Assembly: GCF_001571045.1 (NCBI RefSeq) | Contig: NZ_BCSV01000002.1 | Location: forward strand, 1-64,000 | Length of the DNA: 64,000 nucleotides | From: Curtobacterium ammoniigenes NBRC 101786 | GTDB lineage: Bacteria > Actinomycetota > Actinomycetes > Actinomycetales > Microbacteriaceae | Direction of reading: 5' to 3' | In this document: in pieces, positions 1 through 64,000 of the stretch | How positions within the stretch are numbered: the first letter of the stretch is position 1 | Layout of the letters: every line of letters begins with the position of its first letter | The notes under the pieces: generated by a model | Databases searched by the model: none | What the model was told of the DNA's origin: nothing | The model's input: the letters and a program-made list of their open reading frames with translations, nothing else | Program-made: the position numbers and the translations under genes

Positions 1-81
1 GGCGGCGGCGCGGGCGGCGACGGCGCGGGCGGCGGCGGCGCGGCCGCCATTTCGTCGGCGGCGGGCATCGCGCGCCCGTAG
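1..81 (+). other. Possible 3' tail of an upstream gene (Gly/Ala-rich)
   Basis: Frame 1 is open from the window edge to a TAG at 79-81 and would encode a Gly/Ala-rich tail ending in ISSAAGIARP. Such tails occur in actinobacterial proteins, but GC-rich non-coding DNA also stays open by chance. Treat it as a possible gene end only. Confidence 0.2.
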
Positions 82-100
82 CGCCTCCGCCCACGCGACG

Positions 101-309
101 ACACGCCCGACGCAGGACGCCAGTCCGCAAGAACTTGCACTCGGGCGCGCGTCGTGCCCAGCTTCCTGACCCACCGCCGAAACTGAGCGGCGTGGCGCGG
201 CCGGGGAGGTCACTCCGACACGCCCGACGCAGGACGCCAGTCCGCAGGAACTTGCACTCGGGCGCGCGTCGTGGGCAGCTTCTTGACCCGCCGTCGAAAC
301 TGAGCGGCG
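101..309. repeat. Two copies of a 92-bp direct repeat
   Basis: Positions 101-192 and 218-309 are near-identical 92-bp copies with a few substitutions, separated by 25 bp. Each starts ACACGCCCGACGCAGGACGC and ends AAACTGAGCGGCG. I see no gene in them. They lie directly before a 36-bp tandem repeat and upstream of a secreted-protein gene, so the region from the left edge to about 460 looks like a repeat-expanded intergenic zone. Confidence 0.85.
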
Positions 310-310
310 C

Positions 311-454
311 GCCGCGGACGGGGGCACGTCACCGCCAAGCAAAAGCGCCGCGGACGGGGGCACGTCACCGCCAAGCAAAAGCGCCGCGGGCGGGGGCACG
401 TCGACGACAAGCACAAGCGCCGCGGACGGCGACACGTCACCGGCAAGCAACAGC
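311..454. repeat. Four tandem copies of a 36-bp repeat
   Basis: Units at 311-346, 347-382, 383-418 and 419-454 abut with no spacer. The first two are identical (GCCGCGGACGGGGGCACGTC then ACCGCCAAGCAAAAGC) and the third and fourth diverge progressively. The unit length is a multiple of three and the forward frame stays open into the gene at 588. The downstream signal peptide argues that the repeats lie outside the protein. The absence of spacers rules out a CRISPR array. Confidence 0.9.
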
Positions 455-587
455 GGCATGGGCGGATACGTCACCCCGTCGAGCGAGAGCGCCCTGCCGG
501 CGAGTGCGTCCGATTCCGATCACCTCACACCCAGAGGCATGTCAGCGAGGATCGTGCACGGTTGCCTCCCAACATTCTGGAGATCAC

Positions 588-2171
588 ATGCATATATCCA
601 TGAAATCCGCGAGTACTTCGGCACTTGCCGCGGCCGTACTCGTCGGCGGTATCGGGGCTCTCCCGACTACCGCCGCCGCTGCCCCCGCCGCTGCTCCTGC
701 ATCCGCCACCACGGCGTCCACGGGCACGGCATCCGCCACCACCGCGACGGCGGCCGCGGCGTCCGGGGCCACGGCACGGAGCACCCCGTCGCAGGTATCT
801 CCCGAGAACGCCCCGGCCTCAACTCGAGTCAGCCCCTCGGACGATCCCTCCGCCGTACCGAATGCGAACGACTTCGTCCCGTTCGTACTCAAGGACGGCG
901 GCTCCTACTGGGCGGTCACGCCGACGTACTCGACGACGGTGGCGAAGCCGACGTGGCAGGAAGCGAGTGAAGCGGCGGTCCTCGTGCACATGCCCGCACG
1001 CGGCGGCAGCCCTGCACCGATCGCCCACGAGGTGAATGACGCGCTCTGCTTCGGCGCGCCGTCGGACACAACGGTCGAGTACACGTTCGGCTACGACAAC
1101 TGCACCAACCCGTTCCGGCTCGACACGGACGGGAAGCTCTACCGGGTATTCGGGCAGTACCCGCAGCGCGTCGGCGTCCAGGGCCAGGGCAAGCTTCTCG
1201 GTGGGAACATCGGGAACTCATCATTCGTCGGTGATCAGCCGGAAGTGCCCGAGCCGAGCCGGAAGCCCGTGATCAGGTCGGCGGAGCAACTGCCCGACAC
1301 GAACAACATCCAGCTCAATTGGTCCGGCGTCAGCGGCGTGAGTTGGTGGGTCATCGACCGCGATGGCGCCGAGGTCGGCCAGGCGCGCGGCGAAGACACG
1401 TTCCTCGACAAGCGGGTCCCCGTCGGAAAACACACCTACACGGTGCACCCGTACTGGCCCGACGAGGCCGAGGCGTCAGACCCCTACACGGTGAATGTCG
1501 AGGACTACGTCTCACCAAGCCCGGTTCGCGACCTGACAGTGTCGGCAATCGGTCGACACGAGGCCACGCTCAACTGGACCGAGCCGGTCATCGGTCTGGT
1601 CACGAGCTACCTCGTCGAGCTCCCCGGACGCGATCCCATGACCGTCGAGTCCACCGAACTGCGCCTGACCGACCTGGAGGCTGGGGCCACCTACTCGGCG
1701 TCCGTCACCGCGCAGAACCCGGATGGGCATTCCGCGCCGAGCAGGATCTCGTTCACGACCGACGGCGTACAGCGGCTGGTGTCAGGGTGGCAGTCGACCT
1801 CGGGCAAGTTCTACGCGCTGACGACGAACACTGACGGAACCATCGGCTACTCCAATCCGTACTCGACGAAGGAGGAGGCAGCCGCTGCCGGAACCGACCT
1901 GGTACTCCCCGACCTGGGAACGACCGGTCGGATCACCGACACCGCCGGCAACTGCCTCGTTGTCGGAACTGGGAAGGACGCGTACTTCCGCTTCATCTCG
2001 TGTGCCGCCGTGACGGACGACCAGATGTCAGAGTTTTCATTCACGCCGGGCGGCCGGCTGACGGCACCGAACGGGGAGTACCTGGCACTGGTGTGGAGTG
2101 GCTCGGAAGGCGCACACGCGGTACTCAAGTCGGACAGCAACACGTACTTCACGGTTATGGATCGGCCGTAG
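588..2171 (+). CDS. Secreted fibronectin type III domain protein
   Basis: A 527-residue exported protein of unknown substrate. The ATG at 588 is chosen because it has an upstream GGAG and is followed by a signal peptide (MHISMKSAST, hydrophobic LAAAVLVGGIGALP, then TAAAAPAAA). A 50-residue Ala/Thr/Ser/Pro-rich linker follows. Residues of about 309-395 form an Fn3 domain (PVRDLTV, ATLNWTEP, YLVELPG, TYSASVTAQNPDGHSAPS). The N-terminal half and the C-terminus have paired Trp/Tyr-containing segments (SYWAVTPTYSTTVAKP and GKFYALTTNTDGTIGYSNPYST) that resemble each other, suggesting an internal duplication. There is no LPXTG, membrane anchor or catalytic motif. A role at the cell surface or in matrix is inference. 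The frame is open upstream to 135, but that stretch is repeat DNA. Confidence 0.75.
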   Translation: MHISMKSASTSALAAAVLVGGIGALPTTAAAAPAAAPASATTASTGTASATTATAAAASGATARSTPSQVSPENAPASTRVSPSDDPSAVPNANDFVPFVLKDGGSYWAVTPTYSTTVAKPTWQEASEAAVLVHMPARGGSPAPIAHEVNDALCFGAPSDTTVEYTFGYDNCTNPFRLDTDGKLYRVFGQYPQRVGVQGQGKLLGGNIGNSSFVGDQPEVPEPSRKPVIRSAEQLPDTNNIQLNWSGVSGVSWWVIDRDGAEVGQARGEDTFLDKRVPVGKHTYTVHPYWPDEAEASDPYTVNVEDYVSPSPVRDLTVSAIGRHEATLNWTEPVIGLVTSYLVELPGRDPMTVESTELRLTDLEAGATYSASVTAQNPDGHSAPSRISFTTDGVQRLVSGWQSTSGKFYALTTNTDGTIGYSNPYSTKEEAAAAGTDLVLPDLGTTGRITDTAGNCLVVGTGKDAYFRFISCAAVTDDQMSEFSFTPGGRLTAPNGEYLALVWSGSEGAHAVLKSDSNTYFTVMDRP

Positions 2172-2263
2172 GTACAGCGTGCTCCGCACCCGGCTTCGGC
2201 CGTAGGGACGGCGTGCTCCGCACCCGGCTTCGGCCGTAGGTACAGCGTGCTCCGCACCCGGCT
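2162..2263. repeat. Three tandem copies of a 34-bp repeat over a gene end
   Basis: Units start at 2162, 2196 and 2230 with a strict 34-bp period (TCGGCCGTAGGTACAGCGTG, then CTCCGCACCCGGCT); the second unit has one or two changes. The first unit contains the last codons and the TAG of the Fn3-protein gene, so the repeat grew from the 3' end of that gene. The third copy supplies the left arm of the hairpin at 2246-2284. Confidence 0.9.
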
Positions 2264-2284
2264 TCGGCACGGGTGCGGAGCACG
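2246..2284. terminator. 15-bp perfect inverted repeat between convergent genes
   Basis: CGTGCTCCGCACCCG at 2246-2260 is matched exactly by CGGGTGCGGAGCACG at 2270-2284, leaving a 9-nt loop. It lies between the Fn3-protein gene (plus) and the fliA-like gene (minus). There is no T-run, so it is a terminator by position and stem strength only. Confidence 0.6.
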
Positions 2285-2412
2285 TCCGTGCATCGCCTTC
2301 CTGGGGGCCGCCGCGGGTTTGGCGTGCGGAGCGCGTCCGCGATCGCCCGGGATGCGCGGCACCTCGACGCAGCGCCTCCGCGCCCCAGCGCCCCAGCGCC
2401 CCGCTCAGCGCC

Positions 2413-3207
2413 TCAGGCGAGGATCTGCGCCTCGATCGCGTCGTCGAATCGACCGAGCGCTCCGCCGAGGGCGGCGAGATACCGCGACCGCTTCGTCTTC
2501 GGGTTGCGGTCCGGCAGCGGAATGACGCCGGCCTCGTGATCGAAGTGCCGCACCCATCCCTCGTGCAAGAGCCGGAGCGCCTCGGCGCGGGCGATCGAGA
2601 CGGCGGCATGCGTCACACCGAGCTCGGCCGCGACGTCCTTGACCTGCGCGTCCTCGAAGAACAGCCGCGTCATGATGAGGCGCAGCCGCTCCGGCAGCGT
2701 GTCGACCGCGGTGTGCAGGAACGCCTCGCGTTCGCGCGTCTCGGCGGATTCCTCCGGACTGACCATCGCGGACACGAGCTCGTCGGTGCGATCGTCGATG
2801 CCGACCGGCCCGGACGTCGCGTCCTGCAGCGCGCTCTGCACGCTGGCGCGGTCCACACCGAGCGCCGCCGCCATCTCGTCGATCGTCGGGATGCGACCGA
2901 GGCTCCGAAACAGGCTCTCGCGAATCGCCAGGGTCTCTTTGATCTTCTTGCGGGTTCCACGGGACACCCAGTCGCTCGACCGGAGCTCGTCGGCCAACGC
3001 GCCCTGGATGCGCGTGCGTGCGTAGGCGCCGAACGGCACCCCGCGCTCCGGATCGAACGAGCGAGACGCCTGGAAGAGCGCGTACTGCGCGGCCGATGCG
3101 AGCGCGTCCCGATCCAAATGCGTGCCGCGGCTACACAATTCGGAAACCAAATACCCGACGAGCGGCAAATGCTCGATCAGCAATTGATCCGGCGTGCTCG
3201 CGCTCAC
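2413..3207 (-). CDS. fliA: FliA-type (sigma-28 family) RNA polymerase sigma factor
   Basis: A 264-residue sigma factor predicted to direct transcription of flagellar genes. Region 2 covers about residues 10-80 (IEHLPLVGYLVSEL, ALASAAQYALFQASRSFDPERGVPFGAYARTRIQGALADELR). Region 3 includes RIPTIDEMAAALGVDRASV. Region 4 is at about 165-215 (LPERLRLIMTRLFFEDAQVKDVAAELGVTHAAVSIARAEALRLL). Length and layout fit FliA/SigD. The start is GTG, supported by GAGGA seven bases upstream; an ATG just upstream is out of frame. It is the last gene of the flagellar block, after csrA. Its presence agrees with the four CTTAC-N15-CCGATA promoters in the locus. No anti-sigma factor FlgM is recognisable here. Confidence 0.88.
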   Translation of the reverse strand: MSASTPDQLLIEHLPLVGYLVSELCSRGTHLDRDALASAAQYALFQASRSFDPERGVPFGAYARTRIQGALADELRSSDWVSRGTRKKIKETLAIRESLFRSLGRIPTIDEMAAALGVDRASVQSALQDATSGPVGIDDRTDELVSAMVSPEESAETREREAFLHTAVDTLPERLRLIMTRLFFEDAQVKDVAAELGVTHAAVSIARAEALRLLHEGWVRHFDHEAGVIPLPDRNPKTKRSRYLAALGGALGRFDDAIEAQILA

Positions 3208-3564
3208 GCTGTCCTCATTCGTTCAGGGCAGGGGAATGCCATGACTATGTGGATAGGGCAATTACCACGATCGGGTTCGCGAAGTGACCTAACGAACCGA
3301 CCCCCTGAGATCGGTCTACCTGAGAAGCTATCCGGCCTGGATACAGCGAACTACACCCCTTCCGGGGTACACGAAGCGCGGCTTCGTAACGAATTTCCGG
3401 CAGGCCCGGCGCGTCATTTGAAATTGCACTTCCGATTCTGCTAGCGCACGATCTAATCCCTGATTCCGAATGTCCACCGAAATGCGGACACAATGCGGAT
3501 CGAACGATCAAGCCCTAGCTGATCAGAGAAGATTTCCCGCAGCCGACACGCGGATTCTTTCCGA
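3208..3564. other. Intergenic region between csrA and fliA
   Basis: This stretch is less GC-rich than its surroundings and has no convincing ORF. It contains small inverted repeats, such as ACGAAGC/GCTTCGT at 3371-3387 and ACCCC-TTCC-GGGGT near 3355-3368. It should hold the fliA promoter and leader. I find no match to the CTTAC-N15-CCGATA pattern seen elsewhere in the locus, so fliA may use the housekeeping sigma factor or be co-transcribed from upstream. Confidence 0.5.
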
Positions 3565-3798
3565 CTATCCGAGCGATTTCTTGAGCAGGCGCTCGGCTTC
3601 CTCCGCATCAAGCGACGACTGCATCGCGTCCTGGTTCGCAGCACTCACGGCCTGCACGATCTCGTCGCGCTGAATCCGAACGCCACGCGGCGCATCGATG
3701 CCGATCCGAACCGCATCGCCACGGGTCTCGAGAATGGTGACGACGATGTCGTCGCCGATCAGGATCCGCTCACCCGCACGCCGCGTCAGTACCAGCAT
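3565..3798 (-). CDS. csrA: Carbon storage regulator CsrA
   Basis: A 77-residue RNA-binding translational regulator. It carries the whole CsrA signature: MLVLTRRAGERILIGDDI, then VTILETRGDAVRIGIDAPRGVRIQRDEI, including the conserved Leu4 and the RNA-contacting Arg in VRIQR. A C-terminal helix extension (QAVSAANQDAMQSSLDAEEAERLLKKSLG) makes it longer than the enterobacterial 61-residue form and could be the FliW-binding tail. It lies 72 bp after the FlhF-like gene and before fliA. With fliW at 30950-31303 it can form the FliW-CsrA-flagellin switch known from Bacillus, in which CsrA represses flagellin translation until FliW sequesters it. Confidence 0.93.
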   Translation of the reverse strand: MLVLTRRAGERILIGDDIVVTILETRGDAVRIGIDAPRGVRIQRDEIVQAVSAANQDAMQSSLDAEEAERLLKKSLG

Positions 3799-3870
3799 CG
3801 CCCCAGCCTAAGCCCGGCGATTCTGAGCCGTCCGCCGCGCGTCGCAGGCAGGAGGCGCGTCATCCGTCGC

Positions 3871-4740
3871 TCAGTACGCATCCGACCACCCGACGGGCAG
3901 ACCGAGGAGCAGCACCGCATCGGGCGATGTCGTCAGCGCCGTGTCGAACAAGGCCACGGCGTCGACGCCGTGACCGGCGTCACCGATGGTCTGGGCCCAG
4001 AGGCGGGTGTCCTCGATCTTGCGGGTCGCATCGACCGCGATCCACAGCTGGTCCGGTTGCACGGCGTCGACGAGCGCCGCACCGCGCTCGACGTCACTCG
4101 GCGTCGTCCCGAGTCCCACCGCGACGAGCGTGGACCCGCCGGACCGGACGCCGTCTGCGCGCGCTTGGAGCGCCTCCCGGCGGTCATTGACCTGACGACG
4201 CGACGGGTCGAGCAGGTCCGCCCCGATCGCGACCTCCACAGACGGCAGCCCCATCGCCATCGCAGCAGCAATGCGGAGCGCGTCGTCGCGAAGGCCGACG
4301 ACGCACACGAGGTCCCCGGCATTCGTTGCGAGCGGCGGCGCCGCCCGGACCGGACGACGTGGCGGCTCCGGGTCCGGTGCGGCGTGTCGACCACCTCCGG
4401 CGCGGCCGCGGATGAACGGCGCAAGCCCGAGGGCGGCGACGCTCGGATCGTACGAGGCGAGCCCCCCGGCCGAGGGTCCGAGCTCGAGCTCCGCGAGCGG
4501 TGCACGGAGCACCCGAGCGTCGTCGTCCGCCTGAGGCTCGGCGGCGGCGCCGGTTTCGGCAGCGATCTCGCGCAGCACCGTGTCGAACTGCACGCGCCGA
4601 TCCTGCTGATCCTGCCGGTGCATCCGGAGTTCCTGCTCGTCCGCGTCGGAGAGCAGGCCGGCGATCGCCTCGGAGGGGACGAGCCGATGCACGTCCTCCT
4701 GCGGGCGGGAGCCGCTAAACGGCCACAGCGGGGGTGACAA
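3871..4740 (-). CDS. FlhF-position protein, degenerate SRP-GTPase-like
   Basis: A 289-residue protein directly after flhA, the usual place of flhF. The C-terminal half reads like an NG domain without its nucleotide motifs. LVCVVGLRDDALRIAAAMAM sits where the P-loop should be but lacks GxxGxGKT. PDQLWIAVDATRKIEDTRLWA, then VDAVALFDTALTTSPDAVLLL and LGLPVGW, follow the order of the FlhF DATTK/KLDET/PI segments, but Lys and Asp of the KLDE box are gone. The N-terminal half is Pro/Arg-rich and likely disordered. The start is uncertain: TTG at 4740 overlaps flhA by 26 bp, and a GTG at 4690-4692 follows an AGGAGG very closely. Membership in the FlhF family is an inference from position and pattern. 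Confidence 0.55.
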   Translation of the reverse strand: MSPPLWPFSGSRPQEDVHRLVPSEAIAGLLSDADEQELRMHRQDQQDRRVQFDTVLREIAAETGAAAEPQADDDARVLRAPLAELELGPSAGGLASYDPSVAALGLAPFIRGRAGGGRHAAPDPEPPRRPVRAAPPLATNAGDLVCVVGLRDDALRIAAAMAMGLPSVEVAIGADLLDPSRRQVNDRREALQARADGVRSGGSTLVAVGLGTTPSDVERGAALVDAVQPDQLWIAVDATRKIEDTRLWAQTIGDAGHGVDAVALFDTALTTSPDAVLLLGLPVGWSDAY

Positions 4741-6760
4741 CGCGAATCACTCCGATCGTCTCGATGGGCGCGGCGGCGACGCTCGCCTCGTTGTAGGACA
4801 GCACAGGCAGCGTCGGCATCTGCGTCGCGACGAGCTTGCGCACCGCGGGGCGCAGCTGCGGCGCGCAGACGAGCACCGGCCGGTCGTGCTGGAGGGTCGT
4901 GGTGCGGATCTCCTCGATCAACCGTTCCATGGTCGCCGGCTCGAGCACGATCTGAGAGCCGTGCTCACCGTGACGCAGACCTTCGAGCATGAGCTGCTCG
5001 ACGAGCGGCGCGATGGTCACGACCTGGAGGACGTCGTTGTCGACCAGCGGGACGCTCAACGCCGCGCCGAGCGCGGTGCGCGCTGCTTCGATGAGCCCCT
5101 CCGGCTCGTTCGACACCTTCGCACGCAGGGTCAGCGCTTCGAAGATGCGCCCGAGGTCGTTGATCGGCACCCGCTCGGCGAGGAGGCCCTGCAGCACACG
5201 CTGCACCTCGGCAAGGCTCAGGAGGGACGGTGTCAGCTCGTCGACAGCGGACGGGTTTTGCCGCTTCAACCCGTCGACGAGGACGCGGACATCCTCACGC
5301 GTCAGGAGTCGCGCAGCGTTCGCGGTGACCACCGACGAGAGGTGGGTGACGAGGACCGATACCCGGTCGATGACCGTCGCCCCGGTCATCTCCGCGCTAT
5401 GGCGGAGCTCGGTGGGAATCCATTTCGCCTCGAGACCGAAGACCGGCTCGACCGTGACGGTCCCGGCGATCGCCTCGAGGCCGTCGCCGAGCGCGAGCAC
5501 CTTGCCGCGCGGCGCCTGCCCGCGTCCCATCTCCACCCCGGCGACACGGATCGCATACGTGGACGGCGGCAGCTCGCCGTTGTCGCGGGTCCGGACCGGC
5601 GGAACGACGACGCCGAGATCGACCGCCAGCTTGCGGCGCAGCGCGCGCACCCGGCCGAGCAGGTCGTCGGCACCGCTGGAGACGATGTCGATGAGGTCCG
5701 CGGCGAGCTGGATCTCCAGTGGATGCACGCGCATCTGCTCGAGGAGATCCTCGGTGCTGTCGCTCGTGCCGGACGTCTTCTCCGCGATCGCCTTGGCCCG
5801 CGCCTCCGCCGCCGCCTTGACGGCCCGCGCCTTGATCCGCGACGCGCCCCACAGGAGCACGCCGGCCACGATGAGGAACGGCAGCATCGGCATGCCGGGG
5901 ATCAGCGACAGCGCGATGGCCGCGACAGCGGCGATGATCAGGGCGACGCGGGACTGGCTCAGCTGCTTGCCGGCGCTCGAGCCCATGTCGGAGTCCGCGC
6001 CGGACCGCGTCACGATCATGCCGGTCGACACCGCCATGAGGAGGGCCGGGATCTGCGCCGTGAGTCCGTCGCCGATCGTCAGGATCGTGTACTTGCTGAG
6101 CGCTTGCCCGATCGGGAGTCCGTTCTGCGCCATCCCGATCGTGATCCCGCCGATCACGTTGATGATGATGATGAGGACGCCGGCGATCGCGTCGCCCTTG
6201 ACGAATTTGGAGGCGCCGTCCATCGCCCCGTAGAAGTCCGACTCCGCCGCGACTTCCGCCCGGCGCTCGCGTGCCTGCGTGTTCGTGATGAGGCCGGCGT
6301 TCAGATCGGCGTCGATCGCCATCTGCTTGCCGGGCATGGCGTCGAGCGTGAAGCGCGCGCCGACCTCGGCGACCCGCTCAGCACCCTTCGTGATCACGAC
6401 GAATTGGATCACGACGAGGATCAGGAACACGACCGCACCGATGACGATGTTGCCGCCGACGGCGACGGTGCCGAAGGTCTCGATGACCTGTCCGGCGTAG
6501 CCGTGGCCGAGGACGAGTCGCGTCGAGGCGACGTTCAGACCGAGGCGCAGGAGGGTCGCGACGAGGAGCAGCGACGGGAACACGGAGAAGTCGAGCGGCC
6601 GGCGGGCGAACATCGTGGTGAGGAGCACGACGAGCGCGAACGCGATGTTAACGGCGATGAGCGTGTCGAGCAGCCAGGCGGGAATCGGTGCGACCAGGAG
6701 CAGCACGATGCCGACGACCGCCACCGGCACAGCGACCAGGGAGGAGTTCTTCCACTTCAT
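4715..6760 (-). CDS. flhA: Flagellar type III export protein FlhA
   Basis: The export-gate protein, 681 residues, the normal FlhA length. The N-terminal half has about eight membrane segments, beginning VAVPVAVVGIVLLLVAPIPAW. The family signature is visible (RLGLNVASTRLVLGHG; TKGAERVAEVGARFTLDAMPGKQMAIDADLNAG). The C-terminal half (after about residue 330) is the cytoplasmic domain that docks export chaperones and the ATPase complex. The ATG start lies 4 bp inside the end of flhB. It forms the gate with FlhB, FliP, FliQ and FliR, all encoded immediately upstream. Confidence 0.97.
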   Translation of the reverse strand: MKWKNSSLVAVPVAVVGIVLLLVAPIPAWLLDTLIAVNIAFALVVLLTTMFARRPLDFSVFPSLLLVATLLRLGLNVASTRLVLGHGYAGQVIETFGTVAVGGNIVIGAVVFLILVVIQFVVITKGAERVAEVGARFTLDAMPGKQMAIDADLNAGLITNTQARERRAEVAAESDFYGAMDGASKFVKGDAIAGVLIIIINVIGGITIGMAQNGLPIGQALSKYTILTIGDGLTAQIPALLMAVSTGMIVTRSGADSDMGSSAGKQLSQSRVALIIAAVAAIALSLIPGMPMLPFLIVAGVLLWGASRIKARAVKAAAEARAKAIAEKTSGTSDSTEDLLEQMRVHPLEIQLAADLIDIVSSGADDLLGRVRALRRKLAVDLGVVVPPVRTRDNGELPPSTYAIRVAGVEMGRGQAPRGKVLALGDGLEAIAGTVTVEPVFGLEAKWIPTELRHSAEMTGATVIDRVSVLVTHLSSVVTANAARLLTREDVRVLVDGLKRQNPSAVDELTPSLLSLAEVQRVLQGLLAERVPINDLGRIFEALTLRAKVSNEPEGLIEAARTALGAALSVPLVDNDVLQVVTIAPLVEQLMLEGLRHGEHGSQIVLEPATMERLIEEIRTTTLQHDRPVLVCAPQLRPAVRKLVATQMPTLPVLSYNEASVAAAPIETIGVIRVVTPAVAV

Positions 6761-7878
6761 GCGGTGGCCATCCTTTCGCCGGCCCCGGCGTGTGCGGGGA
6801 CGTGGTCGGTCGTCATCTCGTGGATGTCAGTGAGTGAGCCGCCGCGCCGGGTGAGCAGCATCACGAATGCGAGCACCTGCGCGATGGGCGTGAAGAGCTC
6901 GACGGGGATCTCTTGGCCGACGTCGCATGCTGCGTAGAGCGAGCGGGCGAGCGGAATGTCTTTCACCATCGGCACGCGGTTCGCCGCCGCCTCCTCGCGA
7001 ATGCGGGTGGCGATGAGGTCGGCACCCTTCGCGACGACCCGGGGCGCTGAGGTCCCCGCCTCGTATCGCAGCGCGACGGCGACATGCGTCGGGTTCACGA
7101 GGACGACGCTCGCGTCCGCGACGGCGGCGATCATGCGGTTTCGGCTCATCGCGAGATGCCTGCTCCGACGCTGCGCACGCACCATCGGGTCACCCTCGGA
7201 GCTCTTGTGCTCGTCTTTGACCTCCCGCTTCGTCATGCGGGTCTGCATTCGGTTACGACGGATGATGACGAACACGTCGATCGCCGCGAAGAGGAGGCCG
7301 CCGCCGATCGCGACGGTCAGCAGCGTGCCGACACTGCCCTCGACCGTCGAGAGCAGGGCCGGGATCGACAGCGAGCCGGACGCCGCCACGATCGGGATGA
7401 GCCCTTGGATGACGGCTGCGATCCCGAGTCCGACGATGCCCGCTTTCGCGAGCGCCTTCGCCAGCTCCCATGCGCTCCGGGTGCCGAACATCGTCCGGAT
7501 ACCGGCGAGCAGGTTGAAATGCTCGAACTTCGGGGTGAACTTCTTCGGGTGAATGCCGCCCTGGACGGCGGTGACCGCGATCGTGGTGACCGCCGCGACG
7601 ACGAGCATCGGCCAGACCGTCGCGGCGACGGAGCCGAGCCCGCTTGCGAGGGCCCGCATGGCCTCCGCTGCGGAGGGTGCCTTGATGACGTCAGCGACGC
7701 CGAGGATCTGCTGCTCCGCCGCGGCTTGGGCGCGACTGATCGTGCTCGGGATCAGCGCGACGACGACGGCGACGGAGATCCACGCGACGAGATCGCGCGA
7801 CTTCTGCAGTCGCCCCTGCGATCGGACCTCTTTCAGCCGCTTCTCGGTGGCCTGTTCGGTGCGTTCCTGGTTCGACAT
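6757..7878 (-). CDS. flhB: Flagellar export switch protein FlhB
   Basis: A 373-residue export component that changes substrate specificity from rod/hook to filament proteins. The basic cytoplasmic start (ERTEQATEKRLKEVRSQGRLQKSRDL) is typical, followed by four membrane segments. The autocleavage motif NPTH is intact at residues 262-265 (VLVNPTHVAVALRYE), followed by APRVVAKGADLIATRIREEA and the conserved LARSLY. Cleavage between Asn and Pro is known for the family. The gene abuts fliR (no gap) and overlaps flhA by 4 bp, so the three are translationally coupled. Confidence 0.97.
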   Translation of the reverse strand: MSNQERTEQATEKRLKEVRSQGRLQKSRDLVAWISVAVVVALIPSTISRAQAAAEQQILGVADVIKAPSAAEAMRALASGLGSVAATVWPMLVVAAVTTIAVTAVQGGIHPKKFTPKFEHFNLLAGIRTMFGTRSAWELAKALAKAGIVGLGIAAVIQGLIPIVAASGSLSIPALLSTVEGSVGTLLTVAIGGGLLFAAIDVFVIIRRNRMQTRMTKREVKDEHKSSEGDPMVRAQRRSRHLAMSRNRMIAAVADASVVLVNPTHVAVALRYEAGTSAPRVVAKGADLIATRIREEAAANRVPMVKDIPLARSLYAACDVGQEIPVELFTPIAQVLAFVMLLTRRGGSLTDIHEMTTDHVPAHAGAGERMATA

Positions 7879-8640
7879 CTAGTTCACCCCCATCGCATGC
7901 ATGGCCTGATCGATCAGGGTCTGCACGGCGGCAGGGAGCGCGACGATCGCGACGCCGCCGAGCATGACCGCGAGGATCACGAGCGCGGGCGGGCCGAGCG
8001 TGTAGACGTTGAGCGCGGGGGCGACGCGCGACAGCAGCCCCAGCGCAACGTTGGCGATGAACAGCACCGCCATGATCGGTCCCGCGATCTCGAGCGCTGC
8101 CGTGATGAGCTGTGTGACGGAGGCGCTCAGCGTTGCGGCGAGCGCCGACCAGTTCATCTGCATGGCAAGCGGGACAGCGGCGAACGATCGGACGAGCCCG
8201 GCGATCACGAGCTGGTACCCGTCCGTGGCGAACAGCAGCGCGAGTGCGGTCATCTGGAACAGCCGCGAGAACGGGGCCGCGGTGATGTCGGCCGCAGGGT
8301 CGTACTGCTGTGCCGCTTCGAGGCCGCCGGAGAAGTCGAGGAATGAGCCGGCGACCTGGATCGCCGAGAACGCGAGGTACACGAGGAATCCGAGCGCAGC
8401 TCCGGTGACCGCCTCGAGCACGATGTCGATCACGAACGCGGGCGTCGTCGGGTTGCCGAAGTGCGCTGCCGCCACCGGCGTGATCGCGACCGCGAGGACG
8501 ACGGCGAGCATCCCCTTGATCTGGAGCGGGATCGAGTCGCTGGAGAACGGCGGCGCGATGAGGAGGAACGCGACGATGCGCACCGAGACCAGCGCGCCGG
8601 CGCCGATCTCCGAGAGTCCGATCGGGAGAACGAGATCCAT
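7879..8640 (-). CDS. fliR: Flagellar export protein FliR
   Basis: A 253-residue polytopic membrane protein of the export gate. The usual FliR pattern is present: a membrane-rich N-terminus (IGAGALVSVRIVAFLLIAPPFSSDSIPLQIKGMLAVVLA), a central VTGAALGFLVYLAFSAIQVAGSFLDFSGGL and several C-terminal helices. Length matches the family. It is preceded by fliQ with 1 bp between them and followed directly by flhB. Confidence 0.95.
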   Translation of the reverse strand: MDLVLPIGLSEIGAGALVSVRIVAFLLIAPPFSSDSIPLQIKGMLAVVLAVAITPVAAAHFGNPTTPAFVIDIVLEAVTGAALGFLVYLAFSAIQVAGSFLDFSGGLEAAQQYDPAADITAAPFSRLFQMTALALLFATDGYQLVIAGLVRSFAAVPLAMQMNWSALAATLSASVTQLITAALEIAGPIMAVLFIANVALGLLSRVAPALNVYTLGPPALVILAVMLGGVAIVALPAAVQTLIDQAMHAMGVN

Positions 8641-8641
8641 C

Positions 8642-8914
8642 TCAGCCGCCCAGCAACGACGGGATCTGCGCGAAGAGCTGCTGCGTGAACGACACGAGCT
8701 GCGCGATCATCCAGCTGCCGCAGATCATCAGCGCGATCGCGACTCCCACCGCCTTCGGCACGAACGAGAGCGTGACCTCCTGGATCTGCGTGATCGACTG
8801 GATGAGCGAGATCGCGAAGCCGATGACCAACGCCGTGAGGACCATCGGCGCGGCGAGTTCGGCCATCATCGTGAGCGCTTCGGCCGCGATCTTCAGGACT
8901 GCTGCAGAGTTCAT
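8642..8914 (-). CDS. fliQ: Flagellar export protein FliQ
   Basis: A 90-residue protein with two membrane helices (LAAPMVLTALVIGFAISLIQ and VPKAVGVAIALMICGSWMI) joined by the family sequence SITQIQEVTLSFVPK. Length and motif are those of FliQ. The ATG at 8912-8914 is chosen by alignment with the family N-terminus; the same frame stays open far upstream through fliP, but that part is a shadow. It lies 5 bp after fliP. Confidence 0.96.
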   Translation of the reverse strand: MNSAAVLKIAAEALTMMAELAAPMVLTALVIGFAISLIQSITQIQEVTLSFVPKAVGVAIALMICGSWMIAQLVSFTQQLFAQIPSLLGG

Positions 8915-8919
8915 GGTTC

Positions 8920-9789
8920 CTACCGATAGCTCGCGACGAGAGATTGGATGATGAGACCCCAGCCGTCGACGAGGACGAACAGCAGGATCTTGAACGGCAG
9001 CGACACCATGACCGGCGGCAGCATCATCATGCCGAGCGACATCAGTCCCGCAGAGACGACGAGGTCGATCACGAGGAACGGGATGTAGATCACGAAGCCG
9101 ATGATGAACGCGCTGCGGAGCTCGGAGATGACGAACGCGGGGATGAGCGTCGTCAGCGGGACGGCTGCCATGTTCGCCGGGTTCGCCCGGCCGGCCGCGC
9201 GCGTGATCAGCGCCACGTCGGCCTGACGCGTGTGCGCGCCGAGGAACGTCTTCAGCGGCGCTTCCGCGGCCTGGACGGCCGGGCCGAATCCGATGTGCCC
9301 CGACAGGTAGGGCTGAATCGCGTCCGTGTTGATGTGGCCGATCGTCGGCCCCATGATGAACAGCGTCAGGAAAAGCGAGAGGCCGGCGAGCACCTGGTTC
9401 GGCGGGATCGACTGCAGGCCAAGCGCGTTGCGGGCCATCGACAGCACCACGAACACCTTCGTGAACGACGACACCATGATGAGCAGCCCCGGCGCGACTG
9501 CCAGGAGGGTCACGCCGAGCAGCGTGACGATCGTGCTGGCCGGGGTGCCGTTGATGCCGTTGATCGACACGGTAGGGCCGCCGGAGCCCGATCCCGCGGC
9601 GGGAGTCGCCGGCGCGGTAGGCGCAGCGGGCGTCGCGGGAGCGACCGGCCCGTGCGAGGGGAGCGTCGCACCATGCGCCTGCGTCGCGGTGAGCAGCACC
9701 ATGCCGGCGACACACAGGAGAACACCGATCGGCAGCACGAGGCGGCGGATCGCCTCCTGACGGCGACCGGCCTGGACGAGAGCGGTCAT
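8920..9789 (-). CDS. fliP: Flagellar export protein FliP
   Basis: A 289-residue gate protein with a cleavable-looking signal sequence (RRLVLPIGVLLCVAGMVLLTATQAHGA), then a Pro/Ala-rich spacer (about residues 45-70) longer than in enteric FliP. The family core follows: LLAVAPGLLIMVSSFTKVFVVLSMARNALG, PPNQVLAGLSLFLTLFIM, FVISELRSAFIIGFVIYIPF and the terminal MMMLPPVMVSLPFKILLFVLVDGW. The start ATG overlaps the fliO stop as ATGA. Confidence 0.96.
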   Translation of the reverse strand: MTALVQAGRRQEAIRRLVLPIGVLLCVAGMVLLTATQAHGATLPSHGPVAPATPAAPTAPATPAAGSGSGGPTVSINGINGTPASTIVTLLGVTLLAVAPGLLIMVSSFTKVFVVLSMARNALGLQSIPPNQVLAGLSLFLTLFIMGPTIGHINTDAIQPYLSGHIGFGPAVQAAEAPLKTFLGAHTRQADVALITRAAGRANPANMAAVPLTTLIPAFVISELRSAFIIGFVIYIPFLVIDLVVSAGLMSLGMMMLPPVMVSLPFKILLFVLVDGWGLIIQSLVASYR

Positions 9790-10268
9790 AGGGTGTTCCG
9801 CACCGACTGGGCCGCTTTCTTCCACGTGTCGAGCGAGGTGATGGTCTGCGAGAACGTCGGCTGGGCGGCAGCGCGCCGACCGCGCGCCGGTGTGGACGGG
9901 CGGGGCACCCCGGCGACCGCAGCAGCAGCAGCCGCAGCTGGCGGAACCGCGACGGAGGCCCGACTCGGCGTGGGATCCGCCATGGCGACATCGTTGGCGG
10001 AGGCGACCACGGCCTCCGGGGCGTCCGCGTCGCGGGACTTCAGCACCGACACCGCGCCGTCCGTGACACCGAGGACGAATCGCGTGCCATCCGCCTCGAC
10101 GACCACGATGCGGGACTTCCCGCCGAGCGAGTGCCTGCTCACGACCGTCACCGCGTGCCCGGACTGGCGCTTGGTCCACTTCCGGCTCTTCTTCTGCGCG
10201 AACCAGAGCAGCCCGCTGACCACGGCCAGCGAGATGACGACCCGGACGATCGTGAACAGCGTGTCCAC
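9786..10268 (-). CDS. fliO: Flagellar biosynthetic protein FliO
   Basis: A 160-residue single-pass protein that helps assemble the FliP ring. One N-terminal membrane helix (VRVVISLAVVSGLLWFAQKK) is followed by the FliO domain (VTVVSRHSLGGKSRIVVVEADGTRFVLGVTDGAVSVL). A low-complexity Ala/Pro tail follows and ends TSLDTWKKAAQSVRNTL. The start is GTG. The gene lies 2 bp after fliN and overlaps fliP by 4 bp. Confidence 0.9.
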   Translation of the reverse strand: MDTLFTIVRVVISLAVVSGLLWFAQKKSRKWTKRQSGHAVTVVSRHSLGGKSRIVVVEADGTRFVLGVTDGAVSVLKSRDADAPEAVVASANDVAMADPTPSRASVAVPPAAAAAAAVAGVPRPSTPARGRRAAAQPTFSQTITSLDTWKKAAQSVRNTL

Positions 10269-10270
10269 GG

Positions 10271-10960
10271 TCAGACGAGCTCGTCAGCGCGGTCGAGGAT
10301 CTGGGTGATCCGGACGGCGTAGTCCTGATCGACGACGACGATCTCGCCATGGGCGATGAGCCGGCCGTTCAGGAGCACGTCCGCCGGCGCTCCGGCCGAC
10401 CGGTCGAGTTCGATGACACCGCCCGGTTCGATCGCGAGGACGTCGCGGACGGACATCCGGGTGCGCCCGATCTCGACGGTCAACGCCATCTCGATGTTGG
10501 AGATACGGGCGAGCCGGCCCGCGACGTCGACGGGCCCGGCGCCGGAGGTCGTGGTGGCGAGCCGCCGGATGGCGAACCAGCCGAGCTCCTGGCCGCTCTC
10601 GTCGCTGATGGTGAAGGTCTGTGCCTCGAGGTCTTCGAAGACGCGGGAGGCGTCCTCGACCGAGGAGTCGCCGAGCACGCCGCTACCCAGCAGCTCGGAC
10701 GCGGCGACGAGACTCGGATGCAGCACGGCAGCGATGTCGAGGCCGAGCGCGCCGCCGGTCTGCGCGAACACGGCGCCCGCGTCCTGCACGGCGAGCGCGA
10801 GTTCGGCAGACGGGGAGCCGACGAACATGGCGACGACGGCCTGCCGCACCGCGGCCGGTACCGGACTGCCGGCTGGCCGTGGGGTGACGTGGAGCGTGCC
10901 GACGCCGAGCGGCGCGGTGGCGAGCGTCTGCGCGGCGGCGGTGTACGCGTTCTCGATCAT
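10271..10960 (-). CDS. fliN: Flagellar motor switch protein FliN, N-terminally extended
   Basis: A 229-residue C-ring protein. The C-terminal 80 residues are the SpoA/FliN domain (ISNIEMALTVEIGRTRMSVRDVLAIEPGGVIELDRSAGAPADVLLNGRLIAHGEIVVVDQDYAVRITQIL). About 140 residues precede it, absent from the 137-residue enteric FliN. This part (AAVRQAVVAMFVGSPSAELALAV, VAASELLGSGVLGD, VFEDLEAQTFTISDESGQELGWFAIRR) may be a divergent CheC-like domain as in FliY, but I see no clear phosphatase motif. The start ATG overlaps the fliM stop by one base. Confidence 0.92.
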   Translation of the reverse strand: MIENAYTAAAQTLATAPLGVGTLHVTPRPAGSPVPAAVRQAVVAMFVGSPSAELALAVQDAGAVFAQTGGALGLDIAAVLHPSLVAASELLGSGVLGDSSVEDASRVFEDLEAQTFTISDESGQELGWFAIRRLATTTSGAGPVDVAGRLARISNIEMALTVEIGRTRMSVRDVLAIEPGGVIELDRSAGAPADVLLNGRLIAHGEIVVVDQDYAVRITQILDRADELV

Positions 10961-11844
10961 CAGTTCTCCTCGGATGTGGTGACGACGACGGCGAGTCGGG
11001 ATCCGATGGCCCCGACCGCGGCGGTCGCGACGGGCTGCTCCCCCGCTGCGACGATGAGTGGACGACTGGTCTGGTGCGGCAGGGGGATGAGGTCGCCGAC
11101 CTTGAGTCGGAGGATCGCCTCCGGGGACATGCGCGCAGGGCGGAGGCGGGCCGACACCTCGATGGGGACGAGTGCCAGCTGCGCTTGGAGGGTCTGGCGA
11201 ACGTCTGCCGTGTGCACGGTCGGGTTCGCTTCGCCGAGGTGTTCGAGGAGGACCGGCGCGGGCAGCGCGAGGCTCGCCTCGGTGATGTCCTCGCCGACGC
11301 GGATGCTGAACCGAGCGACGACCATGAGCTCTGTGGTGGGTGCCGCCTGTGCGAACTGCGAGTTGTACTGGATCGCGTCGACGCGGATCGACCGGGCGAG
11401 CAGCGAGCCGAACGAGTAGCGGAGGTCTTCGAGCGCGTCGTTCATGAGTCGCTGCACGAGCGCGTGCTCGACGGCGGTGAACGTGCGCTCGGACACGCCG
11501 AGCCGTCGGGTGCCGCCGAGCATCGCTTCAACCCAGCCGAGCGCCGCGCGCGTCGGGAACTGGATGACGCCGCGCGGCTCCATGTCCGAGATCGCGCAGA
11601 GCACCATCGCGGTGGTCCCCGGCAGCGCTGCGGCGTATTCGTCGTAGGTGTGCATGGCGACCTGCTCGCACGTCACCTGGGAGCGCACGCGCACCTTCGC
11701 GGTGAGCTGCGTGCCCCACTGGCGCGCGAACGTCGCGAACGCGACCTCGAGCACCCTCGAGTGTTCGCGTGCCAGGGTCGCCGGACGCCGGAAGTCGTAA
11801 GGGCGCACCTCGGGGGCGTCGCGCTGTGCCGTGCCGGTGATCAT
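10960..11844 (-). CDS. fliM: Flagellar motor switch protein FliM lacking the CheY-binding N-terminus
   Basis: A 294-residue C-ring protein linking FliG and FliN. The middle domain is clear (YDFRRPATLAREHSRVLEVAFATFARQW; VLCAISDMEPRGVIQFP; LGVSERTFTAVEHALVQRLMNDALEDLRYSF), and the end is a SpoA domain (LALVPIEVSARLRPARMSPEAILRLKVGDLIPL). The usual N-terminal helix that binds CheY-P (LSQxEIDxLL) is missing: the protein starts MITGTAQRDAPEVRPYDFRRP. The start is well fixed by a 4-bp overlap with motB. No che gene is present nearby, so switching may work differently or not by CheY. Confidence 0.93.
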   Translation of the reverse strand: MITGTAQRDAPEVRPYDFRRPATLAREHSRVLEVAFATFARQWGTQLTAKVRVRSQVTCEQVAMHTYDEYAAALPGTTAMVLCAISDMEPRGVIQFPTRAALGWVEAMLGGTRRLGVSERTFTAVEHALVQRLMNDALEDLRYSFGSLLARSIRVDAIQYNSQFAQAAPTTELMVVARFSIRVGEDITEASLALPAPVLLEHLGEANPTVHTADVRQTLQAQLALVPIEVSARLRPARMSPEAILRLKVGDLIPLPHQTSRPLIVAAGEQPVATAAVGAIGSRLAVVVTTSEEN

Positions 11845-12752
11845 TGGTTCCCCGATCCCCCCGCGACGACCTGCGGGATCAGATTGCGGACTGCTTCGTC
11901 TTTGGAGGACCGCACCACGATGTCGACGCGACGGTCCTGTGCCAGCTGGGCCGGGTCCGTCGTCGTGGTCGCGTCCGCGGAACCGTCGCTGACGGCGTAG
12001 ATCCGCGGCGCGGGGATGCCGGACTGGTCGGTGAGCCGGCGCAGCACGGCGATCGCGCGAGCCGCGGCGAGATCCCAGTTCGTCGCGTACGGGGCGTCAG
12101 GCGTTCGGGCGTCGGCGTGTCCTTCGATCGACATCGTGTACGGCGTCGGGAGGAGCACCGGGCCGATGGCGTCGATCGTCGCGAGCGCGGTCGGGGTGAG
12201 GTCGGCTGCGTTCGTGTCGAAGAAGGTGTTGCCGCCGATCAGCCCGATGGTGAGGCCGCGCTGGTCGATCGTGTACGAGACGTTGCTCTGCAGGTGTTCG
12301 GCGGTGAGTTTCGCGTTGATGGCGTCTTCGACCTTCTTGAGGTCGGCGACCTCTTGCGCGGCCTGCGCCAGCGCCGCGGGATCAGGAGCGGGGGTGGCCG
12401 ATGCGCTCGTCGTCGGTGTCGGGGTCGCCGCCGGGGTTGCCGTTGCATCGGGTGCCGAGGGGCTGGGTGCCGACACCGCGAGGGAGTCGCTCTGCGCGAC
12501 GTTGACGTCCTTCGCAGGGACGATCACCCCCTTCGCCGTGTCGATCTTCTGGCTCTTCACGGAGCCGAATCCGGTCTGCAGCGAGTTCTTGAGCTCGTTG
12601 AACTTGTGGGCGTCGATGGACGACATCGAGAACAGGACGATGAAGGTGACCATCAACACGGTGACCATGTCCATGTAGGACGCCATCCACCGTTCGTCGT
12701 TGGCGTGCTGCTCGTCGTGTCCGGCGTTCGATGACCGGCGTCCCCGACTCAC
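11841..12752 (-). CDS. motB: Flagellar stator protein MotB
   Basis: A 303-residue peptidoglycan-anchored stator subunit. The single membrane helix contains the essential proton-carrying Asp (WMASYMDMVTVLMVTFIVLFS, Asp at about residue 28). A long Pro/Ala/Thr linker follows (about residues 80-130). The OmpA-like domain is at the C-terminus (GGNTFFDTNAADLTP; YTMSIEGHADARTPDAPYATNWDLAAARAIAVLRRL). The start is taken as GTG at 12750-12752, overlapping the motA stop as GTGA; the frame is open further upstream but only as a shadow of motA. SYMD points to a proton-driven rather than sodium-driven motor. Confidence 0.94.
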   Translation of the reverse strand: MSRGRRSSNAGHDEQHANDERWMASYMDMVTVLMVTFIVLFSMSSIDAHKFNELKNSLQTGFGSVKSQKIDTAKGVIVPAKDVNVAQSDSLAVSAPSPSAPDATATPAATPTPTTSASATPAPDPAALAQAAQEVADLKKVEDAINAKLTAEHLQSNVSYTIDQRGLTIGLIGGNTFFDTNAADLTPTALATIDAIGPVLLPTPYTMSIEGHADARTPDAPYATNWDLAAARAIAVLRRLTDQSGIPAPRIYAVSDGSADATTTTDPAQLAQDRRVDIVVRSSKDEAVRNLIPQVVAGGSGNQ

Positions 12753-13573
12753 GGCGCCACCGGCGCGCTCGTCTCGGCGCCGATCGGTGCCGCATCGGAC
12801 TTCGCTGCCTTCTTCTTGCCGGCGACCGCCCGTGCCGGCACCATCGCCTTCAGCCGCTCCCCAAGTGCACGGGAGCCGCTGCCTGCCTGGATCGCGAGCA
12901 CTGCCTCGATGATCAGGTCCATGCGCTCGACCTCGATGTCCGCCAGGCGGCGCATGCGGGTTGAGATCGGCAGCCAGAGGAAGTTCGCGGACAGGAGGCC
13001 CCACAGGGTCGCGATGAACGCGCTCGCGATCATCGGGCCGAGTTTGTCGGGGGTCGACAGGTTCCCGAGCACGTGTGTGAGCGACACGACGGTCCCGACG
13101 ATGCCGATGGTCGGGGCGTATCCGCCGAGGCTCGCGAAGAACGCCGACGATCCTCGGTGCGCTTTCGACCAGGTCGCCTCCTGGTCTTCGAGGAGTGCGC
13201 GCAGGTCGGCGGAGTCCGTGCCGTCAGCGACCCCTTGGAGCGCCGAGCTGAGGAACGGGTCGTCGATCGCGGCGATGTCATCCTCGAGTGCGAGGAGACC
13301 GCGCTGTCGGGCGGTGTCGGCAAGCTCGCCGAGCCGTTCGATGAGCGCACCGAAATCGGGCCGCTTGCCGCGGAACGCGACCGGCACCCCTTTGAACGCG
13401 TCGATGGCGTCGCCGAGCGTCGATCCCGCGACTCCGACGGAAACGGTGGCGCCGAGGACGAACACGACCGGGCCGACGAGGAGCAGCGAGGCGAAGCTCT
13501 CGTGTTCCATCGTGACCATCGCACCGAGCGAACCGAGCGCGCCGAGCAGGCCAAGCAGCATGCCGAGATCCAC
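12749..13573 (-). CDS. motA: Flagellar stator protein MotA
   Basis: A 274-residue stator subunit with four membrane helices. The first is MDLGMLLGLLGALGSLGAMVTM; the later pair spans GGYAPTIGIVGTVVSLTHVLGNL and LGPMIASAFIATLWGLLSANFLWLPI, with the conserved Pro residues around the ion channel. The cytoplasmic loop lies between. The C-terminus (GERLKAMVPARAVAGKKKAAKSD) is basic. It is 2 bp from flbD and overlaps motB. Confidence 0.95.
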   Translation of the reverse strand: MDLGMLLGLLGALGSLGAMVTMEHESFASLLLVGPVVFVLGATVSVGVAGSTLGDAIDAFKGVPVAFRGKRPDFGALIERLGELADTARQRGLLALEDDIAAIDDPFLSSALQGVADGTDSADLRALLEDQEATWSKAHRGSSAFFASLGGYAPTIGIVGTVVSLTHVLGNLSTPDKLGPMIASAFIATLWGLLSANFLWLPISTRMRRLADIEVERMDLIIEAVLAIQAGSGSRALGERLKAMVPARAVAGKKKAAKSDAAPIGAETSAPVAP

Positions 13574-13575
13574 GA

Positions 13576-13782
13576 TCAGCGCCCCCCGCCCTGATAGGCG
13601 CGCGCGACGACGTCCGCCCGGAACTGCATGACGCGCTCAATGACCTCCGCGATCGGCTCCCGCACGACATAGCGCACCCCGTCGACCATGGTCAGGGTCG
13701 TGTCCGGCTCCGCGGTGATCCGTTCGATCAGATCGGCGTTCACGGCGAACGACGCATCGTTCAGCCTGGTCACCATGATCAT
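13576..13782 (-). CDS. flbD: FlbD/SwrD family flagellar protein
   Basis: A 68-residue protein of the FlbD/SwrD family, known in Bacillus to increase motor power. It reads MIMVTRLNDASFAVNADLIERITAEPDTTLTMVDG, then VRYVVREPIAEVIERVMQF. The ATG at 13780-13782 is chosen because GGAG lies six bases upstream; an in-frame ATG two codons later is an alternative. It heads the flbD-motAB-fliMNOPQR-flhBA block and is preceded by a sigma-28-like promoter. Confidence 0.9.
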   Translation of the reverse strand: MIMVTRLNDASFAVNADLIERITAEPDTTLTMVDGVRYVVREPIAEVIERVMQFRADVVARAYQGGGR

Positions 13783-13838
13783 GTGGACTCCGTGACGGAA
13801 GAGACGGGATCGCCGCCGGCTGGAGGCTTCGACGCTCT

Positions 13839-13866
13839 CTATCGGCACACGGGTCGAGGTCGTAAG
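13839..13866 (-). promoter_or_regulatory. Sigma-28-type promoter upstream of flbD
   Basis: On the minus strand CTTAC (13866-13862), exactly 15 nt, then GCCGATAG (13846-13839). It matches three other sites in the locus and resembles the sigma-28 consensus (TAAA, 15 nt, GCCGATAA). Transcription would start near 13832, giving an approximately 50-nt leader for flbD. Confidence 0.75.
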
Positions 13867-13975
13867 GGCGGGCGCCTCGCTCTCCTCGCACTCAGGATGA
13901 CCACGACCGGTCTCGCTTACGTTGGTGCCCGTAGTCGGGACCACTGCGCCGGAATCCCGACCGCGGGGACAACAG

Positions 13976-14009
13976 TGAAGCCCGCCACCTGGCAGGGTGG
14001 CGGGCTTCA
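13976..14009. other. Strong 14-bp hairpin in the flgE/flbD gap
   Basis: TGAAGCCCGCCACC (13976-13989) and GGTGGCGGGCTTCA (13996-14009) are perfect complements around a 6-nt loop. It lies between the flbD promoter and a small plus-strand ORF. The rest of 13867-14158 holds no gene; it also has CCAAGC/GCTTGG at 14051-14068 and two copies of GTAGTCGGGA (near 13931 and 14076). The hairpin could end a transcript on either strand or belong to a structured leader RNA. Confidence 0.7.
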
Positions 14010-14158
14010 GTTGGCCTTCCGAGTGGAGGACCAGGGGCCGCAACGAGACCCCAAGCTCTACCGCTTGGTTCCAGTGTAGTCGGGATGACCCCGGCTCCGC
14101 GCCCCTGGTGCACTGCTTCTCGTGTCCGCCGGCGCCGGACCCTGAAGGAGGTGCCCCC

Positions 14159-14269
14159 TTGCCAAACGACAAGGACACCCCGCCCAGGCAGCAGAGGCCG
14201 TGGATCGGCATCGCAACACTTGCGGTGACCTTTGCACGGTTCCTACTCGACCTGATGCGCGAACGGTAA
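14159..14269 (+). CDS. Small putative membrane peptide, antisense to the flagellar operon
   Basis: A 36-codon ORF starting TTG, preceded by a near-perfect ribosome binding site (AAGGAGG, 7 nt away) that is stronger than most in this window. The peptide has a charged/Pro-rich start (PNDKDTPPRQQRP), a hydrophobic stretch (WIGIATLAVTFARFLLDL) and a basic end (MRER). It is followed within 11 bp by a terminator-like hairpin. It stands alone on the plus strand between flgE and flbD. Small hydrophobic peptides with basic ends and structured leaders are typical of type I toxins and holin-like peptides, but I do not recognise a family, and the function is open. Confidence 0.55.
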   Translation: MPNDKDTPPRQQRPWIGIATLAVTFARFLLDLMRER

Positions 14270-14279
14270 CCAGGGAAGG

Positions 14280-14308
14280 CGGCCCCGCACTTCGACAGTG
14301 CGGGGCCG
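14280..14308. terminator. 11-bp hairpin after the small peptide gene and flgE
   Basis: CGGCCCCGCAC (14280-14290) and GTGCGGGGCCG (14298-14308) pair perfectly around TTCGACA. It lies 11 bp past the stop of the small peptide gene and 14 bp past the stop of flgE, so it can serve both strands. Only TT follows on the plus strand. Confidence 0.7.
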
Positions 14309-14322
14309 TTCGCGCCCCGTGC

Positions 14323-15498
14323 CTACTGCGTCTTGAGGCTGATGAGCTCCTGCAGCACGTCGTCCGACGTCGTGATGACGCGTGCCGAGGCCTGGAATGC
14401 CCGCTGCGCGACGATCAGGTTCGTGAACTCGCGCGAGAGGTCGACGTTGGAGCCTTCGAGCTGCCCGCTCGTCAGCGTGCCGAGGGTGCCGCTGCCGGCG
14501 ACACCGACCTGCGCGAGGCCGGAGTTCGGCGTCGCGACGAAGTTCGAGTCGCCCGCCTTCTCGAGCCCGTCCGGGTTGGTGAAGGATGCGAGCGCGATGC
14601 GCCCCATTGCCTGCTTCTGTCCGTTCGAGAACGACCCTTCGATGGTTCCGTCGTTGTCGAGTGTGAACGACTGCAGGGTTCCCGCGGCGGATCCGTCTTG
14701 CGAGGCGAAGGCGATCGATCCGGATCCGGCGAATCCGGAGAGCTGCGCCATGTTGACGGTCACGCCACCGACCGTGAGCGTCTGACCGCTCGTGATCGCG
14801 CCGTTCGTGAACGTCAGTGCGCCGCTCGCGCTCGCGCCTGCGCTGTCCGATCCCTGCACGTTCCATCCCGTCGCGGTGCGGGTGAACGACATCGTCAGGA
14901 TGCGCTGTGCCCCGGTCGCGTCGTACACGCTGACCTGGCTCTCGGCGGTGGCGCCGACGGCCGCGTCGTTCGACAGGTTCCCGGTCATGACCGCGTTCGC
15001 CGTGGCGCGCGCGGGCGACATGGTGCCGGGGTTCAGCTGCACGTTGGACACCGGGCCGGTCGCAGCGACGACGCCGTTGACGGCCGGCCATCCCTGCACG
15101 ATCGCGCCGCTCGGGGTCACCAGGTTGCCGTTGCCGTCGGTGGTGAAGTCGCCGGACCGGGTGTACTGGGTCTGGCCGCCGTTGTTGACGACGAAGAACC
15201 CGTTGCCGTTAATCATCAGGTTCGTCCCGACACCGGTGGTCTGTGCAGCTCCCTCGGTGAAATCGGTGGCGGTGGCGGCCACGCGGACACCGAGGCCGAC
15301 CTGGGCGGGGGACGTGCCTCCCTGGTTCGCCTGCGGCGCACCGGCGGGCTGGAGCATCTGCGAGAGCGTGTCCTCGAACTCGACCGACGACGCTTTGAAG
15401 CCGGTGGTGTTCACGTTGGCGATGTTGTTGCCGACCACATCGAGCATGGTCTGTTGCGCTTGGAGACCGGAGACTCCGGAGTCGAGTGAGCGGAGCAT
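14323..15498 (-). CDS. flgE: Flagellar hook protein FlgE
   Basis: A 391-residue hook subunit. The rod/hook N-terminal motif is MLRSLDSGVSGLQAQQTMLDVVGNNIANVNTTGFK. The FlgE/F/G central signature is present (GTNLMINGNGFFVVNNG, YTRSGDF). The coiled C-terminus reads LEGSNVDLSREFTNLIVAQRAFQASARVITTSDDVLQELISL. It closes the flgB operon, 28 bp after flgD, and is followed by a hairpin. No separate flgF or flgG is present, so this is the only FlgE/F/G-type protein in the locus. Confidence 0.94.
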   Translation of the reverse strand: MLRSLDSGVSGLQAQQTMLDVVGNNIANVNTTGFKASSVEFEDTLSQMLQPAGAPQANQGGTSPAQVGLGVRVAATATDFTEGAAQTTGVGTNLMINGNGFFVVNNGGQTQYTRSGDFTTDGNGNLVTPSGAIVQGWPAVNGVVAATGPVSNVQLNPGTMSPARATANAVMTGNLSNDAAVGATAESQVSVYDATGAQRILTMSFTRTATGWNVQGSDSAGASASGALTFTNGAITSGQTLTVGGVTVNMAQLSGFAGSGSIAFASQDGSAAGTLQSFTLDNDGTIEGSFSNGQKQAMGRIALASFTNPDGLEKAGDSNFVATPNSGLAQVGVAGSGTLGTLTSGQLEGSNVDLSREFTNLIVAQRAFQASARVITTSDDVLQELISLKTQ

Positions 15499-15526
15499 GG
15501 GATTCCTTTCGAGATGGACCGGAGCG

Positions 15527-15970
15527 TCAGGCGCTCGGGGTCTGGGTGACGCCGAGAACGCCCGAGAGCGCGACGGTGGTTCCGTTGACGGACACGGTCG
15601 GTGACGAACCGGAGAACGACGCGCCGGTGACGATGCCGCTTGCGGCGGCGCCGCTGGTGTCCGTGTAGCTGATGGTCTTGCCGATCAGGTCCGCGGCTGC
15701 TGCCTGCGCCTGGTAGGTGAGCGCTGAGCTCGATGTCGACTGCATCGACGTCATCTCCTGCATCATGCCGAGCTCGGTGGTCTGCTGAACCATCTGCGAC
15801 GAGTCCATCGGCTGGCTCGGGTCCTGGTTCTGCAGCTGTGCGACGAGGAGCTGCATGAAGTCGGAGGCGGTCATGCTGTTCTGACTCGCGTTCGCCGCGG
15901 CGGTCGCGGCGGTCGCCGGCACGGCGGGGATCACCGGCACGGTCTGCGCGGTCGGGGTGATGGCGGTCAT
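15527..15970 (-). CDS. flgD: Hook-capping scaffold protein FlgD
   Basis: A 147-residue hook assembly scaffold. The N-terminal FlgD motif is clear (MTASDFMQLLVAQLQNQDPSQPMDSSQMVQQTTELGMMQEM), followed by a short Ig/tudor-like part (AADLIGKTISYTDTSGAAASGIVTG, PTVSVNGTTVALSGVLGV). The protein is short compared with the 230-residue enteric form, as is common in Gram-positives. It lies 17 bp after fliK. Confidence 0.92.
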   Translation of the reverse strand: MTAITPTAQTVPVIPAVPATAATAAANASQNSMTASDFMQLLVAQLQNQDPSQPMDSSQMVQQTTELGMMQEMTSMQSTSSSALTYQAQAAAADLIGKTISYTDTSGAAASGIVTGASFSGSSPTVSVNGTTVALSGVLGVTQTPSA

Positions 15971-15987
15971 CGGGGGCTCCGTTTCAA

Positions 15988-17595
15988 TCAGAGGACGATG
16001 TCGAGCGCGTGGGTCGAGCGCGCGGGGCGGACGGGGGGCGGTGCGGTCGGCGAAGCCGACGCATCGCGAGCAGCCGATGTCCTCGGCACAGCAGGCGTCG
16101 GTCCTGCATCGCGACCGCCGGATCCGCGGGCACCGGCGCCGGCGTCAGACAGGTCTCGGTCGGCGACGGAGACGGTCGCGTTCGGTGCAGCCGCGCTCGC
16201 ATCGCGCCGGAGGCTGTCGAGGACCTGGTGGAGCGCCTCCCGCCCGGCGTCGGTCGGCGCCGAGAGATCGATGCGAACGGAGGCGTCGTCGATGGCGGCG
16301 TGCACGGTGACGGGGCCGAGTGCCTCCGGAGCGACACGGATGACGATCGTGTGCTCGCCGGCCGGGGCGTGCACGAGGGTCAGCATCGGCTGGACGATCT
16401 GCTGCTGCAGCGGCATCGGCGCTGACGGCGGCAGCATCGCAGCGGCACCCGGAAGCGGCGCAGCGGGAGCCCCCGCGGGCGTCACGATCGCGATACTCGC
16501 CGCCGTGACGGAGGCGCTGGTCACCCCGGACGAGGCTTGTTCCGACCCCGGATCATTCCGTTGACCCTGCACCGGCGCGGCGCCGTCCGATCCGACACGC
16601 GCGATCGATGAGGCGCTCGGCTCTCGTGGCGTGCTGCGGTCGTTCGCAGTGCTCGGTTCGTTCGCGCTCGTGAGGAGGCTCGTGCCGCCGAGGGCGCTCG
16701 AGCCGGGGACGGTGTTCGGCGCGATGGGGGCGTTCGTGGGGGCAGGGGCGGTTGGGGCGGCGGGAACGGTTTGGGCAGTGTTGGTGCTCGCAGCGGTGCG
16801 GGAGCGCGCGTCGGGGCCGGTGCGGCCGTCGGGGCCGGTGCGGCCGTCGCTCCGCGCCCCGACTTCGACTGCGGAGGTGGTCGTCGCCGCCGTCCAGGTG
16901 GTTCCGCTGAGAGCCGTCGGGGCTCCGCCGCTCGGGGTCGGGGGTTGCCGCGCTGCATCGGTCGTCGGGTTCACGAGGCCGACCGCGGGCGCCGAGGGCG
17001 CGGATGCTCCTCCTGCCGGCCTCGTCGTTTGCCCGGGCGGAAGCGGCCCCGCGCCAGCACCCGTCGCGATGCCGGTCGACGTCGAGGCCGAGAAGTCAGT
17101 TCCGGCGACGGCGGCGGTCGAAGTAGTACCCGGCAGCGCGCGCGCGTCGCCGGAGGCCACCGCTGTCGCGGCGCCGGAAGCACCTCGCTCGTATGTCGAC
17201 GACGTCTGGGCATTCGCGCCGAATGCGTCGACCGCGACCGCGGCGCTGATCGGCATGGCGATGGCGATCAGGTCGTTCGGGCCGGAACCAGGCACAGCCG
17301 TTGCACTCTCGGCGCTGCCATCGCGACCGGCGCTTGGCGAGTGCTCGTGGCCTCGACGCAGGGCGTGGGTGTGATCCGCCGCCGAGTGGCGGGTGCTGCT
17401 CGACGCCTGGGATGGCGCCTCTGCGGGCTGGTCGAGTGCCGCCGCGAGCGCATCGGTGAACCCAGCCGAGCCTCCCGATCCGGCAGCGCCGGATGCTCCC
17501 CCGGACAGGCCCTGCGGTCGTGCCACTGCACCAGAGCGTTCCGGCCTTGCGCCACCGGACGGCGTTCCGGCGCGACCGGCGATGAGGGCGCTCAT
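15988..17595 (-). CDS. fliK: Flagellar hook-length control protein FliK
   Basis: A 535-residue ruler-type protein. The first 380 residues are Ala/Thr/Pro/Ser-rich and low in complexity, as usual for FliK. The conserved C-terminal domain is at about residues 395-475 (PLQQQIVQPMLTLVHAPAGEHTIVIRVAPEALGPVTVHAAIDDASVRIDLSAPTDAGREALHQVLDSLRRD). The start overlaps the stop of the NlpC/P60 gene by 4 bp. It is exported during hook growth and acts with FlhB to switch substrates. Confidence 0.9.
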   Translation of the reverse strand: MSALIAGRAGTPSGGARPERSGAVARPQGLSGGASGAAGSGGSAGFTDALAAALDQPAEAPSQASSSTRHSAADHTHALRRGHEHSPSAGRDGSAESATAVPGSGPNDLIAIAMPISAAVAVDAFGANAQTSSTYERGASGAATAVASGDARALPGTTSTAAVAGTDFSASTSTGIATGAGAGPLPPGQTTRPAGGASAPSAPAVGLVNPTTDAARQPPTPSGGAPTALSGTTWTAATTTSAVEVGARSDGRTGPDGRTGPDARSRTAASTNTAQTVPAAPTAPAPTNAPIAPNTVPGSSALGGTSLLTSANEPSTANDRSTPREPSASSIARVGSDGAAPVQGQRNDPGSEQASSGVTSASVTAASIAIVTPAGAPAAPLPGAAAMLPPSAPMPLQQQIVQPMLTLVHAPAGEHTIVIRVAPEALGPVTVHAAIDDASVRIDLSAPTDAGREALHQVLDSLRRDASAAAPNATVSVADRDLSDAGAGARGSGGRDAGPTPAVPRTSAARDASASPTAPPPVRPARSTHALDIVL

Positions 17596-18494
17596 GCGAG
17601 CCCCGTGAGCAGCCCGGCGAGCGAGGAAGTCGTTGCGGTTCCGCTCCCCGTCGAACCGAGGAGCGACGTCAGACCAGCGCCGCCTCCGGCTCCGAGGAGC
17701 GACGTCAGCCCGGAACCGCCTCCGGCAGCGAGGAGCGCCGCGAGCTCCGCGAGGCCGCTCGACCCGACCCCCGAGCCGGCCGCTGAGCTGCCCAGCAGGG
17801 GATCGAGGAGCGCTGCCGTCGAGGCCGCGCCGACGCCGGGAGACACGGTGGTCGGCGGAACAGCGGCTGCCGGTTGCGCGGCGCTCGATGGAACGATGCG
17901 ACGGATTGTGACGACGTTCGACGGGGAGATCCAGTTGTTCATCTCCTCGACCGAGCCGCCGGGCTTCGGGGCCTGGATGATCTTGCCGTTGCCCGCGTAG
18001 ATGACGATGTGTCCGCCGCCGTTGCAGACGATGAGGTCGCCGGGCTGCGCGTCTGCGAGCGATGGGACGACCTCGCCGACGGAACCCTGGCCTCCGACAA
18101 GACGCGGCACGGAGATCCCGAGGTCCTTATACACACGTTGCACGAGCCCCGAGCAGTCGAGGCCTGCGCTCGTGGTGCCGCCGAACACGTACGGCACGCC
18201 GATGTACTTCTGCGCATCGGCGACGACGTCCGCTCCGGTGACACCGTTGTTGACGAGCTGGCCGGCGACGGCGGTGGTCGGCGTGCCGGTCGCGGCTCCG
18301 AGTGCGGCCGCGAACGCGGTACCGGAACTCGTCGCGCCGGACGTGCCCGTTGCCGCCGTGACCGCCGGGGTCCTGGAGGCGGAGCCGGCGGCGGCCGTGC
18401 TCGCCGCTGTCTGAGACGGCGAGAACGGGTCGGACAGCTCGACGATCTGGGATTCGATCTGCTGCATGCGGCTGACCGCGTCGATGAAGCTCAT
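17592..18494 (-). CDS. NlpC/P60 peptidoglycan hydrolase within the flagellar operon
   Basis: A 300-residue protein with a C40-peptidase domain at about residues 88-200: VVADAQKYIGVPYVFGGTTSAGLDCSGLVQRVY holds the catalytic Cys (about 114) and PGDLIVCNGGGHIVIYAGNG the His (about 162). There is no signal peptide; the N-terminus (FIDAVSRMQQIESQIVELSDPF) resembles export-apparatus substrates, so it may leave through the flagellar channel. A Gly/Leu/Ser-rich C-terminus follows with repeats of LTSLLGAGGG and LLGSTGSG. It sits between fliJ and fliK, where other bacteria carry FlgJ or soluble lytic enzymes, so a role in opening peptidoglycan for the rod is likely but inferred. Confidence 0.85.
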   Translation of the reverse strand: MSFIDAVSRMQQIESQIVELSDPFSPSQTAASTAAAGSASRTPAVTAATGTSGATSSGTAFAAALGAATGTPTTAVAGQLVNNGVTGADVVADAQKYIGVPYVFGGTTSAGLDCSGLVQRVYKDLGISVPRLVGGQGSVGEVVPSLADAQPGDLIVCNGGGHIVIYAGNGKIIQAPKPGGSVEEMNNWISPSNVVTIRRIVPSSAAQPAAAVPPTTVSPGVGAASTAALLDPLLGSSAAGSGVGSSGLAELAALLAAGGGSGLTSLLGAGGGAGLTSLLGSTGSGTATTSSLAGLLTGLA

Positions 18495-18919
18495 CGGTGT
18501 CCTTCCGTTCCCGGGCGCCAGCGTGTGGTCGCGACCTCGTCGAGCACCGCCTGCTCGTCCTTGCGTTCCTGCTGCGCCGCGGCAGCCGCATGCCGCTCCT
18601 GCAGCTTCTCGAGGACACGGGCGTCGGTCCGCGCGGCGCCGTATGCGGCCTGCGCGTCGCTGCGTTCGGTCTCGATGCGTCCGCGGAGCGCCGCGAGGTC
18701 GGCGAGCATGATCTGCGCGTTCGAGCGCGCAGCCGTCACCGCCGCGAGCACGGCGCCATCCGCGTGGGACGGGTCGGCATCGGCCAGGGAGGCGCGGATC
18801 CGGTGCGTCCGGAGGCGCACGTCCTCCGCGTGCCGGTTCGCGTCGGCGAGGTCGGCAGCAGCGAGCTGCTCCTGGAGACGACGAACGCGGAGCAGCCCGG
18901 CGAGGCGGAACGGCTTCAT
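18491..18919 (-). CDS. fliJ: Flagellar export protein FliJ
   Basis: A 142-residue coiled-coil protein, the stalk-like partner of the FliI ATPase. The N-terminus is MKPFRLAGLLRVRRLQEQLAAADLADAN and the rest is an Ala/Arg/Glu-rich antiparallel coiled coil ending RHAAAAAQQERKDEQAVLDEVATTRW. The ATG at 18917-18919 overlaps the fliI stop as ATGA; the longer open frame upstream is a shadow of fliI. Confidence 0.85.
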   Translation of the reverse strand: MKPFRLAGLLRVRRLQEQLAAADLADANRHAEDVRLRTHRIRASLADADPSHADGAVLAAVTAARSNAQIMLADLAALRGRIETERSDAQAAYGAARTDARVLEKLQERHAAAAAQQERKDEQAVLDEVATTRWRPGTEGHR

Positions 18920-20244
18920 GCGGCTGCCCCGAACTGCTCGGTCACGGTGTGCAGGGCGTGCCATGCGTCTGCGGCGGTGGTGCGCTCGTCGATGCGTTGG
19001 CGGAGGAACGCGTCGATCGCCCGTTCCGCCCGGAGTGCCGCGTCGACCCGGGCGTTCGCGCCGGTCCGGTAGGCGCCGACGTCGATGAGGTCCTGCGCGC
19101 TGCGTCGTGCGGCGAGCACGGCGCGGAGCGCGGTCGCGTCGTCGCGCTGCTCCGGCGCGGTGACCTTCGAGGCGAGCCGCGACACGGAGCCGAGCACGTC
19201 GATGGCCGGGAAGTGTCCGGTGACAGCGAGCGCACGATCGAGCACAACGTGCCCGTCGAGGATCGACCGGGCTGCGTCGGCGATCGGCTCGTTGTGGTCG
19301 TCGCCGTCGACGAGCACGGTGTAGATCCCCGTGATGGAGCCGCTCGGCCCGGTCCCGGCGCGTTCGAGGAGCCGCGCCAGCGTCGAGAAGGTCGACGGCG
19401 GGTACCCGCGGGTTGCCGGCGGCTCTCCCGCGGAGAGGCCGATCTCGCGCTGCGCCATCGCGACGCGGGTGAGCGAATCCATCATGAGCAGCACGTTGGC
19501 ACTGCGGTCGCGATGCCACTCGGCGATCCGGGTCGCGAGCATGGCCGCCCGGAGCCGCATGAGCGCGGGCTCGTCCGACGTCGCAACGACGACGACCGAC
19601 CGGGCGAGGCCGGCGGCACCGAGGTCGTCTTCGATGAACTCGCGCACCTCGCGACCTCGCTCGCCGATCAGGGCGATGACGGACACCTCGGCTTCGGTGC
19701 CGCGCGCGATCATCGACAGCAGCGAGGATTTGCCGACGCCGGACCCGGCGAAGAGCCCGATGCGCTGTCCCTGTCCGACGGTCACGAGCGTGTCGAGCAC
19801 GCGGACGCCGAGCTGGAGCGGATGCGCGATACGGGCGCGATCCATCGGGTTCGGGGCGCTGTTGTCGACGCCCACGGTCTCGCTGGCTCCGAGGGGGCCG
19901 CGCCCGTCGATGGGGCGGCCGAGGCCGTCGATGATGCGGCCGAGCAGACTCGGACCCACCGGGATGGCGGGCGGGATGAGCGCACGACGTGCGGGGGTGC
20001 CGGCGGGGTGGGCGGCGCCTCCCGTGAGTGCCATGCAGCTGACGGTGCCGGGCCGGGTCGCGACGATCTGCGCGACGGTCGCGGTCGGTCCCTCGCCGAT
20101 GGTGACGAGATCGCCGACGGATCCGGGCAGGCCGACGACATCGACGGTGAGGCCCACGGTGGCGCTCACGGCGCCGACGCGCTGCGGTGCTGCGGCACGA
20201 AGCGCGGCCGCGAACCGGGTCTCGTCGAGCAGCGGCGTGCTCAT
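18916..20244 (-). CDS. fliI: Flagellar export ATPase FliI
   Basis: A 442-residue F1-beta-like ATPase that powers protein export. Walker A is AGSGVGKSS at about residues 166-174 and Walker B NVLLMMDSLTRVAMAQREIGL. The type III ATPase signature PPATRGYPPSTFSTLARLLERAG is present. An N-terminal beta-barrel (about 1-90) and C-terminal helical domain complete it. It overlaps fliH and fliJ by 4 bp each. Confidence 0.97.
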   Translation of the reverse strand: MSTPLLDETRFAAALRAAAPQRVGAVSATVGLTVDVVGLPGSVGDLVTIGEGPTATVAQIVATRPGTVSCMALTGGAAHPAGTPARRALIPPAIPVGPSLLGRIIDGLGRPIDGRGPLGASETVGVDNSAPNPMDRARIAHPLQLGVRVLDTLVTVGQGQRIGLFAGSGVGKSSLLSMIARGTEAEVSVIALIGERGREVREFIEDDLGAAGLARSVVVVATSDEPALMRLRAAMLATRIAEWHRDRSANVLLMMDSLTRVAMAQREIGLSAGEPPATRGYPPSTFSTLARLLERAGTGPSGSITGIYTVLVDGDDHNEPIADAARSILDGHVVLDRALAVTGHFPAIDVLGSVSRLASKVTAPEQRDDATALRAVLAARRSAQDLIDVGAYRTGANARVDAALRAERAIDAFLRQRIDERTTAADAWHALHTVTEQFGAAA

Positions 20245-20837
20245 GCGTCCTCCCCGGCGAGCGCGGTGCGGGCGCGGTCGAGCGCTGCGCTGAGCCGCAG
20301 GTCGAGCCAGCCGTCGCGGAGTTCGGCGATCGCGTCGCCCGGCTCGAGGGTCGCGTCGGGCAGGAGGCGCGTGGTCGGTTCGAGCGGCTGCGGGAGCGCC
20401 TGCAGGTCGGCCGGGTGCAGTCGCACGGCAACGAGCTCGTCGCGCGGGGCGGCCGCCATCGCGCGCCGGAGGGCGTCCACCGCACGGGCGTGACCGCCGG
20501 TGACTTCTCGCTGGAGGATCGTCTCGGCAAGGTGCAGGCCGACGCCGATGATCGACTCCTCGACCTCGTCGACGAGTGGGAGCGAGAGCGCCTGCACGCG
20601 GGCGATCGCCGCGTCGAGCACGGCGAGCGTCCGCTGCAGCCGAGCATCCGCGTCCGCGAGCGCGGCCTGATGGGCGGCGGCGCGGTGCCGTTCGGCGTCG
20701 GCCGCCTGTTCGCCGGCGCGGCGCATCCCGTCGACGTACCCGGCCGCGTAGCCGCGTGCTTGCGCGGTGCGGGCTCCGGCCGGCTCGCTCGCGGCGAGCG
20801 CCGGGTAGACCACCGGGGTGAACGCGTCAGTCGACAT
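20241..20837 (-). CDS. fliH: Flagellar export ATPase regulator FliH
   Basis: A 198-residue stator of the FliI ATPase. The ATG at 20835-20837 (MSTDAFTPVVYP) is chosen; it overlaps the fliG stop by 11 bp. The N-terminus has Ala-rich heptads with spaced Gly (GARTAQARGYAAGYVDGMRRAGEQ), a known FliH feature. The C-terminal part (LVDEVEESIIGVGLHLAETILQREV; VRLHPADLQAL; LEPGDAIAELRDGWLDLRLSAALDRA) matches the FliH/V-ATPase E-like domain. Confidence 0.88.
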   Translation of the reverse strand: MSTDAFTPVVYPALAASEPAGARTAQARGYAAGYVDGMRRAGEQAADAERHRAAAHQAALADADARLQRTLAVLDAAIARVQALSLPLVDEVEESIIGVGLHLAETILQREVTGGHARAVDALRRAMAAAPRDELVAVRLHPADLQALPQPLEPTTRLLPDATLEPGDAIAELRDGWLDLRLSAALDRARTALAGEDA

Positions 20838-21849
20838 ATTGGTCCTCGTCGGAGCGCTGCACGGTGATCTTGCCCTCCGTCGCGAGGTCACGGATGGCCC
20901 GGACGATCTCGGAACGCGCCTCTTCGACCCGCGACAATCGGACGGCGCCGAGAACGGCCGCTTCCTCGTCGAGCGCTTCGATGTTGCGCTCCGACAGGTT
21001 CGCGCGGATCACCTCGCGGGTCGGCTCCGGCGCCCCCTTCATGGCGAGGGCGAGCGTTGCGACGTCGACACCGCGGAGCACCTGCTGCACGTCGCGGGCT
21101 TCGAGCTTCACGATGTCGGTGAAGGTGAGCATGCGGGATCGCACCTCGGCGGCGAGCTCCGGGTCGCGCTCGTCGAGCTCCTCGAGGAGGGCCCGCTCCG
21201 CGGCGACGCTCGAACGGTTGATGATGTCGACGAGCGGTTGGACCCCACCGATCGCGGTGCGCTGGTCGGTCGGCGCGACGACGGATCCCGCACGCGATCG
21301 AAGCGTCTCCGCGACGACGCGTGTGGCTTCGGGGCTGACGGTCCCCATGGTGGCGATGCACTGCGCGACGTCGGTGCGCGCCTCCGGTTTCAGCGCGGCG
21401 AGCACGCGCGATGCCTGCTCGGTGCGAAGGTGTGCGAGCACGACGGCGACGGTCTGCGGCAATTCCCCGTCGAGGAGCAGCGCGACCTGCGCCGGGTCGG
21501 CCTCGTCCAGGAACTCGAACGCGCGACCGGCCATCGATGAGGCGACACGCGACATGACGCCGGCGGCCCGCTCGGACCCGAAGGAGGCTTCGAGCAGTCC
21601 GATGGCGGCGTTGCGTCCGCCGTGCGTCCGGGGTTCCGCCCGGGTGGCGAGGGCGTGGAACTCCTCGAGCGCCGCTTCGGCCTGTCGGCGGTCGACCCGC
21701 TGCAGGGCGATGATCTCGGCGGCGATCTCTTCGGACTCGGCCTCGCTGAACTGCTGCATGACCTGGGCGGCGGCGGCCTGGTCGAGGTTCATGAGGACGA
21801 GCGCGGCTTTTTGCGCGCCGGTGAGCGTGGCGGGCTGTGTACCGATCAC
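20827..21849 (-). CDS. fliG: Flagellar motor switch protein FliG
   Basis: A 340-residue rotor protein that interacts with MotA. The N-terminal domain (LTGAQKAALVLMNLDQAAAAQVMQQFSEAESEEIAAEIIAL) binds FliF. The middle domain has the EFLDEADPAQVALLLDGELPQTVAVVLAHL repeat. The torque domain is MLTFTDIVKLEARDVQQVLRGVDVATLALAMKGAPEPTREVIRANLSERNIEALDEE, aligned with the charged helix of the enteric protein. The GTG start overlaps the fliF stop as GTGA. Confidence 0.96.
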   Translation of the reverse strand: MIGTQPATLTGAQKAALVLMNLDQAAAAQVMQQFSEAESEEIAAEIIALQRVDRRQAEAALEEFHALATRAEPRTHGGRNAAIGLLEASFGSERAAGVMSRVASSMAGRAFEFLDEADPAQVALLLDGELPQTVAVVLAHLRTEQASRVLAALKPEARTDVAQCIATMGTVSPEATRVVAETLRSRAGSVVAPTDQRTAIGGVQPLVDIINRSSVAAERALLEELDERDPELAAEVRSRMLTFTDIVKLEARDVQQVLRGVDVATLALAMKGAPEPTREVIRANLSERNIEALDEEAAVLGAVRLSRVEEARSEIVRAIRDLATEGKITVQRSDEDQYVD

Positions 21850-23477
21850 GATGCGGGCTGCCGATCATCCATGAGCGCCAGCAGGAAGTCGGCGGCGCGG
21901 CGCGGGTCGTTGACCGCGAGCTGCTCGATCTCGGCCTTCCGCTGGCCGGCGGCGAGCGTGCTGGGCTCCGGCGGGGTTGCGGCCGCACCGACGGCGCCGG
22001 CCGCGGGGGGCGCCGCGGTGAGCGGGCTCGCTGCGGGCGTGGCGGTGAGCGTCATGAGCGGCACGGTCGGGTCGTCGAAGAGTCCGATCGGTTCTTCCTC
22101 GACGACGGCCCGGCGTCGGCGGACCATCACGATCGCGGCGACGAGGCCGGCGATGATCGCGAGGGCGATGACACCGTCGCGGATCCACGACGTGAGCTGC
22201 GCCTGCTGCGCCTGCGCGTTGGCGGCGGCGAGCGCCTGCTTCGCGGCGACCGCGTTCGCCTGCGAGAAGCTCACGAACTGGACGCCGACGGCGTCGCCGC
22301 GCTGCGTGCTTGCGCCCGCGGCGTTGGCGACCATCGACTGGATCTGGTTCATGCTGACGCCCGCCTTCCGCGCCGCGGCCGTGTCGACCGCGACGGACAC
22401 GGTCTGGCGTTGGACACTGCCCGCGGGGATCTGCTGGGTGGTGCTCGTCTTGTTGATGACGTTGTCGCTCGTGCTGCTGTCGGAGCTGTAGGTGCCGTTG
22501 CCGCCGTTGCTCGACGCGGTGTTCGATGCGCCGTTCGTGGTGGCGCTGGTGCCGAGCACGCCGGATGCGGTCCCCGCGCCGGTTCCCGTGTACGTCTCCT
22601 TCTGGGTGGTGGAGCTGGAGACGGGCGCCCCGGTCGGAATCGAGTACTGGTCGGTGGTCTTGGTGGAGCTCGAGTTGTCCATCAGCGCGTTGACGACGAC
22701 GGTCGAGTTGCCGGTACCGAGCACCTTGTCGAGCATCGACTGCACGCTCGTCTCGACGGCGGTGTCGTACGCCTTGGCCTGATCGTCCGTGCCCGCGGCG
22801 AAGGTGGTACCGGCGGTGGAGAGCACGTTGCCGGCAGCGTCGATCACCGACACGTCGGACGGCTTCATGCCGACCGTGGACGCGGAGACGAGGTGCACGA
22901 TCGCCTGCACCTGCGAGCCGGAGAGCGTGGTGCCGGGTGTCTCGGCGACGAACACGCTCGCGGTCGGGTCCTGGGTCGAGTCGGTGAACACGGTGGGCTG
23001 CGGGATCGCGAGCTTCACGGACGACGTCTTGACCCCGTCCATCGCGTCGATGGTGTTCGCGAGCTCCCCTTCCATCGCCCGCTTATACGTCACGGTCTGC
23101 TGGAAGTCGGAGGTCGTGACGCCCATGGTGTTCAGCAGCGAGTAGCCCTGATTCGTCGCCGATGGGAGGTTCGCGGCGGCCGCCTTCATGCGCTCCTGGT
23201 AGACCTGCGCCTGCGGCACGAGGATCGTCGCCCCGCCGTCGGTGAGCTGGTACGGCACGTTGTCGGAGTGCAGCTGGTCGGTGATCGCCTGCGCGTCGGT
23301 GGGCGAGATCCCGCTGAACAGCGGAACATACTGCGGCCGCGTCAGCCAGCTGGTGAGGCCGACACCGCCGAGCACGAGCACGAGCACGCCGAGCACCGCG
23401 AGGGTCTTCTGCGCGAAGGAGAACCCGGCGATCGTCGTCCCGATGCGCCGGAACATGCCGAGGAGCGCGGGGGGCAC
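21846..23477 (-). CDS. fliF: Flagellar MS-ring protein FliF
   Basis: A 543-residue ring protein at the base of the motor. It has a first membrane helix (KTLAVLGVLVLVLGGVGLTSWL), the PrgK/YscJ-like ring-building domain (YVPLFSGISPTDAQAITDQLHSDNVPYQLTDGGATILVPQAQV), a Ser/Thr/Gly-rich periplasmic insert, a second helix (DGVIALAIIAGLVAAIVMV) and a C-terminal tail that binds FliG (LAAGQRKAEIEQLAVNDPRRAADFLLALMD). The start is GTG at 23475-23477, sharing one base with the fliE stop; an ATG eight codons in is an alternative. Confidence 0.96.
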   Translation of the reverse strand: MPPALLGMFRRIGTTIAGFSFAQKTLAVLGVLVLVLGGVGLTSWLTRPQYVPLFSGISPTDAQAITDQLHSDNVPYQLTDGGATILVPQAQVYQERMKAAAANLPSATNQGYSLLNTMGVTTSDFQQTVTYKRAMEGELANTIDAMDGVKTSSVKLAIPQPTVFTDSTQDPTASVFVAETPGTTLSGSQVQAIVHLVSASTVGMKPSDVSVIDAAGNVLSTAGTTFAAGTDDQAKAYDTAVETSVQSMLDKVLGTGNSTVVVNALMDNSSSTKTTDQYSIPTGAPVSSSTTQKETYTGTGAGTASGVLGTSATTNGASNTASSNGGNGTYSSDSSTSDNVINKTSTTQQIPAGSVQRQTVSVAVDTAAARKAGVSMNQIQSMVANAAGASTQRGDAVGVQFVSFSQANAVAAKQALAAANAQAQQAQLTSWIRDGVIALAIIAGLVAAIVMVRRRRAVVEEEPIGLFDDPTVPLMTLTATPAASPLTAAPPAAGAVGAAATPPEPSTLAAGQRKAEIEQLAVNDPRRAADFLLALMDDRQPAS

Positions 23478-23806
23478 TACGAGCCCATCCGCATGATCTC
23501 GTTGAACGCGTCAACCGCTTGGTTGCGGAGCGTCGACGCGAGCTGCACGGCGGTCTGCACGCGGGCCGCAGCGACGGTGGCGTCCTGGATGTCGTTGAGG
23601 TTCCCGGTCACGGCGCCGACGTTCGCGGCGTCGGACGCGCTCTGCATCTGCTGGAGGCTGTCGATCGCACCGGTGAGTGTCGCTGCGAAGCCGCTGCCGG
23701 AGGCGCCGGTCGCGCCGGCCGCGCCGGTCGCGCTGGTCGTCGCCGTTGTCGGCACGGCGCCCGCCAGTTGTCCGAGGGAGATGCCGCTGATGGCCGGGAT
23801 GCTCAT
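23477..23806 (-). CDS. fliE: Flagellar hook-basal body protein FliE
   Basis: A 109-residue junction protein between MS ring and rod. The C-terminal motif is VAAARVQTAVQLASTLRNQAVDAFNEIMRMGS, the FliE signature. An Ala/Gly/Thr-rich spacer precedes it. The ATG overlaps the flgC stop by 4 bp. Confidence 0.92.
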   Translation of the reverse strand: MSIPAISGISLGQLAGAVPTTATTSATGAAGATGASGSGFAATLTGAIDSLQQMQSASDAANVGAVTGNLNDIQDATVAAARVQTAVQLASTLRNQAVDAFNEIMRMGS

Positions 23807-24198
23807 GCCTTCGCTCCGATCTGGAGGGCGGACTGGTACATGCTCTGCGCGCTCGTGATCGCGTTCGCGTTCGCCTGGTACGCGCGCTGTGCCTCGATGA
23901 GGTCGGTCATCTGCGTCGACATGTCGATCGTCGGCTGCTTGACGTACCCCTGGGCGTTGGCGACGGGGTTCGTCGGGTCGTACACGAGCTGCCCCGCTGC
24001 GGATCCGTAGACGACGGAGCCGGGCGAGACACCGTCGGTGCCGGCGTTCGCGGTCGCCTGGACGAACCGCTCCTGGAAGGCGGGGCTGTTCGGCGACGCG
24101 GTGTCGTTGATGTTCGACAGGTTGTCGCTGATCGCGTTCAGCCAGGTCTGGTTGAGCACCATGCCGGTGCTGGAGATGCCGATGGCGTCGTAGCTCAT
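23803..24198 (-). CDS. flgC: Flagellar proximal rod protein FlgC
   Basis: A 131-residue rod subunit. The start is YDAIGISSTGMVLNQTWLNAISDNLSNINDTASPN and the end is VKQPTIDMSTQMTDLIEAQRAYQANANAITSAQSMYQSALQIG, the paired coiled coils of rod proteins. The usual NxANxxTxxxYR stretch is altered to DNLSNINDTASPNSPAF. The ATG at 24196-24198 lies 2 bp after the flgB stop. Confidence 0.93.
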   Translation of the reverse strand: MSYDAIGISSTGMVLNQTWLNAISDNLSNINDTASPNSPAFQERFVQATANAGTDGVSPGSVVYGSAAGQLVYDPTNPVANAQGYVKQPTIDMSTQMTDLIEAQRAYQANANAITSAQSMYQSALQIGAKA

Positions 24199-24200
24199 GG

Positions 24201-24551
24201 TCAGTTCACCGTCGCGGCGCTGCGGAGCTCGTTGAGCTGCTCGGTGATCGCCTGCGAGGCGACCTGGAACTTCAGTCCGTTCGAGATCTCGGCGCTGGTC
24301 TCCTGCTGCAGGGACACGTTGTTGCCGTTGAGGTTCGTCGGGTCCAGGCTCGGCGTCGGGGCAAATGCCGACGAGGGCAGTGCGCCGCTTCCGGCGGCGA
24401 CGGATCGCGCGAGGACATCGGCGAAGTCGACCTCTTGCGCCTGATAGTTCGGCGTGTTCACGTTCGCGATGTTGTTGGAGATCGCGCGCTGCGCGGCGGC
24501 GAACCCGTCGAGCGCGGACGACATCGCGTTCATCGTCACGGAATCGAGCAC
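24201..24551 (-). CDS. flgB: Flagellar proximal rod protein FlgB
   Basis: A 116-residue rod subunit and first gene of its operon. The signature is ALDGFAAAQRAISNNIANVNTPNYQAQEVDFADVLARS, and the C-terminal helix is NGLKFQVASQAITEQLNELRSA. A GTG at 24549-24551 with AGGGG upstream is taken as start; ATG codons seven and ten codons in are alternatives. A sigma-28-like promoter lies about 75 bp upstream. Confidence 0.9.
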   Translation of the reverse strand: MLDSVTMNAMSSALDGFAAAQRAISNNIANVNTPNYQAQEVDFADVLARSVAAGSGALPSSAFAPTPSLDPTNLNGNNVSLQQETSAEISNGLKFQVASQAITEQLNELRSAATVN

Positions 24552-24626
24552 AAGACACCCCTGATGGCTTGAACAAGTCGGGGCCGATCCATGGCCGTCA
24601 GACGAGCGATCCCTGCTCAATTGCGC

Positions 24627-24654
24627 TTATCGGCAGCGCCCACCGTTTGGTAAG
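24627..24654 (-). promoter_or_regulatory. Sigma-28-type promoter upstream of flgB
   Basis: On the minus strand CTTAC (24654-24650), 15 nt, then GCCGATAA (24634-24627), an exact match to the sigma-28 -10 consensus. It starts only five bases past the stop of the FliT-position gene. The start of transcription would be near 24620, giving an approximately 70-nt leader to flgB. Confidence 0.8.
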
Positions 24655-24658
24655 TGCG

Positions 24659-24949
24659 TCAGCTGATCAGATCGACGTAGACGGGAGGCGCGGCCTGCGT
24701 CTGCGGCGTTCCCGCGTCGTCCAGCGCGCGCAACTGCTCGCGGAGCGCCGTCTCCCGCTTCCGGAGCAGCGCGATCGCCCGGGCTTGCGCGACGACGACA
24801 ACCGCAGCGCGACCCGCGAGCTCGACAGGCAGGCCGATGCCGGCGACCGGTGTGTGCTCGATCGGGCCGAGTGGTGCGTCACCGGCGGCGTCGTGCGCCC
24901 GCCGCTCGAACTCGTCGAGCATCGCATGCCACCGGAAGTCGTCAGACAA
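24659..24949 (-). CDS. Small helical protein in the FliT position
   Basis: A 96-residue protein encoded directly after fliS, where FliT chaperones usually lie. It is helical and charged (FRWHAMLDEFERRAHDAAGD, AQARAIALLRKRETALREQLRALDDAG). I see no firm FliT motif, but FliT proteins are poorly conserved. A TTG at 24947-24949, overlapping the fliS stop by 8 bp and preceded by GAGG, is the likely start; an in-frame ATG at 24920-24922 is the alternative. A filament-cap or export chaperone role is inferred from position only. Confidence 0.6.
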   Translation of the reverse strand: MSDDFRWHAMLDEFERRAHDAAGDAPLGPIEHTPVAGIGLPVELAGRAAVVVVAQARAIALLRKRETALREQLRALDDAGTPQTQAAPPVYVDLIS

Positions 24950-25361
24950 CCGCGACCACCTCGGCGTCGGCGGCGCGTTCGTCGGCCGCGGCCGCAGCCA
25001 GCGAATCGGCGGCCTGGTGCCACGCCTCCCGGAGCGGTTCCATGAGCGCGATCGCTTCGATGACGAGCTGCACATCACGGTTCACTCGGACGTGGATGAG
25101 TGCGTTCGACACGTAGATGTACAGCCCGAGAAGGCCTTCTGCGCCGTCCCAGATGTCGAGGCGGAGCGATCCGGCGAGCGTGCTGATGATCTCGACGGCG
25201 TGCGAGAGCCGGTAGTCCGCGACATCGAACTGCTCGCCGTCGAGCGCGTCCTTCGCGCAGGTCAGGTCGACGATCAGCCGGTCGTAGAGCATGGTGAGCA
25301 GCCGTGACGGCGATGCGGACAGGATCGCGTTGTCCCGGTACATCTGTGCAGCCGATGGCAT
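24942..25361 (-). CDS. fliS: Flagellin export chaperone FliS
   Basis: A 139-residue four-helix chaperone that holds flagellin before export. The family pattern is clear: AAQMYRDNAILSASPSRLLTMLYDRLIVDLTCAKDAL, then HAVEIISTLAGSLRLD, LLGLYIYVSNALIHV and VQLVIEAIALMEPLREAWHQA. It lies 100 bp after fliD and is followed by the FliT-position gene. Confidence 0.94.
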   Translation of the reverse strand: MPSAAQMYRDNAILSASPSRLLTMLYDRLIVDLTCAKDALDGEQFDVADYRLSHAVEIISTLAGSLRLDIWDGAEGLLGLYIYVSNALIHVRVNRDVQLVIEAIALMEPLREAWHQAADSLAAAAADERAADAEVVAVV

Positions 25362-25461
25362 GTGCGTTCCTCGGTTCCTTGGTGGTTCGGTAGGCGGGCG
25401 ACGCGAGCGGGCGACGCGGACGGGAGGCTTGGGCTGGGTCGGTCACGCGCCTCCAGACCGG

Positions 25462-26919
25462 CTATCCGCCGCTGGTCGTCGACGGGTACAGCGCGTTGAT
25501 CTGCTGCGTGAGGTACGACTGCTCGGACTGCAGCTGGCCGAGCGTGGTGACGAGGGCCGTGTACTGGGCTTGCAGGAACTTCCGCTTCGTGGCGAGCACG
25601 GTGGTCCAGTTCGCGACCGACGACTGGTCGTTGGAGATCTGCGTCTGCTTCGACGCGATCGACGTGGTGATGGAGCCGGTGACCGGGTCGGACGCCTCGG
25701 CGCTGGCGGTCTGCACGCGTGACGCGATCTGCTGGATCGCGGCGACGGTTCCGGCGGGGTCGGCGGCGAGCGCGCTCTGGAACGTCGTCTGATCGAACGT
25801 GAGCGAGCCGTCCTGGTTGAGCGTGATGCCGTATTTCGACGGAGACACGGTCCCGGTGGCGCCGAGCGGATCCGCGACGGCGCTCTGCAGGCTCTGGTAG
25901 ACGCCCTGAATGAGCAGGTTGCCGGTGAACGGGCCCGGCGTGTTCGTCGTCGTCCCGTCCGTGTTGGAGGTCGTTGCCACGGCCGACTGCTGGGTCACGT
26001 ACTGCAGGAGCGTGTTCACCCCGGAGACGAGCGACGATGCCGCGCTCGTGATGTTCGCGGTGTCCATCGTCGACGTGAGGGTGACCGGCGCGCTCGTCGG
26101 AGCGCTGACCGTCACGGTGATGCCCTGGACGAGGTTCGTGAACGTGTTCGTCGACGAGGTCGTGGTCTGCGCGGCCGCGGTGCCCGGCCAGAGCGTGACG
26201 CTCGCGTCCTGCGCCGTGCTGATCGTCGCGGCGCCCGGCTGGGCCAGCATGTTCGTCGCGGTGCCCGCGCTGTACGCCGAGCTCGTTCCGGCGTCCACCT
26301 GGAATGCGGCGGCGGCGCCTGTCTGCGCCGAGGTGAGCTGCAGCCGGTACAGCGCGTTGCCGGACGAATCGGTGCCCGCCGCGACGACGGCGGCGTTCAC
26401 ACCGAGGCCGGATCCGTTGATGGCGCTCGCCACGTCGGCCATGCTCGTGGAGGCCGCGGTGATCTGCGTCGCCGTTCCGGTCGAGTCGACGATCGTGATT
26501 GCGCCGCTCGAGTCCGGCCACGTCGCCATCGCGGCGGTGACGGAGACCTGCGACTGCGCGGTCTGCGTGACCTGCATCGCAAAGCTCGTCGGCGACGCTG
26601 CGGTCGTGGCGGTGGCGCTGACGGACGGATCCGTGCTCGCGACGCTGAGCAGGTTCAGCCCGTTCGTCGCAGCGTCGCCGGCGGCGCTCGTCTGCAGCGC
26701 CTGCAGCGTCGTGTTCATGTTCTGGAACGCCTTGAGCGCGGTCTGCTCGGAGGCGACCTGCGACTCGAGGACGGTCTGCGGGATCGACGCGGCGGTCATG
26801 AGCGCGTTGACGAGCGCGGTCGGGTCGAGGTTGTTCACCAGGTTCGACACCGTGACCTGACCGTTGCTGCCGACGGACAGCGTCGGCAGCGTCGATGACG
26901 TGGGACTCACCATGCTCAT
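25462..26919 (-). CDS. fliD: Flagellar filament cap protein FliD
   Basis: A 485-residue filament cap. The N-terminal FliD domain is NLDPTALVNALMTAASIPQTVLESQVASEQTALKAFQNMNTTLQAL. A repeat-rich middle (Thr/Ala/Ser) follows. The C-terminal domain is SKYGITLNQDGSLTFDQTTFQSALAADPAGTVAAIQQIA, then the coiled tail LATKRKFLQAQYTALVTTLGQLQSEQSYLTQQINAL. It lies about 100 bp downstream of fliC, behind a hairpin. Confidence 0.94.
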   Translation of the reverse strand: MSMVSPTSSTLPTLSVGSNGQVTVSNLVNNLDPTALVNALMTAASIPQTVLESQVASEQTALKAFQNMNTTLQALQTSAAGDAATNGLNLLSVASTDPSVSATATTAASPTSFAMQVTQTAQSQVSVTAAMATWPDSSGAITIVDSTGTATQITAASTSMADVASAINGSGLGVNAAVVAAGTDSSGNALYRLQLTSAQTGAAAAFQVDAGTSSAYSAGTATNMLAQPGAATISTAQDASVTLWPGTAAAQTTTSSTNTFTNLVQGITVTVSAPTSAPVTLTSTMDTANITSAASSLVSGVNTLLQYVTQQSAVATTSNTDGTTTNTPGPFTGNLLIQGVYQSLQSAVADPLGATGTVSPSKYGITLNQDGSLTFDQTTFQSALAADPAGTVAAIQQIASRVQTASAEASDPVTGSITTSIASKQTQISNDQSSVANWTTVLATKRKFLQAQYTALVTTLGQLQSEQSYLTQQINALYPSTTSGG

Positions 26920-26973
26920 GCGTGCGGCTCCGATCCGGACAGCGGCGAGACGAAGAATGTCGGTGGAGGCGAC

Positions 26974-27008
26974 GGCGGGGTGGCCGATCGACGATCAGCC
27001 ACCCCGCC
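26974..27008 (-). terminator. Hairpin after fliC
   Basis: GGCGGGGTGGC (26974-26984) pairs perfectly with GCCACCCCGCC (26998-27008) around 13 nt. It begins 12 bp past the fliC stop and may partly end the abundant flagellin transcript while letting some reach fliD. Confidence 0.7.
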
Positions 27009-27019
27009 GCGCATCGCGA

Positions 27020-27856
27020 TCAGCCCTGCAGGATCTTCAGGATGAGCTGGCTCTGCTGGTTGGCCTGCGACAGCATCGCGGTGCCGGCCTGCATGAGCAC
27101 GCTCTCCTTGCTGTACTTCGCCATCTCGGACGCCATGTCGGTGTCCGCGATCTGCGAGTTCGCCGCGGTGAGGTTCTGCGAGTTGACGGCGATGCTCTGC
27201 GCCGTCGACTGCAGCACGTTCTGCGTGGAACCAAGGGTGGCCTGCGCCGTCGAGACGGTCTGGATCTGCGTCTGGATGGCCGTGATCGACGCCTGCGCGT
27301 CGGTCGCGTTGTCGAACTTCAGACCGCTGACCGCGGTGGCGATCGAGGTGACGTTCGCCGAGCCGAGGTCCAGCGAGACCGTGTCCGTCGCCGAGGAGCC
27401 GACCTGGAAGTTGAGGGCGGCAGTGCCGGTGGCGGAACCGTCGAGCAGCTTGACGCCGTTGAAGTTCGTCGACGACCCGATCTGCGTGAGCTCACCGGCG
27501 AGCGCAGTCACCTGCGTCTGGATGTCGGTGCGCGACGCGGTGTTGTTCGTGTCGTTGGCGGCCTGAACGGCGAGGCTGTTGATGGTCTGCAGGATGTTCG
27601 ACACCTGGCTCAGCGCGCCGGAAGCGGTCTGAATCAGGTTGATGCCGCTTGCCGTGTTCTGGCCAGCCTGCGTGAGACCGCCGATCTGCGCCTGCAGACC
27701 CTGCGAGATCGCGAGGCCTGCCGGGTTGTCGGCGGCGGTGTTCAGCTGCGAGCCCGACGACAGCTTCGCCATGCTGTCGCTCAGTGCCGTCTGGTTCGCG
27801 TTCAGCGAGTTCGTGACGGTGATCGCGCTGAGGTTGGTGTTGATCGTCATTGCCAT
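27020..27856 (-). CDS. fliC: Flagellin FliC
   Basis: A 278-residue filament subunit, consisting mainly of the conserved D0/D1 parts: MAMTINTNLSAITVTNSLNANQTALSDSMAKLSSG, LNTAADNPAGLAISQGLQAQI at the N-terminus, and TDMASEMAKYSKESVLMQAGTAMLSQANQQSQLILKIL at the C-terminus. It has almost no variable D2/D3 domain. The ATG at 27854-27856 follows an excellent site (CGGAGGAATCACC). Its GGA overlaps the Shine-Dalgarno, as in CsrA targets. It is preceded by a sigma-28-like promoter. Confidence 0.97.
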   Translation of the reverse strand: MAMTINTNLSAITVTNSLNANQTALSDSMAKLSSGSQLNTAADNPAGLAISQGLQAQIGGLTQAGQNTASGINLIQTASGALSQVSNILQTINSLAVQAANDTNNTASRTDIQTQVTALAGELTQIGSSTNFNGVKLLDGSATGTAALNFQVGSSATDTVSLDLGSANVTSIATAVSGLKFDNATDAQASITAIQTQIQTVSTAQATLGSTQNVLQSTAQSIAVNSQNLTAANSQIADTDMASEMAKYSKESVLMQAGTAMLSQANQQSQLILKILQG

Positions 27857-27913
27857 GGTGATTCCTCCGTGAATCGTTGATGCGCCGGCCCGTCCATGGG
27901 CTGGCAATGGGGT

Positions 27914-27941
27914 CTATCGGCTGGTGCGCGCGGTCCGTAAG
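27914..27941 (-). promoter_or_regulatory. Sigma-28-type promoter of fliC
   Basis: On the minus strand CTTAC (27941-27937), 15 nt, then GCCGATAG (27921-27914). Transcription would start near 27907, about 50 bases before the fliC ATG. Confidence 0.8.
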
Positions 27942-27977
27942 CGGCGTTCGGAAATTGATGTCTCGCCTCCCGGCAGG

Positions 27978-28005
27978 CTTACGAATTGCTGTGGCCCACC
28001 GATAG
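27978..28005 (+). promoter_or_regulatory. Sigma-28-type promoter of the flgN-flgK-flgL-fliW operon
   Basis: On the plus strand CTTAC (27978-27982), 15 nt, then ACCGATAG (27998-28005). It is divergent from the fliC promoter, with 36 bp between the two -35 elements. Transcription would start near 28012, about 80 bases before the first GTG. Confidence 0.75.
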
Positions 28006-28091
28006 GGGTAGCCGAGGCACCGGAGCGGTCGCCGATGAATCGACACCGAGCGCGTCAAGCGGCACGGGCCATGGATGGGATGTGACAAGCG

Positions 28092-28574
28092 GTGGGCGCC
28101 AACGAACTGTCGAATGAGCTCTGGCGCCAGCGTGAGCTGTTGGAGCTGCTGCTCTACAAGTACGAGGTGGAGCAGCTGCTGCTCGCGTCGGGCAAGGCGC
28201 GCTGGCTCCCCCATGTCACGCGGGAGGCCGAGGCGATCGCCGTGCGGTTGAAGGCCGCGACGCTCTCCGTCGGCGTCGCGACGTCGGCGCTGGCCGAGGA
28301 ATGGGGGCTGAGCGGCGACCTGCGGCTTCGCGACGTGATCGCCGGGGCCCCAGGCGCCTGGCAGGGCATCTTCGCATCGCACCTGGACGCGCTCCTCTCG
28401 CTCACAACCGAGATCCGGTCAATTCGCGGCGGGAACGACCGCCTGATCCGCAGCGCGCTGCGGGCGACGCAGGACGCCTTCGATGCGGTTGCGGAGCCGC
28501 CGACCGTCTACACGTCCGAGGGAACCGCTGCGTCGACGCCGACGCGAGCGCGCCTCGTGGACGCCAATCTCTGA
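28092..28574 (+). CDS. flgN: FlgN-like export chaperone (first copy)
   Basis: A 160-residue helical protein in front of flgK. FlgN chaperones bind the hook-filament junction proteins FlgK and FlgL. The sequence starts GANELSNELWRQRELLELLLYKYEVEQLLLASGKARWLPHVTREAEAIA, with further helices (LAEEWGLSGDLRLRDVIAGAPGAW, HLDALLSLTTEIRSI). The start is GTG; the site upstream is weak. A clear paralogue lies at 31463-31978, sharing ANEL-x-x-xLWR-x-RELLE-x-LL-x-KY. The FlgN assignment rests on position, size and predicted helices. Confidence 0.7.
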   Translation: MGANELSNELWRQRELLELLLYKYEVEQLLLASGKARWLPHVTREAEAIAVRLKAATLSVGVATSALAEEWGLSGDLRLRDVIAGAPGAWQGIFASHLDALLSLTTEIRSIRGGNDRLIRSALRATQDAFDAVAEPPTVYTSEGTAASTPTRARLVDANL

Positions 28575-28626
28575 TCGCCGCATCGCGAACCACGCAACGA
28601 CGAGCTGACGAGAGAACAGGACGACG

Positions 28627-30066
28627 ATGGCCCCGAACATGATCGGTGACCTGAACACGGCGTACTCCGGTCTGTCCGCTGCGCAGACCGGGATCGAGGT
28701 CACCGGGCAGAACATCGCGAACGCCGGAACCGCCGGATATGTGCGCGAGACCGTCGACCTGCAGGCCGCCGCCGGAGCCGCGCAAACCGGGCTCGTCACG
28801 ACGGCGACCGGCAACGCCACTGTCGGGCAAGGCGTCGCTGTGACGCAGATCGCCGGGCTCGGGTCGGCACTGCTCGATGCGCAGGCGCGCACGAGCTCGG
28901 CGACCGCCGCCTACAGCGGTGCCCGCGCGTCAGCGCTGTCGCAGATCGAGTCGACGCTCAGCGAGCCCGGCTCGTCCGGCCTGTCCGCCCGGTTGACGAC
29001 GTTCTGGGCCGCATGGCAAGACGTCTCCAACCAGCCGGGTGCTGCAGCGCCGGTGAGCGCGCTGCTCGGCCAGGCGCAGACCGTGGTGCAGCAGATCGCC
29101 GGCGACTACCAGTCGTTGCAGCAGCAGTGGTCCGGAACCCGCGAGGCCGTGAGCACCGCGGTGACGCAGCTCAACACCGATGCCTCGCAGGTGGCGCAAC
29201 TGAACGGGCAGATCCGCGCGATCGCAGCGAGCGGCGGAAACGTCAACGAACTGGTCGGGCAACGGAACGCCGCGCTCAACGACCTCGCGACGCTCACCGG
29301 CGCATCGGTCACCGAGAACGCGGACCACACGGTCTCGGTGACGATCGGCGGCGACATGCTCGTGCAGGGCACCGTCGCCCGGCCCGCCACGGTAGCCGGT
29401 GCGACGACGCTCGACGGCGCCGCGGGCGCCCCCGTGTCGGTGCAGTGGAGCAACCAGGGCACCCCGGTTGCGATCGGCTCCGGCTCGATCGCGGCGAACC
29501 TGTCGCTGCTCGCTCCCGCGAACGCGGCCGGCAACGGCGGCGTGATCGCGGAGACCGCGGCGAACCTGAACAGCCTCGCCACGAGTCTGGCGACGCAGGT
29601 GAACGCGATCAGCACGACGGGAGCGACGCCGTCTGGCGCGACCGGCGTGTCGTTCTTCGGCCTCGCGAGCAGCGGCCCGCCCGCGCTCGGACTCTCCGTC
29701 ATCCCGACGAACGCCTCCGGCGTGGCGGTGGGCGCGGTCGGTGCCGGGGCCGCAGACGGATCGGTCGCCGATGCGATCAGCCAGATCGGCGCCTCCCCGG
29801 GGTCACCGGATGCCGGATGGTCGGCGGGTGTCGTGGCGCTCGGCGCGCAGAGCAAGAGTGCCGCCGACCAGTCGACGCTCGACCAGGCCGCGCAGACCGC
29901 CGCGACCACAGCGCAGGCGTCGCAGGAGTCGGTCAGCCTCGACGAGGAGAACATGAACCTCATCGCCTACCAGCACGCCTACGAGGGATCGGCCCGCGTC
30001 ATGACCGCGATCGACTCGATGCTCGATCAGCTGATCAACCACACCGGACTCGTCGGACTGGGGTGA
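28627..30066 (+). CDS. flgK: Hook-filament junction protein FlgK
   Basis: A 479-residue junction protein. N-terminal rod/hook motif: LNTAYSGLSAAQTGIEVTGQNIANAGTAGYVRETVDLQA. The FlgK helical domain follows (DVSNQPGAAAPVSALLGQAQTVVQQIAGDYQSLQQQW, NGQIRAIAASGGNVNELVGQRNAALNDLATL). C-terminal motif: QESVSLDEENMNLIAYQHAYEGSARVMTAIDSMLDQLIN. It lies 52 bp after flgN and just before flgL. Confidence 0.96.
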   Translation: MAPNMIGDLNTAYSGLSAAQTGIEVTGQNIANAGTAGYVRETVDLQAAAGAAQTGLVTTATGNATVGQGVAVTQIAGLGSALLDAQARTSSATAAYSGARASALSQIESTLSEPGSSGLSARLTTFWAAWQDVSNQPGAAAPVSALLGQAQTVVQQIAGDYQSLQQQWSGTREAVSTAVTQLNTDASQVAQLNGQIRAIAASGGNVNELVGQRNAALNDLATLTGASVTENADHTVSVTIGGDMLVQGTVARPATVAGATTLDGAAGAPVSVQWSNQGTPVAIGSGSIAANLSLLAPANAAGNGGVIAETAANLNSLATSLATQVNAISTTGATPSGATGVSFFGLASSGPPALGLSVIPTNASGVAVGAVGAGAADGSVADAISQIGASPGSPDAGWSAGVVALGAQSKSAADQSTLDQAAQTAATTAQASQESVSLDEENMNLIAYQHAYEGSARVMTAIDSMLDQLINHTGLVGLG

Positions 30067-30068
30067 CC

Positions 30069-30953
30069 ATGAGCTTCCGTGTGACCAATTCGATGCAGCT
30101 CGCCGCGGCGCAGCAGAACATCCAGTCGAGCGCGGCGCGCTTGTATCAACTCGATCAGGAGGCGTCGACCGGCATCGCGATCAGCAAACCGTCCGACGAC
30201 CCCGCCGGTACGGCGCAGCTGCTCCAGATCCAGCAGACCCTCGCCCGGAACACGCAGTACCAGCGGAACGCCGCCGACGGCACCGCCTGGCTCTCGACCG
30301 CGGGCGGCGCACTGTCGTCCGCGAACACCGCGCTGACGCAGCTGCGCGACCTGGTGGTGCAGGCGGCGAACACGGCGACGGCGAGCCCGACCTCCCAGCA
30401 GGCCGCGGCGCAGCAGATGCAGGCCATCAAACAGACGCTGCTGTCGCTCGCGAACACGCAGTATCAGGGTCGCAGCGTGTTCGCCGGAACCTCGGATGCG
30501 TCGGCGGCGTTCACGGCGTCGTACGCGTTCACGGGAACCGCTGGAAGCTCGGTGCAGCGACGGGTCGGGACCGACTCGACGGTCCGCGTCGATGTCGACG
30601 GTTCGAGCGTGTTCGGCAGCGGAGGCTCGTCGATCTTCTCGCTCATCGACTCGCTGAGCGCGGCGGTCACGAGCGGCGGGAATGTCGGCAGTCAGCTCGG
30701 CGCGATCGACACCTATCTGACGAACGTGCAGAACGCCGAGTCGACCGTCGGCACGGCGCAGAACCAGATGACCGCGGCGACCACGGCGCTGACGAATCAG
30801 TCGACCCAGTTGCAGGCGTCGCAGACCGGGCTGCAGGATGTCGACAGTGCACAAGTGATTCTCGAGATGCAGACGCAGCAGGTGGCGTACCAGACTGCCC
30901 TCGCCGTGACCGCGAAAAGCATCCAGCCGACCCTGATGGACTACTTGAAATGA
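30069..30953 (+). CDS. flgL: Hook-filament junction protein FlgL
   Basis: A 294-residue flagellin-like junction protein. N-terminus: MSFRVTNSMQLAAAQQNIQSSAARLYQLDQEASTGIAISKPSDDPAGTAQLLQIQ. C-terminus: QASQTGLQDVDSAQVILEMQTQQVAYQTALAVTAKSIQPTLMDYL. The ATG at 30069 lies 2 bp after the flgK stop; a GTG at 30063 overlapping that stop would add two residues. It overlaps fliW by 4 bp. Confidence 0.95.
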   Translation: MSFRVTNSMQLAAAQQNIQSSAARLYQLDQEASTGIAISKPSDDPAGTAQLLQIQQTLARNTQYQRNAADGTAWLSTAGGALSSANTALTQLRDLVVQAANTATASPTSQQAAAQQMQAIKQTLLSLANTQYQGRSVFAGTSDASAAFTASYAFTGTAGSSVQRRVGTDSTVRVDVDGSSVFGSGGSSIFSLIDSLSAAVTSGGNVGSQLGAIDTYLTNVQNAESTVGTAQNQMTAATTALTNQSTQLQASQTGLQDVDSAQVILEMQTQQVAYQTALAVTAKSIQPTLMDYLK

Positions 30954-31303
30954 CCACGCTGACGTTCCGCGAGCCGCTCGCCGGCCTCGAGCCGCACATC
31001 GAGTACGACTTCGCACCGCTCGCCGGGGCGATCGACACCTACACGCTGCGCGCGCACGAACAGCCGCTGCTCCGCCTGTTCGTCGTCGGTGCGGCGACGT
31101 ACATGCCGGACTACGCGCCGGACCTGCCCGGCACGGAGCTGCCGCAGGCGCGAGTGTTTCTCGTCGTGACGCCGAGCGCGGCCGGCGTGACCGCCAACCT
31201 GCTCGCGCCGATCCTGATCGATGAGACCGCGGGTGCCGCGGCACAGGTGATCGTGGCCGACGACCTGGGCGCGATCCAGGTGCCGCTGCGGAAGAGCGCC
31301 TAG
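30950..31303 (+). CDS. fliW: Flagellar assembly factor FliW
   Basis: A 117-residue protein that binds both flagellin and CsrA. Family segments are visible: MTTLTFREPLAGLEPHIEYDFAPLAGAIDTYTLRA at the start, LRLFVVGAATYMPDYAPDLP and VFLVVTPSAAGVTANLLAPILIDETAGAAAQVI. It overlaps flgL by 4 bp. With csrA in the same locus this supports the FliW-CsrA partner switch at the level of flagellin translation. Confidence 0.9.
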   Translation: MTTLTFREPLAGLEPHIEYDFAPLAGAIDTYTLRAHEQPLLRLFVVGAATYMPDYAPDLPGTELPQARVFLVVTPSAAGVTANLLAPILIDETAGAAAQVIVADDLGAIQVPLRKSA

Positions 31304-31462
31304 GGCTTTTCTGGGCGTTTCCCGCTCGCTTGGTGCAAGATTCTGGTTTCTTTCTTGTGCGTGGACGCTACGCTCGGTGCACCGCGCCTCCTTTCCCGAG
31401 GCTCTGGTCGGCCCCCACCACGCTGACTGAGCCGGAGTGCCGTACCTGGAACGGACCTTGCA

Positions 31463-31978
31463 ATGACCCATCGCGAAGCGAACGAGTTGGCGGCGCAGTT
31501 GTGGCGGCTCCGTGAGCTGCTCGAGACGCTGCTGTTCAAGTACGACGAGCAGTTGCTGCTCCTCGGGGCTGGGCGTGCGCGGTGGGCGTCGCGCGGTGCG
31601 CGGGAGATCGAGATCGTGGCGGAGCAGTTGCACGATTGCCGGCTCGCGACGTCGGTGACGATGGGCGGCGCGGGCGCGGCATGGCAGTTGCCGGAGGCGG
31701 CGACGCTTCGCGCGCTCGCGATGGGGGCGCCGGGTGTGTGGCGTGAGATCCTCACGGATCATTTCGAGGCGCTGCTGGGCTTGATCGCCGAGGTCGAGAC
31801 GATGGACGCCGAGTGGGGTGCTCGCGCGGGCGCGGGCGGGTACGGCGGTGGCGCTGATCCGCGTGCAGCGGCCCGGGACGGCTCGGCGAGCGCGGATGGA
31901 GCCCAGATGCCGACCGTGAACGCGGTTGCCCGACCGGGCGTGTATTCGGCGCAGGTTGCGGAGCTCATCGGCATCTGA
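31463..31978 (+). CDS. FlgN-like export chaperone (second copy)
   Basis: A 171-residue paralogue of the gene at 28092. It starts MTHREANELAAQLWRLRELLETLLFKYDEQLLLLGAGRARWASRGAREIEIVAEQL and continues with the same helix order (LPEATLRALA-like segment, GAPGVWREILTDHFEALLGLIAEV). A Gly/Ala-rich tail follows. The 159 bp before it hold no gene and no clear sigma-28 promoter. The 83 bp after it are GC-rich imperfect repeats (GCCGCGCCG) before the convergent SGNH gene. Two such chaperones might divide FlgK and FlgL, or one may serve another substrate. Confidence 0.68.
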   Translation: MTHREANELAAQLWRLRELLETLLFKYDEQLLLLGAGRARWASRGAREIEIVAEQLHDCRLATSVTMGGAGAAWQLPEAATLRALAMGAPGVWREILTDHFEALLGLIAEVETMDAEWGARAGAGGYGGGADPRAAARDGSASADGAQMPTVNAVARPGVYSAQVAELIGI

Positions 31979-32061
31979 ACGGGCCGCGCCGCGTCCTGCT
32001 GGGCACCGCCGCGCCGTGCCGGGCAGCGCCGCGCCGGGACGGGCCGGGCCGGGGCGGGCCG

Positions 32062-32742
32062 TTAGAGGTTGATTCCTGCGCGCTGGAGCGCGGCGATGAT
32101 TGCGGCGGCGAGGACGCGTTGGCCTGCGGCTGTGGGGTGTTCGTGGTCGCTCTGCATGAGGCCGGGGGTGCCGCGGAGCGGTTGGCCGATGTCGATGTAT
32201 GTGCCCTTGACTTCTCTGAGGGCGTCGCGGAGTTCCTCGGAGCTGTAGGTCACTTCGGTGGGCGCGGTGCCGGGTTGGTCCCACAGGGTGTTGAAGCCGA
32301 CGATTGTGGCGTGCGGGAGGGCTCGGCGGAGTTCAACGAGGGTGGCGTCGGTGGCTGCGGTGAGTTTGGCGGGCGATTGGCCGAGGTCGTTGTCGGACGA
32401 CTGGATGATGACGAGTTGCGGTTTGGTCGCTTCGGCTTTCGCGATGAGCCCTCGGAAGTCGGTTCCGCAGGTGCCGCCGGCGATGAATCCTGCGCCGCTG
32501 CAGCCGAGGTTGGTCACGGTGGCGTCGCGCTCGTCGCCGATGACCGCAGGCCATGCTTCGGACGGGTCGAGGTTGAGGCCGGCCATGATCGAGTCGCCGA
32601 TGGTGACGACCCGGGATGGGTGGATCCCTGTGCCCTCGGACGTTGCGCGCGGGGTAACGAAGATGCACGCGATGACCACTGACGCGACGATGATGACGAT
32701 CGGTGTGGTGATGCGGAGGACCGCGAACGCGCGCGAGCGCAT
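32062..32742 (-). CDS. Membrane-anchored SGNH/GDSL hydrolase
   Basis: A 226-residue esterase-like protein. The N-terminus is a signal anchor (FAVLRITTPIVIIVASVVIACIFVT). SGNH blocks: VVTIGDSIMAGL with the nucleophile Ser, NLGCSGAGF, SSDNDLGQS and the terminal Asp-x-x-His region SDHEHPTAAGQRVLAAAII. Substrate unknown; many such enzymes deacetylate polysaccharides. The ATG at 32740-32742 is chosen because AAAGGA is five bases away; an in-frame ATG two codons earlier is possible. It ends in convergent orientation to the second FlgN-like gene. Confidence 0.85.
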   Translation of the reverse strand: MRSRAFAVLRITTPIVIIVASVVIACIFVTPRATSEGTGIHPSRVVTIGDSIMAGLNLDPSEAWPAVIGDERDATVTNLGCSGAGFIAGGTCGTDFRGLIAKAEATKPQLVIIQSSDNDLGQSPAKLTAATDATLVELRRALPHATIVGFNTLWDQPGTAPTEVTYSSEELRDALREVKGTYIDIGQPLRGTPGLMQSDHEHPTAAGQRVLAAAIIAALQRAGINL

Positions 32743-32843
32743 GTGCATCCTTTCCGACCGGACCCCATTCGATTGTTCCGCATGCTGGTGCGCCCGGTTC
32801 GATCCCAACGTGGGAGTTCTCGAAGAACCGGCTTTGCCCAGGA

Positions 32844-35108
32844 TCAGCGTTCGACGGTGAACTCGGTGTGTGCCGTCGCGTCGGCGCTGCCGCCGACCCA
32901 GACGTCGAATTGGCTGGCGTCGGTGACCCAGTCGCGCGTCGCGGCGCTCCAGTATCGGCGGGCCTCGGCGCCGATCGTGAACGTCACGGTCTCGGTGGCA
33001 CCGGCCGCGATCTGCACGCGCTGGAATCCGACGAGCTGCCGAAGTGGCCGCGAGGAGGTGCCGAACCGCTGGTGCAGGTAGAGCTGCGCGGTTTCGGTGC
33101 CGTCACGGTCGCCGACGTTCGTGATGTCGACGGTCACCGTCACGGCGCCGTCGAGCGGGATCGGGCTGTGGTCGACGCGCGGCGTGCCGTATTCGAAGTG
33201 GGTGTAGGTGAGGCCGTGTCCGAACGGGTAGAGCGGGGTGCTCGCAACGTCCCAGTACCGGCGCCCCTGATCGTTCGGTGCGTGCGAGCGGGTCACGGCG
33301 TGGTGCATCGGTACCTGCCCGACGTTCCGCGGCCACGTGAACGGGAGCTTCCCGGTGGGGGCGGTATCGCCGAAGAGCAGACGTGCGACGGCCTCACCCC
33401 CTCGGGTTCCGGGGTACCAGGCCTGGAGGATCGCGGGGACGTGCTCCGCGACCCAGCGGATGTCGAGCGGACGCCCGCTCATGAGGACGACGACGACAGG
33501 CGTGCCGGTGGCGACCACAGCCTCCAGCAGGCGGAGCTGATCGCCGGGGAGTGACAGGTCGGAGCGGGAGGCGCTCTCGCCGATCATGTCCTGCTGCTCG
33601 CCGATGACGACGATCGCGAAGTCCGCTTGGGTCGCTGTGTCGACGGCGTGCTGCAGCGCGGAGTCGGCGTCGAACCCGCTGGGGTCCTTCGGGCTGCCGT
33701 CGCCCCACATGTCGAACATCGAGGGGAAGGTCCGAGTCGGCCGCGGCACACCCTGCGCGACGGTGACCTCGGCAATGCCCTGGAGGCGCGCCCGGATTCC
33801 ATCGGCGATCGTCACCGTCTCGTCGCCGTCGTACGCGAACACCCATGGGCCGATCGTGTCGCGGGCGGAGTCGGCGAGGGGGCCGATCACCGCAACGGTG
33901 TTCACCGACTCCGCGTGCAGCGGGAGGACCCCGTTGTCGTTGCGGAGAAGCACCGCGGCACCTTCGGCTGCCGCCCGAGCGACGGCACGGTGGGCGGGAT
34001 CTGTGAGCACCTGCTCGGCGGTGTCGACGTCGACGAACGGGTCGTCGAACAGCCCGAGTTGCTCTTTGACGGTGAGGATCCGGCGCACGGCCTCGTCGAG
34101 GCGCGCGGTGTCGACTCGTCCGGCCGCGACGGCGTCGACCAGATGTGCGAACGCGGGCTCGAAGATCGCCATCTCCATGTCGACACCCGCGGTGATCGCC
34201 CGAACGGCGGCGTCCGCAGGGTCGGCGGCGAAATGGTGGGTCTCGAGGTCTTTTGCGGCATTCGCATCGGTGACGACGAACCCGTCGAACCCGAGCGCGT
34301 CGCGGAGTACGTCCGTCAGCAGCCAGGCGTTCCCGGTGGCCGGGACGCCGTTGAGATCCATGTACGCGGACATGATGTTGGCTGCGCCGGCTTCGACAGC
34401 GGCCCGGAACGGCGGCAGGTACGTGTTCCAGAACTCCTGGTCGGACAGGTCGACCTCGTCGTAGTCACGGCCGCCGAGCGCGGCTCCGTATCCGGCGAAG
34501 TGCTTCGGCCCGGCGAGGATGTGGTCAGGCGCACCGATGTGATCGCCTTGGAAACCGCGAACCTGCGCAGCCGCGACGACGGCACCGAGATAGGGGTCCT
34601 CCCCAGCGCCTTCGACGATCCGACCCCATCGTGGATCGCGAGCAATGTCGACCATCGGGGCGAATGCCCAGTGGATGCCGACGGCGCGCGCCTCTCGCGC
34701 GGCAACGGACTGCGCCTGGGTGATGAGGTCAGGATTCCAACTGGCCGCGAGTGCGATCGGCACGGGGAAGATGGTCCGGAAGCCGTGGATCACATCGAAC
34801 CCGAAGATCACCGGAATGCGATGCGCACTGCCGTCGATCGCGAGCTGCTGCAGCCGATTGTTCTCAGCCGGGTCCGTCACGAAGAGCAGCGACCCGACGG
34901 CACCGCGCGCGAGCGCGCCTTCAACCATGCGCGGCTGCTGCGCGATCTCGGAATCGGCACCGGCGACGGACGCCGGACCGCCGAAGTAGAACAGCTGCGT
35001 CAGCTGCCCGACCTTTTCCTCGACGCTCATGGCCGCGAGCAGTCGCTCGACCCGCTCGGACGGACCGGCCGACGCATGGGCGTGCTCTTGTGGGGTGCTC
35101 TCGGTCAT
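32844..35108 (-). CDS. Glycoside hydrolase family 3 beta-glucosidase (BglX-like)
   Basis: A 754-residue cytoplasmic-type GH3 enzyme without signal peptide. The N-terminal barrel includes VIFGFDVIHGFRTIFPVPIALAASWNPDL, HWAFAPMVDIARDPRWGRIVEGAGEDPYL and GPKHFAGYGAALGGRDY. The nucleophile Asp is at about residue 281 in VVTDANAAKDL, where most members have SDW. The second domain has VVIGEQQDMIGESASRSDLSLPGDQ, and a C-terminal Fn3-like domain follows (VTVDITNVGDRDGTETAQLYLHQ). The ATG at 35108 follows GAGGAACCCG. It lies outside the repeat-flanked pectin block but next to it and may process released oligosaccharides. Confidence 0.92.
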   Translation of the reverse strand: MTESTPQEHAHASAGPSERVERLLAAMSVEEKVGQLTQLFYFGGPASVAGADSEIAQQPRMVEGALARGAVGSLLFVTDPAENNRLQQLAIDGSAHRIPVIFGFDVIHGFRTIFPVPIALAASWNPDLITQAQSVAAREARAVGIHWAFAPMVDIARDPRWGRIVEGAGEDPYLGAVVAAAQVRGFQGDHIGAPDHILAGPKHFAGYGAALGGRDYDEVDLSDQEFWNTYLPPFRAAVEAGAANIMSAYMDLNGVPATGNAWLLTDVLRDALGFDGFVVTDANAAKDLETHHFAADPADAAVRAITAGVDMEMAIFEPAFAHLVDAVAAGRVDTARLDEAVRRILTVKEQLGLFDDPFVDVDTAEQVLTDPAHRAVARAAAEGAAVLLRNDNGVLPLHAESVNTVAVIGPLADSARDTIGPWVFAYDGDETVTIADGIRARLQGIAEVTVAQGVPRPTRTFPSMFDMWGDGSPKDPSGFDADSALQHAVDTATQADFAIVVIGEQQDMIGESASRSDLSLPGDQLRLLEAVVATGTPVVVVLMSGRPLDIRWVAEHVPAILQAWYPGTRGGEAVARLLFGDTAPTGKLPFTWPRNVGQVPMHHAVTRSHAPNDQGRRYWDVASTPLYPFGHGLTYTHFEYGTPRVDHSPIPLDGAVTVTVDITNVGDRDGTETAQLYLHQRFGTSSRPLRQLVGFQRVQIAAGATETVTFTIGAEARRYWSAATRDWVTDASQFDVWVGGSADATAHTEFTVER

Positions 35109-35224
35109 CGGGTTCCTCTCGCGCAGCGGACGTCTCATTCTCGACCCCGGCCCGGTCCGTGGGAACGCGCGAGCGAATACGGTGGACGAATCGCCCTTCC
35201 ACAACGACTCGCAACGGAGCGCTC

Positions 35225-35521
35225 ATGCCGATCATCGCCCTGCTCGAATTCACCGTGCGTCCCGACGCCATGGATGACGCACCCCGCGTGATCCACGAGA
35301 CGCTGCAGGCAACCCGCGCGTTCGACGGCTGCCAGGGCGTCGAGGTCACCTTCGACGAGACCGAGCCGACACACGTCCTGCTTGTCGAGCGGTGGGAGTC
35401 GATGGAGCACGACGCTGCGTACCGCGCGTTCCGGGCAACGCCCGACGGAGCGTCATCGCTCGGCACGATCGTCGTCGCGCCTCCGGTGCTCAGCCACTAC
35501 CGCATCGACGCCGACATCTGA
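35225..35521 (+). CDS. ABM-domain (putative quinol monooxygenase) protein
   Basis: A 98-residue ferredoxin-like-fold protein: MPIIALLEFTVRPDAMDDAPRVIHETLQATRAFDGCQGVEV, then HVLLVERWESMEHDAAYRAF and PPVLSHYRID. This is the ABM/YgiN-type pattern. Its cofactor-free oxygenase role is family knowledge; the substrate is unknown. The ATG at 35225 has GGAG upstream and is divergent from the GH3 gene. Its last codons (ATCGACGCCGACATCTGA) recur at 45516, 10 kb away. Confidence 0.82.
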   Translation: MPIIALLEFTVRPDAMDDAPRVIHETLQATRAFDGCQGVEVTFDETEPTHVLLVERWESMEHDAAYRAFRATPDGASSLGTIVVAPPVLSHYRIDADI

Positions 35522-35537
35522 CGCGCCGACATCTGAC
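35504..35537. repeat. Left copy of a 19-bp direct repeat, at the 3' end of the ABM gene
   Basis: ATCGACGCCGACATCTGAC at 35504-35522 covers the last codons and stop of the ABM gene. Its 14-bp core CGCCGACATCTGAC repeats at once at 35524-35537. The full 19 bp recur at 45516-45534. Confidence 0.85.
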
Positions 35538-35608
35538 ACCGGGTACGGGGCGGCGGGCCGTCGGGCACGACCCGTCAACCTGACGCTCCGACGGCGACGG
35601 ACGTTCCG

Positions 35609-38308
35609 TCACGCCCCGCTCGACTCCAGGTACCCCCCGATGAGTGCGAGGTTCTGGATCGCCGCGAGCCCGAACTGCGCCGAGGCATTCGTCGAAATCC
35701 CGATGCCCTCTTCGACCGGGGCGACGACGAACGGTGGCAGCACGGTGCGGATCCGCAGGGCGGCTGCTGCCTCATGGAAATCACCCTGCGCGAGGAACTC
35801 GCCACTCGCGAAGAACGCCCGCCACGCTCGTCGCGCAAGGTCTTCATCGCCAGAGCGATTCGCCACGTAGGCGAGGAGTCGGCTATGCGCCTGCGTGAGA
35901 TTCGTCCCGTGCAGGACTTCACCGACCGCCGCGATCTGCTCGTCGTCCGTGGCGAGGAAGAGCCGGCAGTACTGCATCCAGGCCGCTTGGAACGCCGGGA
36001 TGTCGACGAGATCGATGAGCTCGCTGCACACCTCGACCAGCCCGAAGATCGCATTGAGATGCGACACCATGACGCGATCTCGTGATGTCTCGAAACGGCC
36101 GGTGTCGAGGTCATACAGCGCCTCCCCGGTGAGGAAGCCCTTCGGGAGATTTCCGATATCGGTCATCGTGCCGAGCAGACGATCACGCGACCACGCATCG
36201 TCGAATCGCTCCCATTCGGTGAGCCACGTCGCTGCGAGGGCACCCCAGTCCGTGCCGAGCCCGACCGCGAGCGCGTGCTGGTCCGGGCGGTAGGTGGCGG
36301 CATCGCTTCGCACCTTCCGCGTCGGATCGAGGGCCAGGAACGTGCGGTCGCTGTCCCGCAGTTCATGCATGAGATCGCCCGTGCGCTCGTCGGCCGTCAA
36401 GTAGTAGAAGAACCGCCGGTACATCGGATTGCTGATGCGCAGTTGCTTGGCGCTGCAGCCCCAGTGCTGCACGTTGTGGCGCGAGCCGAGGCCTCGGAAT
36501 CGGCCGAGATGGTAGGTGTCCACCTCGCCGGTGTGCCGCGTCATGGCTTCTGCCATGCGGAAGACGTCTTTCCGTCCGGTCCGGAGGAACGTGTACCAGA
36601 GCCACAGATCGGGCGACAGTTCGGAGTTGTCCCACGCATACCCCCCGACGTCGTATCGCCAGGTGTGCCGATCTTCGTCGTACGTGTGCATGACGTCGCC
36701 GTAGTTCCAGAATCCGTACCACCGGCGCTGGTCGACCTGACCGCGATAGAACTCGAACAGCGCGCCGAGCTGGCTCTCGAGCTGCTCGCGCTGTGGCGTG
36801 CTGCGATCCGTGAGCGCCCAGTCGCCGAACACGCCGGCTGCGCGGATGCCGTCCGATGCGGCGACCAGCTGCGCCGGGTCACTGACGCATCGGGCGTGTT
36901 CGGCGAACTCCTCCGCGCTGGGAGTCGCCGCATACGGATGCAGCCAGAGCTCATGCGTCCGAGCGATGCCGTGCACGTCACCGAATCCGGGCTCGTAGTC
37001 CTCGTAGGTGATCTCCAGGGCGTCGAGCTGATCGGCGTAATCCTCCTGGCCGAGTCCGTCGTGGTAGAACCGCATGTCCATGGGCTCGGCCTCTGGCGCG
37101 TAGAGCCATGCCGTGAGCGACGCGGAGTCGGATGCTGCGTCGCGGATGTCGAGTTGCACCGGGTACGACTGCCAGAAGTCGCGGACGCCGATCCCCATTC
37201 CGCCTTCGGTGTCGCCAACGTAGGCGGCGCCTCCTGACCGAGTGCCGGCGGTCACGCCGACCCAACCGCGTCCAGCTGCGGTGCGCTTCTTCAGGGTGAA
37301 CCCGTCGGGCGTGAGCTGCGTCAGCGTGACGTCGTTCCACGCAGGAATCCACTGCATCCGTTCCGAAACGGCCGGGCTCCACTCCTCGAGCGGTGGCGTC
37401 GTCCGCCCGGCGATCTGTGCGGCGCGCACCTCTGGGCCCGGATCGCGGCGCAGACCGGTGATGCCGCGCACTGCTTCGGCGAACACGCCACCATCTGCGC
37501 CGGCGATCCGGACGTGCCGGTCGTGCAGCGGCGCGCGCAGCGGAACGGACAGGCGAAGGCCGAGACCGGCGAGGAAGTCGTGATCGGCGTCCCCGTTCCA
37601 GATGAAGGAGTGCGTGAGCCGAATGCCCGAATGGCCGGCGCTGAAGTGCAGCCGGACCGTGAACGGCAGCCAGGAGCGCGACTCGTCCAACGCCCGATGC
37701 TCGCCCTCAATGCGGATCACGGCGCGAACCGGACCCGACTGTTCGACCACAGCCGCGGTGATCGTGCTCTCGAATTGGTGACGTTCGCGCAGGGTGTCGG
37801 ACTCCGGAGCGGTCGTCTGCAGGGTGCTCACGAATCTGGCGTCCGACGCGATGAGCGTTCCGTCACGTTCGATGTCCCGAAGGACGGCGGGGCCGGTTGT
37901 CGGCACGACGACCACGAGCGGACCCGTTTCGACGCGAATCCCCTGCGGTTCCTGAACGACGCGGACCGCGGCTCCGTCTTGGGTCGCCTCCTGCTCGGAG
38001 GCCCGAAGCCGAAGCGCGTATCGGTCGCTGACCGTCGTGGTCGCGACGCCGACCCACTTCAGTGATCCGTCGGGCCAGGTCGCGAGCGGCCAGAGCTGGG
38101 TGTCGACGGCCGCTCCGGTCGCATCGACGAGGGCGAGCGTGTCGACATCGCTCGCGACGCCACGCGGAAGGGGCGCCCCGCACACAGCCGCTCCATCGAG
38201 CGCGCGGGGTCGCCCGCCGCCGAGCCAGTTGAGGCTGACCCCGGCGAAGGGCTCGCCGGTGCCGGTGGACGAGCGTCCGGTTGCCGTGTCGATTGTGGTG
38301 TCAGTCAT
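35609..38308 (-). CDS. PL26/YetA-like exo-rhamnogalacturonan lyase
   Basis: An 899-residue protein of the PcRGLX/YetA type, which cleaves rhamnogalacturonan-I from the end. The N-terminal region has LNWLGGGRPRALDGAAVCGAPLPRG and LWPLATWPDGSLKWVGVAT, typical of the first domain. The central catalytic region includes MDMRFYHDGLGQEDY, HELWLHPYAATPSAEEFA, RRWYGFWNYGDVMHTYDEDRHTWRYDVGGYAWDNSELSPDLWLWYTFLRTGRKD and RHNVQHWGCSAKQLRISNPMYRRFFYYLT. There is no signal peptide, so it acts on imported oligosaccharides. It overlaps the DUF1961 gene by 8 bp at the end of the operon. Confidence 0.85.
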   Translation of the reverse strand: MTDTTIDTATGRSSTGTGEPFAGVSLNWLGGGRPRALDGAAVCGAPLPRGVASDVDTLALVDATGAAVDTQLWPLATWPDGSLKWVGVATTTVSDRYALRLRASEQEATQDGAAVRVVQEPQGIRVETGPLVVVVPTTGPAVLRDIERDGTLIASDARFVSTLQTTAPESDTLRERHQFESTITAAVVEQSGPVRAVIRIEGEHRALDESRSWLPFTVRLHFSAGHSGIRLTHSFIWNGDADHDFLAGLGLRLSVPLRAPLHDRHVRIAGADGGVFAEAVRGITGLRRDPGPEVRAAQIAGRTTPPLEEWSPAVSERMQWIPAWNDVTLTQLTPDGFTLKKRTAAGRGWVGVTAGTRSGGAAYVGDTEGGMGIGVRDFWQSYPVQLDIRDAASDSASLTAWLYAPEAEPMDMRFYHDGLGQEDYADQLDALEITYEDYEPGFGDVHGIARTHELWLHPYAATPSAEEFAEHARCVSDPAQLVAASDGIRAAGVFGDWALTDRSTPQREQLESQLGALFEFYRGQVDQRRWYGFWNYGDVMHTYDEDRHTWRYDVGGYAWDNSELSPDLWLWYTFLRTGRKDVFRMAEAMTRHTGEVDTYHLGRFRGLGSRHNVQHWGCSAKQLRISNPMYRRFFYYLTADERTGDLMHELRDSDRTFLALDPTRKVRSDAATYRPDQHALAVGLGTDWGALAATWLTEWERFDDAWSRDRLLGTMTDIGNLPKGFLTGEALYDLDTGRFETSRDRVMVSHLNAIFGLVEVCSELIDLVDIPAFQAAWMQYCRLFLATDDEQIAAVGEVLHGTNLTQAHSRLLAYVANRSGDEDLARRAWRAFFASGEFLAQGDFHEAAAALRIRTVLPPFVVAPVEEGIGISTNASAQFGLAAIQNLALIGGYLESSGA

Positions 38309-38954
38309 GGAGTTCGGTCACCTCGAGGTCTCGGTAGGCAGCGCGGAGTGGTGCCATCTGTCTCAGTCCGAAACGCCCGCCGGCGATCGGTTGTGGGTCT
38401 GGGTCCGTCCACGTGAACAGCGGGAGGTCATCGATGGCGAAGCGGACGTGCGGCCCGCGTTTCTCGACGCTCACGCGATAGAAGCCGTCGACGTCACCGA
38501 TTGCCGGAATCGGGTCGGCTCCCTGCGCAACGAGCTCGAATCCGGGCGATTTCCGGAGATTGCATGTTGTGAACCGGCGCTCAGTGGCCCATTTCCGTCG
38601 GTAGTACGAGGCGTGCAGGGTTCGGACTGCGCCGGAGTGGTATTCGGGGTAGTACCCGGACCGAGCGGGCAGCTGAGGGGCGAACAAGTCTGCTCCGATA
38701 CCGGTCGCCGAGAAGAACGCCATCGCGAGTCCGTCGTCAGTCCGCGGGCGGAACGACCATTCGATACGAACGCCGTCCGGAAATTCGACCGGACACCACA
38801 CGGTGAAGTGGGCATGATCGCCGAGACGCTCCTCGTCAGCGTGGCTCCACAGTTCGACCCCGTCGTCCCGGGCTGCCGAGGACATCGGGCCTTCCGCAAT
38901 CCAGTCGGCGATATCCGCCGGCGTCCGGAGCGGATTGCGGTACAGCACGCTCAC
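38301..38954 (-). CDS. DUF1961 (YesU-like) protein
   Basis: A 217-residue jelly-roll-type protein: WCPVEFPDGVRIEWSFRPRTDDGLAMAFFSATG, then YPEYHSGAVRTLHASYYRRKW, TCNLRKSPGFELVAQGADPIP and HVRFAIDDLPLFTW. It resembles YesU of the Bacillus rhamnogalacturonan cluster. Its reaction is unknown. The GTG at 38952-38954 is chosen for its GTGA overlap with the acetylesterase stop. Confidence 0.82.
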   Translation of the reverse strand: MSVLYRNPLRTPADIADWIAEGPMSSAARDDGVELWSHADEERLGDHAHFTVWCPVEFPDGVRIEWSFRPRTDDGLAMAFFSATGIGADLFAPQLPARSGYYPEYHSGAVRTLHASYYRRKWATERRFTTCNLRKSPGFELVAQGADPIPAIGDVDGFYRVSVEKRGPHVRFAIDDLPLFTWTDPDPQPIAGGRFGLRQMAPLRAAYRDLEVTELHD

Positions 38955-39628
38955 GGCTGCACGCCCCACTTCCCGATAGGGTTGGCGTCCTCACCGACGC
39001 GGCGGATCGCGGCGAGCGATTCCGCGACGAAGCAGGCGATGGCGCGTGCACCCTCGACCGTGAAATGCGTGTTGTCCTCGACGCCTTCCGGCCAGTGCGC
39101 CGATACTCCGGGCTCAAGGTGGACGAAGAGCTTTCGCGAGTCGTCGGGGCCGAGCCAGACGTAGAGCCACCGCGTGAACGCGGTGAGGTCGATCACCGGC
39201 ACACCGAGATCGTGGCCGAGGTCGCGGACGATCTGCGGAAACGGTCCGTGTGAGCGCCGGAGGCTCTCCCTGGAGAAGAGGCGACGCTCCGGCGACGTCG
39301 CGAGGACCGGATGCGCTCCGCGCGCTCGGACTGCGAGAACGAACGCGCGCAGATTGGCGCGATAGAGCGCGATCGCGCGGACCAGTGGCGCATATTTCTG
39401 GTCGTTATGACCGAACTGGATGATGACCGTATCGTCGTCGCGAAGCTCTGCGAGGAGCGCAGACCAGCGGCCCTCCTCGATGAATGAGGTTGTGGTCGCC
39501 CCGCCCACAGCATGATTCGAGATGCGATCCGGAACGAACTCGTGGAGTGCGCCGCCCCATCCGCTCAGTGGGAACTCTTCGGGCTTTGGGGGTGCCACCG
39601 TGGAATCACCCGCGAGGAGGATGCTCAT
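38951..39628 (-). CDS. Rhamnogalacturonan acetylesterase (SGNH, RhgT/YesT-like)
   Basis: A 225-residue esterase that removes acetyl groups from rhamnogalacturonan. Block I is SILLAGDSTVAP with the nucleophile Ser. VGGATTTSF carries the oxyanion Gly, VIIQFGHNDQK the Asn, and VEDNTHFTVEGARAIACFVAE the Asp-x-x-His-like pair. GDSTVA and GHND are typical of the RGAE group. The ATG at 39628 overlaps the permease stop as ATGA, within the operon. Confidence 0.88.
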   Translation of the reverse strand: MSILLAGDSTVAPPKPEEFPLSGWGGALHEFVPDRISNHAVGGATTTSFIEEGRWSALLAELRDDDTVIIQFGHNDQKYAPLVRAIALYRANLRAFVLAVRARGAHPVLATSPERRLFSRESLRRSHGPFPQIVRDLGHDLGVPVIDLTAFTRWLYVWLGPDDSRKLFVHLEPGVSAHWPEGVEDNTHFTVEGARAIACFVAESLAAIRRVGEDANPIGKWGVQP

Positions 39629-40566
39629 CCCTTCACCGCTCCGATGAGCATGCCCTTCGCGAAGTGCTTCTGCAGGAATGGATAGAACAACAGCACCGGA
39701 ATCGTCGAGACGACAACGACCGCGTACTTCACCCCTTCCGACGGAGGCACGTAGCCGGGTTGGTTCTGCTGCGCGGTCTGCAGATTGGAGGCAGTGGTCG
39801 CTTGCTGCAGGAACATCTGCAGCGTCCACATATTGCTGTTGTTCAGGTAGAGCAGCGGAGACATGTAGTCGTTCCAGATCGCGACCGCGTAAAAGAGCGC
39901 GAATGTCGCGAGGACGGGCTTCGACAGCGGGAGCGCGATGCGCCAGAACACACCGAAGTCCGAGGCGCCATCGACCCGCGCCGCCTCTTCGAGCTCGGCG
40001 GGGAGGTTCTGGAAGAAGTTCTTGACGATGATCAGGCTGAACGGATCGATCGCCAACGGCAGGATCAGCGCGAGGTAGTTGTTCAGCAGGCCGAGGTTTT
40101 TCACGACGAGGAACGTCGGGATCATGCCACCTGAGAACACCATGGCGAAGACGACGGCGCTCATGATGAGGTTTCGTCCGGGCAGCCCGCGCTTGGAGAG
40201 CGGATAGGCCATGAGCACCGTCAGAAAGAGCTGGATCACCGTGCCGACTGCGGTCACGACCACGGTCGTGATGAGAGCGCGCGGGAACGTCGGCGTGGAG
40301 AACACGGTCGTGTACGCCTCGAGCGTGAACTGCTTGGGCCAGAGGAAGAATGCACTCGACTCGAGTTCAGCCTCCGGCGCGAACGATCGCACGAACACGA
40401 AGACGAGCGGGAAGAGCGCGACCAACCCGATCGCGATCAGGAAGACGAGGTTGAACACGTCGAACACGCGACCGGCCCGCGTGTTGTAGCGATAGCGCTC
40501 GCGCCGCTGTGTGGTTCGACGGGGACGGCGTGCAATGCCGACGATGCCGGTGGTCGTTTCGGTCAT
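39625..40566 (-). CDS. Sugar ABC transporter permease (LplC/YtcP type)
   Basis: A 313-residue inner membrane permease with six helices (first: VFNLVFLIAIGLVALFPLVFVFVRSF). The ATPase-contact loop is EEAARVDGASDFGVFWRIALPLSKPVLATFALFYAVAIWNDY. The C-terminus ends FPFLQKHFAKGMLIGAVKG, the usual end of this type. It shares one base with the upstream permease gene and is coupled with it. Confidence 0.92.
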   Translation of the reverse strand: MTETTTGIVGIARRPRRTTQRRERYRYNTRAGRVFDVFNLVFLIAIGLVALFPLVFVFVRSFAPEAELESSAFFLWPKQFTLEAYTTVFSTPTFPRALITTVVVTAVGTVIQLFLTVLMAYPLSKRGLPGRNLIMSAVVFAMVFSGGMIPTFLVVKNLGLLNNYLALILPLAIDPFSLIIVKNFFQNLPAELEEAARVDGASDFGVFWRIALPLSKPVLATFALFYAVAIWNDYMSPLLYLNNSNMWTLQMFLQQATTASNLQTAQQNQPGYVPPSEGVKYAVVVVSTIPVLLFYPFLQKHFAKGMLIGAVKG

Positions 40567-41549
40567 CAGAAGATCCCGTCCTGTCCGAGACGCTTGGCGA
40601 GCCAGTTCGCGCCGCCGATGAGAATGACGCCGACGAGGGCTTTGAACAGACCGACGGCGGTTGCGTAGCTGTATGAGCCTTGGGAGATGCCCACGAAGTA
40701 GACGAAGGTGTCGAAGACGTCAGCCACACTCCGGTTCAGCGAGTTGGTCATCAGGTAGATCTGCTCGAATCCGGTGTTCAGGATGGCCCCCATGGACAGG
40801 ATGAGCATCACGACGATGGTGCCCCGGATGGCGGGCAGTGTGACGTGCCACGTTCGGCTCCACCGGCCGGCGCCGTCGATGATCGCCGCCTCGTACTGGT
40901 TCGCGTCCACCCCGGCCAGCGCAGCGAGATAGATGATCGTGCCCCAGCCGGTCGTCTTCCACATGTTCTGCAGGATGATCAGGGGCCGGAACCAGGTGGG
41001 CGAGGTCAGGAAGTTGACGTGCGTTCCGAGGACACCGTTGAAGAATCCGAAGAGCACCCCGGAGCCTTGCGCGAACAGCAGATAGGTCAGGGCTGCGACG
41101 ATCGTCCAGGCGAGGAAGTGCGGGATGTAGATGAGGGTCTGCACCGAACGCTTGACCGCCGTGAGCCGGAGTTCGTTGAGCAGCAGCGCGACGACGATCG
41201 TCAGCGGGAAGCAGATGAACAGGTTCAGACCCGCGAGGATCAGCGTGTTCGTCAGGATTCGCAGGAAGTCCGGCGACCCGAAGAGCTGCTGAAACTGGGC
41301 CCAGCCGACCCACTGACTGCCGAAGATGCCGAGGAACGGAACGTAGTTCTTGAAGGCGATGACCGCCCCGACCATCGGTGCGTAGCGGAAGATCGCAAAG
41401 TAGGCGACCCCCGGTATGAGCATCAGGTAGAACCATCGGTAGCGCCGCCAAGCGGTGCTCCAGCGATTGCGACGCGTGCGGACGCGCGCCGGGGCGACGA
41501 CCTCCGTCAGGATTACTGCGTCGGCAGCGTCGAGCTTCTGAATCGACAT
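40566..41549 (-). CDS. Sugar ABC transporter permease (LplB/YteP type)
   Basis: A 327-residue permease. The N-terminal part is WRRYRWFYLMLIPGVAYFAIFRYAPMVGAVIAFKNYVPF. The EAA loop is ANQYEAAIIDGAGRWSRTWHVTLPAIRGTIVVMLILSMG, followed by FEQIYLMTNSLNRSVADVFDTFVYFVG. The ATG at 41547-41549 (MSIQKLDAADAVILTEV) is chosen; the open frame extends further but without a better site. No ATPase gene is nearby, as is usual for these systems that share an MsmX-type ATPase. Confidence 0.92.
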   Translation of the reverse strand: MSIQKLDAADAVILTEVVAPARVRTRRNRWSTAWRRYRWFYLMLIPGVAYFAIFRYAPMVGAVIAFKNYVPFLGIFGSQWVGWAQFQQLFGSPDFLRILTNTLILAGLNLFICFPLTIVVALLLNELRLTAVKRSVQTLIYIPHFLAWTIVAALTYLLFAQGSGVLFGFFNGVLGTHVNFLTSPTWFRPLIILQNMWKTTGWGTIIYLAALAGVDANQYEAAIIDGAGRWSRTWHVTLPAIRGTIVVMLILSMGAILNTGFEQIYLMTNSLNRSVADVFDTFVYFVGISQGSYSYATAVGLFKALVGVILIGGANWLAKRLGQDGIF

Positions 41550-41618
41550 CTCGGGCCTCGTTGTCTCGTCACGATCCCGGTGGGTCGGCTGGCGGCGCAG
41601 CCGACCCACCGCTGGTCG

Positions 41619-43169
41619 TTACTTGTCTTTCTTGTAGAGCGCGTTCGTCTCGCTGATGACCTGCGAGCCGCCGCTGGCCTTCCACTGCTGGATTGCCGCC
41701 TTGAGTTGCTGCAGGTTCTCCTGGCCAGAGATGTACTTCAGTCGGGCGTCGACGATGATGTTGTCGAGCGTCGCGCCCTGCTGCGTGTAGGTCTTCGAGA
41801 CATACGCGGCAGCGGGGTTGTACACGGCGTGCTTCGTGTCGGCTGCGGCTGTCTTCAACTCGCTGTCGTACATCTGCTGGTCGTACGCGTTCGGCTGTGC
41901 CGGCAGGTAGAACTTGTTGCCCGTAACGTTGGTGCCGAGCTGCGCATAGCTGGCCGTGATCGTCTGCAGGTTCGTCGCTGCGGCCGAGGTGATCGGCTCT
42001 GCGAGGTTGTTCTTCACCGTGAAGTTCTGACCCGCGAGCCCGTTGTTCATGATGATCTGGGCCTGCTTCGAGTTCATCTTGTTCAGCACGGACAGCACGG
42101 CCTTGAGCTGCGCGACCGTCTTCACCGACGACTTCGGGATCGCGAGGAATCCGGAGTACCCGGGGGTGGGCAGCGCGTGCATCGTCCCGTCCGGGCCGAT
42201 GAGATTCCCGGTGACGCCGACCATGCCCTGGTAGCTGTTCGGATCCTGCTTCTCGAGGAGGCTCTCGATCTGACGGGCGCGCGAGTAGGTGTCGATGATG
42301 ATTCCCGCCTTCCCGTTGAGGAAGGCCTGGTTCCAGTCGACCGAGTCGAGCGTCGCGTAATCAGGGTTGACGTAGCCGCCCTCCACGAGCTGCTTCTCGA
42401 AGTTGAGCGCATCGATCCACTTGCTCGAGGTGAAACTCGGCTCCAGGCTGCTGCCCTTCTTGTACCAGTCGTTCCCGGCGCCGTACCAGGTCTCGATGGC
42501 GTCATACGGGCTGTTCGTCGCGAATCCGCCCGGCCACTTCGGAATCTCGATGCCCCAGGTGTCCTTCTTGCCGTCCCCGTTGGGGTCGTCGTTGGTGAAC
42601 GCCTTCGCGACCTTGAGCAGGTCGGCCGTGGTCTTCGGCATCTGCAGGCCGAGTTTCTGCAGCCAGTCCTTTCGGACGATCACGGCGGTGCGCATCACGT
42701 CTCGCGCACGGAAGATGCCGTACACCTGCCCATTGATGCTCGAAGCCTGCTGCACCTGCGGCTCGGTGGTGTCGAGGTTCGGGTAGTCCTTCAGATAGTT
42801 CGTGAGATTCCAGAAGCCGCCCGCTTCAGCGGTGTTGACGAAGCCGGAATCTTTGCTCTGGATGACCATGACCTGCGGGACGTTGCTGCCCGCGAGGGTG
42901 ATGTTCGTCTTGTCCTCGTACGACGAGTTCGGCACCCACGTGATGTTGAGGTTCGTGCCGATTGCCTTGTCGAGCGCGGTGCCGATGGGATTCGTCTGCG
43001 CCGGCGCCTGGGTCGTCAGATACGGCGCCATGATCGTGAGCGTCGAGAGCTTGGCTGCCGTAGCCGAACTCGACGGCGCTGCTGCGGTGCAGCCGGTCAG
43101 GCCGAGCGCGATCGCGCTGACGGCCGCGCCGACAAGCAGCGCTGACCGCTTCGCGGTGACTTTCCTCAT
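41619..43169 (-). CDS. Extracellular sugar-binding lipoprotein (LplA/YtcQ type)
   Basis: A 516-residue lipoprotein that delivers oligosaccharides to the two permeases. The signal and lipobox are MRKVTAKRSALLVGAAVSAIALGLTGC. The mature part has QVMVIQSKDSGFVNTAEAGGFWNLTNYL, the VYGIFRARDVMRTAVIVRKDWLQKLGLQMPKT segment typical of the family, and an EF-hand-like DDPNGDGKKDTWGI. It lies 69 bp before the permease genes and would be the most expressed gene of the operon. Confidence 0.93.
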   Translation of the reverse strand: MRKVTAKRSALLVGAAVSAIALGLTGCTAAAPSSSATAAKLSTLTIMAPYLTTQAPAQTNPIGTALDKAIGTNLNITWVPNSSYEDKTNITLAGSNVPQVMVIQSKDSGFVNTAEAGGFWNLTNYLKDYPNLDTTEPQVQQASSINGQVYGIFRARDVMRTAVIVRKDWLQKLGLQMPKTTADLLKVAKAFTNDDPNGDGKKDTWGIEIPKWPGGFATNSPYDAIETWYGAGNDWYKKGSSLEPSFTSSKWIDALNFEKQLVEGGYVNPDYATLDSVDWNQAFLNGKAGIIIDTYSRARQIESLLEKQDPNSYQGMVGVTGNLIGPDGTMHALPTPGYSGFLAIPKSSVKTVAQLKAVLSVLNKMNSKQAQIIMNNGLAGQNFTVKNNLAEPITSAAATNLQTITASYAQLGTNVTGNKFYLPAQPNAYDQQMYDSELKTAAADTKHAVYNPAAAYVSKTYTQQGATLDNIIVDARLKYISGQENLQQLKAAIQQWKASGGSQVISETNALYKKDK

Positions 43170-43200
43170 TGAAATCTCCTTATGAACGGATGGAACTACG

Positions 43201-43881
43201 TCAGGAGCCGGATGGCGGCTCGGGGACGGTGGTCTGTCTGCTGTCGTTCGCGGTGAACATCGCCATGCACAGGACCGCGTCGAGTTGGATCCACGCGCCG
43301 ATCGTGAGGAACACCGGCAAGGCAGGGACCGCGATCGAGGCGAGTGCGACGACGACGACGAGTGCGCCCAAGAGCCCGATCGCCCACGGCATCGATAGGA
43401 CGAAGCGCACCGCCACGGGCACGTATCGGAACCAGGGCAGGACGTAGTGGCTCTGCATGGGGCCGACCACGCTTGCGACCGCGACGAAGAGGGCGCTGAT
43501 CGGAACCAGCACCACTATTCCGGCGATCGGCGCGCCGATCTGGAGGACCCACGACCAGGTGAATGCCAGGGAGGCGCCGACGGCCGCCACCGGCCCGAAG
43601 ACGGCGTTGGCATGCCTCCATTGCGATCGGTACGCACGCCAGAAATCGCGGATGAGCCGGATGCCGTCGCCGCGCTGATGGCGTCGGGCGAGCGCGAACG
43701 CTGCGGCGGTCGCGGGTCCGACTCCGAGGACCACTCCGCCGAGCAGGGTTCCGAGGATCCAGGCGGCGTTGAGCCCGCCCATCCAGCCGATCTCTCCGCA
43801 GAGCCAGTACGCGATGTGGCCGATGCCGTTCCCGCCGCGTCGTTCGGCGCCGCGCCCCTCGGCGCGTTGTTCGATCGTCAT
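43201..43881 (-). CDS. YesL-family membrane protein
   Basis: A 226-residue membrane protein of the DUF624/YesL type, which recurs in LplABC-type sugar transport operons without a proven function. It has several helices (WILGTLLGGVVLGVGPATAAAFALARR, IAGIVVLVPISALFVAVASVVG, AIGLLGALVVVVALASIAVPALPVFLTIGAWIQLD) and a loop RLIRDFWRAYRSQWRHANAVFG. It lies 31 bp before the binding-protein gene. Confidence 0.82.
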   Translation of the reverse strand: MTIEQRAEGRGAERRGGNGIGHIAYWLCGEIGWMGGLNAAWILGTLLGGVVLGVGPATAAAFALARRHQRGDGIRLIRDFWRAYRSQWRHANAVFGPVAAVGASLAFTWSWVLQIGAPIAGIVVLVPISALFVAVASVVGPMQSHYVLPWFRYVPVAVRFVLSMPWAIGLLGALVVVVALASIAVPALPVFLTIGAWIQLDAVLCMAMFTANDSRQTTVPEPPSGS

Positions 43882-43893
43882 TGCGCTGTTCGC

Positions 43894-45264
43894 TTATGCC
43901 GGGAACGGAACGAGGGACCAGTTGTCGCGCTGCACATCGCCCTCGGCCTGCACAGGGCCGTCGACGATGTTGTCGTAGATGTAGTTCTTGCCCGGCGTGG
44001 TGTCGCTGATGCTCACCGACCCGGACGCGGAGGCCCGGAGCGTGTTTCCGGCGACGCGCACATTTTGGGCGTTCGTCAGCTGGACGCCGTATTGACCGTA
44101 GCCGTTGACGATGTTGTCGACGATGTTCACCTGGTCGATCGGGCGCTGTGCATTGACGCCGCTCAGTTGGATCGACGCCGGCCCGGTCGCCAGATAGTGG
44201 TTCAGATAGTTCCCGGTGAACTGGACCTGCCCCTCGAACTTGGTCCCGAAGGGGCTTGAGGTCTCCATGAGCAGGCCGTTCCCGCCAGAGATCCCGAGGT
44301 AGTTGTTCGCGATGATCGAGTGGTATCCGTCGATCAGATGGACGCAGCTCGTCGTGCCGCCGTCGATCATGTTGCCGATCGCTTGGACTGTCTCCCAGCC
44401 GTCGAGGTACACCCCTTCGGTGAAGCTCGACATGCTGTTCGTCATCATGATGATGCCGGCGTCGAACGTTCGGTTCTGCCCGCGGACGCCGTAGACGCAG
44501 TACCCGAGGTGGTAGAAGACGTTCTGCTGAATCGTCGTGTTATCGGAGTCATTGAGACGAATCGCGGTGCCTTGCCCCGATTGTTTGCCGAGGAACTGGC
44601 ATTCGGTGACCATGAGCGACCGCTGATTGACGCTCGAGATCGCGGTGCCGTTCGCGCCAAGCAGGAAGCGGCAGCCCGAGACGAGGGTGTCCTGGAACGG
44701 GGAACGCAGTGCGCTTTCGTCGAAGGCGAGGATGTTCCCGGTTCCGCTATACGAGAAGGACAGATCAATCAGCTGCATTGCGGGACCCGGGTAGATCTCG
44801 GCAGTCGAAGCCTGTTGCAGGCTGATCCCGACGGACAGCGACGCGTCGATCACGAGTTCGCTGCTCGACCACCCGCCGAGCCCGACGATGCGGATCGGTG
44901 CTTTCGCAGCGAGCGTGCTCGCGATCGCGTAGGTTCCGGGCGGCACGACGACCACGACGACGCCGGAACTCGCGGCGGCGTCGAAGGCGTTCTGGAACGC
45001 TCTCGAATCATCCGTGGAACCGTTGCCGGTGGCGCCGAAGTCGCGCACGTTCACGACGTTGAGGTCCTTCGACGTGACGTCGCCGTGTCCGGTCGCGGGT
45101 TCGGCCGCCTGCGCCGCGGTCGCGGTCCAGCTGACGCCGCCGAGGAGCGCTGCAGTGCCGATGCCGGCGAGCGCAGCGCGTCGTGACCATCGCGCTTGGT
45201 CACCCGTTGGATCGATCGCGGTTCCGGAAGACGGGGCGCGTTCAGGCATGCGTGGTGCCGACAT
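43894..45264 (-). CDS. Tat-exported right-handed beta-helix (pectate-lyase-superfamily) protein
   Basis: A 456-residue secreted protein, first in the operon. Twin-arginine signal: WSRRAALAGIGTAALLGG, then a cleavage region TAAQAAEP. The pectate-lyase-3 start is LNVVNVRDFGATGNGSTDDSRAFQNAFDAAASSG and VVVPPGTYAI. Parallel beta-helix repeats follow (NTTIQQNVFYHLGY, VQAIGNMIDGG, SIIANNYLGI, VNIVDNIVNGYG, VRVAGNTLRAS). It likely attacks or binds pectin outside the cell; which bond is not clear. The ATG at 45264 follows AAGGAGG. Confidence 0.85.
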   Translation of the reverse strand: MSAPRMPERAPSSGTAIDPTGDQARWSRRAALAGIGTAALLGGVSWTATAAQAAEPATGHGDVTSKDLNVVNVRDFGATGNGSTDDSRAFQNAFDAAASSGVVVVVVPPGTYAIASTLAAKAPIRIVGLGGWSSSELVIDASLSVGISLQQASTAEIYPGPAMQLIDLSFSYSGTGNILAFDESALRSPFQDTLVSGCRFLLGANGTAISSVNQRSLMVTECQFLGKQSGQGTAIRLNDSDNTTIQQNVFYHLGYCVYGVRGQNRTFDAGIIMMTNSMSSFTEGVYLDGWETVQAIGNMIDGGTTSCVHLIDGYHSIIANNYLGISGGNGLLMETSSPFGTKFEGQVQFTGNYLNHYLATGPASIQLSGVNAQRPIDQVNIVDNIVNGYGQYGVQLTNAQNVRVAGNTLRASASGSVSISDTTPGKNYIYDNIVDGPVQAEGDVQRDNWSLVPFPA

Positions 45265-45373
45265 GGTGAGCCTCCTTGCTCATCGTCGCGTTCTGAGGCG
45301 GCCAGCACGGAGACGTCGGGAAACGGGATGCGCTCCGACCCCTGGAGCTGCATCCGGCACGTCAAGCGTTGGG

Positions 45374-45403
45374 AAACCGCTTTCTCATTGAATGGTTTCA
45401 ATG
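45374..45403. promoter_or_regulatory. LacI-type operator candidates of the pectin operon
   Basis: GAAACCGCTTTC (45374-45385) has the GAAA/TTTC arms and CG-centred core typical of LacI-family operators. Three bases on, ATTGAATGGTTTCAAT (45388-45403) has perfect 6-bp arms. They lie about 110-140 bp upstream of the first gene of the operon. No regulator gene is found in the block. Confidence 0.55.
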
Positions 45404-45515
45404 TACGGCCCCGCATCCCGTGAGTCAACCCCACCCGAAGGAACGTTCAGGTTTGCGCGCATCATCACCGCGTACCTCTGTGAACGAGCACCGCGGCTGC
45501 CCGTCCTGACGACCA

Positions 45516-45534
45516 ATCGACGCCGACATCTGAC
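45516..45534. repeat. Right copy of the 19-bp direct repeat
   Basis: ATCGACGCCGACATCTGAC, identical to 35504-35522 at the 3' end of the ABM gene. Flanking bases do not match, so it is a short boundary-type repeat and not a duplicated gene. Confidence 0.85.
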
Positions 45535-45633
45535 CGGCCACCCCTACTCGGGGGTCTGCGAGCAATCCTCCGATTCTGCTTGAGTTCTCCTGTCCGCGGT
45601 CACAGGTCTGCGGCACGACCCAAGGGGGAACGC

Positions 45634-47715
45634 ATGACACGCAGACGTGTCACTGGGATCATCGCGGCCGTCACGACCGCTGGCACGCTCGCGGTCAGCG
45701 GACTGGGAGCGTGGACCTCCGCCAGCGCCGATCAGACAACGCCGGTCAGCACGCCGTATGCGCACGAGTATCCGTTGCCCGATTCGACAGACGCCGCCGA
45801 TTACATGGCGGTGGGGAGTGATGGCCTGCCGTGGGCCGATACCGCCAACGGGTCGGTGGATCGGATCAATGCCGATGGCAGTGTCACGCCGTTCTCGGTC
45901 GACCCGGGTCAGCCGCTGCTCGCGCTGACGCTCGGCTCGGACGGCGCCCTCTACACAGCCTCCTACCAGGGGAACTCGGCCTACCGCATCGCCACCGACG
46001 GCTCGGTGGTCAAGAGTTCCACCACAATGCAGGGCACCGCCTACTCGGTCGCCGCAGCGCCGAACGGGACCGTCTGGTACGCGGATGCGAGCGCACCGAT
46101 CGTGTACCGCTTCGACGCGACCGGCACCCTGACGCCGTTCACGTACCCGCTGCCCTCGGGCGCGGCGTCCGATGGTGTGTCGAACAGCGACAAGGGGATC
46201 GTCACCGACGCGAACGGTGATCTCTGGCTCATCCCGTCCTCGAATTCGGGCGGCGAGCTCGTGAAGATGACGACCGCGGGCGTCGCCACCACCTACGGGA
46301 TTCCTGATCAGACGCAGGGCGACGTCCTGACGATCGGTCCGAACGGGAATCCGTGGGTGTTCACGGACGGCGGCGACATCTACGAGTTCAACGAGACCTC
46401 GAACGGCTTCACCGAGAAGTACTCCACGTCCACGGAGTACGGCGTCGACTCCGTGGTCGGTGCCGACGGACGCGTCTGGTATCTGGAGGAGACTAGCGAC
46501 GGCACGTCAAGCCTCCTGGCGCTCTCCGAGAACGGCGGAAACCAGACCTATGCGATTCCCAATCCGAAGCTGTACCCGTACAACCTGGTGAAGGATCCGA
46601 ACGGCAACGTCGCGTTCACAGAGACCGCCATCGACGGTGCCAACACGAGCGAAGCGAGCTACGTGGTCACCGTGTCGACGTCAGGAGTCGCTTCCGAGCT
46701 GCGCACTGCGAATGGCACGTCGAACGCTGTCGCCACCGCGCACGCGCTCTGGTTCGGAGGGCCGGGGTACGTCGGTACGACGGGCTCGGTGAACGTGGAC
46801 CGCGTCTCCGGCGCCGACCGCTACGCCACTTCGGTCGCGTTGGCGCAGGCTGCGTACGGCGGGACGACAGGCGGCACCGTGTTCGTGGCCACCGGAACGA
46901 ACTATCCGGACGCACTCGCTGCCGGCCCCGCGGCGGCGAAGGAGCATGCACCCTTGCTGCTCACCGCACCGACGGCGCTCCCGCAGGACGTCAGCGATGA
47001 GATCGCGGCGCTCGCTCCGAAGCGCGTTGTCGTGGTCGGCGGCCCGTTCGCCGTGTCCGACGGCGTGATGGATCAGATCCGCTCGGCCGCGCCCGGTGCG
47101 TCGGTCACCCGCATCAGCGGCTCGGATCGGTTCGGGACGGCGGATGCGATCGTCCAGGACGCCTGGCCGAGTGGCACCTCCGTGACATCGGTCGATGTTG
47201 CGACGGGCACCAACTTCCCCGACGCGCTCGCAGCAGCAGCGGCGGCCGGGTCGGAAGGAATCCCGGTCCTGCTCGTCAACGGTGGCGGCTCGAGCGTCGA
47301 CGCGACGACGAACTCGCTCATCGGTTCGCTCGGCGCGCACACGATCACCGTGGTGGGCGGACCCAACGCCGTCTCTCCCGCGGTCGCATCACAACTCCAG
47401 GCGGCGCACTCCGCTGCAGCGGTAACGCGCATCTCCGGAAGCGACCGGTTCGATACGGCAGCGAAGATTGCGGCGAACGCGTTCCCGACGGGCGCCTCGC
47501 ACGTCTACGTCGCCACGGGCTATGCGTTCCCGGACGCGCTTGCTGGTTCCGCGCTCGCTGCGGCGAAGGGAGCGCCGCTCCTGACCGCGACGAACACCTG
47601 CACGCCAGAAGTGTTGAACGCGGAGGTTGCGGCCCTCGGAGCGACGAACGTCACGCTGATCGGTGGAACGTTCGCGCTGTCCTCTGATGTGGAGCACTTG
47701 ACGCTCTGCAACTGA
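45634..47715 (+). CDS. Secreted beta-propeller protein with three cell-wall-binding type 2 repeats
   Basis: A 693-residue surface protein. Signal peptide: MTRRRVTGIIAAVTTAGTLAVSGLGAWTSASA. Residues of about 40-385 resemble a virginiamycin-B-lyase/SMP-30-type propeller with repeated D-G-x-x-W or N-G-x-x-W turns (GSDGLPWADT, APNGTVWYAD, DANGDLWLIP, GPNGNPWVFT, GADGRVWYLEE). From about 389 on come three CWB2 repeats: VDRVSGADRYATSVALAQAA, VTRISGSDRFGTADAIVQDA and VTRISGSDRFDTAAKIAANAF, each followed by a VATGxxxPDALA block. CWB2 modules attach to wall polymers. The ATG follows AAGGGGGAACGC. A strong terminator follows. Confidence 0.88.
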   Translation: MTRRRVTGIIAAVTTAGTLAVSGLGAWTSASADQTTPVSTPYAHEYPLPDSTDAADYMAVGSDGLPWADTANGSVDRINADGSVTPFSVDPGQPLLALTLGSDGALYTASYQGNSAYRIATDGSVVKSSTTMQGTAYSVAAAPNGTVWYADASAPIVYRFDATGTLTPFTYPLPSGAASDGVSNSDKGIVTDANGDLWLIPSSNSGGELVKMTTAGVATTYGIPDQTQGDVLTIGPNGNPWVFTDGGDIYEFNETSNGFTEKYSTSTEYGVDSVVGADGRVWYLEETSDGTSSLLALSENGGNQTYAIPNPKLYPYNLVKDPNGNVAFTETAIDGANTSEASYVVTVSTSGVASELRTANGTSNAVATAHALWFGGPGYVGTTGSVNVDRVSGADRYATSVALAQAAYGGTTGGTVFVATGTNYPDALAAGPAAAKEHAPLLLTAPTALPQDVSDEIAALAPKRVVVVGGPFAVSDGVMDQIRSAAPGASVTRISGSDRFGTADAIVQDAWPSGTSVTSVDVATGTNFPDALAAAAAAGSEGIPVLLVNGGGSSVDATTNSLIGSLGAHTITVVGGPNAVSPAVASQLQAAHSAAAVTRISGSDRFDTAAKIAANAFPTGASHVYVATGYAFPDALAGSALAAAKGAPLLTATNTCTPEVLNAEVAALGATNVTLIGGTFALSSDVEHLTLCN

Positions 47716-47741
47716 CGCGCGCAGCGGGCCGGCCGAGCGGC

Positions 47742-47783
47742 CGGCGGAGGGGATCGACGAGCGCCGGTCCCCTCCGCCGTTTT
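47742..47783 (+). terminator. Intrinsic terminator after the CWB2 protein gene
   Basis: CGGCGGAGGGGA (47742-47753) pairs perfectly with TCCCCTCCGCCG (47768-47779), followed by TTTT at 47780-47783. Confidence 0.88.
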
Positions 47784-47821
47784 CACCCCGCCCCACACCG
47801 CACGAGGAGCAGAATTGTTGT

Positions 47822-48583
47822 GTGGATGCAACGCCCCGGAGTTTCGCCGCGATCGGAGACAGCTTTGCGGAGGGCATCGGTGATGAGCTCCCGGATGGTT
47901 CGGTGCGCGGCTGGGCGGATCTGGTCGCGCTCGGACTCGCGCGGGCGGCTGACCCGGAGACCGTGACCTATGCGAATCTCGCGGTACGGGGGCGGCTGCT
48001 CCGACCCATTCTGGACGACCAGTTGGAGGCGGCGATCGCCCTTCGACCGGCGCTGCTGTCAGTGAGCGGCGGAAACAACGACATCATCCGACCGCGGGTC
48101 GCAATTCCAGATCTGACGTCGCGCCTGTTCGCGGCGATGGACCGTGCCGCGGCCTCGGGTGCGCATGTGATGTTCGTGACCGTGGCGAACATGACGAAAC
48201 ACCTGCCGCTCGGACGGGTCATCGAGGCGCGGGGAAACCGGTTCGCCGACGCGATCCGCGCGTTCGGTGAGCGTCCGGATGTGACGGTCGTCGACAACTG
48301 GGGCGACCCGGAGCTGTTCGACCAGCGGTATTGGGCAGTGGATTCGCTGCACCTGAACACGGCCGGACACCTCCGCGTGGCGCAGAACGTGCTGCGCGCG
48401 CTGCACGTGGACGTATCGTTACCGGCCCTGAAGGCGGCAGAGATCGTCCGACCGTCAGTGCCCGAGTATTGGCGCGATTATGTCCTGCCCTGGGTCGGGA
48501 GGCGTCTGACGCGGCGGTCCTCCGGCGACGGTCGCGCCGCGAAGCGCGCCAAGCTCGAGCCGGTGCTGCTGTCCGAGCAGTGA
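47822..48583 (+). CDS. SGNH/GDSL hydrolase family protein
   Basis: A 253-residue cytoplasmic SGNH hydrolase: SFAAIGDSFAEGIGDE (nucleophile Ser), YANLAVRGR (oxyanion Gly), LLSVSGGNNDI (Asn) and the terminal VDSLHLNTAGHLRVAQN (Asp/His). The C-terminal 50 residues are basic (GRRLTRRSSGDGRAAKRAKLE). Start GTG at 47822; the AGGAG before it is somewhat distant. Substrate unknown. It lies 22 bp before the GT-C-type gene. Confidence 0.82.
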   Translation: MDATPRSFAAIGDSFAEGIGDELPDGSVRGWADLVALGLARAADPETVTYANLAVRGRLLRPILDDQLEAAIALRPALLSVSGGNNDIIRPRVAIPDLTSRLFAAMDRAAASGAHVMFVTVANMTKHLPLGRVIEARGNRFADAIRAFGERPDVTVVDNWGDPELFDQRYWAVDSLHLNTAGHLRVAQNVLRALHVDVSLPALKAAEIVRPSVPEYWRDYVLPWVGRRLTRRSSGDGRAAKRAKLEPVLLSEQ

Positions 48584-48605
48584 CGGGCACTTATACTCGC
48601 GCCTG

Positions 48606-49817
48606 ATGGAGTCTTCGGCCGCGGTCGCACCGGGCACTGCGGAACGCAGCCGTCCAGCCCGTCCCCGCGTCCACATCCTCACCAGGCGGGTCGCGCTTGT
48701 TGTTGTGATCTGGGCGCTGTCACACGCCGCGGTGGAACTCGCAGGTGTCGTATGGTCGTCAGTTCGGAATCCGGGCGCACTGACGGGCCCTGGATCGTTC
48801 TTCCTGCTCCTCGCGCACTGGGATAGCGAGAACTACGCGAACGTGGCGCAGTACGGCTACTTCGCTCCGCAATCGCTGCCGTTCACGCAGGCCTTCCTGC
48901 CCGGGTATCCGCTGGTGTCGCGATTCCTCGCGGAGGCCGCGTTCATCACCGTCTCGCCGACTCCGCTTGAGATCGCGATCGCGATGTGGACGGTCACCGC
49001 GGCTGCGTCCCTTGGATCGGCCATCCTGCTGTGGCGTCTGGTCCTGCCTCGGTTTGGTCCGGCGACTGCGGTCGGTGCGGTCGTGCTAATGCTCGCGGGG
49101 CCATACGCACTGTTCCTCGTTGCCTCGTACCCGGAAGGCCTCTATCTCGTTCCAGCACTCGGAGCGTGGCTCGCAATGCGTGATGGTCGATGGCTGCTCG
49201 CAGGCGTGCTGACGGCGCTCGCGGGAACGATCCGGATCGAGACGGTGTTCCTCGCCGTCGCGCTCGTAGTGCTCTTCGCCCTCCGCCAGCGCCGACTGCA
49301 CGCACCGTGGGTGGCGCGCGCCCTGGGGTTCGTCGTCGTCGGTTCGCTCGGTGTGGTCTGGTACTTCGCTTGGCTTTGGCGCCGGACCGGGGATCCGCTG
49401 GCCTGGTTCCATGCGGAGCAGACCGCGTGGCATCGGAGCACGCATTGGCCGTGGCAGGCCTTCGAGCGCACGCTCACCATGGCAACCTCCCCGGAGGTCG
49501 TGCGCGCCGGCCATATCCAGGCGTGGATGGACATCGTCTTCGCCTGCCTGTACGTGCTCGGCGTCGTTGTCCTCATCGCTCGTCGCTGGTGGCCCGAAGC
49601 GGTGTACGTCGGCCTCGCCACGCTGTCGATGATCACGAGCTATGCGTTCACGTCGATCGCGCGTGAGAGCACCGTCCAGTTCCCGTTGATGGTCCTCGTC
49701 GCATCGACGCTGCGAAGCAGACGGTGGCGCTGGGTCTTCTGGGTCGTCGCGGTCCTCGGCATCCTCGTCGTGCTCGCGCAGTCGGCGCGTTTCAGTGTCG
49801 GCGATTGGTCGGACTGA
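48606..49817 (+). CDS. PIG-V-like GT-C mannosyltransferase family membrane protein
   Basis: A 403-residue polytopic protein with about ten helices. LAHWDSENYANVAQYGY resembles the acidic first-loop motif of GT-C enzymes that use polyprenyl-phosphate sugars, and LPGYPLVSRFL and VASYPEGLYLVPALGAWLAMRDGRWLLAGVLTALAGTIRIE follow as in PIG-V-type proteins. It may glycosylate wall polymers or proteins outside the membrane; the acceptor is unknown. It is followed at once by a second polytopic glycosyltransferase-like gene. Confidence 0.75.
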   Translation: MESSAAVAPGTAERSRPARPRVHILTRRVALVVVIWALSHAAVELAGVVWSSVRNPGALTGPGSFFLLLAHWDSENYANVAQYGYFAPQSLPFTQAFLPGYPLVSRFLAEAAFITVSPTPLEIAIAMWTVTAAASLGSAILLWRLVLPRFGPATAVGAVVLMLAGPYALFLVASYPEGLYLVPALGAWLAMRDGRWLLAGVLTALAGTIRIETVFLAVALVVLFALRQRRLHAPWVARALGFVVVGSLGVVWYFAWLWRRTGDPLAWFHAEQTAWHRSTHWPWQAFERTLTMATSPEVVRAGHIQAWMDIVFACLYVLGVVVLIARRWWPEAVYVGLATLSMITSYAFTSIARESTVQFPLMVLVASTLRSRRWRWVFWVVAVLGILVVLAQSARFSVGDWSD

Positions 49818-49818
49818 G

Positions 49819-51084
49819 GTGAGCGCTGAGCCGACCGACCACCGGAGCGCTTGCGCCACGATCAGCGCGCACCCGGCGACAGCAGTCGTCGCGTTCCTCG
49901 TCGTCCACGCCGCCATCGTCCTCGCAGTCTCGGTCGCGCCGAATGACCCGATCGGGGATGTGGACGGCCTCTACCGGCAGTGGGTGCACCAGGGCTTGAA
50001 CGGGTCGTGGATCGGAATCTCCGGTCCGTGGGTGTATCCGATCCTTGCGCTGGTCCCGATGGTCGCTGCCGCTGCCGCCGGCGTGCAGCACATCGACCAA
50101 GGATGGCTGGTGGTCGTCGCGCTGGCAGACGCGGCGTCGGCGGTGATTCTGTGGCGCACGGCGAACGGCCGTCGGGCCTTCTGGTGGTGGATGCTGTTCC
50201 TTCTGTGCCTCGGCCCGATCGGGGTGGGCCGAATCGACGCGGTCGCCGACGCGCTGGCTATTGCCGGCGTGGCGTTCGGGGTGCGACGGCCGGCGCTGGC
50301 ATCAGCGCTGTTCACCGTGGGCGCGTGGATCAAGGTGTGGCCGGCGGCGCTCATAGCGGCGCTCGCACTCCGCGGTCGTACCGCGGTTCGCGCACTGATC
50401 GCGGCGGTGCTGGTCAGCGCAGGGGTGGTGGCGACCGACCTTTCGCTCGGCGGGGGGCGATATCTCGCCTCATTCGTCGGTGCGCAGACGAGCCGTGGCC
50501 TGCAGGTCGAGTCGGTCCTCGCGACCCCGTTCACGTGGGCTGTGGCAGCGGGACGGCCCGGCTACTCGATCTTCTTCGATCATGGAATCGTCGCGTTCGA
50601 GGTGGTGGGGCATGGCACGGGGTTCGCGGCGCGGTGCTCAACGCCTCTCATGGTGGGCCTCGTCGTCCTGATCGCAGCCGTGACGGGCGTTGCGATCGCG
50701 CGCCGTGCTCCGGTGCTCGAGCTGATCCCGGTTGTCGCACTCGCGGTCGTGATGACGCTCATCGTCGCGAACAAGGTCGGTTCGCCGCAGTACGTCGGAT
50801 GGATTGCGGCTCCGATCGCCTGGGGTCTCATCGCCGGTCGACGCGGCGCGTTCCTCGTCCCTGCCGCCTTGGCGGTTGCGATCGCCGGTCTCACCCAGGT
50901 GATCTATCCGTGGTTCTATGCGAGCGTCACCCACGCGCATCCGCTTCTGTTGACCGTCCTGTCGATTCGAAACGGTCTGGAGGCGCTCCTGCTGCTCTGG
51001 GCGCTGGTGTCGCTCGTCGTCCTCGCGGCACGCCCAACGCACCGTGATCGTGCACGCTCATCGGCCGCCGTGGTCGCGCGCTGA
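49819..51084 (+). CDS. GT87-like polytopic glycosyltransferase
   Basis: A 421-residue membrane protein with at least ten helices. VDGLYRQWVHQGLNGSWIGISGPWVYPILALVPMV and RIDAVADALAIAGVAFGVRRPALASALFTVGAWIKVWPAALIAAL match the DUF2029/GT87 pattern, in which a conserved Asp in the first loop and K-x-W/Y-P occur. Family members are alpha-mannosyltransferases of cell envelope glycans in actinobacteria. A GTG at 49819 two bases past the previous stop is taken; a GTG at 49795 is the alternative. Confidence 0.72.
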   Translation: MSAEPTDHRSACATISAHPATAVVAFLVVHAAIVLAVSVAPNDPIGDVDGLYRQWVHQGLNGSWIGISGPWVYPILALVPMVAAAAAGVQHIDQGWLVVVALADAASAVILWRTANGRRAFWWWMLFLLCLGPIGVGRIDAVADALAIAGVAFGVRRPALASALFTVGAWIKVWPAALIAALALRGRTAVRALIAAVLVSAGVVATDLSLGGGRYLASFVGAQTSRGLQVESVLATPFTWAVAAGRPGYSIFFDHGIVAFEVVGHGTGFAARCSTPLMVGLVVLIAAVTGVAIARRAPVLELIPVVALAVVMTLIVANKVGSPQYVGWIAAPIAWGLIAGRRGAFLVPAALAVAIAGLTQVIYPWFYASVTHAHPLLLTVLSIRNGLEALLLLWALVSLVVLAARPTHRDRARSSAAVVAR

Positions 51085-51097
51085 CAACGAAGCAGCG

Positions 51098-51496
51098 CTA
51101 CGCGACGGCCTCCCCGGAGCCGTCGCCGAGTTGCGTCGCGATCGACACGGTTCGCTCGTCCTCGACATCGCCGGTGTGCGCGGTGGTGACGGTCTCGATC
51201 AGGACGACCCGGACCTCCTGTTCGGCGACGGGATTGTGTCGGACGCCGGCAGGCACGACGAAGAATTCGCCGGCGTCCAGATGGACGTCGGGCTGGCCCT
51301 CGAGTTGGATGACCAGGTGCCCCTCGAGCACGAGGAACAGTTCGTCCTCCCGATCGTGGGCATGCCAGACGAACTCGCCAAGGAGCGTCGCGACTTTGAC
51401 GTACTGATCGTTGACGCGGCCGACGACGCGCGGGGTCCAGTGATCGGTCACGCCCTCGAAGGCGGCGGCAAGGCTGACGGCGCTGGTGTCACTCAT
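51098..51496 (-). CDS. Cupin-domain protein
   Basis: A 132-residue single-domain cupin. Motif 1: EFVWHAHDREDELFLVLEGHLVIQLEG; motif 2: LDAGEFFVVPAGVRHNPVAEQ. The His/His/Glu and second-motif His that bind metal are present. Reaction unknown. The ATG is at 51494-51496; it is convergent with the GT87-like gene and 41 bp after the TetR gene. Confidence 0.85.
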   Translation of the reverse strand: MSDTSAVSLAAAFEGVTDHWTPRVVGRVNDQYVKVATLLGEFVWHAHDREDELFLVLEGHLVIQLEGQPDVHLDAGEFFVVPAGVRHNPVAEQEVRVVLIETVTTAHTGDVEDERTVSIATQLGDGSGEAVA

Positions 51497-51537
51497 GCGG
51501 TCAGCGTACGGGCTCGCGCTCGCCGGCCGGGCGACGG

Positions 51538-52167
51538 TCAGGCAAGGATGTGGAAGGTGGTGCGGGTGTCCGGGTCGATGCCGGCCAGCAGGTCGGACCA
51601 GACCTGACGCAGTGCCGCGTCGATGTCTGCCTGCGCCGTCCGGAGGCCGCGGTTGACGGCGTCGAACACGCCGTAGCCGGCGCTCAGGATCGTACGCGCG
51701 ATGTCTATCGACGATCGGTCCGTTTTCAGCGTGCCAGCTTCGATGGACGCCTGGACCTCGGATGCGGTCAACGCAATCCAATGAAACGGAGGCTCGTCGA
51801 GCGTGAGTTCGGTCTCGTTCCGTTCGGCGAGCAGCCGGACGGCTCCGAGTGCAACGCTGTTCGCGCGAGCGTCGGCGGCGGCGGCGAGCAGGAATTCCAG
51901 GAGGCGCTCGATTCCGGCCGGCATGCGAGCCTCCAGATCGTTCCGCATCGCGATCCACCGCTCCCATTGCGTGGCAATGACCGCGACGGCGATCGCCTCC
52001 TTTGAGGCGAACTGGTGCTGTCCGATCGCGGACTTCGGGCGCCCCATCGCGGCGGCGATATCGGCGATCGAGGTTCCGGCGTACCCCGACCGGGCGAATT
52101 CGGCGCCGGCGGCCTCGATGATCGCTGCTCGATTCGCCGCTTTCTGGAGTTCACGCTTGTTCGCCAC
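51538..52167 (-). CDS. TetR-family regulator (ScbR/gamma-butyrolactone-receptor-like)
   Basis: A 209-residue repressor. DNA-binding domain: RAAIIEAAGAEFARSGYAGTSIADIAAAMGRPKSAIGQHQFASKEAIAVAVI. The usual YxxF at the recognition helix is changed to IGQHQFASKE. The C-terminal part resembles the autoregulator-receptor group (IALTASEVQASIEAGTLK). GTG start at 52167. A perfect 16-bp palindrome about 100 bp upstream is a likely operator. It may control itself, the cupin gene and the plus-strand small gene. Confidence 0.82.
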   Translation of the reverse strand: MANKRELQKAANRAAIIEAAGAEFARSGYAGTSIADIAAAMGRPKSAIGQHQFASKEAIAVAVIATQWERWIAMRNDLEARMPAGIERLLEFLLAAAADARANSVALGAVRLLAERNETELTLDEPPFHWIALTASEVQASIEAGTLKTDRSSIDIARTILSAGYGVFDAVNRGLRTAQADIDAALRQVWSDLLAGIDPDTRTTFHILA

Positions 52168-52263
52168 GTTCCGACCCTACGAGTGGGCGCCCCTGAACAT
52201 GCTCGCTGTTGCACCCCGTTGCTGGGGAATGCGCTGGGAATGCGTGTGCGAGGCAGCGTTTCG

Positions 52264-52279
52264 CCATACGATCGTATGG
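52264..52279. promoter_or_regulatory. Perfect 16-bp palindrome, likely TetR operator
   Basis: CCATACGATCGTATGG is fully self-complementary. It lies between the divergent TetR gene (start 52167) and the small gene at 52397, at the size usual for TetR sites. Confidence 0.65.
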
Positions 52280-52334
52280 TCAGCAGGCTCATGCCGTGCC
52301 CGCGCTGATTCGGGTTCAGTGTGGACAGCTGGCA

Positions 52335-52377
52335 CCGGATGACGCCGGCCTGGAGTTGGGGGGTCTGCGTCATCCGG
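52335..52377. other. 11-bp inverted repeat in front of the small gene
   Basis: CCGGATGACGC (52335-52345) pairs perfectly with GCGTCATCCGG (52367-52377) around 21 nt. It ends 20 bases before the ATG at 52397 and could be an operator half-pair or a leader hairpin near the ribosome binding site. Confidence 0.55.
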
Positions 52378-52396
52378 ACCTGACGAGGGGGAAGCA

Positions 52397-52747
52397 ATGC
52401 GCGACGGGGATCAACGCAACACTGTCTGGCATGTGGAGACCTTTTACGCGCTGGGCGGCGGTCAGCCGATCCGCATGACTTGCGCATGCCCGCGCGGCGA
52501 GGATCACGAGACCGCCGCGAAGCGCCAGCTGCCGGAGCCGACGGACCTCCGGCGTCGCCCAATCCCGCGGACCGTGTTTCCGTGGCAGGTCGAACCGTGG
52601 TCGACGGCCTCGCGGCCGAGCGACGTCGAACCCGCGACGCCGGTTGGCAGCGCAGTGGCCCCGAGCAGCCCGCCGACGTCGGACGTCGTCGAGCCTGCCT
52701 CGCCGACGCGCGATGCCATGCCGACCAGCCCGCGGCTGCACCTCTGA
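52397..52747 (+). CDS. Small hypothetical protein
   Basis: A 116-codon ORF starting ATG with GAGGGGGAAG upstream. The first 60 residues look protein-like (DQRNTVWHVETFYALGGGQPIRMTCACP, PIPRTVFPWQVEPW) and the rest is Pro/Ser/Ala-rich. I do not recognise it. It is divergent from the TetR gene and shares its operator region. The opposite strand is also open, so coding status rests on the good ribosome binding site. Confidence 0.45.
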   Translation: MRDGDQRNTVWHVETFYALGGGQPIRMTCACPRGEDHETAAKRQLPEPTDLRRRPIPRTVFPWQVEPWSTASRPSDVEPATPVGSAVAPSSPPTSDVVEPASPTRDAMPTSPRLHL

Positions 52748-52923
52748 TCGTTCGGCGCCATGCGCCCGCGCGCCTGCCCCCAGCGCCCGCACTACCCGGC
52801 GTCGGATACGAACTCGAGGCGCACGAGCTCCAGTGCGTCGCGGTCGACGACGGCGGTCAGCACTCGGCCATCGTCGAAGCCGCGCATGGCCAGACCGATC
52901 TCGAGCTGCTCCAGGACCTCCCG

Positions 52924-53781
52924 TCAGCCCGCCAACCGGTTGATGCGCTCGGCGCACCGGTCGATGGTCGCGGTCCATGCGTCGGTGCCGGGCCGGTTCA
53001 GGTGGCCGTGCAGCGTGCCGGGCTCGGTGCTCACGTCGATCTCGACGCCGGCGTCGCGCAGGCTCGCTGCGAACGCTTCGCCGGAGATGCGCAGTTCGTC
53101 GACCTCGTCGTTGATCATGATCGTCGGCGGGAACGATTCCAGTTCCGCACGGGAGGCGCGCCCCGGCACCGCATAGATCGGTGCGTTGTCGACGGGGCCG
53201 CCGAGATAGTTCTCGTACATCCACGCGACGGCGGACGGGCCGAATCGGTCGGCGGCGGGGTCGGCGCCGAGCGCGGCGCGAAGCTCCGCGTCGGGCTCCG
53301 GCTGCACGGCGAGGAGCGTCGGGTAGGCGAGCACAGCGAGCGCCGGAGCGCTGCCGTCGTGCGCGAGGCGGAGCGATGCTGCAGCGGCGAGGTTGCCCCC
53401 GGCACTTGCGCCGCCGATCGCCCACGAGCCCGATGCAAGGCCCGAGTCGAGTACCCATCGGTAGGCGAAGACGGTCTCGTCGACGGGGACCGGGTAGTGC
53501 ACGCCGTCGTGGCCCGGGTTGCCGGCGTCGTCGGGTTCTTGCGGGGCGAGCCGGTAGTCGAGCGAAACCACCGCGATGCCGCGCTCAGCGAATCCGCGCG
53601 CGACCGCGTCGCCCTCGGCCATGTCGATATCGCCGGCGAGGAAGCCGCCGCCATGCAGCCAGAGCAGACCGGGACCGGTCGGCGACGCCGGGCGGTAGAT
53701 GCGGACGCGGAGGGGGCCGTGCGGGCCGTCGAGCGTGTGGTCCTCGACAGCGGTGGCGAGCGAATCAGTCATGCACTCCAT
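52924..53781 (-). CDS. Alpha/beta-hydrolase, HSL-type esterase
   Basis: A 285-residue esterase. The HSL-type oxyanion motif is LLWLHGGGFLAGDIDMAEGD; the nucleophile is in IGGASAGGNLAAAASLRLA (G-x-S-x-G). The acid is probably in MINDEVDELRISG and the His in PGTLHGHLNR. Substrates of the family are short acyl esters. The ATG at 53779-53781 follows GAGGAGC; an ATG three codons in is possible. It overlaps the LysR gene end by 17 bp. Between its stop and the small gene the same frame encodes about 43 further residues up to a TAG, listed under findings. Confidence 0.88.
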   Translation of the reverse strand: MECMTDSLATAVEDHTLDGPHGPLRVRIYRPASPTGPGLLWLHGGGFLAGDIDMAEGDAVARGFAERGIAVVSLDYRLAPQEPDDAGNPGHDGVHYPVPVDETVFAYRWVLDSGLASGSWAIGGASAGGNLAAAASLRLAHDGSAPALAVLAYPTLLAVQPEPDAELRAALGADPAADRFGPSAVAWMYENYLGGPVDNAPIYAVPGRASRAELESFPPTIMINDEVDELRISGEAFAASLRDAGVEIDVSTEPGTLHGHLNRPGTDAWTATIDRCAERINRLAG

Positions 53782-54778
53782 ACTGTCCGCTCCTCGGTGG
53801 TCCCGGATCGAGATGACGCGGAGGCGCGGACGAAATGGCCCTTCCTTCGCGGGGCCGGGGTCGACGTGGCGCGACGCGTGGGCTCCGGGCGAGCGCAATG
53901 AGCGCCTCAGCGGCCGGGCTGAGCACCGCTGCAGACCAGATCGCACTGAGCTGCCTGATGAGGGGCTCCCCCTCGACGGCGACCTGCACGAGCGCGCCGG
54001 ATGCGAGTTCGGCGGCGATGGTGCGGCGGCTCATGACTGCCGGCGCGACCCCGGCAACCGCGTTCGCGCGAACGACCGCGGTCGTGGCGAGCACGGCTGC
54101 CGGCTCGTGGAGTTCGAGCCCGTTGGCGCTGAGCCATCGTTGGAGCGTCTGTCGCGTCCCCGATCCGGGCTCCCGAACAAGCAGGGGCGCGTCCGCGAGA
54201 TCGCTTGCCGTGATGGTCGTGCGCTGCGCCCACGAATGCGTGGGCGCGACGACGACCGCGAGTTCGTCGTCGACGAGCGCGAGGGCGTGGAGATCGCCGG
54301 GGAGCGCCGGCGTCTCGACGAACCCGAGTTCGGCGATGCCAGCCCGGACGCTCTCGATCGCGTCCGTCGAGTTGCCTGCGATCAGCCGCACACTCACGTC
54401 GGGATGTGCGCCGCGAAGTCGGAGCAGCCAACTCGGCAGCAGCAGCTCGGCGAGGGTCTGCGACGCGGCAAGCGTGAGCGTGGCGGCTTCCCGTCGGAGC
54501 GCGTCGACGGCGGCTTCCAGGAGGCGCGACGCATCGAGGACGGGGCCGGCGAGTTCGAGCACGGTCCGCCCACGGTCCGTGAGCGTGGACCCGGTCGCGG
54601 CGCGGTGGAGTAGCGACCCTCCGATCAGTCGTTCGACGGCTGCGATTCGCGCGGATATCGCCTGTTGCGTGATACCGAGGGATGCTGCGGCGCCGGAGAT
54701 CGATCCGACCGCGGCAACCCGGTCGAGGATTTCCAGGGAGTCGATGTCGAGTCGGCGGTCGGAGATGCGTCGTGCCAC
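53765..54778 (-). CDS. LysR-family transcriptional regulator
   Basis: A 337-residue regulator. Winged HTH: LDIDSLEILDRVAAVGSISGAAASLGITQQAISARIAAVERLIGGSLLHR, then TLTDRGRTVLE. The effector domain includes VSVRLIAGNSTDAIESVRAGIAELGFVE and LAVVVAPTHSW, DAPLLVREPGSGTRQTLQ, as in CysB/CbbR-like members. GTG start. It is divergent from the TDT transporter gene with 69 bp between, the classic LysR layout, so that gene is its probable target. The last 30 residues are basic and Pro-rich and overlap the esterase gene. Confidence 0.93.
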   Translation of the reverse strand: MARRISDRRLDIDSLEILDRVAAVGSISGAAASLGITQQAISARIAAVERLIGGSLLHRAATGSTLTDRGRTVLELAGPVLDASRLLEAAVDALRREAATLTLAASQTLAELLLPSWLLRLRGAHPDVSVRLIAGNSTDAIESVRAGIAELGFVETPALPGDLHALALVDDELAVVVAPTHSWAQRTTITASDLADAPLLVREPGSGTRQTLQRWLSANGLELHEPAAVLATTAVVRANAVAGVAPAVMSRRTIAAELASGALVQVAVEGEPLIRQLSAIWSAAVLSPAAEALIALARSPRVAPRRPRPREGRAISSAPPRHLDPGPPRSGQYGVHD

Positions 54779-54847
54779 AAGAATTCATTGTGGCAGGACA
54801 AGTGAATCGATCTTCTCCGGCTGGGCCCGCCTGCCGAGAGTGGGGGC

Positions 54848-55996
54848 ATGACCGTTGACACCACCGCACTCCCTGCTGTTGCTTCCCGCCGCCGAATGCT
54901 GCTTCGTGAGCTGGAGCGGCCGGACCTCGCCGTCTCGAACGTGACGCCGAACTGGTTCGCGTCCGTGATGGGCACTGGGATCGTTGCGACGGCGGCTGCG
55001 GCGCTTCCGGTGCAGTTTCCGGGCCTCCGTCTCGGAGCGACGCTCGTCTGGGCGTTGGCTGCGCTCATGCTCGTCGCGCTCTGTGGCGCGAGCGCGGCGC
55101 ACTGGGTGCGGTATCGGTCCGTCGCCGCGAGGCATCACGAGAATCCGGTGATGGCGCACTTCTATGGGGCACCGCCGATGGCGTTTCTGACGGTCGGTGC
55201 GGGAGCGCTGCTGGTCGGGAAGGACTGGATCGGACTGCCGGCGGCAGTCACGGTCGACTGGGTGCTGTGGACGATCGGCACGGCCATGGGCATCGCAAGT
55301 GCCGTCGCGATCCCCTACTTCGCATTCACCCGGCACGAGAACCGACCCGACGCGGCATTCGGTGGCTGGTTGATGCCGATCGTTCCGCCGATGGTGTCCG
55401 CGTCGACCGGCGCGCTGCTGCTCCCCTACGGGCCCGCGGGCCAGTTCCGGACCACGCTCCTCTGGGGGTGCTACGCGTGCTTCGGGCTGAGCCTCGTAGC
55501 GTCCATCGTGGTGATCACGCTGATCTGGAGCCGCCTTGCACAGCATGATGTCGGACCGGCCGCGATGGTGCCGACGCTGTGGATCGTGCTCGGCCCGATC
55601 GGTCAGTCGATCACGGCCGTCAACCTACTTGCGGGGAACGCGGCGGCCGCCGTCGGGGCGGCACTGACCCATGCGCTGCTTGTCGTTGCGCTCGTATACG
55701 GATTCGCGATGCTGGGATTCGCGCTGCTGTGGACGGCGATCGCGACGCTCGTGACGATCCGTGCCGCGCGCGCCCGGATGCCGTTCGCGCTGACGTGGTG
55801 GTCGTTCACCTTCCCCGTCGGGACGTGCGTGACGGGGCTCAACGGGCTCTCGGCCCACACGGGTCTCGTCACAATCGGATTCCTCGCGGTCGCGTACTTC
55901 GCCGGTCTGCTGACCGCGTGGGCGGTCGTCGCCGCTCGCACGTTCCACGGCGCGCTCGTCACCGGAGCATTGCTCGCGCCTCCGAAGGCTCGGTGA
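54848..55996 (+). CDS. TDT-family (TehA/SLAC1-like) transporter
   Basis: A 382-residue membrane protein with ten helices. The family start is VTPNWFASVMGTGIVATAAAALP, and later PPMAFLTVGAGALLVG, IPYFAFTRHE, PIVPPMVSASTGALLLP and LGPIGQSITAVNLL match the TDT pattern. Members export sulfite or tellurite or carry C4-dicarboxylates; which one applies here is open. A LysR gene is divergent. Confidence 0.88.
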   Translation: MTVDTTALPAVASRRRMLLRELERPDLAVSNVTPNWFASVMGTGIVATAAAALPVQFPGLRLGATLVWALAALMLVALCGASAAHWVRYRSVAARHHENPVMAHFYGAPPMAFLTVGAGALLVGKDWIGLPAAVTVDWVLWTIGTAMGIASAVAIPYFAFTRHENRPDAAFGGWLMPIVPPMVSASTGALLLPYGPAGQFRTTLLWGCYACFGLSLVASIVVITLIWSRLAQHDVGPAAMVPTLWIVLGPIGQSITAVNLLAGNAAAAVGAALTHALLVVALVYGFAMLGFALLWTAIATLVTIRAARARMPFALTWWSFTFPVGTCVTGLNGLSAHTGLVTIGFLAVAYFAGLLTAWAVVAARTFHGALVTGALLAPPKAR

Positions 55997-56018
55997 GCGC
56001 GCGCTGCCCGCTGAGTGC

Positions 56019-56408
56019 TCAGTGCCGTGTCGCGTCGATCTCCTCGAGTCGGAGGCGCACCAGCCGTCGCACGGTCGCGTCCGGGAGCGGGCTGGCGACA
56101 CTGAAATGGATCGCCCCTGACGTGCACTCGAAGCCGGTCAGATCTGATGCTGCCGCCGCGATGACCTTTCCGCTGAACGGGTAGTAGGAGAGGAACTTGG
56201 CGCGGCGCACGACGGCGACGAGCCCGCTCCCCCGGTACAGGAGCGCCGGCATGGAATAGGAGACGCCCGCAACGGCTTCGGGAGCTTCCTCACGCGCGAG
56301 GTCGATGACGTGCTCGATCACCGTTCGCTCGACCGGCCGAAGCGCGTCGAGGTAGGCGCGGATCGGGTCCGCTGCCACAGCTGCCGCAATGCGGGAGGCG
56401 TCGTTCAT
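56019..56408 (-). CDS. DUF1801-family protein
   Basis: A 129-residue protein with the YdhG-like pattern: ADPIRAYLDALRPVERTVIEHVIDLAREEAPEAVAGVSYSMPALLYRGSGLVAVVRRAKFLSYYPFSGKVI, ending LVRLRLEEID. Family members are called iron chaperone-like; the function here is not known. ATG at 56406-56408. Confidence 0.82.
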   Translation of the reverse strand: MNDASRIAAAVAADPIRAYLDALRPVERTVIEHVIDLAREEAPEAVAGVSYSMPALLYRGSGLVAVVRRAKFLSYYPFSGKVIAAAASDLTGFECTSGAIHFSVASPLPDATVRRLVRLRLEEIDATRH

Positions 56409-56610
56409 GCGCGCAGCGTAGCGCTGGGGCCGGGATTCCCCCCAGCAGAATCCCGGATCCTCGACCATGCAATCGGCGTCGCAGGAAACGGGCAAGCCCC
56501 GAACTTCAGTGGCTTGCCTGTCATCCGCCTGGTTACCGCCGTCTCCCGCGCTATCGTGCAATGGACATTTCCTCATCGATGCGATGGGATGCGCTCAACC
56601 CGGAGGTCGC

Positions 56611-57243
56611 ATGCAGGTCGCGCTGGTCGATGACCACGAGATCGTTACGGTCGCCGTGCAGGTTGCTGTGGAGCAGGCGGACGGCCTGGAGTTTCTCGGT
56701 GCCGCCGCGACCGTGCCAGAACTCCTCGACCGATTCCCGCATCCGGAGCTCGTGCTGCTGGATCTCCGCCTCGCGGACGGGTCGTCGCCGGTGGCGAACG
56801 TCGACCTGTTGATTGATGCCGGTGCGCGTGTGCTCGTCCTCACTTCCGGCGAGAGTCCGTATTTACTGCGCTCCGTTGCGAAGACCCCAGTGGTGGGGAT
56901 CGTCCGGAAGTCCGCGCCGCTTGCGACGCTCGTCGAAGCGCTGACGGCTGCGGCGGCAGGAGAGACATCGATGTCGGCGGAGTGGGCGGCGGCGATCGAT
57001 GGTGACCCGGACCTCCCGCTCGCTGGCTTGAGCTCGCAGGAGCAGCGGGTGCTCGAGCTCTTCGCGCGCGGCATCAAGGCACAGTCGGTCGCGTACCAAC
57101 TGGGGATCAAGGTCGCGACGGTCGACGACTATGTGCGGCGGATCCGCGCGAAGTACGAGAAGGTCGGCCGCCCCGCGTACACGAAGATCGACCTGTATCA
57201 GCGGGCGATCGAGGACGGTTTCCTGCCCGGGCCGCTTGGATGA
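56611..57243 (+). CDS. NarL/FixJ-type response regulator
   Basis: A 210-residue regulator. Receiver: MQVALVDDHEIVTVAVQVAVE with the acidic pair and ELVLLDLRLADGSS with the phosphorylated Asp at about residue 51. The HTH is LSSQEQRVLELFARGIKAQSVAYQLGIKVATVDDYVRRIRAKYEKVGRPAYTKIDLYQRAIEDG. The ATG follows GGAGGTCGC. It overlaps the kinase gene by 4 bp. Confidence 0.93.
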   Translation: MQVALVDDHEIVTVAVQVAVEQADGLEFLGAAATVPELLDRFPHPELVLLDLRLADGSSPVANVDLLIDAGARVLVLTSGESPYLLRSVAKTPVVGIVRKSAPLATLVEALTAAAAGETSMSAEWAAAIDGDPDLPLAGLSSQEQRVLELFARGIKAQSVAYQLGIKVATVDDYVRRIRAKYEKVGRPAYTKIDLYQRAIEDGFLPGPLG

Positions 57244-58541
57244 ACCCGACCTTCGCCTCCGAGCGGACGACACGCTTGATGTCGTTGTCGCTCGGAGTGG
57301 CGGACCTCGCGCTGCTCGCGTCGAACGTCGGGGGTGCGATCACCCAGTCGGCCCGGCTTGGCGCGCTCTACACGCTCGCCGTCGCGCTGCTCGTCACCGG
57401 GTGCGCGGTCGCGGGTCTCGTCTGCTTTCGGTGGGCTCCGCTCGGTGCGCTGCGGCGGATCTGGTCGGTGCAGTCGCTCGGCATGGTCGTCGCCACGGTC
57501 GTCCTGCTGCCGATCACCGCGGGCCGCCCGCTTCCCGATGCGTACGGCTTGACCTGGGTGTCCGAGCTTGCGGTGCTCGGCGGGTGCGCCGCGGTCCTCG
57601 GCTGGCAAGGCCGGATCACGTGGGTTCTGGTCGTCGGTCTGGAGGCGGCCCTCTTCGCCGTCGCGCTCGTCGCCGGACCATATGGCTGGGCTGGGCGCGC
57701 GTTCGGTGATGCGGCTCGGCAGCTGTTCTTCGTGACGTTCTTCACGGCGGTCGCGGCCGCGCTCGTCCGAGCGGGCCGGGCTTTGGATGCCGCTGCGGCG
57801 AGCGCCGCGGCTGAGGCGGGTGCATTCGCGGAAGCCGACGCGAAGCGCGCCGCGCGCCGGCGGACGGAGATGCTCGTGCACGACACGGTGCTCGTCGCGC
57901 TCCTCGCGTACGCGACGAACCCTGATCGGCAGGACACCGCGTCGCAGGCGGCGGTTGCGGTGCGGGCGCTGGAGCAGCCTCCCGCTGTTGAGGACGAGCT
58001 CGGAGCGGTGGAGCCGCGGGAGTTCGCCTGGCAATTGCAGAGCTTGACGACGTCGTTCGACGCGACGATCACGTTCTCGTACGAGGCGCTCCCAGCCGCG
58101 GCAGTCGCCGGGGTGGAAGCGGATGCGCACGCGGCGACAACGACAGCCCCGGCGACAACGACAGCCCCGGCGACAGCGACGGCTACGGCCACGGCGTCAT
58201 CGACGGCCCCCGCAACAGCGGCTGCGACAGCGACTGCGGCGATTCCCGCGGAGGTTGCGCTGCGCATCACCGAGGCGGTGTCGGAGGCGGTGCGGAACAG
58301 CCTCCGACATGCGGGGGCTGCCGCGTCGCGGCAGGTGCGCGCCTCCGTGTCGCCCGACGCGATCAGCGTCGTCGTGCTCGACGACGGGGCCGGTTTCGAT
58401 CCTGAGCGCGTGCCGGCGACGCGGCTGGGGGTGCGGCGGGGGATCGTCGAGCGGATGCGGAGCCTCCCCGGCGGGAGCGCCGAGATCCGCACGACCCAGG
58501 ACTACGGCACGGCGGTGCTGATCGGGTGGCGGCGGCCATGA
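57240..58541 (+). CDS. Membrane sensor histidine kinase with Ala/Thr insertion
   Basis: A 433-residue kinase, partner of the upstream regulator. Five or six helices in the first 175 residues form the sensor. The phosphorylated His is about residue 214 (RRTEMLVHDTVLVALLAYAT), a NarX/DesK-like box. ATPase motifs: N box EAVSEAVRNSLRHAG (about 346-360) and G box DDGAGFDP. Between them residues of about 297-334 are an Ala/Thr/Pro run encoded by an 18-bp tandem repeat, absent from usual kinases. It overlaps the next gene as ATGA. Confidence 0.9.
   Translation: MNPTFASERTTRLMSLSLGVADLALLASNVGGAITQSARLGALYTLAVALLVTGCAVAGLVCFRWAPLGALRRIWSVQSLGMVVATVVLLPITAGRPLPDAYGLTWVSELAVLGGCAAVLGWQGRITWVLVVGLEAALFAVALVAGPYGWAGRAFGDAARQLFFVTFFTAVAAALVRAGRALDAAAASAAAEAGAFAEADAKRAARRRTEMLVHDTVLVALLAYATNPDRQDTASQAAVAVRALEQPPAVEDELGAVEPREFAWQLQSLTTSFDATITFSYEALPAAAVAGVEADAHAATTTAPATTTAPATATATATASSTAPATAAATATAAIPAEVALRITEAVSEAVRNSLRHAGAAASRQVRASVSPDAISVVVLDDGAGFDPERVPATRLGVRRGIVERMRSLPGGSAEIRTTQDYGTAVLIGWRRP
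58134..58169 (+). repeat. Two 18-bp tandem repeats inside the kinase gene
   Basis: GCGACAACGACAGCCCCG occurs at 58134-58151 and 58152-58169, with a degenerate third unit after it. In frame it codes for repeated Thr/Ala/Pro. It is a likely site of length variation. Confidence 0.9.
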
Positions 58542-59611
58542 GCCGGTGGTGGCGACAGCCCGCGACCGATGGCAAACACGGCGCGCCGGAACCGACAGCG
58601 GCCTCCCGGTGGTGGCGCGTCGGCGCCGATGACCTCGGGCACCCGCTCGGCTTTTTCGGGCGAGGGGTCTGGGGCTTGTACGGCCTGTTCGCGGTGGTGA
58701 TCGCGTATCAGGCGCTCGTGCTCGGGGGCCCGGCGGAGCGGCAGCCGCTCACCGTGTTCGCGCTCGCCCTGGCGGTGTCGGCGGGTCCGCTCGTGACGAT
58801 GCGCGCGCCGACGCCGCTCCCCCGCAGGCTGGCGTGGACGGTCGTGGGTGTGGTGGTGGTCGTGACGGTCATCGTGACGTGGACGCAGCCGTTCCACGAT
58901 CGTCCGCCGGTGTACACGGCATGGGAGCTGGGCGCCGACAACGCACTGCTCTTCTGCCTGACGATTCGCGGCCGAACCGGGATCGCCTGGGTCGCTGAGG
59001 GGCTGTCGCTCGCCCTCATCGCGCTCTGGAGCACGCTGGTCACCGGTTCACCCCTGTACGGCATCGGATTCAGTTGGACGCAGGCGACGACGCTCCTCGC
59101 GTGCAGCGTGTTCGCGGTGGGGCTGCATCGCACTGCACGCGCGATCGCCGCGTATCGCGAGAGCGCGCGCATCCGCGCCGATCAGGAGGCACGCGCTGCT
59201 GTCGCCGCCGAAGGCGCAGTCGCCGCGTTGGACGCGATCCGCCGGCTTGCGCTGAAGCCCTTGCGGGCAATCGCTTCTGGCGGCCGGCCTGCGCCGCTCG
59301 AGGTTCGGGTCGCGGAGGCGGCGATCCGCGATCTCTTGCGTGGCCGAAGCTTGGCGCGTCCCCCGCTAGTCGATGCGCTTCGTGACCTCCGGTTGCGCGG
59401 GGTCGATGTGTCGCTGCTCGATGACACAGTGCCGAGCAATGACGCGGCGCCGGGCGAGGATGCGTCACCCACACTCGACGCGGCAGCCGCGTGGGTCGTC
59501 CATGCGATCGACGGCCTGGAAGCAACTGAAGTGACGATCCGCATCGCCCACGGCGGCCGGCTCACGATCGCCGCAGACGGCGAGCTGCTCGCCGAGCGCT
59601 CCGTCCGGTAG
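58538..59611 (+). CDS. Membrane protein, third gene of the two-component operon (kinase-like, no catalytic motifs)
   Basis: A 357-residue protein with a membrane N-terminal half (GLYGLFAVVIAYQALVLGG, TVVGVVVVVTVIVTW, GIAWVAEGLSLALIALW) and a helical cytoplasmic part (AIAAYRESARIRADQEARAAVAAEGAVAALDAIRRLALKPLRAI). The end (LRDLRLRGVDVSLLDDTV, AAAWVVHAIDGLEATEVTIRIAHGGRLTIAADGE) follows the order of a histidine-kinase ATPase domain, but has no His box, N box or DxGxG. It may be a pseudokinase partner of the preceding kinase. Coupling by ATGA overlap supports joint function. Confidence 0.65.
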   Translation: MSRWWRQPATDGKHGAPEPTAASRWWRVGADDLGHPLGFFGRGVWGLYGLFAVVIAYQALVLGGPAERQPLTVFALALAVSAGPLVTMRAPTPLPRRLAWTVVGVVVVVTVIVTWTQPFHDRPPVYTAWELGADNALLFCLTIRGRTGIAWVAEGLSLALIALWSTLVTGSPLYGIGFSWTQATTLLACSVFAVGLHRTARAIAAYRESARIRADQEARAAVAAEGAVAALDAIRRLALKPLRAIASGGRPAPLEVRVAEAAIRDLLRGRSLARPPLVDALRDLRLRGVDVSLLDDTVPSNDAAPGEDASPTLDAAAAWVVHAIDGLEATEVTIRIAHGGRLTIAADGELLAERSVR

Positions 59612-59617
59612 GTGGCG

Positions 59618-59797
59618 CTACCCGCCCGACCCGTTCCCGCTGACGGTCCCGTCGGGCTGCGGCAGCACGTCGTTGGCGAGCCACGGGAACACCCACGTGA
59701 ACAGCACATACACGATGAGGAGCAGCAGGACGATGAGCTCGATCACTTTGAGGGCGCGGGGTCCGGGCAGGATTCGCCAGACGAGGGGGAAGATCAC
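59618..59797 (-). CDS. Small single-pass membrane protein coupled to sortase
   Basis: A 59-residue protein: a short basic start (FPLVWRILPGPRALKV), one long helix (IELIVLLLLIVYVLFTWVFPWL) and a Gly/Ser tail. GTG at 59795-59797 overlaps the sortase stop as GTGA. I do not recognise a named family; the layout suggests a partner of the class E sortase. Confidence 0.72.
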   Translation of the reverse strand: MIFPLVWRILPGPRALKVIELIVLLLLIVYVLFTWVFPWLANDVLPQPDGTVSGNGSGG

Positions 59798-60681
59798 TGC
59801 GGCGCCTCCGTCAGTTCGGCCGGGGTGCCGGCTGATGCTTGCATCCAGTAGTCGAGCTTGGCGTGCACAATGTACCGCTGATACGCGAACCACTCCGGGT
59901 TGCACGAGGTGAGTGTGAGCCAGTGATCGTTCGGTCCGGGTTGCACGCCGGGCTGGTCGGGCACGGGCGCGATCACTTTCAGGGCGGTGGGCAGCACGAT
60001 CTCGGTGCTGGTGACTTTGTAGACGTACCAGACGTCGAAGTTCTTCGACGCATCGGTGACCCGCACCACAATCGCGTCGCCGACTTTGATGGTCGCGATC
60101 TGGTTGAGCGGCTTGCCGTAGGTCACGCGGTGGCCGGCGACGGCGAAGTTGCCCTGGGCGCCGGGCATTGCCGTGCCCTGGTAGTGGCCGAGCCCGACCG
60201 AGTCGAGCACTTTCACCCGGTCGGTGCCCTCGCCGATCGGCTTGTTGTAGTCGAGGCCGAAGCGCGGGATCTGCATCGTGCCGAAGACGCTGCCGATCCC
60301 CGACGGCTCCGCGAGCACGGGTGCGGGGCCGTGCTGCTCGACGGGCGCAGCGGATGCTGACGCCGACGGAGACGCGGGCTTCGGCGCCGCGACGGGCTTC
60401 TGGTGCAGGTTCTGGATCAACGCTGACTGGTGCTGCGACGCGACGAGGTCGGTCCACCACGCGTTCCACACCGCATACAGGACGACACCGACGCCCCCGA
60501 TGATGAGCAGCTCGGCGAGCAGCGACACGAGCAGCATGAGCGGACCGCGTCGCCGGCGCTCGCGGCGCGGTCGGGGGCGGAGGCCCGGATCACCCGAGTC
60601 GGATCCCGCGCCTCCCGATGTGGCCGCCGCGGGCTCGTCCGTCGCCTGCTCGCTGCTGGGCAGCGTGTGCGATGTGGTCAC
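59794..60681 (-). CDS. srtE: Class E sortase
   Basis: A 295-residue transpeptidase that anchors LAxTG proteins to the wall. Basic cytoplasmic start (PRPRRERRRRG), signal anchor (PLMLLVSLLAELLIIGGVGVVLYAVWNAWW), Pro/Ala-rich linker, then the sortase barrel. Catalytic residues: His about 184 (NFAVAGHRVTYGKPL), Cys about 260 (WLTLTSCNPEW) and Arg about 269 (YQRYIVH). GTG start. A protein with LAFTG, the class E signal, is encoded next to it. Confidence 0.93.
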   Translation of the reverse strand: MTTSHTLPSSEQATDEPAAATSGGAGSDSGDPGLRPRPRRERRRRGPLMLLVSLLAELLIIGGVGVVLYAVWNAWWTDLVASQHQSALIQNLHQKPVAAPKPASPSASASAAPVEQHGPAPVLAEPSGIGSVFGTMQIPRFGLDYNKPIGEGTDRVKVLDSVGLGHYQGTAMPGAQGNFAVAGHRVTYGKPLNQIATIKVGDAIVVRVTDASKNFDVWYVYKVTSTEIVLPTALKVIAPVPDQPGVQPGPNDHWLTLTSCNPEWFAYQRYIVHAKLDYWMQASAGTPAELTEAPQ

Positions 60682-60846
60682 GGGAGAGCCCCCTCAAGCT
60701 GTTCCGGAAGTGCAAGGTCTATCAGATCACGACAATCGCTCGGATCGAAGGGATCTGTACGAGTCGACAGCGGGCCGCGTAGTGATCCCGCCAGGCGCGC
60801 TCCGAGCAAACAGCAGCGTCGCTATGTGGATACGTGCCGAGCAAAC

Positions 60847-60887
60847 GGCTGCGGGCCCCGAGTCACAGTGACTCGGGGCCCGCAGCC
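60847..60887 (-). terminator. 20-bp perfect inverted repeat after the LAFTG gene
   Basis: Bases 60847-60866 and 60868-60887 are exact reverse complements (arms begin GGCTGCGGGCCCCGAG) around one base. It lies 35 bp past the stop of the LAFTG gene and before the sortase gene. There is no T-run. The remaining 60682-60846 should hold the sortase promoter. Confidence 0.8.
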
Positions 60888-60921
60888 GGGGATGGTCGGG
60901 TACCTCTAGCTTGATGCTATG

Positions 60922-61470
60922 TTATGCGTTTTCGCGCTGGCGACGGACGGCACCCATCACGAAGATGAGCGCGCCACCGAGGACGACTGCGCCACCGGCA
61001 CCCCAGACGAGGAGCATCGGGACGGTCGAACCCGTGAACGCGAGCGTTCCGGTGCTGCTGGACGAGCCGACGGCGGCGACGGAGTCAGCCGGGACGACGG
61101 TCAGCGACGCGGTGCCGACGTTGCCGGAGGTGGCTCCGGTCGCGGTCAGCGTGTAGGTGCCGCTGGCGCCCTGCGGGAAGGTGACCATCACTGCGACGGA
61201 GCCGCTTGCAGAGGCCTTCTTGACCTCGGTGACGGTCGTGGTGGGCAGTGCACCGAGCGTGACCGCTCCGGCGCCGGTGACCGAGATGTCAACGTTCTCG
61301 TTCGCAGCGAAGGCTCCCTGCGCGAAGTTGACGGTGACCGTTCCGCCGGCGACAACGCTTCCCTGAACTGAAACGCTGCTGGCCGGAACGTATCCGGCGG
61401 CGTTGGCCGCGGCGGGCGTGGCCAGCATGGCGGCGGCCGCGAGCACGACCGCAACGATGAACTTCTTCAT
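60922..61470 (-). CDS. LAFTG-anchored surface protein
   Basis: A 182-residue wall-anchored protein. Signal peptide: MKKFIVAVVLAAAAMLATPAAANA. The body is an Ig-like beta domain (VSVQGSVVAGGTVTVNF, VTLGALPTTTVTEVKKASASGSVAVMVTFPQGASGTYTLTATG). The sorting signal is LAFTG, followed by a helix (VPMLLVWGAGGAVVLGGALIFVMG) and basic tail RRQRENA. LAxTG is the class E sortase motif. Function beyond surface display is unknown. Confidence 0.9.
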   Translation of the reverse strand: MKKFIVAVVLAAAAMLATPAAANAAGYVPASSVSVQGSVVAGGTVTVNFAQGAFAANENVDISVTGAGAVTLGALPTTTVTEVKKASASGSVAVMVTFPQGASGTYTLTATGATSGNVGTASLTVVPADSVAAVGSSSSTGTLAFTGSTVPMLLVWGAGGAVVLGGALIFVMGAVRRQRENA

Positions 61471-61531
61471 AAGTGATCCCCAGAGTGAGCGCATGCACTG
61501 CCCCAGGTGGCCAGCGCTTTACGAGTGAGAC

Positions 61532-63358
61532 TCACTGTAACGGGTTTTCACAGGTAACTACCACCCCTTTTGTAACAGTCGGGTGAACTCCGGGCGTGCC
61601 GCCGATACTCACGGCCGACTTGCTCAGGTTGCTCGCACCGAGGAACTCGACCCGGAGCGTCGTCGTTTGCCCTGGTCGGAGCAGGGTTTGGAACTGAACC
61701 ACCGGGTACGAGCCGTCGCTCGTGGTCTGCGGGCTCGCTGGCTGTCCGTCCTGAGAGGCGCCGACAAATACCCCAGATTTAGGGGCATAGATCGCGACGT
61801 TTGTGCGAATCAGGCCGGGCGGTACACCGAACTCCCCACCCCCCGTCACATAGCGTGGGAGGCGCGTGGCCGCGTCGGTCGGCGCCGTACTGGTCAGCGT
61901 GACGGTGGCTACCCACGTTGGGCGACCGTCCTTCCGGCACTGGGCCCGGCCGACGCCCGACGAGGTCGTCAAGTAGTAATCCATCTTCGCGCCTGTCGCG
62001 TCGTTCAGATAGACGCCGAACTGTTGGTTCGAGGCTGTGGACTGTGGCAGGAGTGTCGCGACCGCGGTCGGTGCGATGATCTTCTCTTCGCTCGGCGTCG
62101 CACTCCAGACGAGCACACGACCCTCGCCAGCGGCCTGCGTGATAGCCGCGATGAGTTGCTTGGCGTCGAATCCGCCGCTCGAGATCTTCGTGAACACGGC
62201 CGAGGCTGCGCTCGCGAAGAGCGCGTCCTGGAGTGTGGGGTTGTTGTAGCGGTCGTACACGTCGGAGAGCAGGAGCTTGACCGCGCTGTCGGAGGTCAAG
62301 GTGTCGCCACTCGGCAGCGGGATCGGGCCTGTGGCCTTGAGCATGTAGCTCAAGGTGACCGGATCGATCGAGATCACACCGTCGACCCCGGTGCCGAATT
62401 TCTTCGCCCACATCGCCTTGGCGAGCTGCGCGCTCGTGTCGAATCGCGGCGTTAGCGTGACGTCCTGCATGTATTCGCCCGTGATGGGCCCGTAAAGGCC
62501 CTTGGTGTCCGTCGCGAGCGGGAGGATGGGTGTCCTGTACGGACCGAAGGCTTTCCCCGGGGCTTGCTGTTCAAGGCTGATCTTGCCGTCGGCAATGTGC
62601 ACGAGCGCTACGGCGCCCGGAATACCGCCGCCTGCTCGAAGCTCCGCATTGTTCTGGAACAAGAGCAGGTAGTTGCGCTGTCCGTTCACGGCGAGCATCG
62701 TCGGCAGGAGCTGCGCGACCCGATTCACCGTGTCGAGTTGCGCGCTGGTGGACGTCAACTCGATCTGCAGTTGGTCGACCGCGGTGTCGATGGCGGACAG
62801 CGTGGTTTTGGTGCTGATCTGCGCGGCCTGCACACGGGCCCGATGCAGGGCGTCGGTCGCCTTTGCGACGGCCGGTGCTGCGGCAACCAATGGTTGGAGG
62901 TTGAGCTTGCCGTCGACAGGCTTGAAGGTTGCGGTGCTGATTCCCCCGAGCTGGCTCGCCAGCGGGGTGACTGCACCGGTCGAGACGGTATCGACGACGG
63001 CCGCGATCTGCCGGACTGCCCGGAGATCGCTCCCGATGAGCGGGGTGACCTCAGCTGTCCGCCAGACAGGATCGCTGGTGAGGGACCGGGCGTCGTCCGC
63101 CTTCTGCTGCAACGTTTTCGCGGTTTGAACTGCTTCCGACGTGTTGGTAGCGGTGATTTCTGACTTCAGCGTGCCGACCAGCGCGACGGCTTGGGTGAGA
63201 TCCCGCTTCGCGATCAGCGCGCGCACGCCTACCCATGCGACTGCCGCAACGAGGATGAGGATGATGGCGAGGACGACCCACAGGACAATGCGCCTCGGCG
63301 AGGCCCCCTCGGCCCGGTGGGGCCGCCCTGCACGTCGAGACGATGGGATGTCCGACAT
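61532..63358 (-). CDS. DUF4012-domain membrane-anchored protein
   Basis: A 608-residue protein. A basic start (SSRRAGRPHRAEGASPRR) is followed by one helix (IVLWVVLAIILILVAAVAWVGVRAL), a coiled region (LTQAVALVGTLKSEI, VQTAKTLQQKADDA) and the DUF4012 domain: NYLLLFQNNAELRAGGGIPGAVALVHIADGKI, TPRFDTSAQLAKAMWAKKFGTGVDGVISIDPVTLSYMLKATGPI. Such proteins occur with envelope polysaccharide genes. The role is unknown. It is divergent from the VanZ gene with 32 bp between. Confidence 0.86.
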   Translation of the reverse strand: MSDIPSSRRAGRPHRAEGASPRRIVLWVVLAIILILVAAVAWVGVRALIAKRDLTQAVALVGTLKSEITATNTSEAVQTAKTLQQKADDARSLTSDPVWRTAEVTPLIGSDLRAVRQIAAVVDTVSTGAVTPLASQLGGISTATFKPVDGKLNLQPLVAAAPAVAKATDALHRARVQAAQISTKTTLSAIDTAVDQLQIELTSTSAQLDTVNRVAQLLPTMLAVNGQRNYLLLFQNNAELRAGGGIPGAVALVHIADGKISLEQQAPGKAFGPYRTPILPLATDTKGLYGPITGEYMQDVTLTPRFDTSAQLAKAMWAKKFGTGVDGVISIDPVTLSYMLKATGPIPLPSGDTLTSDSAVKLLLSDVYDRYNNPTLQDALFASAASAVFTKISSGGFDAKQLIAAITQAAGEGRVLVWSATPSEEKIIAPTAVATLLPQSTASNQQFGVYLNDATGAKMDYYLTTSSGVGRAQCRKDGRPTWVATVTLTSTAPTDAATRLPRYVTGGGEFGVPPGLIRTNVAIYAPKSGVFVGASQDGQPASPQTTSDGSYPVVQFQTLLRPGQTTTLRVEFLGASNLSKSAVSIGGTPGVHPTVTKGVVVTCENPLQ

Positions 63359-63390
63359 GCCCTCATCCTAGGTGGCCGTACGATCGGGGG

Positions 63391-63873
63391 ATGGTGCGGC
63401 GGCTTGGGCGGGGCGAGCGCATTGTTCTGGTGTGCGTGCTCGTCGGTATGGCGCTGGTTGCGTTCTGGCCCACCCACGTCGACCGCCCTGTCGCGCCGGA
63501 GCTCAGTGCAGTTCTTACGTTCCTGCACCATCACGGGGTGCCGCGCTGGTTCGACTACAACACCGTTCAGTTCAGCGCGAACATCATCCTGTTTATGCCG
63601 TTTGGCGCTCTGGTTGCTTCGATGTTTCCACGATCGTTGTGGTGGTCGAGCGTTGCCCTCGGTGCGAGCGCGTCGTTCCTCATCGAGTTTGTGCAAGAGG
63701 AGTTCTTGCACGGGCGCACCGCTGATCCTGGCGACGTCCTTTCGAACACGATTGGCGCGGCTGTCGGCGGCTTGCTTGCGGCAGCGGCGGGGGGCCCGTG
63801 GTCTACTCGCGGAGGCCCATCGAGTTCGACCGGTACCAGTCGATGGTGGAGCGCAGACCGTCTTCGAGGCTGA
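63391..63873 (+). CDS. VanZ-family membrane protein
   Basis: A 160-residue protein with four helices ([72 protein letters not shown]). [22 protein letters not shown] and [19 protein letters not shown] are typical of VanZ-like proteins. The last 25 residues are Ser/Gly/Arg-rich and lie over the convergent fucose gene, so they may be a late stop and not conserved sequence. Confidence 0.84.
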
Positions 63874-64000
63874 TCTGGGCTGTCCAGCCGGCGTCGCGGA
63901 GCTTGCTCACGTCAAGGAGCTTCTGCGGGGTTCCGTCCGGTTTGGACGTGTCCCACCGGGTTTCCCCTTCAAAGCCGACGAGCCGCGCGATCGTTTCGGC
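63803..64000 (-). CDS. fcl: GDP-L-fucose synthase, C-terminal end (partial)
   Basis: The last 65 codons of a gene that runs off the right edge, with stop TAG at 63803-63805. The sequence ([51 protein letters not shown]) is the C-terminus of WcaG/Fcl enzymes that make GDP-L-fucose from the 4-keto sugar. It points to envelope glycan synthesis beyond the window. It overlaps the VanZ gene by 71 bp in opposite direction. Confidence 0.85.

What the first reader, a model, noticed from the sequence alone, without database searches (positions are those of the whole stretch)
13867..14310. Antisense small membrane peptide with strong Shine-Dalgarno and hairpins inside the flagellar cluster
In the flgE/flbD gap a TTG-start 36-residue peptide (charged, hydrophobic, basic end) is preceded by AAGGAGG and a leader with a 14-bp hairpin, a second small hairpin and two GTAGTCGGGA copies, and is followed by an 11-bp hairpin. 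It is the only plus-strand gene between 3.2 and 28 kb. This is the architecture of a type I toxin with structured leader, or of a small regulator of the flagellar membrane machinery. I know no named family for it.
Basis: partly seen in the sequence, partly recalled or inferred. Interest (0 to 1): 0.6.

Follow-up and report, generated by a model that had tools for sequence, protein, structure and literature searches.

The report
Conserved toxin-like peptide with switching RNA
Between two flagellar genes lies a real but so far unnamed tiny gene, shared by most of its relatives in the genus, that makes a 36-residue membrane-type peptide behind a long folded RNA leader with two mutually exclusive folds, and it looks most like a self-inhibiting toxin kept off by RNA.

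Summary
The 36-aa frame (window 14159-14269, +) has relatives in 43 of 66 genomes of the window's genus, Curtobacterium by inference from named records. Copies lie in several unrelated neighbourhoods, so it is not a flagellar gene.

The ~240-nt leader is a structured RNA without an Rfam match. Helices P2, P3 and P5 covary. One segment pairs either nearby or far away; the far pairing clearly covaries, the near one less. The first hairpin's loop is complementary to the loop of the hairpin over the Shine-Dalgarno in the 50 leaders compared. A minus-strand TAnnnT stands at one aligned place in 45 of 48 leaders, a candidate antisense promoter.

Of 70 strong leader loci in the genus, 60 carry the peptide and 10 do not, most through deletions; one peptide has no leader.

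[quoted passage not shown] Toxicity and antisense RNA are untested, so it is not filed as a member. Rivals: a harmless leader-controlled membrane peptide, or an RNA that is the main product.

The parts
13918..13923 (+). candidate -10 of the sense promoter (TACGTT; TAGGCT-like in relatives)
   Evidence: TAnnnT on the plus strand at this alignment column in 40 of 47 leaders; no other plus-strand column exceeds 1
13928..13967 (+). P1 hairpin at the 5' end of the leader; loop word CGCCGG at 13947-13952
   Evidence: fold of the unit; complementary (5 bp or more) to the loop of the Shine-Dalgarno hairpin in the 50 leaders compared, one of them (L108) read by eye; both sides changed in two diverged leaders
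13967..14078 (+). conserved leader core (P2, P3, motif TCCGAGTGG at 14018-14026, switch segment, P5)
   Evidence: covariance model R1 E 5.3e-22 (the window is in the model); covariation count
13976..14009 (+). P3, perfect 14-bp hairpin
   Evidence: repeat finder; in 44 leaders 97.6% of cells paired, 6 of 14 pairs with changes on both sides
14030..14038 (+). switch segment A (ACCAGGGGC), which can pair with B or with C
   Evidence: I10; native A:C duplex better than the mean of swapped ones in 45 of 48 leaders, A:B in 36 of 45
14048..14052 (+). segment B, near partner of A; only about 4 G-C pairs in the window copy
   Evidence: relatives: GGGGAA/TTCCCC, GGGATG/CATCCC, GGGAC/GTCCC; window read by eye
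14051..14068 (+). P5 hairpin (CCAAGC/GCTTGG)
   Evidence: 98.6% of cells paired in 44 leaders, but only 1 of 5 pairs changed on both sides
14073..14078 (-). candidate -10 (TACACT) of an antisense RNA; no good -35
   Evidence: minus-strand TAnnnT at this column in 45 of 48 leaders, next best column 3; 47 of 48 have one somewhere in a 38-base stretch there; the E. coli-type promoter scan found none on either strand
14074..14100 (+). P6 hairpin
   Evidence: native arms -17.1 against -10.2 kcal/mol swapped, better in 42 of 45
14101..14109 (+). segment C (GCCCCTGGT), far partner of A
14116..14151 (+). hairpin over the Shine-Dalgarno; loop word CCGGCG at 14129-14134; SD AAGGAGG at 14145-14151
   Evidence: at least 60% of the SD core paired in the local fold of 42 of 46 copies; covariation of its outer arms not detectable (15 of 29)
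14159..14269 (+). 36-aa peptide, TTG start
   Evidence: frame +0 has the most conservative replacements; helix 15-35 in the AlphaFold2 model, mean pLDDT 77.6, single sequence
14280..14308 (+). terminator-type hairpin, 12 bp, few T after it
   Evidence: a GC-rich hairpin follows the stop in most of L009-L036 (read by eye)

Best explanation
A free-standing gene, held by most genomes of the genus, encodes a 36-residue peptide with a charged N-terminus and one amphipathic helix that ends in basic residues. Its ~240-nt leader hides the Shine-Dalgarno in a hairpin and can take two folds: an early near one (A:B) and a later long-range one (A:C), with the P1 loop touching the loop of the Shine-Dalgarno hairpin. 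I propose that it works like a type I toxin locus: the peptide acts at the cytoplasmic membrane and is harmful when made freely; the nascent RNA is held untranslatable, the A:C/P1-loop state is the translatable one, and an antisense RNA started at the conserved minus-strand -10 covers A, B, the TCCGAGTGG motif and P3 and so keeps it off. Shown by computation: conservation of frame and leader, covariation of P2/P3/P6 and A:C (A:B and P5 weaker), conserved loop-loop match, predicted cover of the Shine-Dalgarno, conserved TAnnnT boxes on both strands, more loss of the frame than of the leader. Inferred: membrane action, toxicity, the antisense RNA, which fold is on.
For: Peptide in 43 of 66 genus genomes, 1-3 per genome, and in G343, G376 and G437 (two other genera), weakly G145, among 398 family genomes. 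Leader core ahead of it, 74-87 nt apart, in 60 of 70 strong leader loci. P2/P3/P5: covariation score 0.223 against 0.120 shuffled (0 of 500) and at most 0.095 slid. A:C native -22.3 against -16.4 kcal/mol swapped, better in 45 of 48; A:B -12.4 against -10.9, 36 of 45. P6 better in 42 of 45. Loop-loop match in 50 of 50, changed on both sides in L047 and L241. Minus-strand TAnnnT 45 of 48 at one column, other columns at most 3. Ten leaders without the peptide, one peptide without leader (two-sided binomial p 0.012); eight of the ten show deletions of about 100-240 bp over the SD and/or frame. Helix 15-35; 11-residue hydrophobic moment 0.79-0.87 in five peptides, 0.55 in the most diverged. Analogue: timP mRNA has mutually exclusive folds, a stem-loop over the SD and a pseudoknot needed for translation (PMC11228461; abstract and part 1 of Results read).
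Against: No transcript, toxicity or antisense RNA is measured. No convincing -35: none stands out in the aligned antisense upstream regions and an E. coli-type scan of the window found no promoter on either strand. The minus-strand A and TA could be kept for the sense RNA instead, since the middle bases pair within P6. P3 has no U-run after it on the minus strand (read), so the antisense terminator is a guess. Covariation of the arms around the SD (15 of 29) and of an idea that TCCGAGTGG frees the SD (19 of 40) was not seen. An unrestricted scan of column pairs put three P3 pairs first but mixed many non-pairing column pairs below them, so shared ancestry is a strong background. pN/pS is about 0.9: protein-level constraint is modest and synonymous sites are held too. 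G010 keeps a peptide copy with no leader, odd for a toxin. Of the ten peptide-less copies, four lack the sense -10 and three the antisense -10, and in a further one the latter lies at the deletion joint, so they are not simply 'antitoxin kept'. The binomial test treats loci as independent. G343 has a second leader (E 1.2e-12) without the peptide and upstream of a long plus-strand frame for another protein, which fits a riboswitch-like rival.
Confidence: 0.48

Rival explanations
1. A non-toxic regulatory membrane peptide under a switching leader: the RNA senses a signal (a metabolite, ion, temperature or a trans-acting RNA) and turns translation of a small membrane-protein regulator on or off. 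No antisense RNA is involved.
For: Alternative folds and a covered SD fit any translational switch; nearly invariant words (CGCCGG, TCCGAGTGG) could be a binding site; a leaderless peptide copy survives in G010; one diverged leader in G343 stands upstream of a long plus-strand frame that reads like a methyltransferase to me, without a family search.
Against: In the genus no leader was seen ahead of another gene on its strand: behind the ten peptide-less copies the nearest coding-like frames were mostly on the other strand. The G343 leader is cut off right after the core, without segment C or an SD hairpin by eye. Biased loss of the frame; the minus-strand TAnnnT.
Confidence: 0.3
2. The RNA is the main product: a stand-alone small RNA, with the peptide as a second function that can be lost.
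For: Ten of 70 leaders lack the peptide yet keep the core; synonymous sites in the frame are constrained, codons 19-23 nearly fixed at DNA level.
Against: The remnants were found by their core, so keeping the core is partly ascertainment; four of ten have lost the sense -10; the frame is conserved with conservative replacements.
Confidence: 0.14
3. A regulator of the flagellar membrane machinery.
For: The window copy sits between flbD and flgE.
Against: Genus copies lie in several other neighbourhoods.
Confidence: 0.02
4. A chance frame and chance hairpins in an intergenic gap.
For: High G+C gives long frames and hairpins easily.
Against: Conservation of frame, spacing and structure across the genus.
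Confidence: 0.01

Closest known systems
timP/TimR type I toxin-antitoxin of enterobacteria (PMC11228461)
   Same: small membrane peptide; long structured 5' leader; stem-loop over the Shine-Dalgarno; long-range loop pairing; mutually exclusive folds of the full-length RNA
   Different: no sequence relation found (Rfam scans gave no family for the leader); there the antitoxin is encoded divergently (PMC8167048, passage seen), here the candidate promoter lies inside the leader; toxicity unknown here
hok/Sok type I toxin-antitoxin (recalled, partly seen in PMC11228461)
   Same: antisense promoter candidate inside the leader; metastable early hairpin logic
   Different: an upstream coupled frame was not looked for here; the hok toxin is about 50 residues (recalled)
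tisB/IstR-1 (recalled)
   Same: short amphipathic cationic single-helix peptide, inert structured leader
   Different: the antitoxin there is divergent and binds a standby site; no LexA box was looked for here
aapA/IsoA of Helicobacter pylori (PMC6733600, abstract and outline seen)
   Same: co-transcriptional SD-covering hairpins, one of them within the frame; several copies per genome (copy number recalled)
   Different: different peptide, phylum and leader
Fst/Ldr peptides (PMC7472228, search listing only)
   Same: small hydrophobic peptides with chromosomal loci
   Different: no Pfam or NCBIfam match of our peptides above cut-off

Membership tests
type I toxin-antitoxin system | small hydrophobic peptide, usually one helix | tested here: met
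   36 aa, helix 15-35 (single-sequence model); Kyte-Doolittle 19-residue maximum 1.24-1.79 in five peptides, 2.06 in the most diverged
type I toxin-antitoxin system | peptide is toxic when overproduced | not testable with these tools
   no expression data; biased loss of the frame is only suggestive
type I toxin-antitoxin system | antisense RNA overlapping or targeting the toxin mRNA | tested here: inconclusive
   conserved minus-strand TAnnnT in 45 of 48 leaders, but no -35, no terminator with a U-run, no transcript
type I toxin-antitoxin system | antitoxin RNA represses toxin translation | not testable with these tools
   needs bench work
type I toxin-antitoxin system | leader structure that hides the ribosome site (common, not universal) | tested here: met
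   SD core mostly paired in 42 of 46 local folds, a prediction; its arms show no covariation
riboswitch (any Rfam class) | match to a known aptamer family | tested here: not met
   window at gathering threshold: 0; 6 loci at E<=1: 7 sub-threshold matches, best E 0.0096 to sar RNA
riboswitch (any Rfam class) | same aptamer ahead of unrelated genes | tested here: inconclusive
   66 genus and 398 family genomes searched with the leader model; genus leaders stand before this peptide or are remnants with, mostly, opposite-strand frames behind; one diverged, truncated leader in G343 precedes a long plus-strand frame; weak matches outside the genus were not read except one
Pfam / NCBIfam / PHROGs / PADLOC protein family | profile match | tested here: not met
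   nothing above the curated cut-offs of Pfam; best Pfam E 0.021 (DUF3382, below cut-off, 4 of 23 members); best PHROG E 0.095; NCBIfam (4 peptides) and PADLOC none
mobile or phage-borne gene | relatives on phages, plasmids or viral contigs | tested here: not met
   phages: four 14-residue matches of E 6; viral contigs none confirmed; plasmids none at E<=1

The most novel reading that the evidence does not exclude
A chromosomal RNA-controlled toxin family native to one actinobacterial family (Microbacteriaceae), whose leader is a new structured RNA class that switches between a near and a long-range helix and is locked by a loop-loop contact to the ribosome-site hairpin, with its antitoxin promoter embedded in the same leader.
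Probability: 0.4. Interest if true: 0.72.

Novelty: new member of a known kind. Interest (0 to 1): 0.6.

Why it matters
Type I systems are known mostly from enterobacteria, Firmicutes and Helicobacter (recalled); in the papers searched here none turned up for this family (open-access library only, top listings read). A multicopy, covarying case in a high-G+C Gram-positive genus, with natural remnants, would give a new model for bistable toxin mRNAs. Even if the peptide is harmless, an unnamed gene and RNA family held by most genomes of a common plant- and soil-associated genus is worth a name.

Tried and rejected
Leads that failed. tRNA-like reading of the leader: ARAGORN found none in the window. 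Known RNA family: none. The GTAGTCGGGA repeat: window-only. Idea that TCCGAGTGG pairs with the anti-Shine-Dalgarno arm to free the SD: native no better than swapped, 19 of 40. RNAalifold pairing of the P1 loop with TCCGAGTGG: nearly invariant columns, no double changes, not used. Weak leader hits outside the genus with E 1e-7 to 1e-4: the one read, G511 (L248), is a terminator-like hairpin beside what looks to me like a cold-shock gene; the others were not read. L037 is a chance match, dropped. Sense -35/operator: a palindrome-like word (TGGTACTGGAGTATCA type) precedes the -10 in several copies, not analysed.

Rows dropped: L002/L009 from leader alignments (no leader); L106 (about 20-nt insertion), L046, L047 (too diverged) and L030 (antisense box not matched) from A3. 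The relatives used for the 48 leaders were picked with ATG starts and a peptide pattern, plus L018 and L030. In one search I used only matches with E<=1e-15; matches from 8.6e-7 upwards, many of them on the other strand of the palindromic P3, were not counted; five weak places (L221-L225) were read and are not leaders. In some searches only frames of 36 codons were used, 36 of 47. In A2 the L018 row, whose stop is lost, was cut by me at 38 residues.

Full report
What is there. The TTG-start frame at 14159-14269 (+) encodes 36 residues, preceded by AAGGAGG at 14145-14151, a leader with a perfect 14-bp hairpin, and followed by a perfect 12-bp hairpin. It lies between FlbD and FlgE genes on the other strand.

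It is a conserved gene. In a first search of 59 relatives the good matches (E below 0.005) all lay in the same genus; L009-L036 show ATG-start peptides, mostly of 36-37 residues, with an SD and, as a rule, a following hairpin. A profile of 23 peptides (A2: M1, D4, W15, A19, V23, R27, R34 invariant) found 61 places in 43 of 66 genus genomes at E<=1e-3. In 398 family genomes the convincing matches outside the genus were G343 and G376 (genus g26) and G437 (g56), and weakly G145 (g26). G145 holds a second leader with a more diverged 34-codon GTG-start frame, which the profile missed. Among 113 stretches with a leader DNA pattern, those followed by the peptide were Curtobacterium records, 'Microbacteriaceae bacterium' PS02332 and PS02333, and Frigoribacterium sp. 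Leaf186. That the window's genus is Curtobacterium is inferred: genomes placed in it have contigs of 3840454 and 3973750 bases, equal to CP121450.1 and CP018783.1. Phages, plasmids and viral contigs gave nothing real.

It is a coding frame. In 36 frames of 36 codons, frame +0 has no stops and the most conservative replacements (mean BLOSUM62 -0.23 against -0.64 to -1.22 in the five other frames), though the frames were chosen as open and frame +1 has slightly more synonymous codon changes. Against a simple protein story, pooled pN/pS is 0.91 and median dN/dS 0.86 over 555 pairs; codons 19-23 are nearly fixed as DNA, so the RNA is constrained inside the frame too.

The leader is a structured RNA. 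In 44 leaders, P2, P3 and P5 have 93.2% of cells paired, 10 pairs with changes on both sides, covariation 0.223 (shuffles 0.120 +- 0.006, 0 of 500 as high; slid versions at most 0.095); the number of further pair types is not above the shuffles (191 of 500). P3 carries most of it. P6: native arms -17.1, swapped -10.2 kcal/mol, better in 42 of 45. The swap test asks whether a leader's own partner fits better than those of other leaders; relatedness is not corrected for. An unrestricted scan of column pairs ranks three P3 pairs first, with many non-pairing pairs below.

It has two exclusive helices. Segment A pairs near (B) or far (C). Examples: GGGGAA/TTCCCC near with GCCAGGGG/CCCCTGGC far; GGGATG/CATCCC with AGCCAGGGATGC/GCATCCCTGGCT. 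Native A:C beats the mean of swaps in 45 of 48 and is in the best tenth in 28; A:B does so in 36 of 45 but is in the best tenth in only 7, so A:B is the weaker claim. In the window the far helix is ACCAGGGGC/GCCCCTGGT and the near one only about four G-C pairs.

A loop contact. The P1 loop CGCCGG and the word CCGGCG in the SD hairpin occur together in 46 of 50 leaders; two diverged ones changed both sides and stay complementary (L047 GGTCGG/CCGACC, L241 CGCCGAC/GTCGGCG) and the other two keep a 5-bp match (L030; L108 by eye). Equal lengths arise in 15-19% of shuffles of those two SD regions, so the argument rests on homologous position, not length.

Promoter boxes. Over 242 columns tested per strand, only one plus-strand column (13918; 40 of 47) and one minus-strand column (14073; 45 of 48) match TAnnnT in more than three leaders. 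Ten different middle triplets occur at each. No convincing -35 was seen for the antisense box, and the sigma-70 scan of the window found no promoter. The middle triplet is also part of P6, so an RNA reason for the conserved A and TA is possible.

Loss of the frame. With the core model R1, 70 strong loci (E<=1e-15) lie in the 66 genus genomes: 60 have the peptide 74-87 nt further on, 10 do not; one peptide (G010) has no leader (47 genomes hold at least one of the two). Compared with the best-matching intact copy, L211, L212, L213, L214, L215, L216, L217 and L218 show deletions (103, 210, 124, 101, 108, 148+95, 171 and 129 bp) that take out the SD and/or part or all of the frame; L219 and L220 are less clear, and L214 matches its intact partner only loosely. 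L211, L217 and L220 also lack the stretch with the sense -10. By pattern, the sense box is present in 6 of the 10 and the antisense box in 7, one of these (L216) at the deletion joint. Three more frames look damaged: L030 (C-terminal frame change), L018 (stop lost), L026 (two prolines in the helix). Outside the genus, G062 and G343 hold leaders without the peptide; that of G343 is cut off after the core and stands upstream of a long plus-strand frame.

Neighbourhoods. Flanking genes differ between groups of copies: lactone oxidase/FAD, HSDR_N, ABC permease, aldo/keto reductase, a DUF1345-like gene (below the Pfam cut-off), flagellar genes in the window. I grouped these by eye and tested six flanking genes.

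How it probably works. The proposed order is: near hairpins and the SD hairpin form first (off); A:C and the P1-loop contact form later; an antisense RNA over 13976-14066 would trap A, B and the TCCGAGTGG motif. Which fold is on is inferred. The nearest studied logic is timP, where mutually exclusive folds and a pseudoknot control a membrane toxin (PMC11228461: abstract and part 1 of Results read), and aapA3 with SD-covering metastable hairpins (PMC6733600: abstract and outline). Passages of the review PMC8167048 were seen. Since toxicity and antisense RNA are untested, I describe it as working like a type I toxin locus and do not file it as one.

Novelty. No match above cut-off in Pfam, none in NCBIfam or PADLOC, only weak ones in PHROGs, none in Rfam at the gathering threshold. 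Eight paper searches listed nothing on such a locus in Curtobacterium or Microbacteriaceae; they cover an open-access library, show only the top rows (for example 15 of 30 and 8 of 15), and the papers listed were not read except as stated.

Noticed in passing
window 14213-14227 and homologous codons 19-23 in relatives: A short stretch inside the frame (GCGAGCTTGCTCGTG in many relatives) is nearly fixed as DNA and could form a small hairpin; the window has a different word that could also fold.
   Followed up: partly
L246 (G010:C1:834169-834276): A peptide copy close to the window's (58% identity) with an SD-like word and a terminator-type hairpin but no leader, near a divergent frame.
   Followed up: partly
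L241, about 1218-1322 (G145): A good leader followed by a much diverged 34-codon GTG-start frame with the same W...D..R layout, missed by the peptide profile.
   Followed up: partly
L243, core at 1001-1109 (G343:C1:1580774-1580882): A diverged leader without the peptide, cut off after the core and upstream of a long plus-strand frame that reads like a methyltransferase (no family search made).
   Followed up: partly
upstream of the sense -10 in several loci, e.g. L031, L032, L011: Palindrome-like word of the type TGGTACTGGAGTATCA shortly before the -10, possibly an operator; absent from the window copy by eye.
   Followed up: no
L027, L032, L033, L034, L036: One group of copies lies beside a divergent gene that begins MEFEERLAALATKVQ; the one tested (L027) has an HSDR_N domain (type I restriction R subunit N-terminus).
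   Followed up: partly
L106 / L226 (G463:C21:388774-388906): A copy with an intact-looking frame but about 20 extra bases inserted just after TCCGAGTGG, in the switch segment.
   Followed up: no
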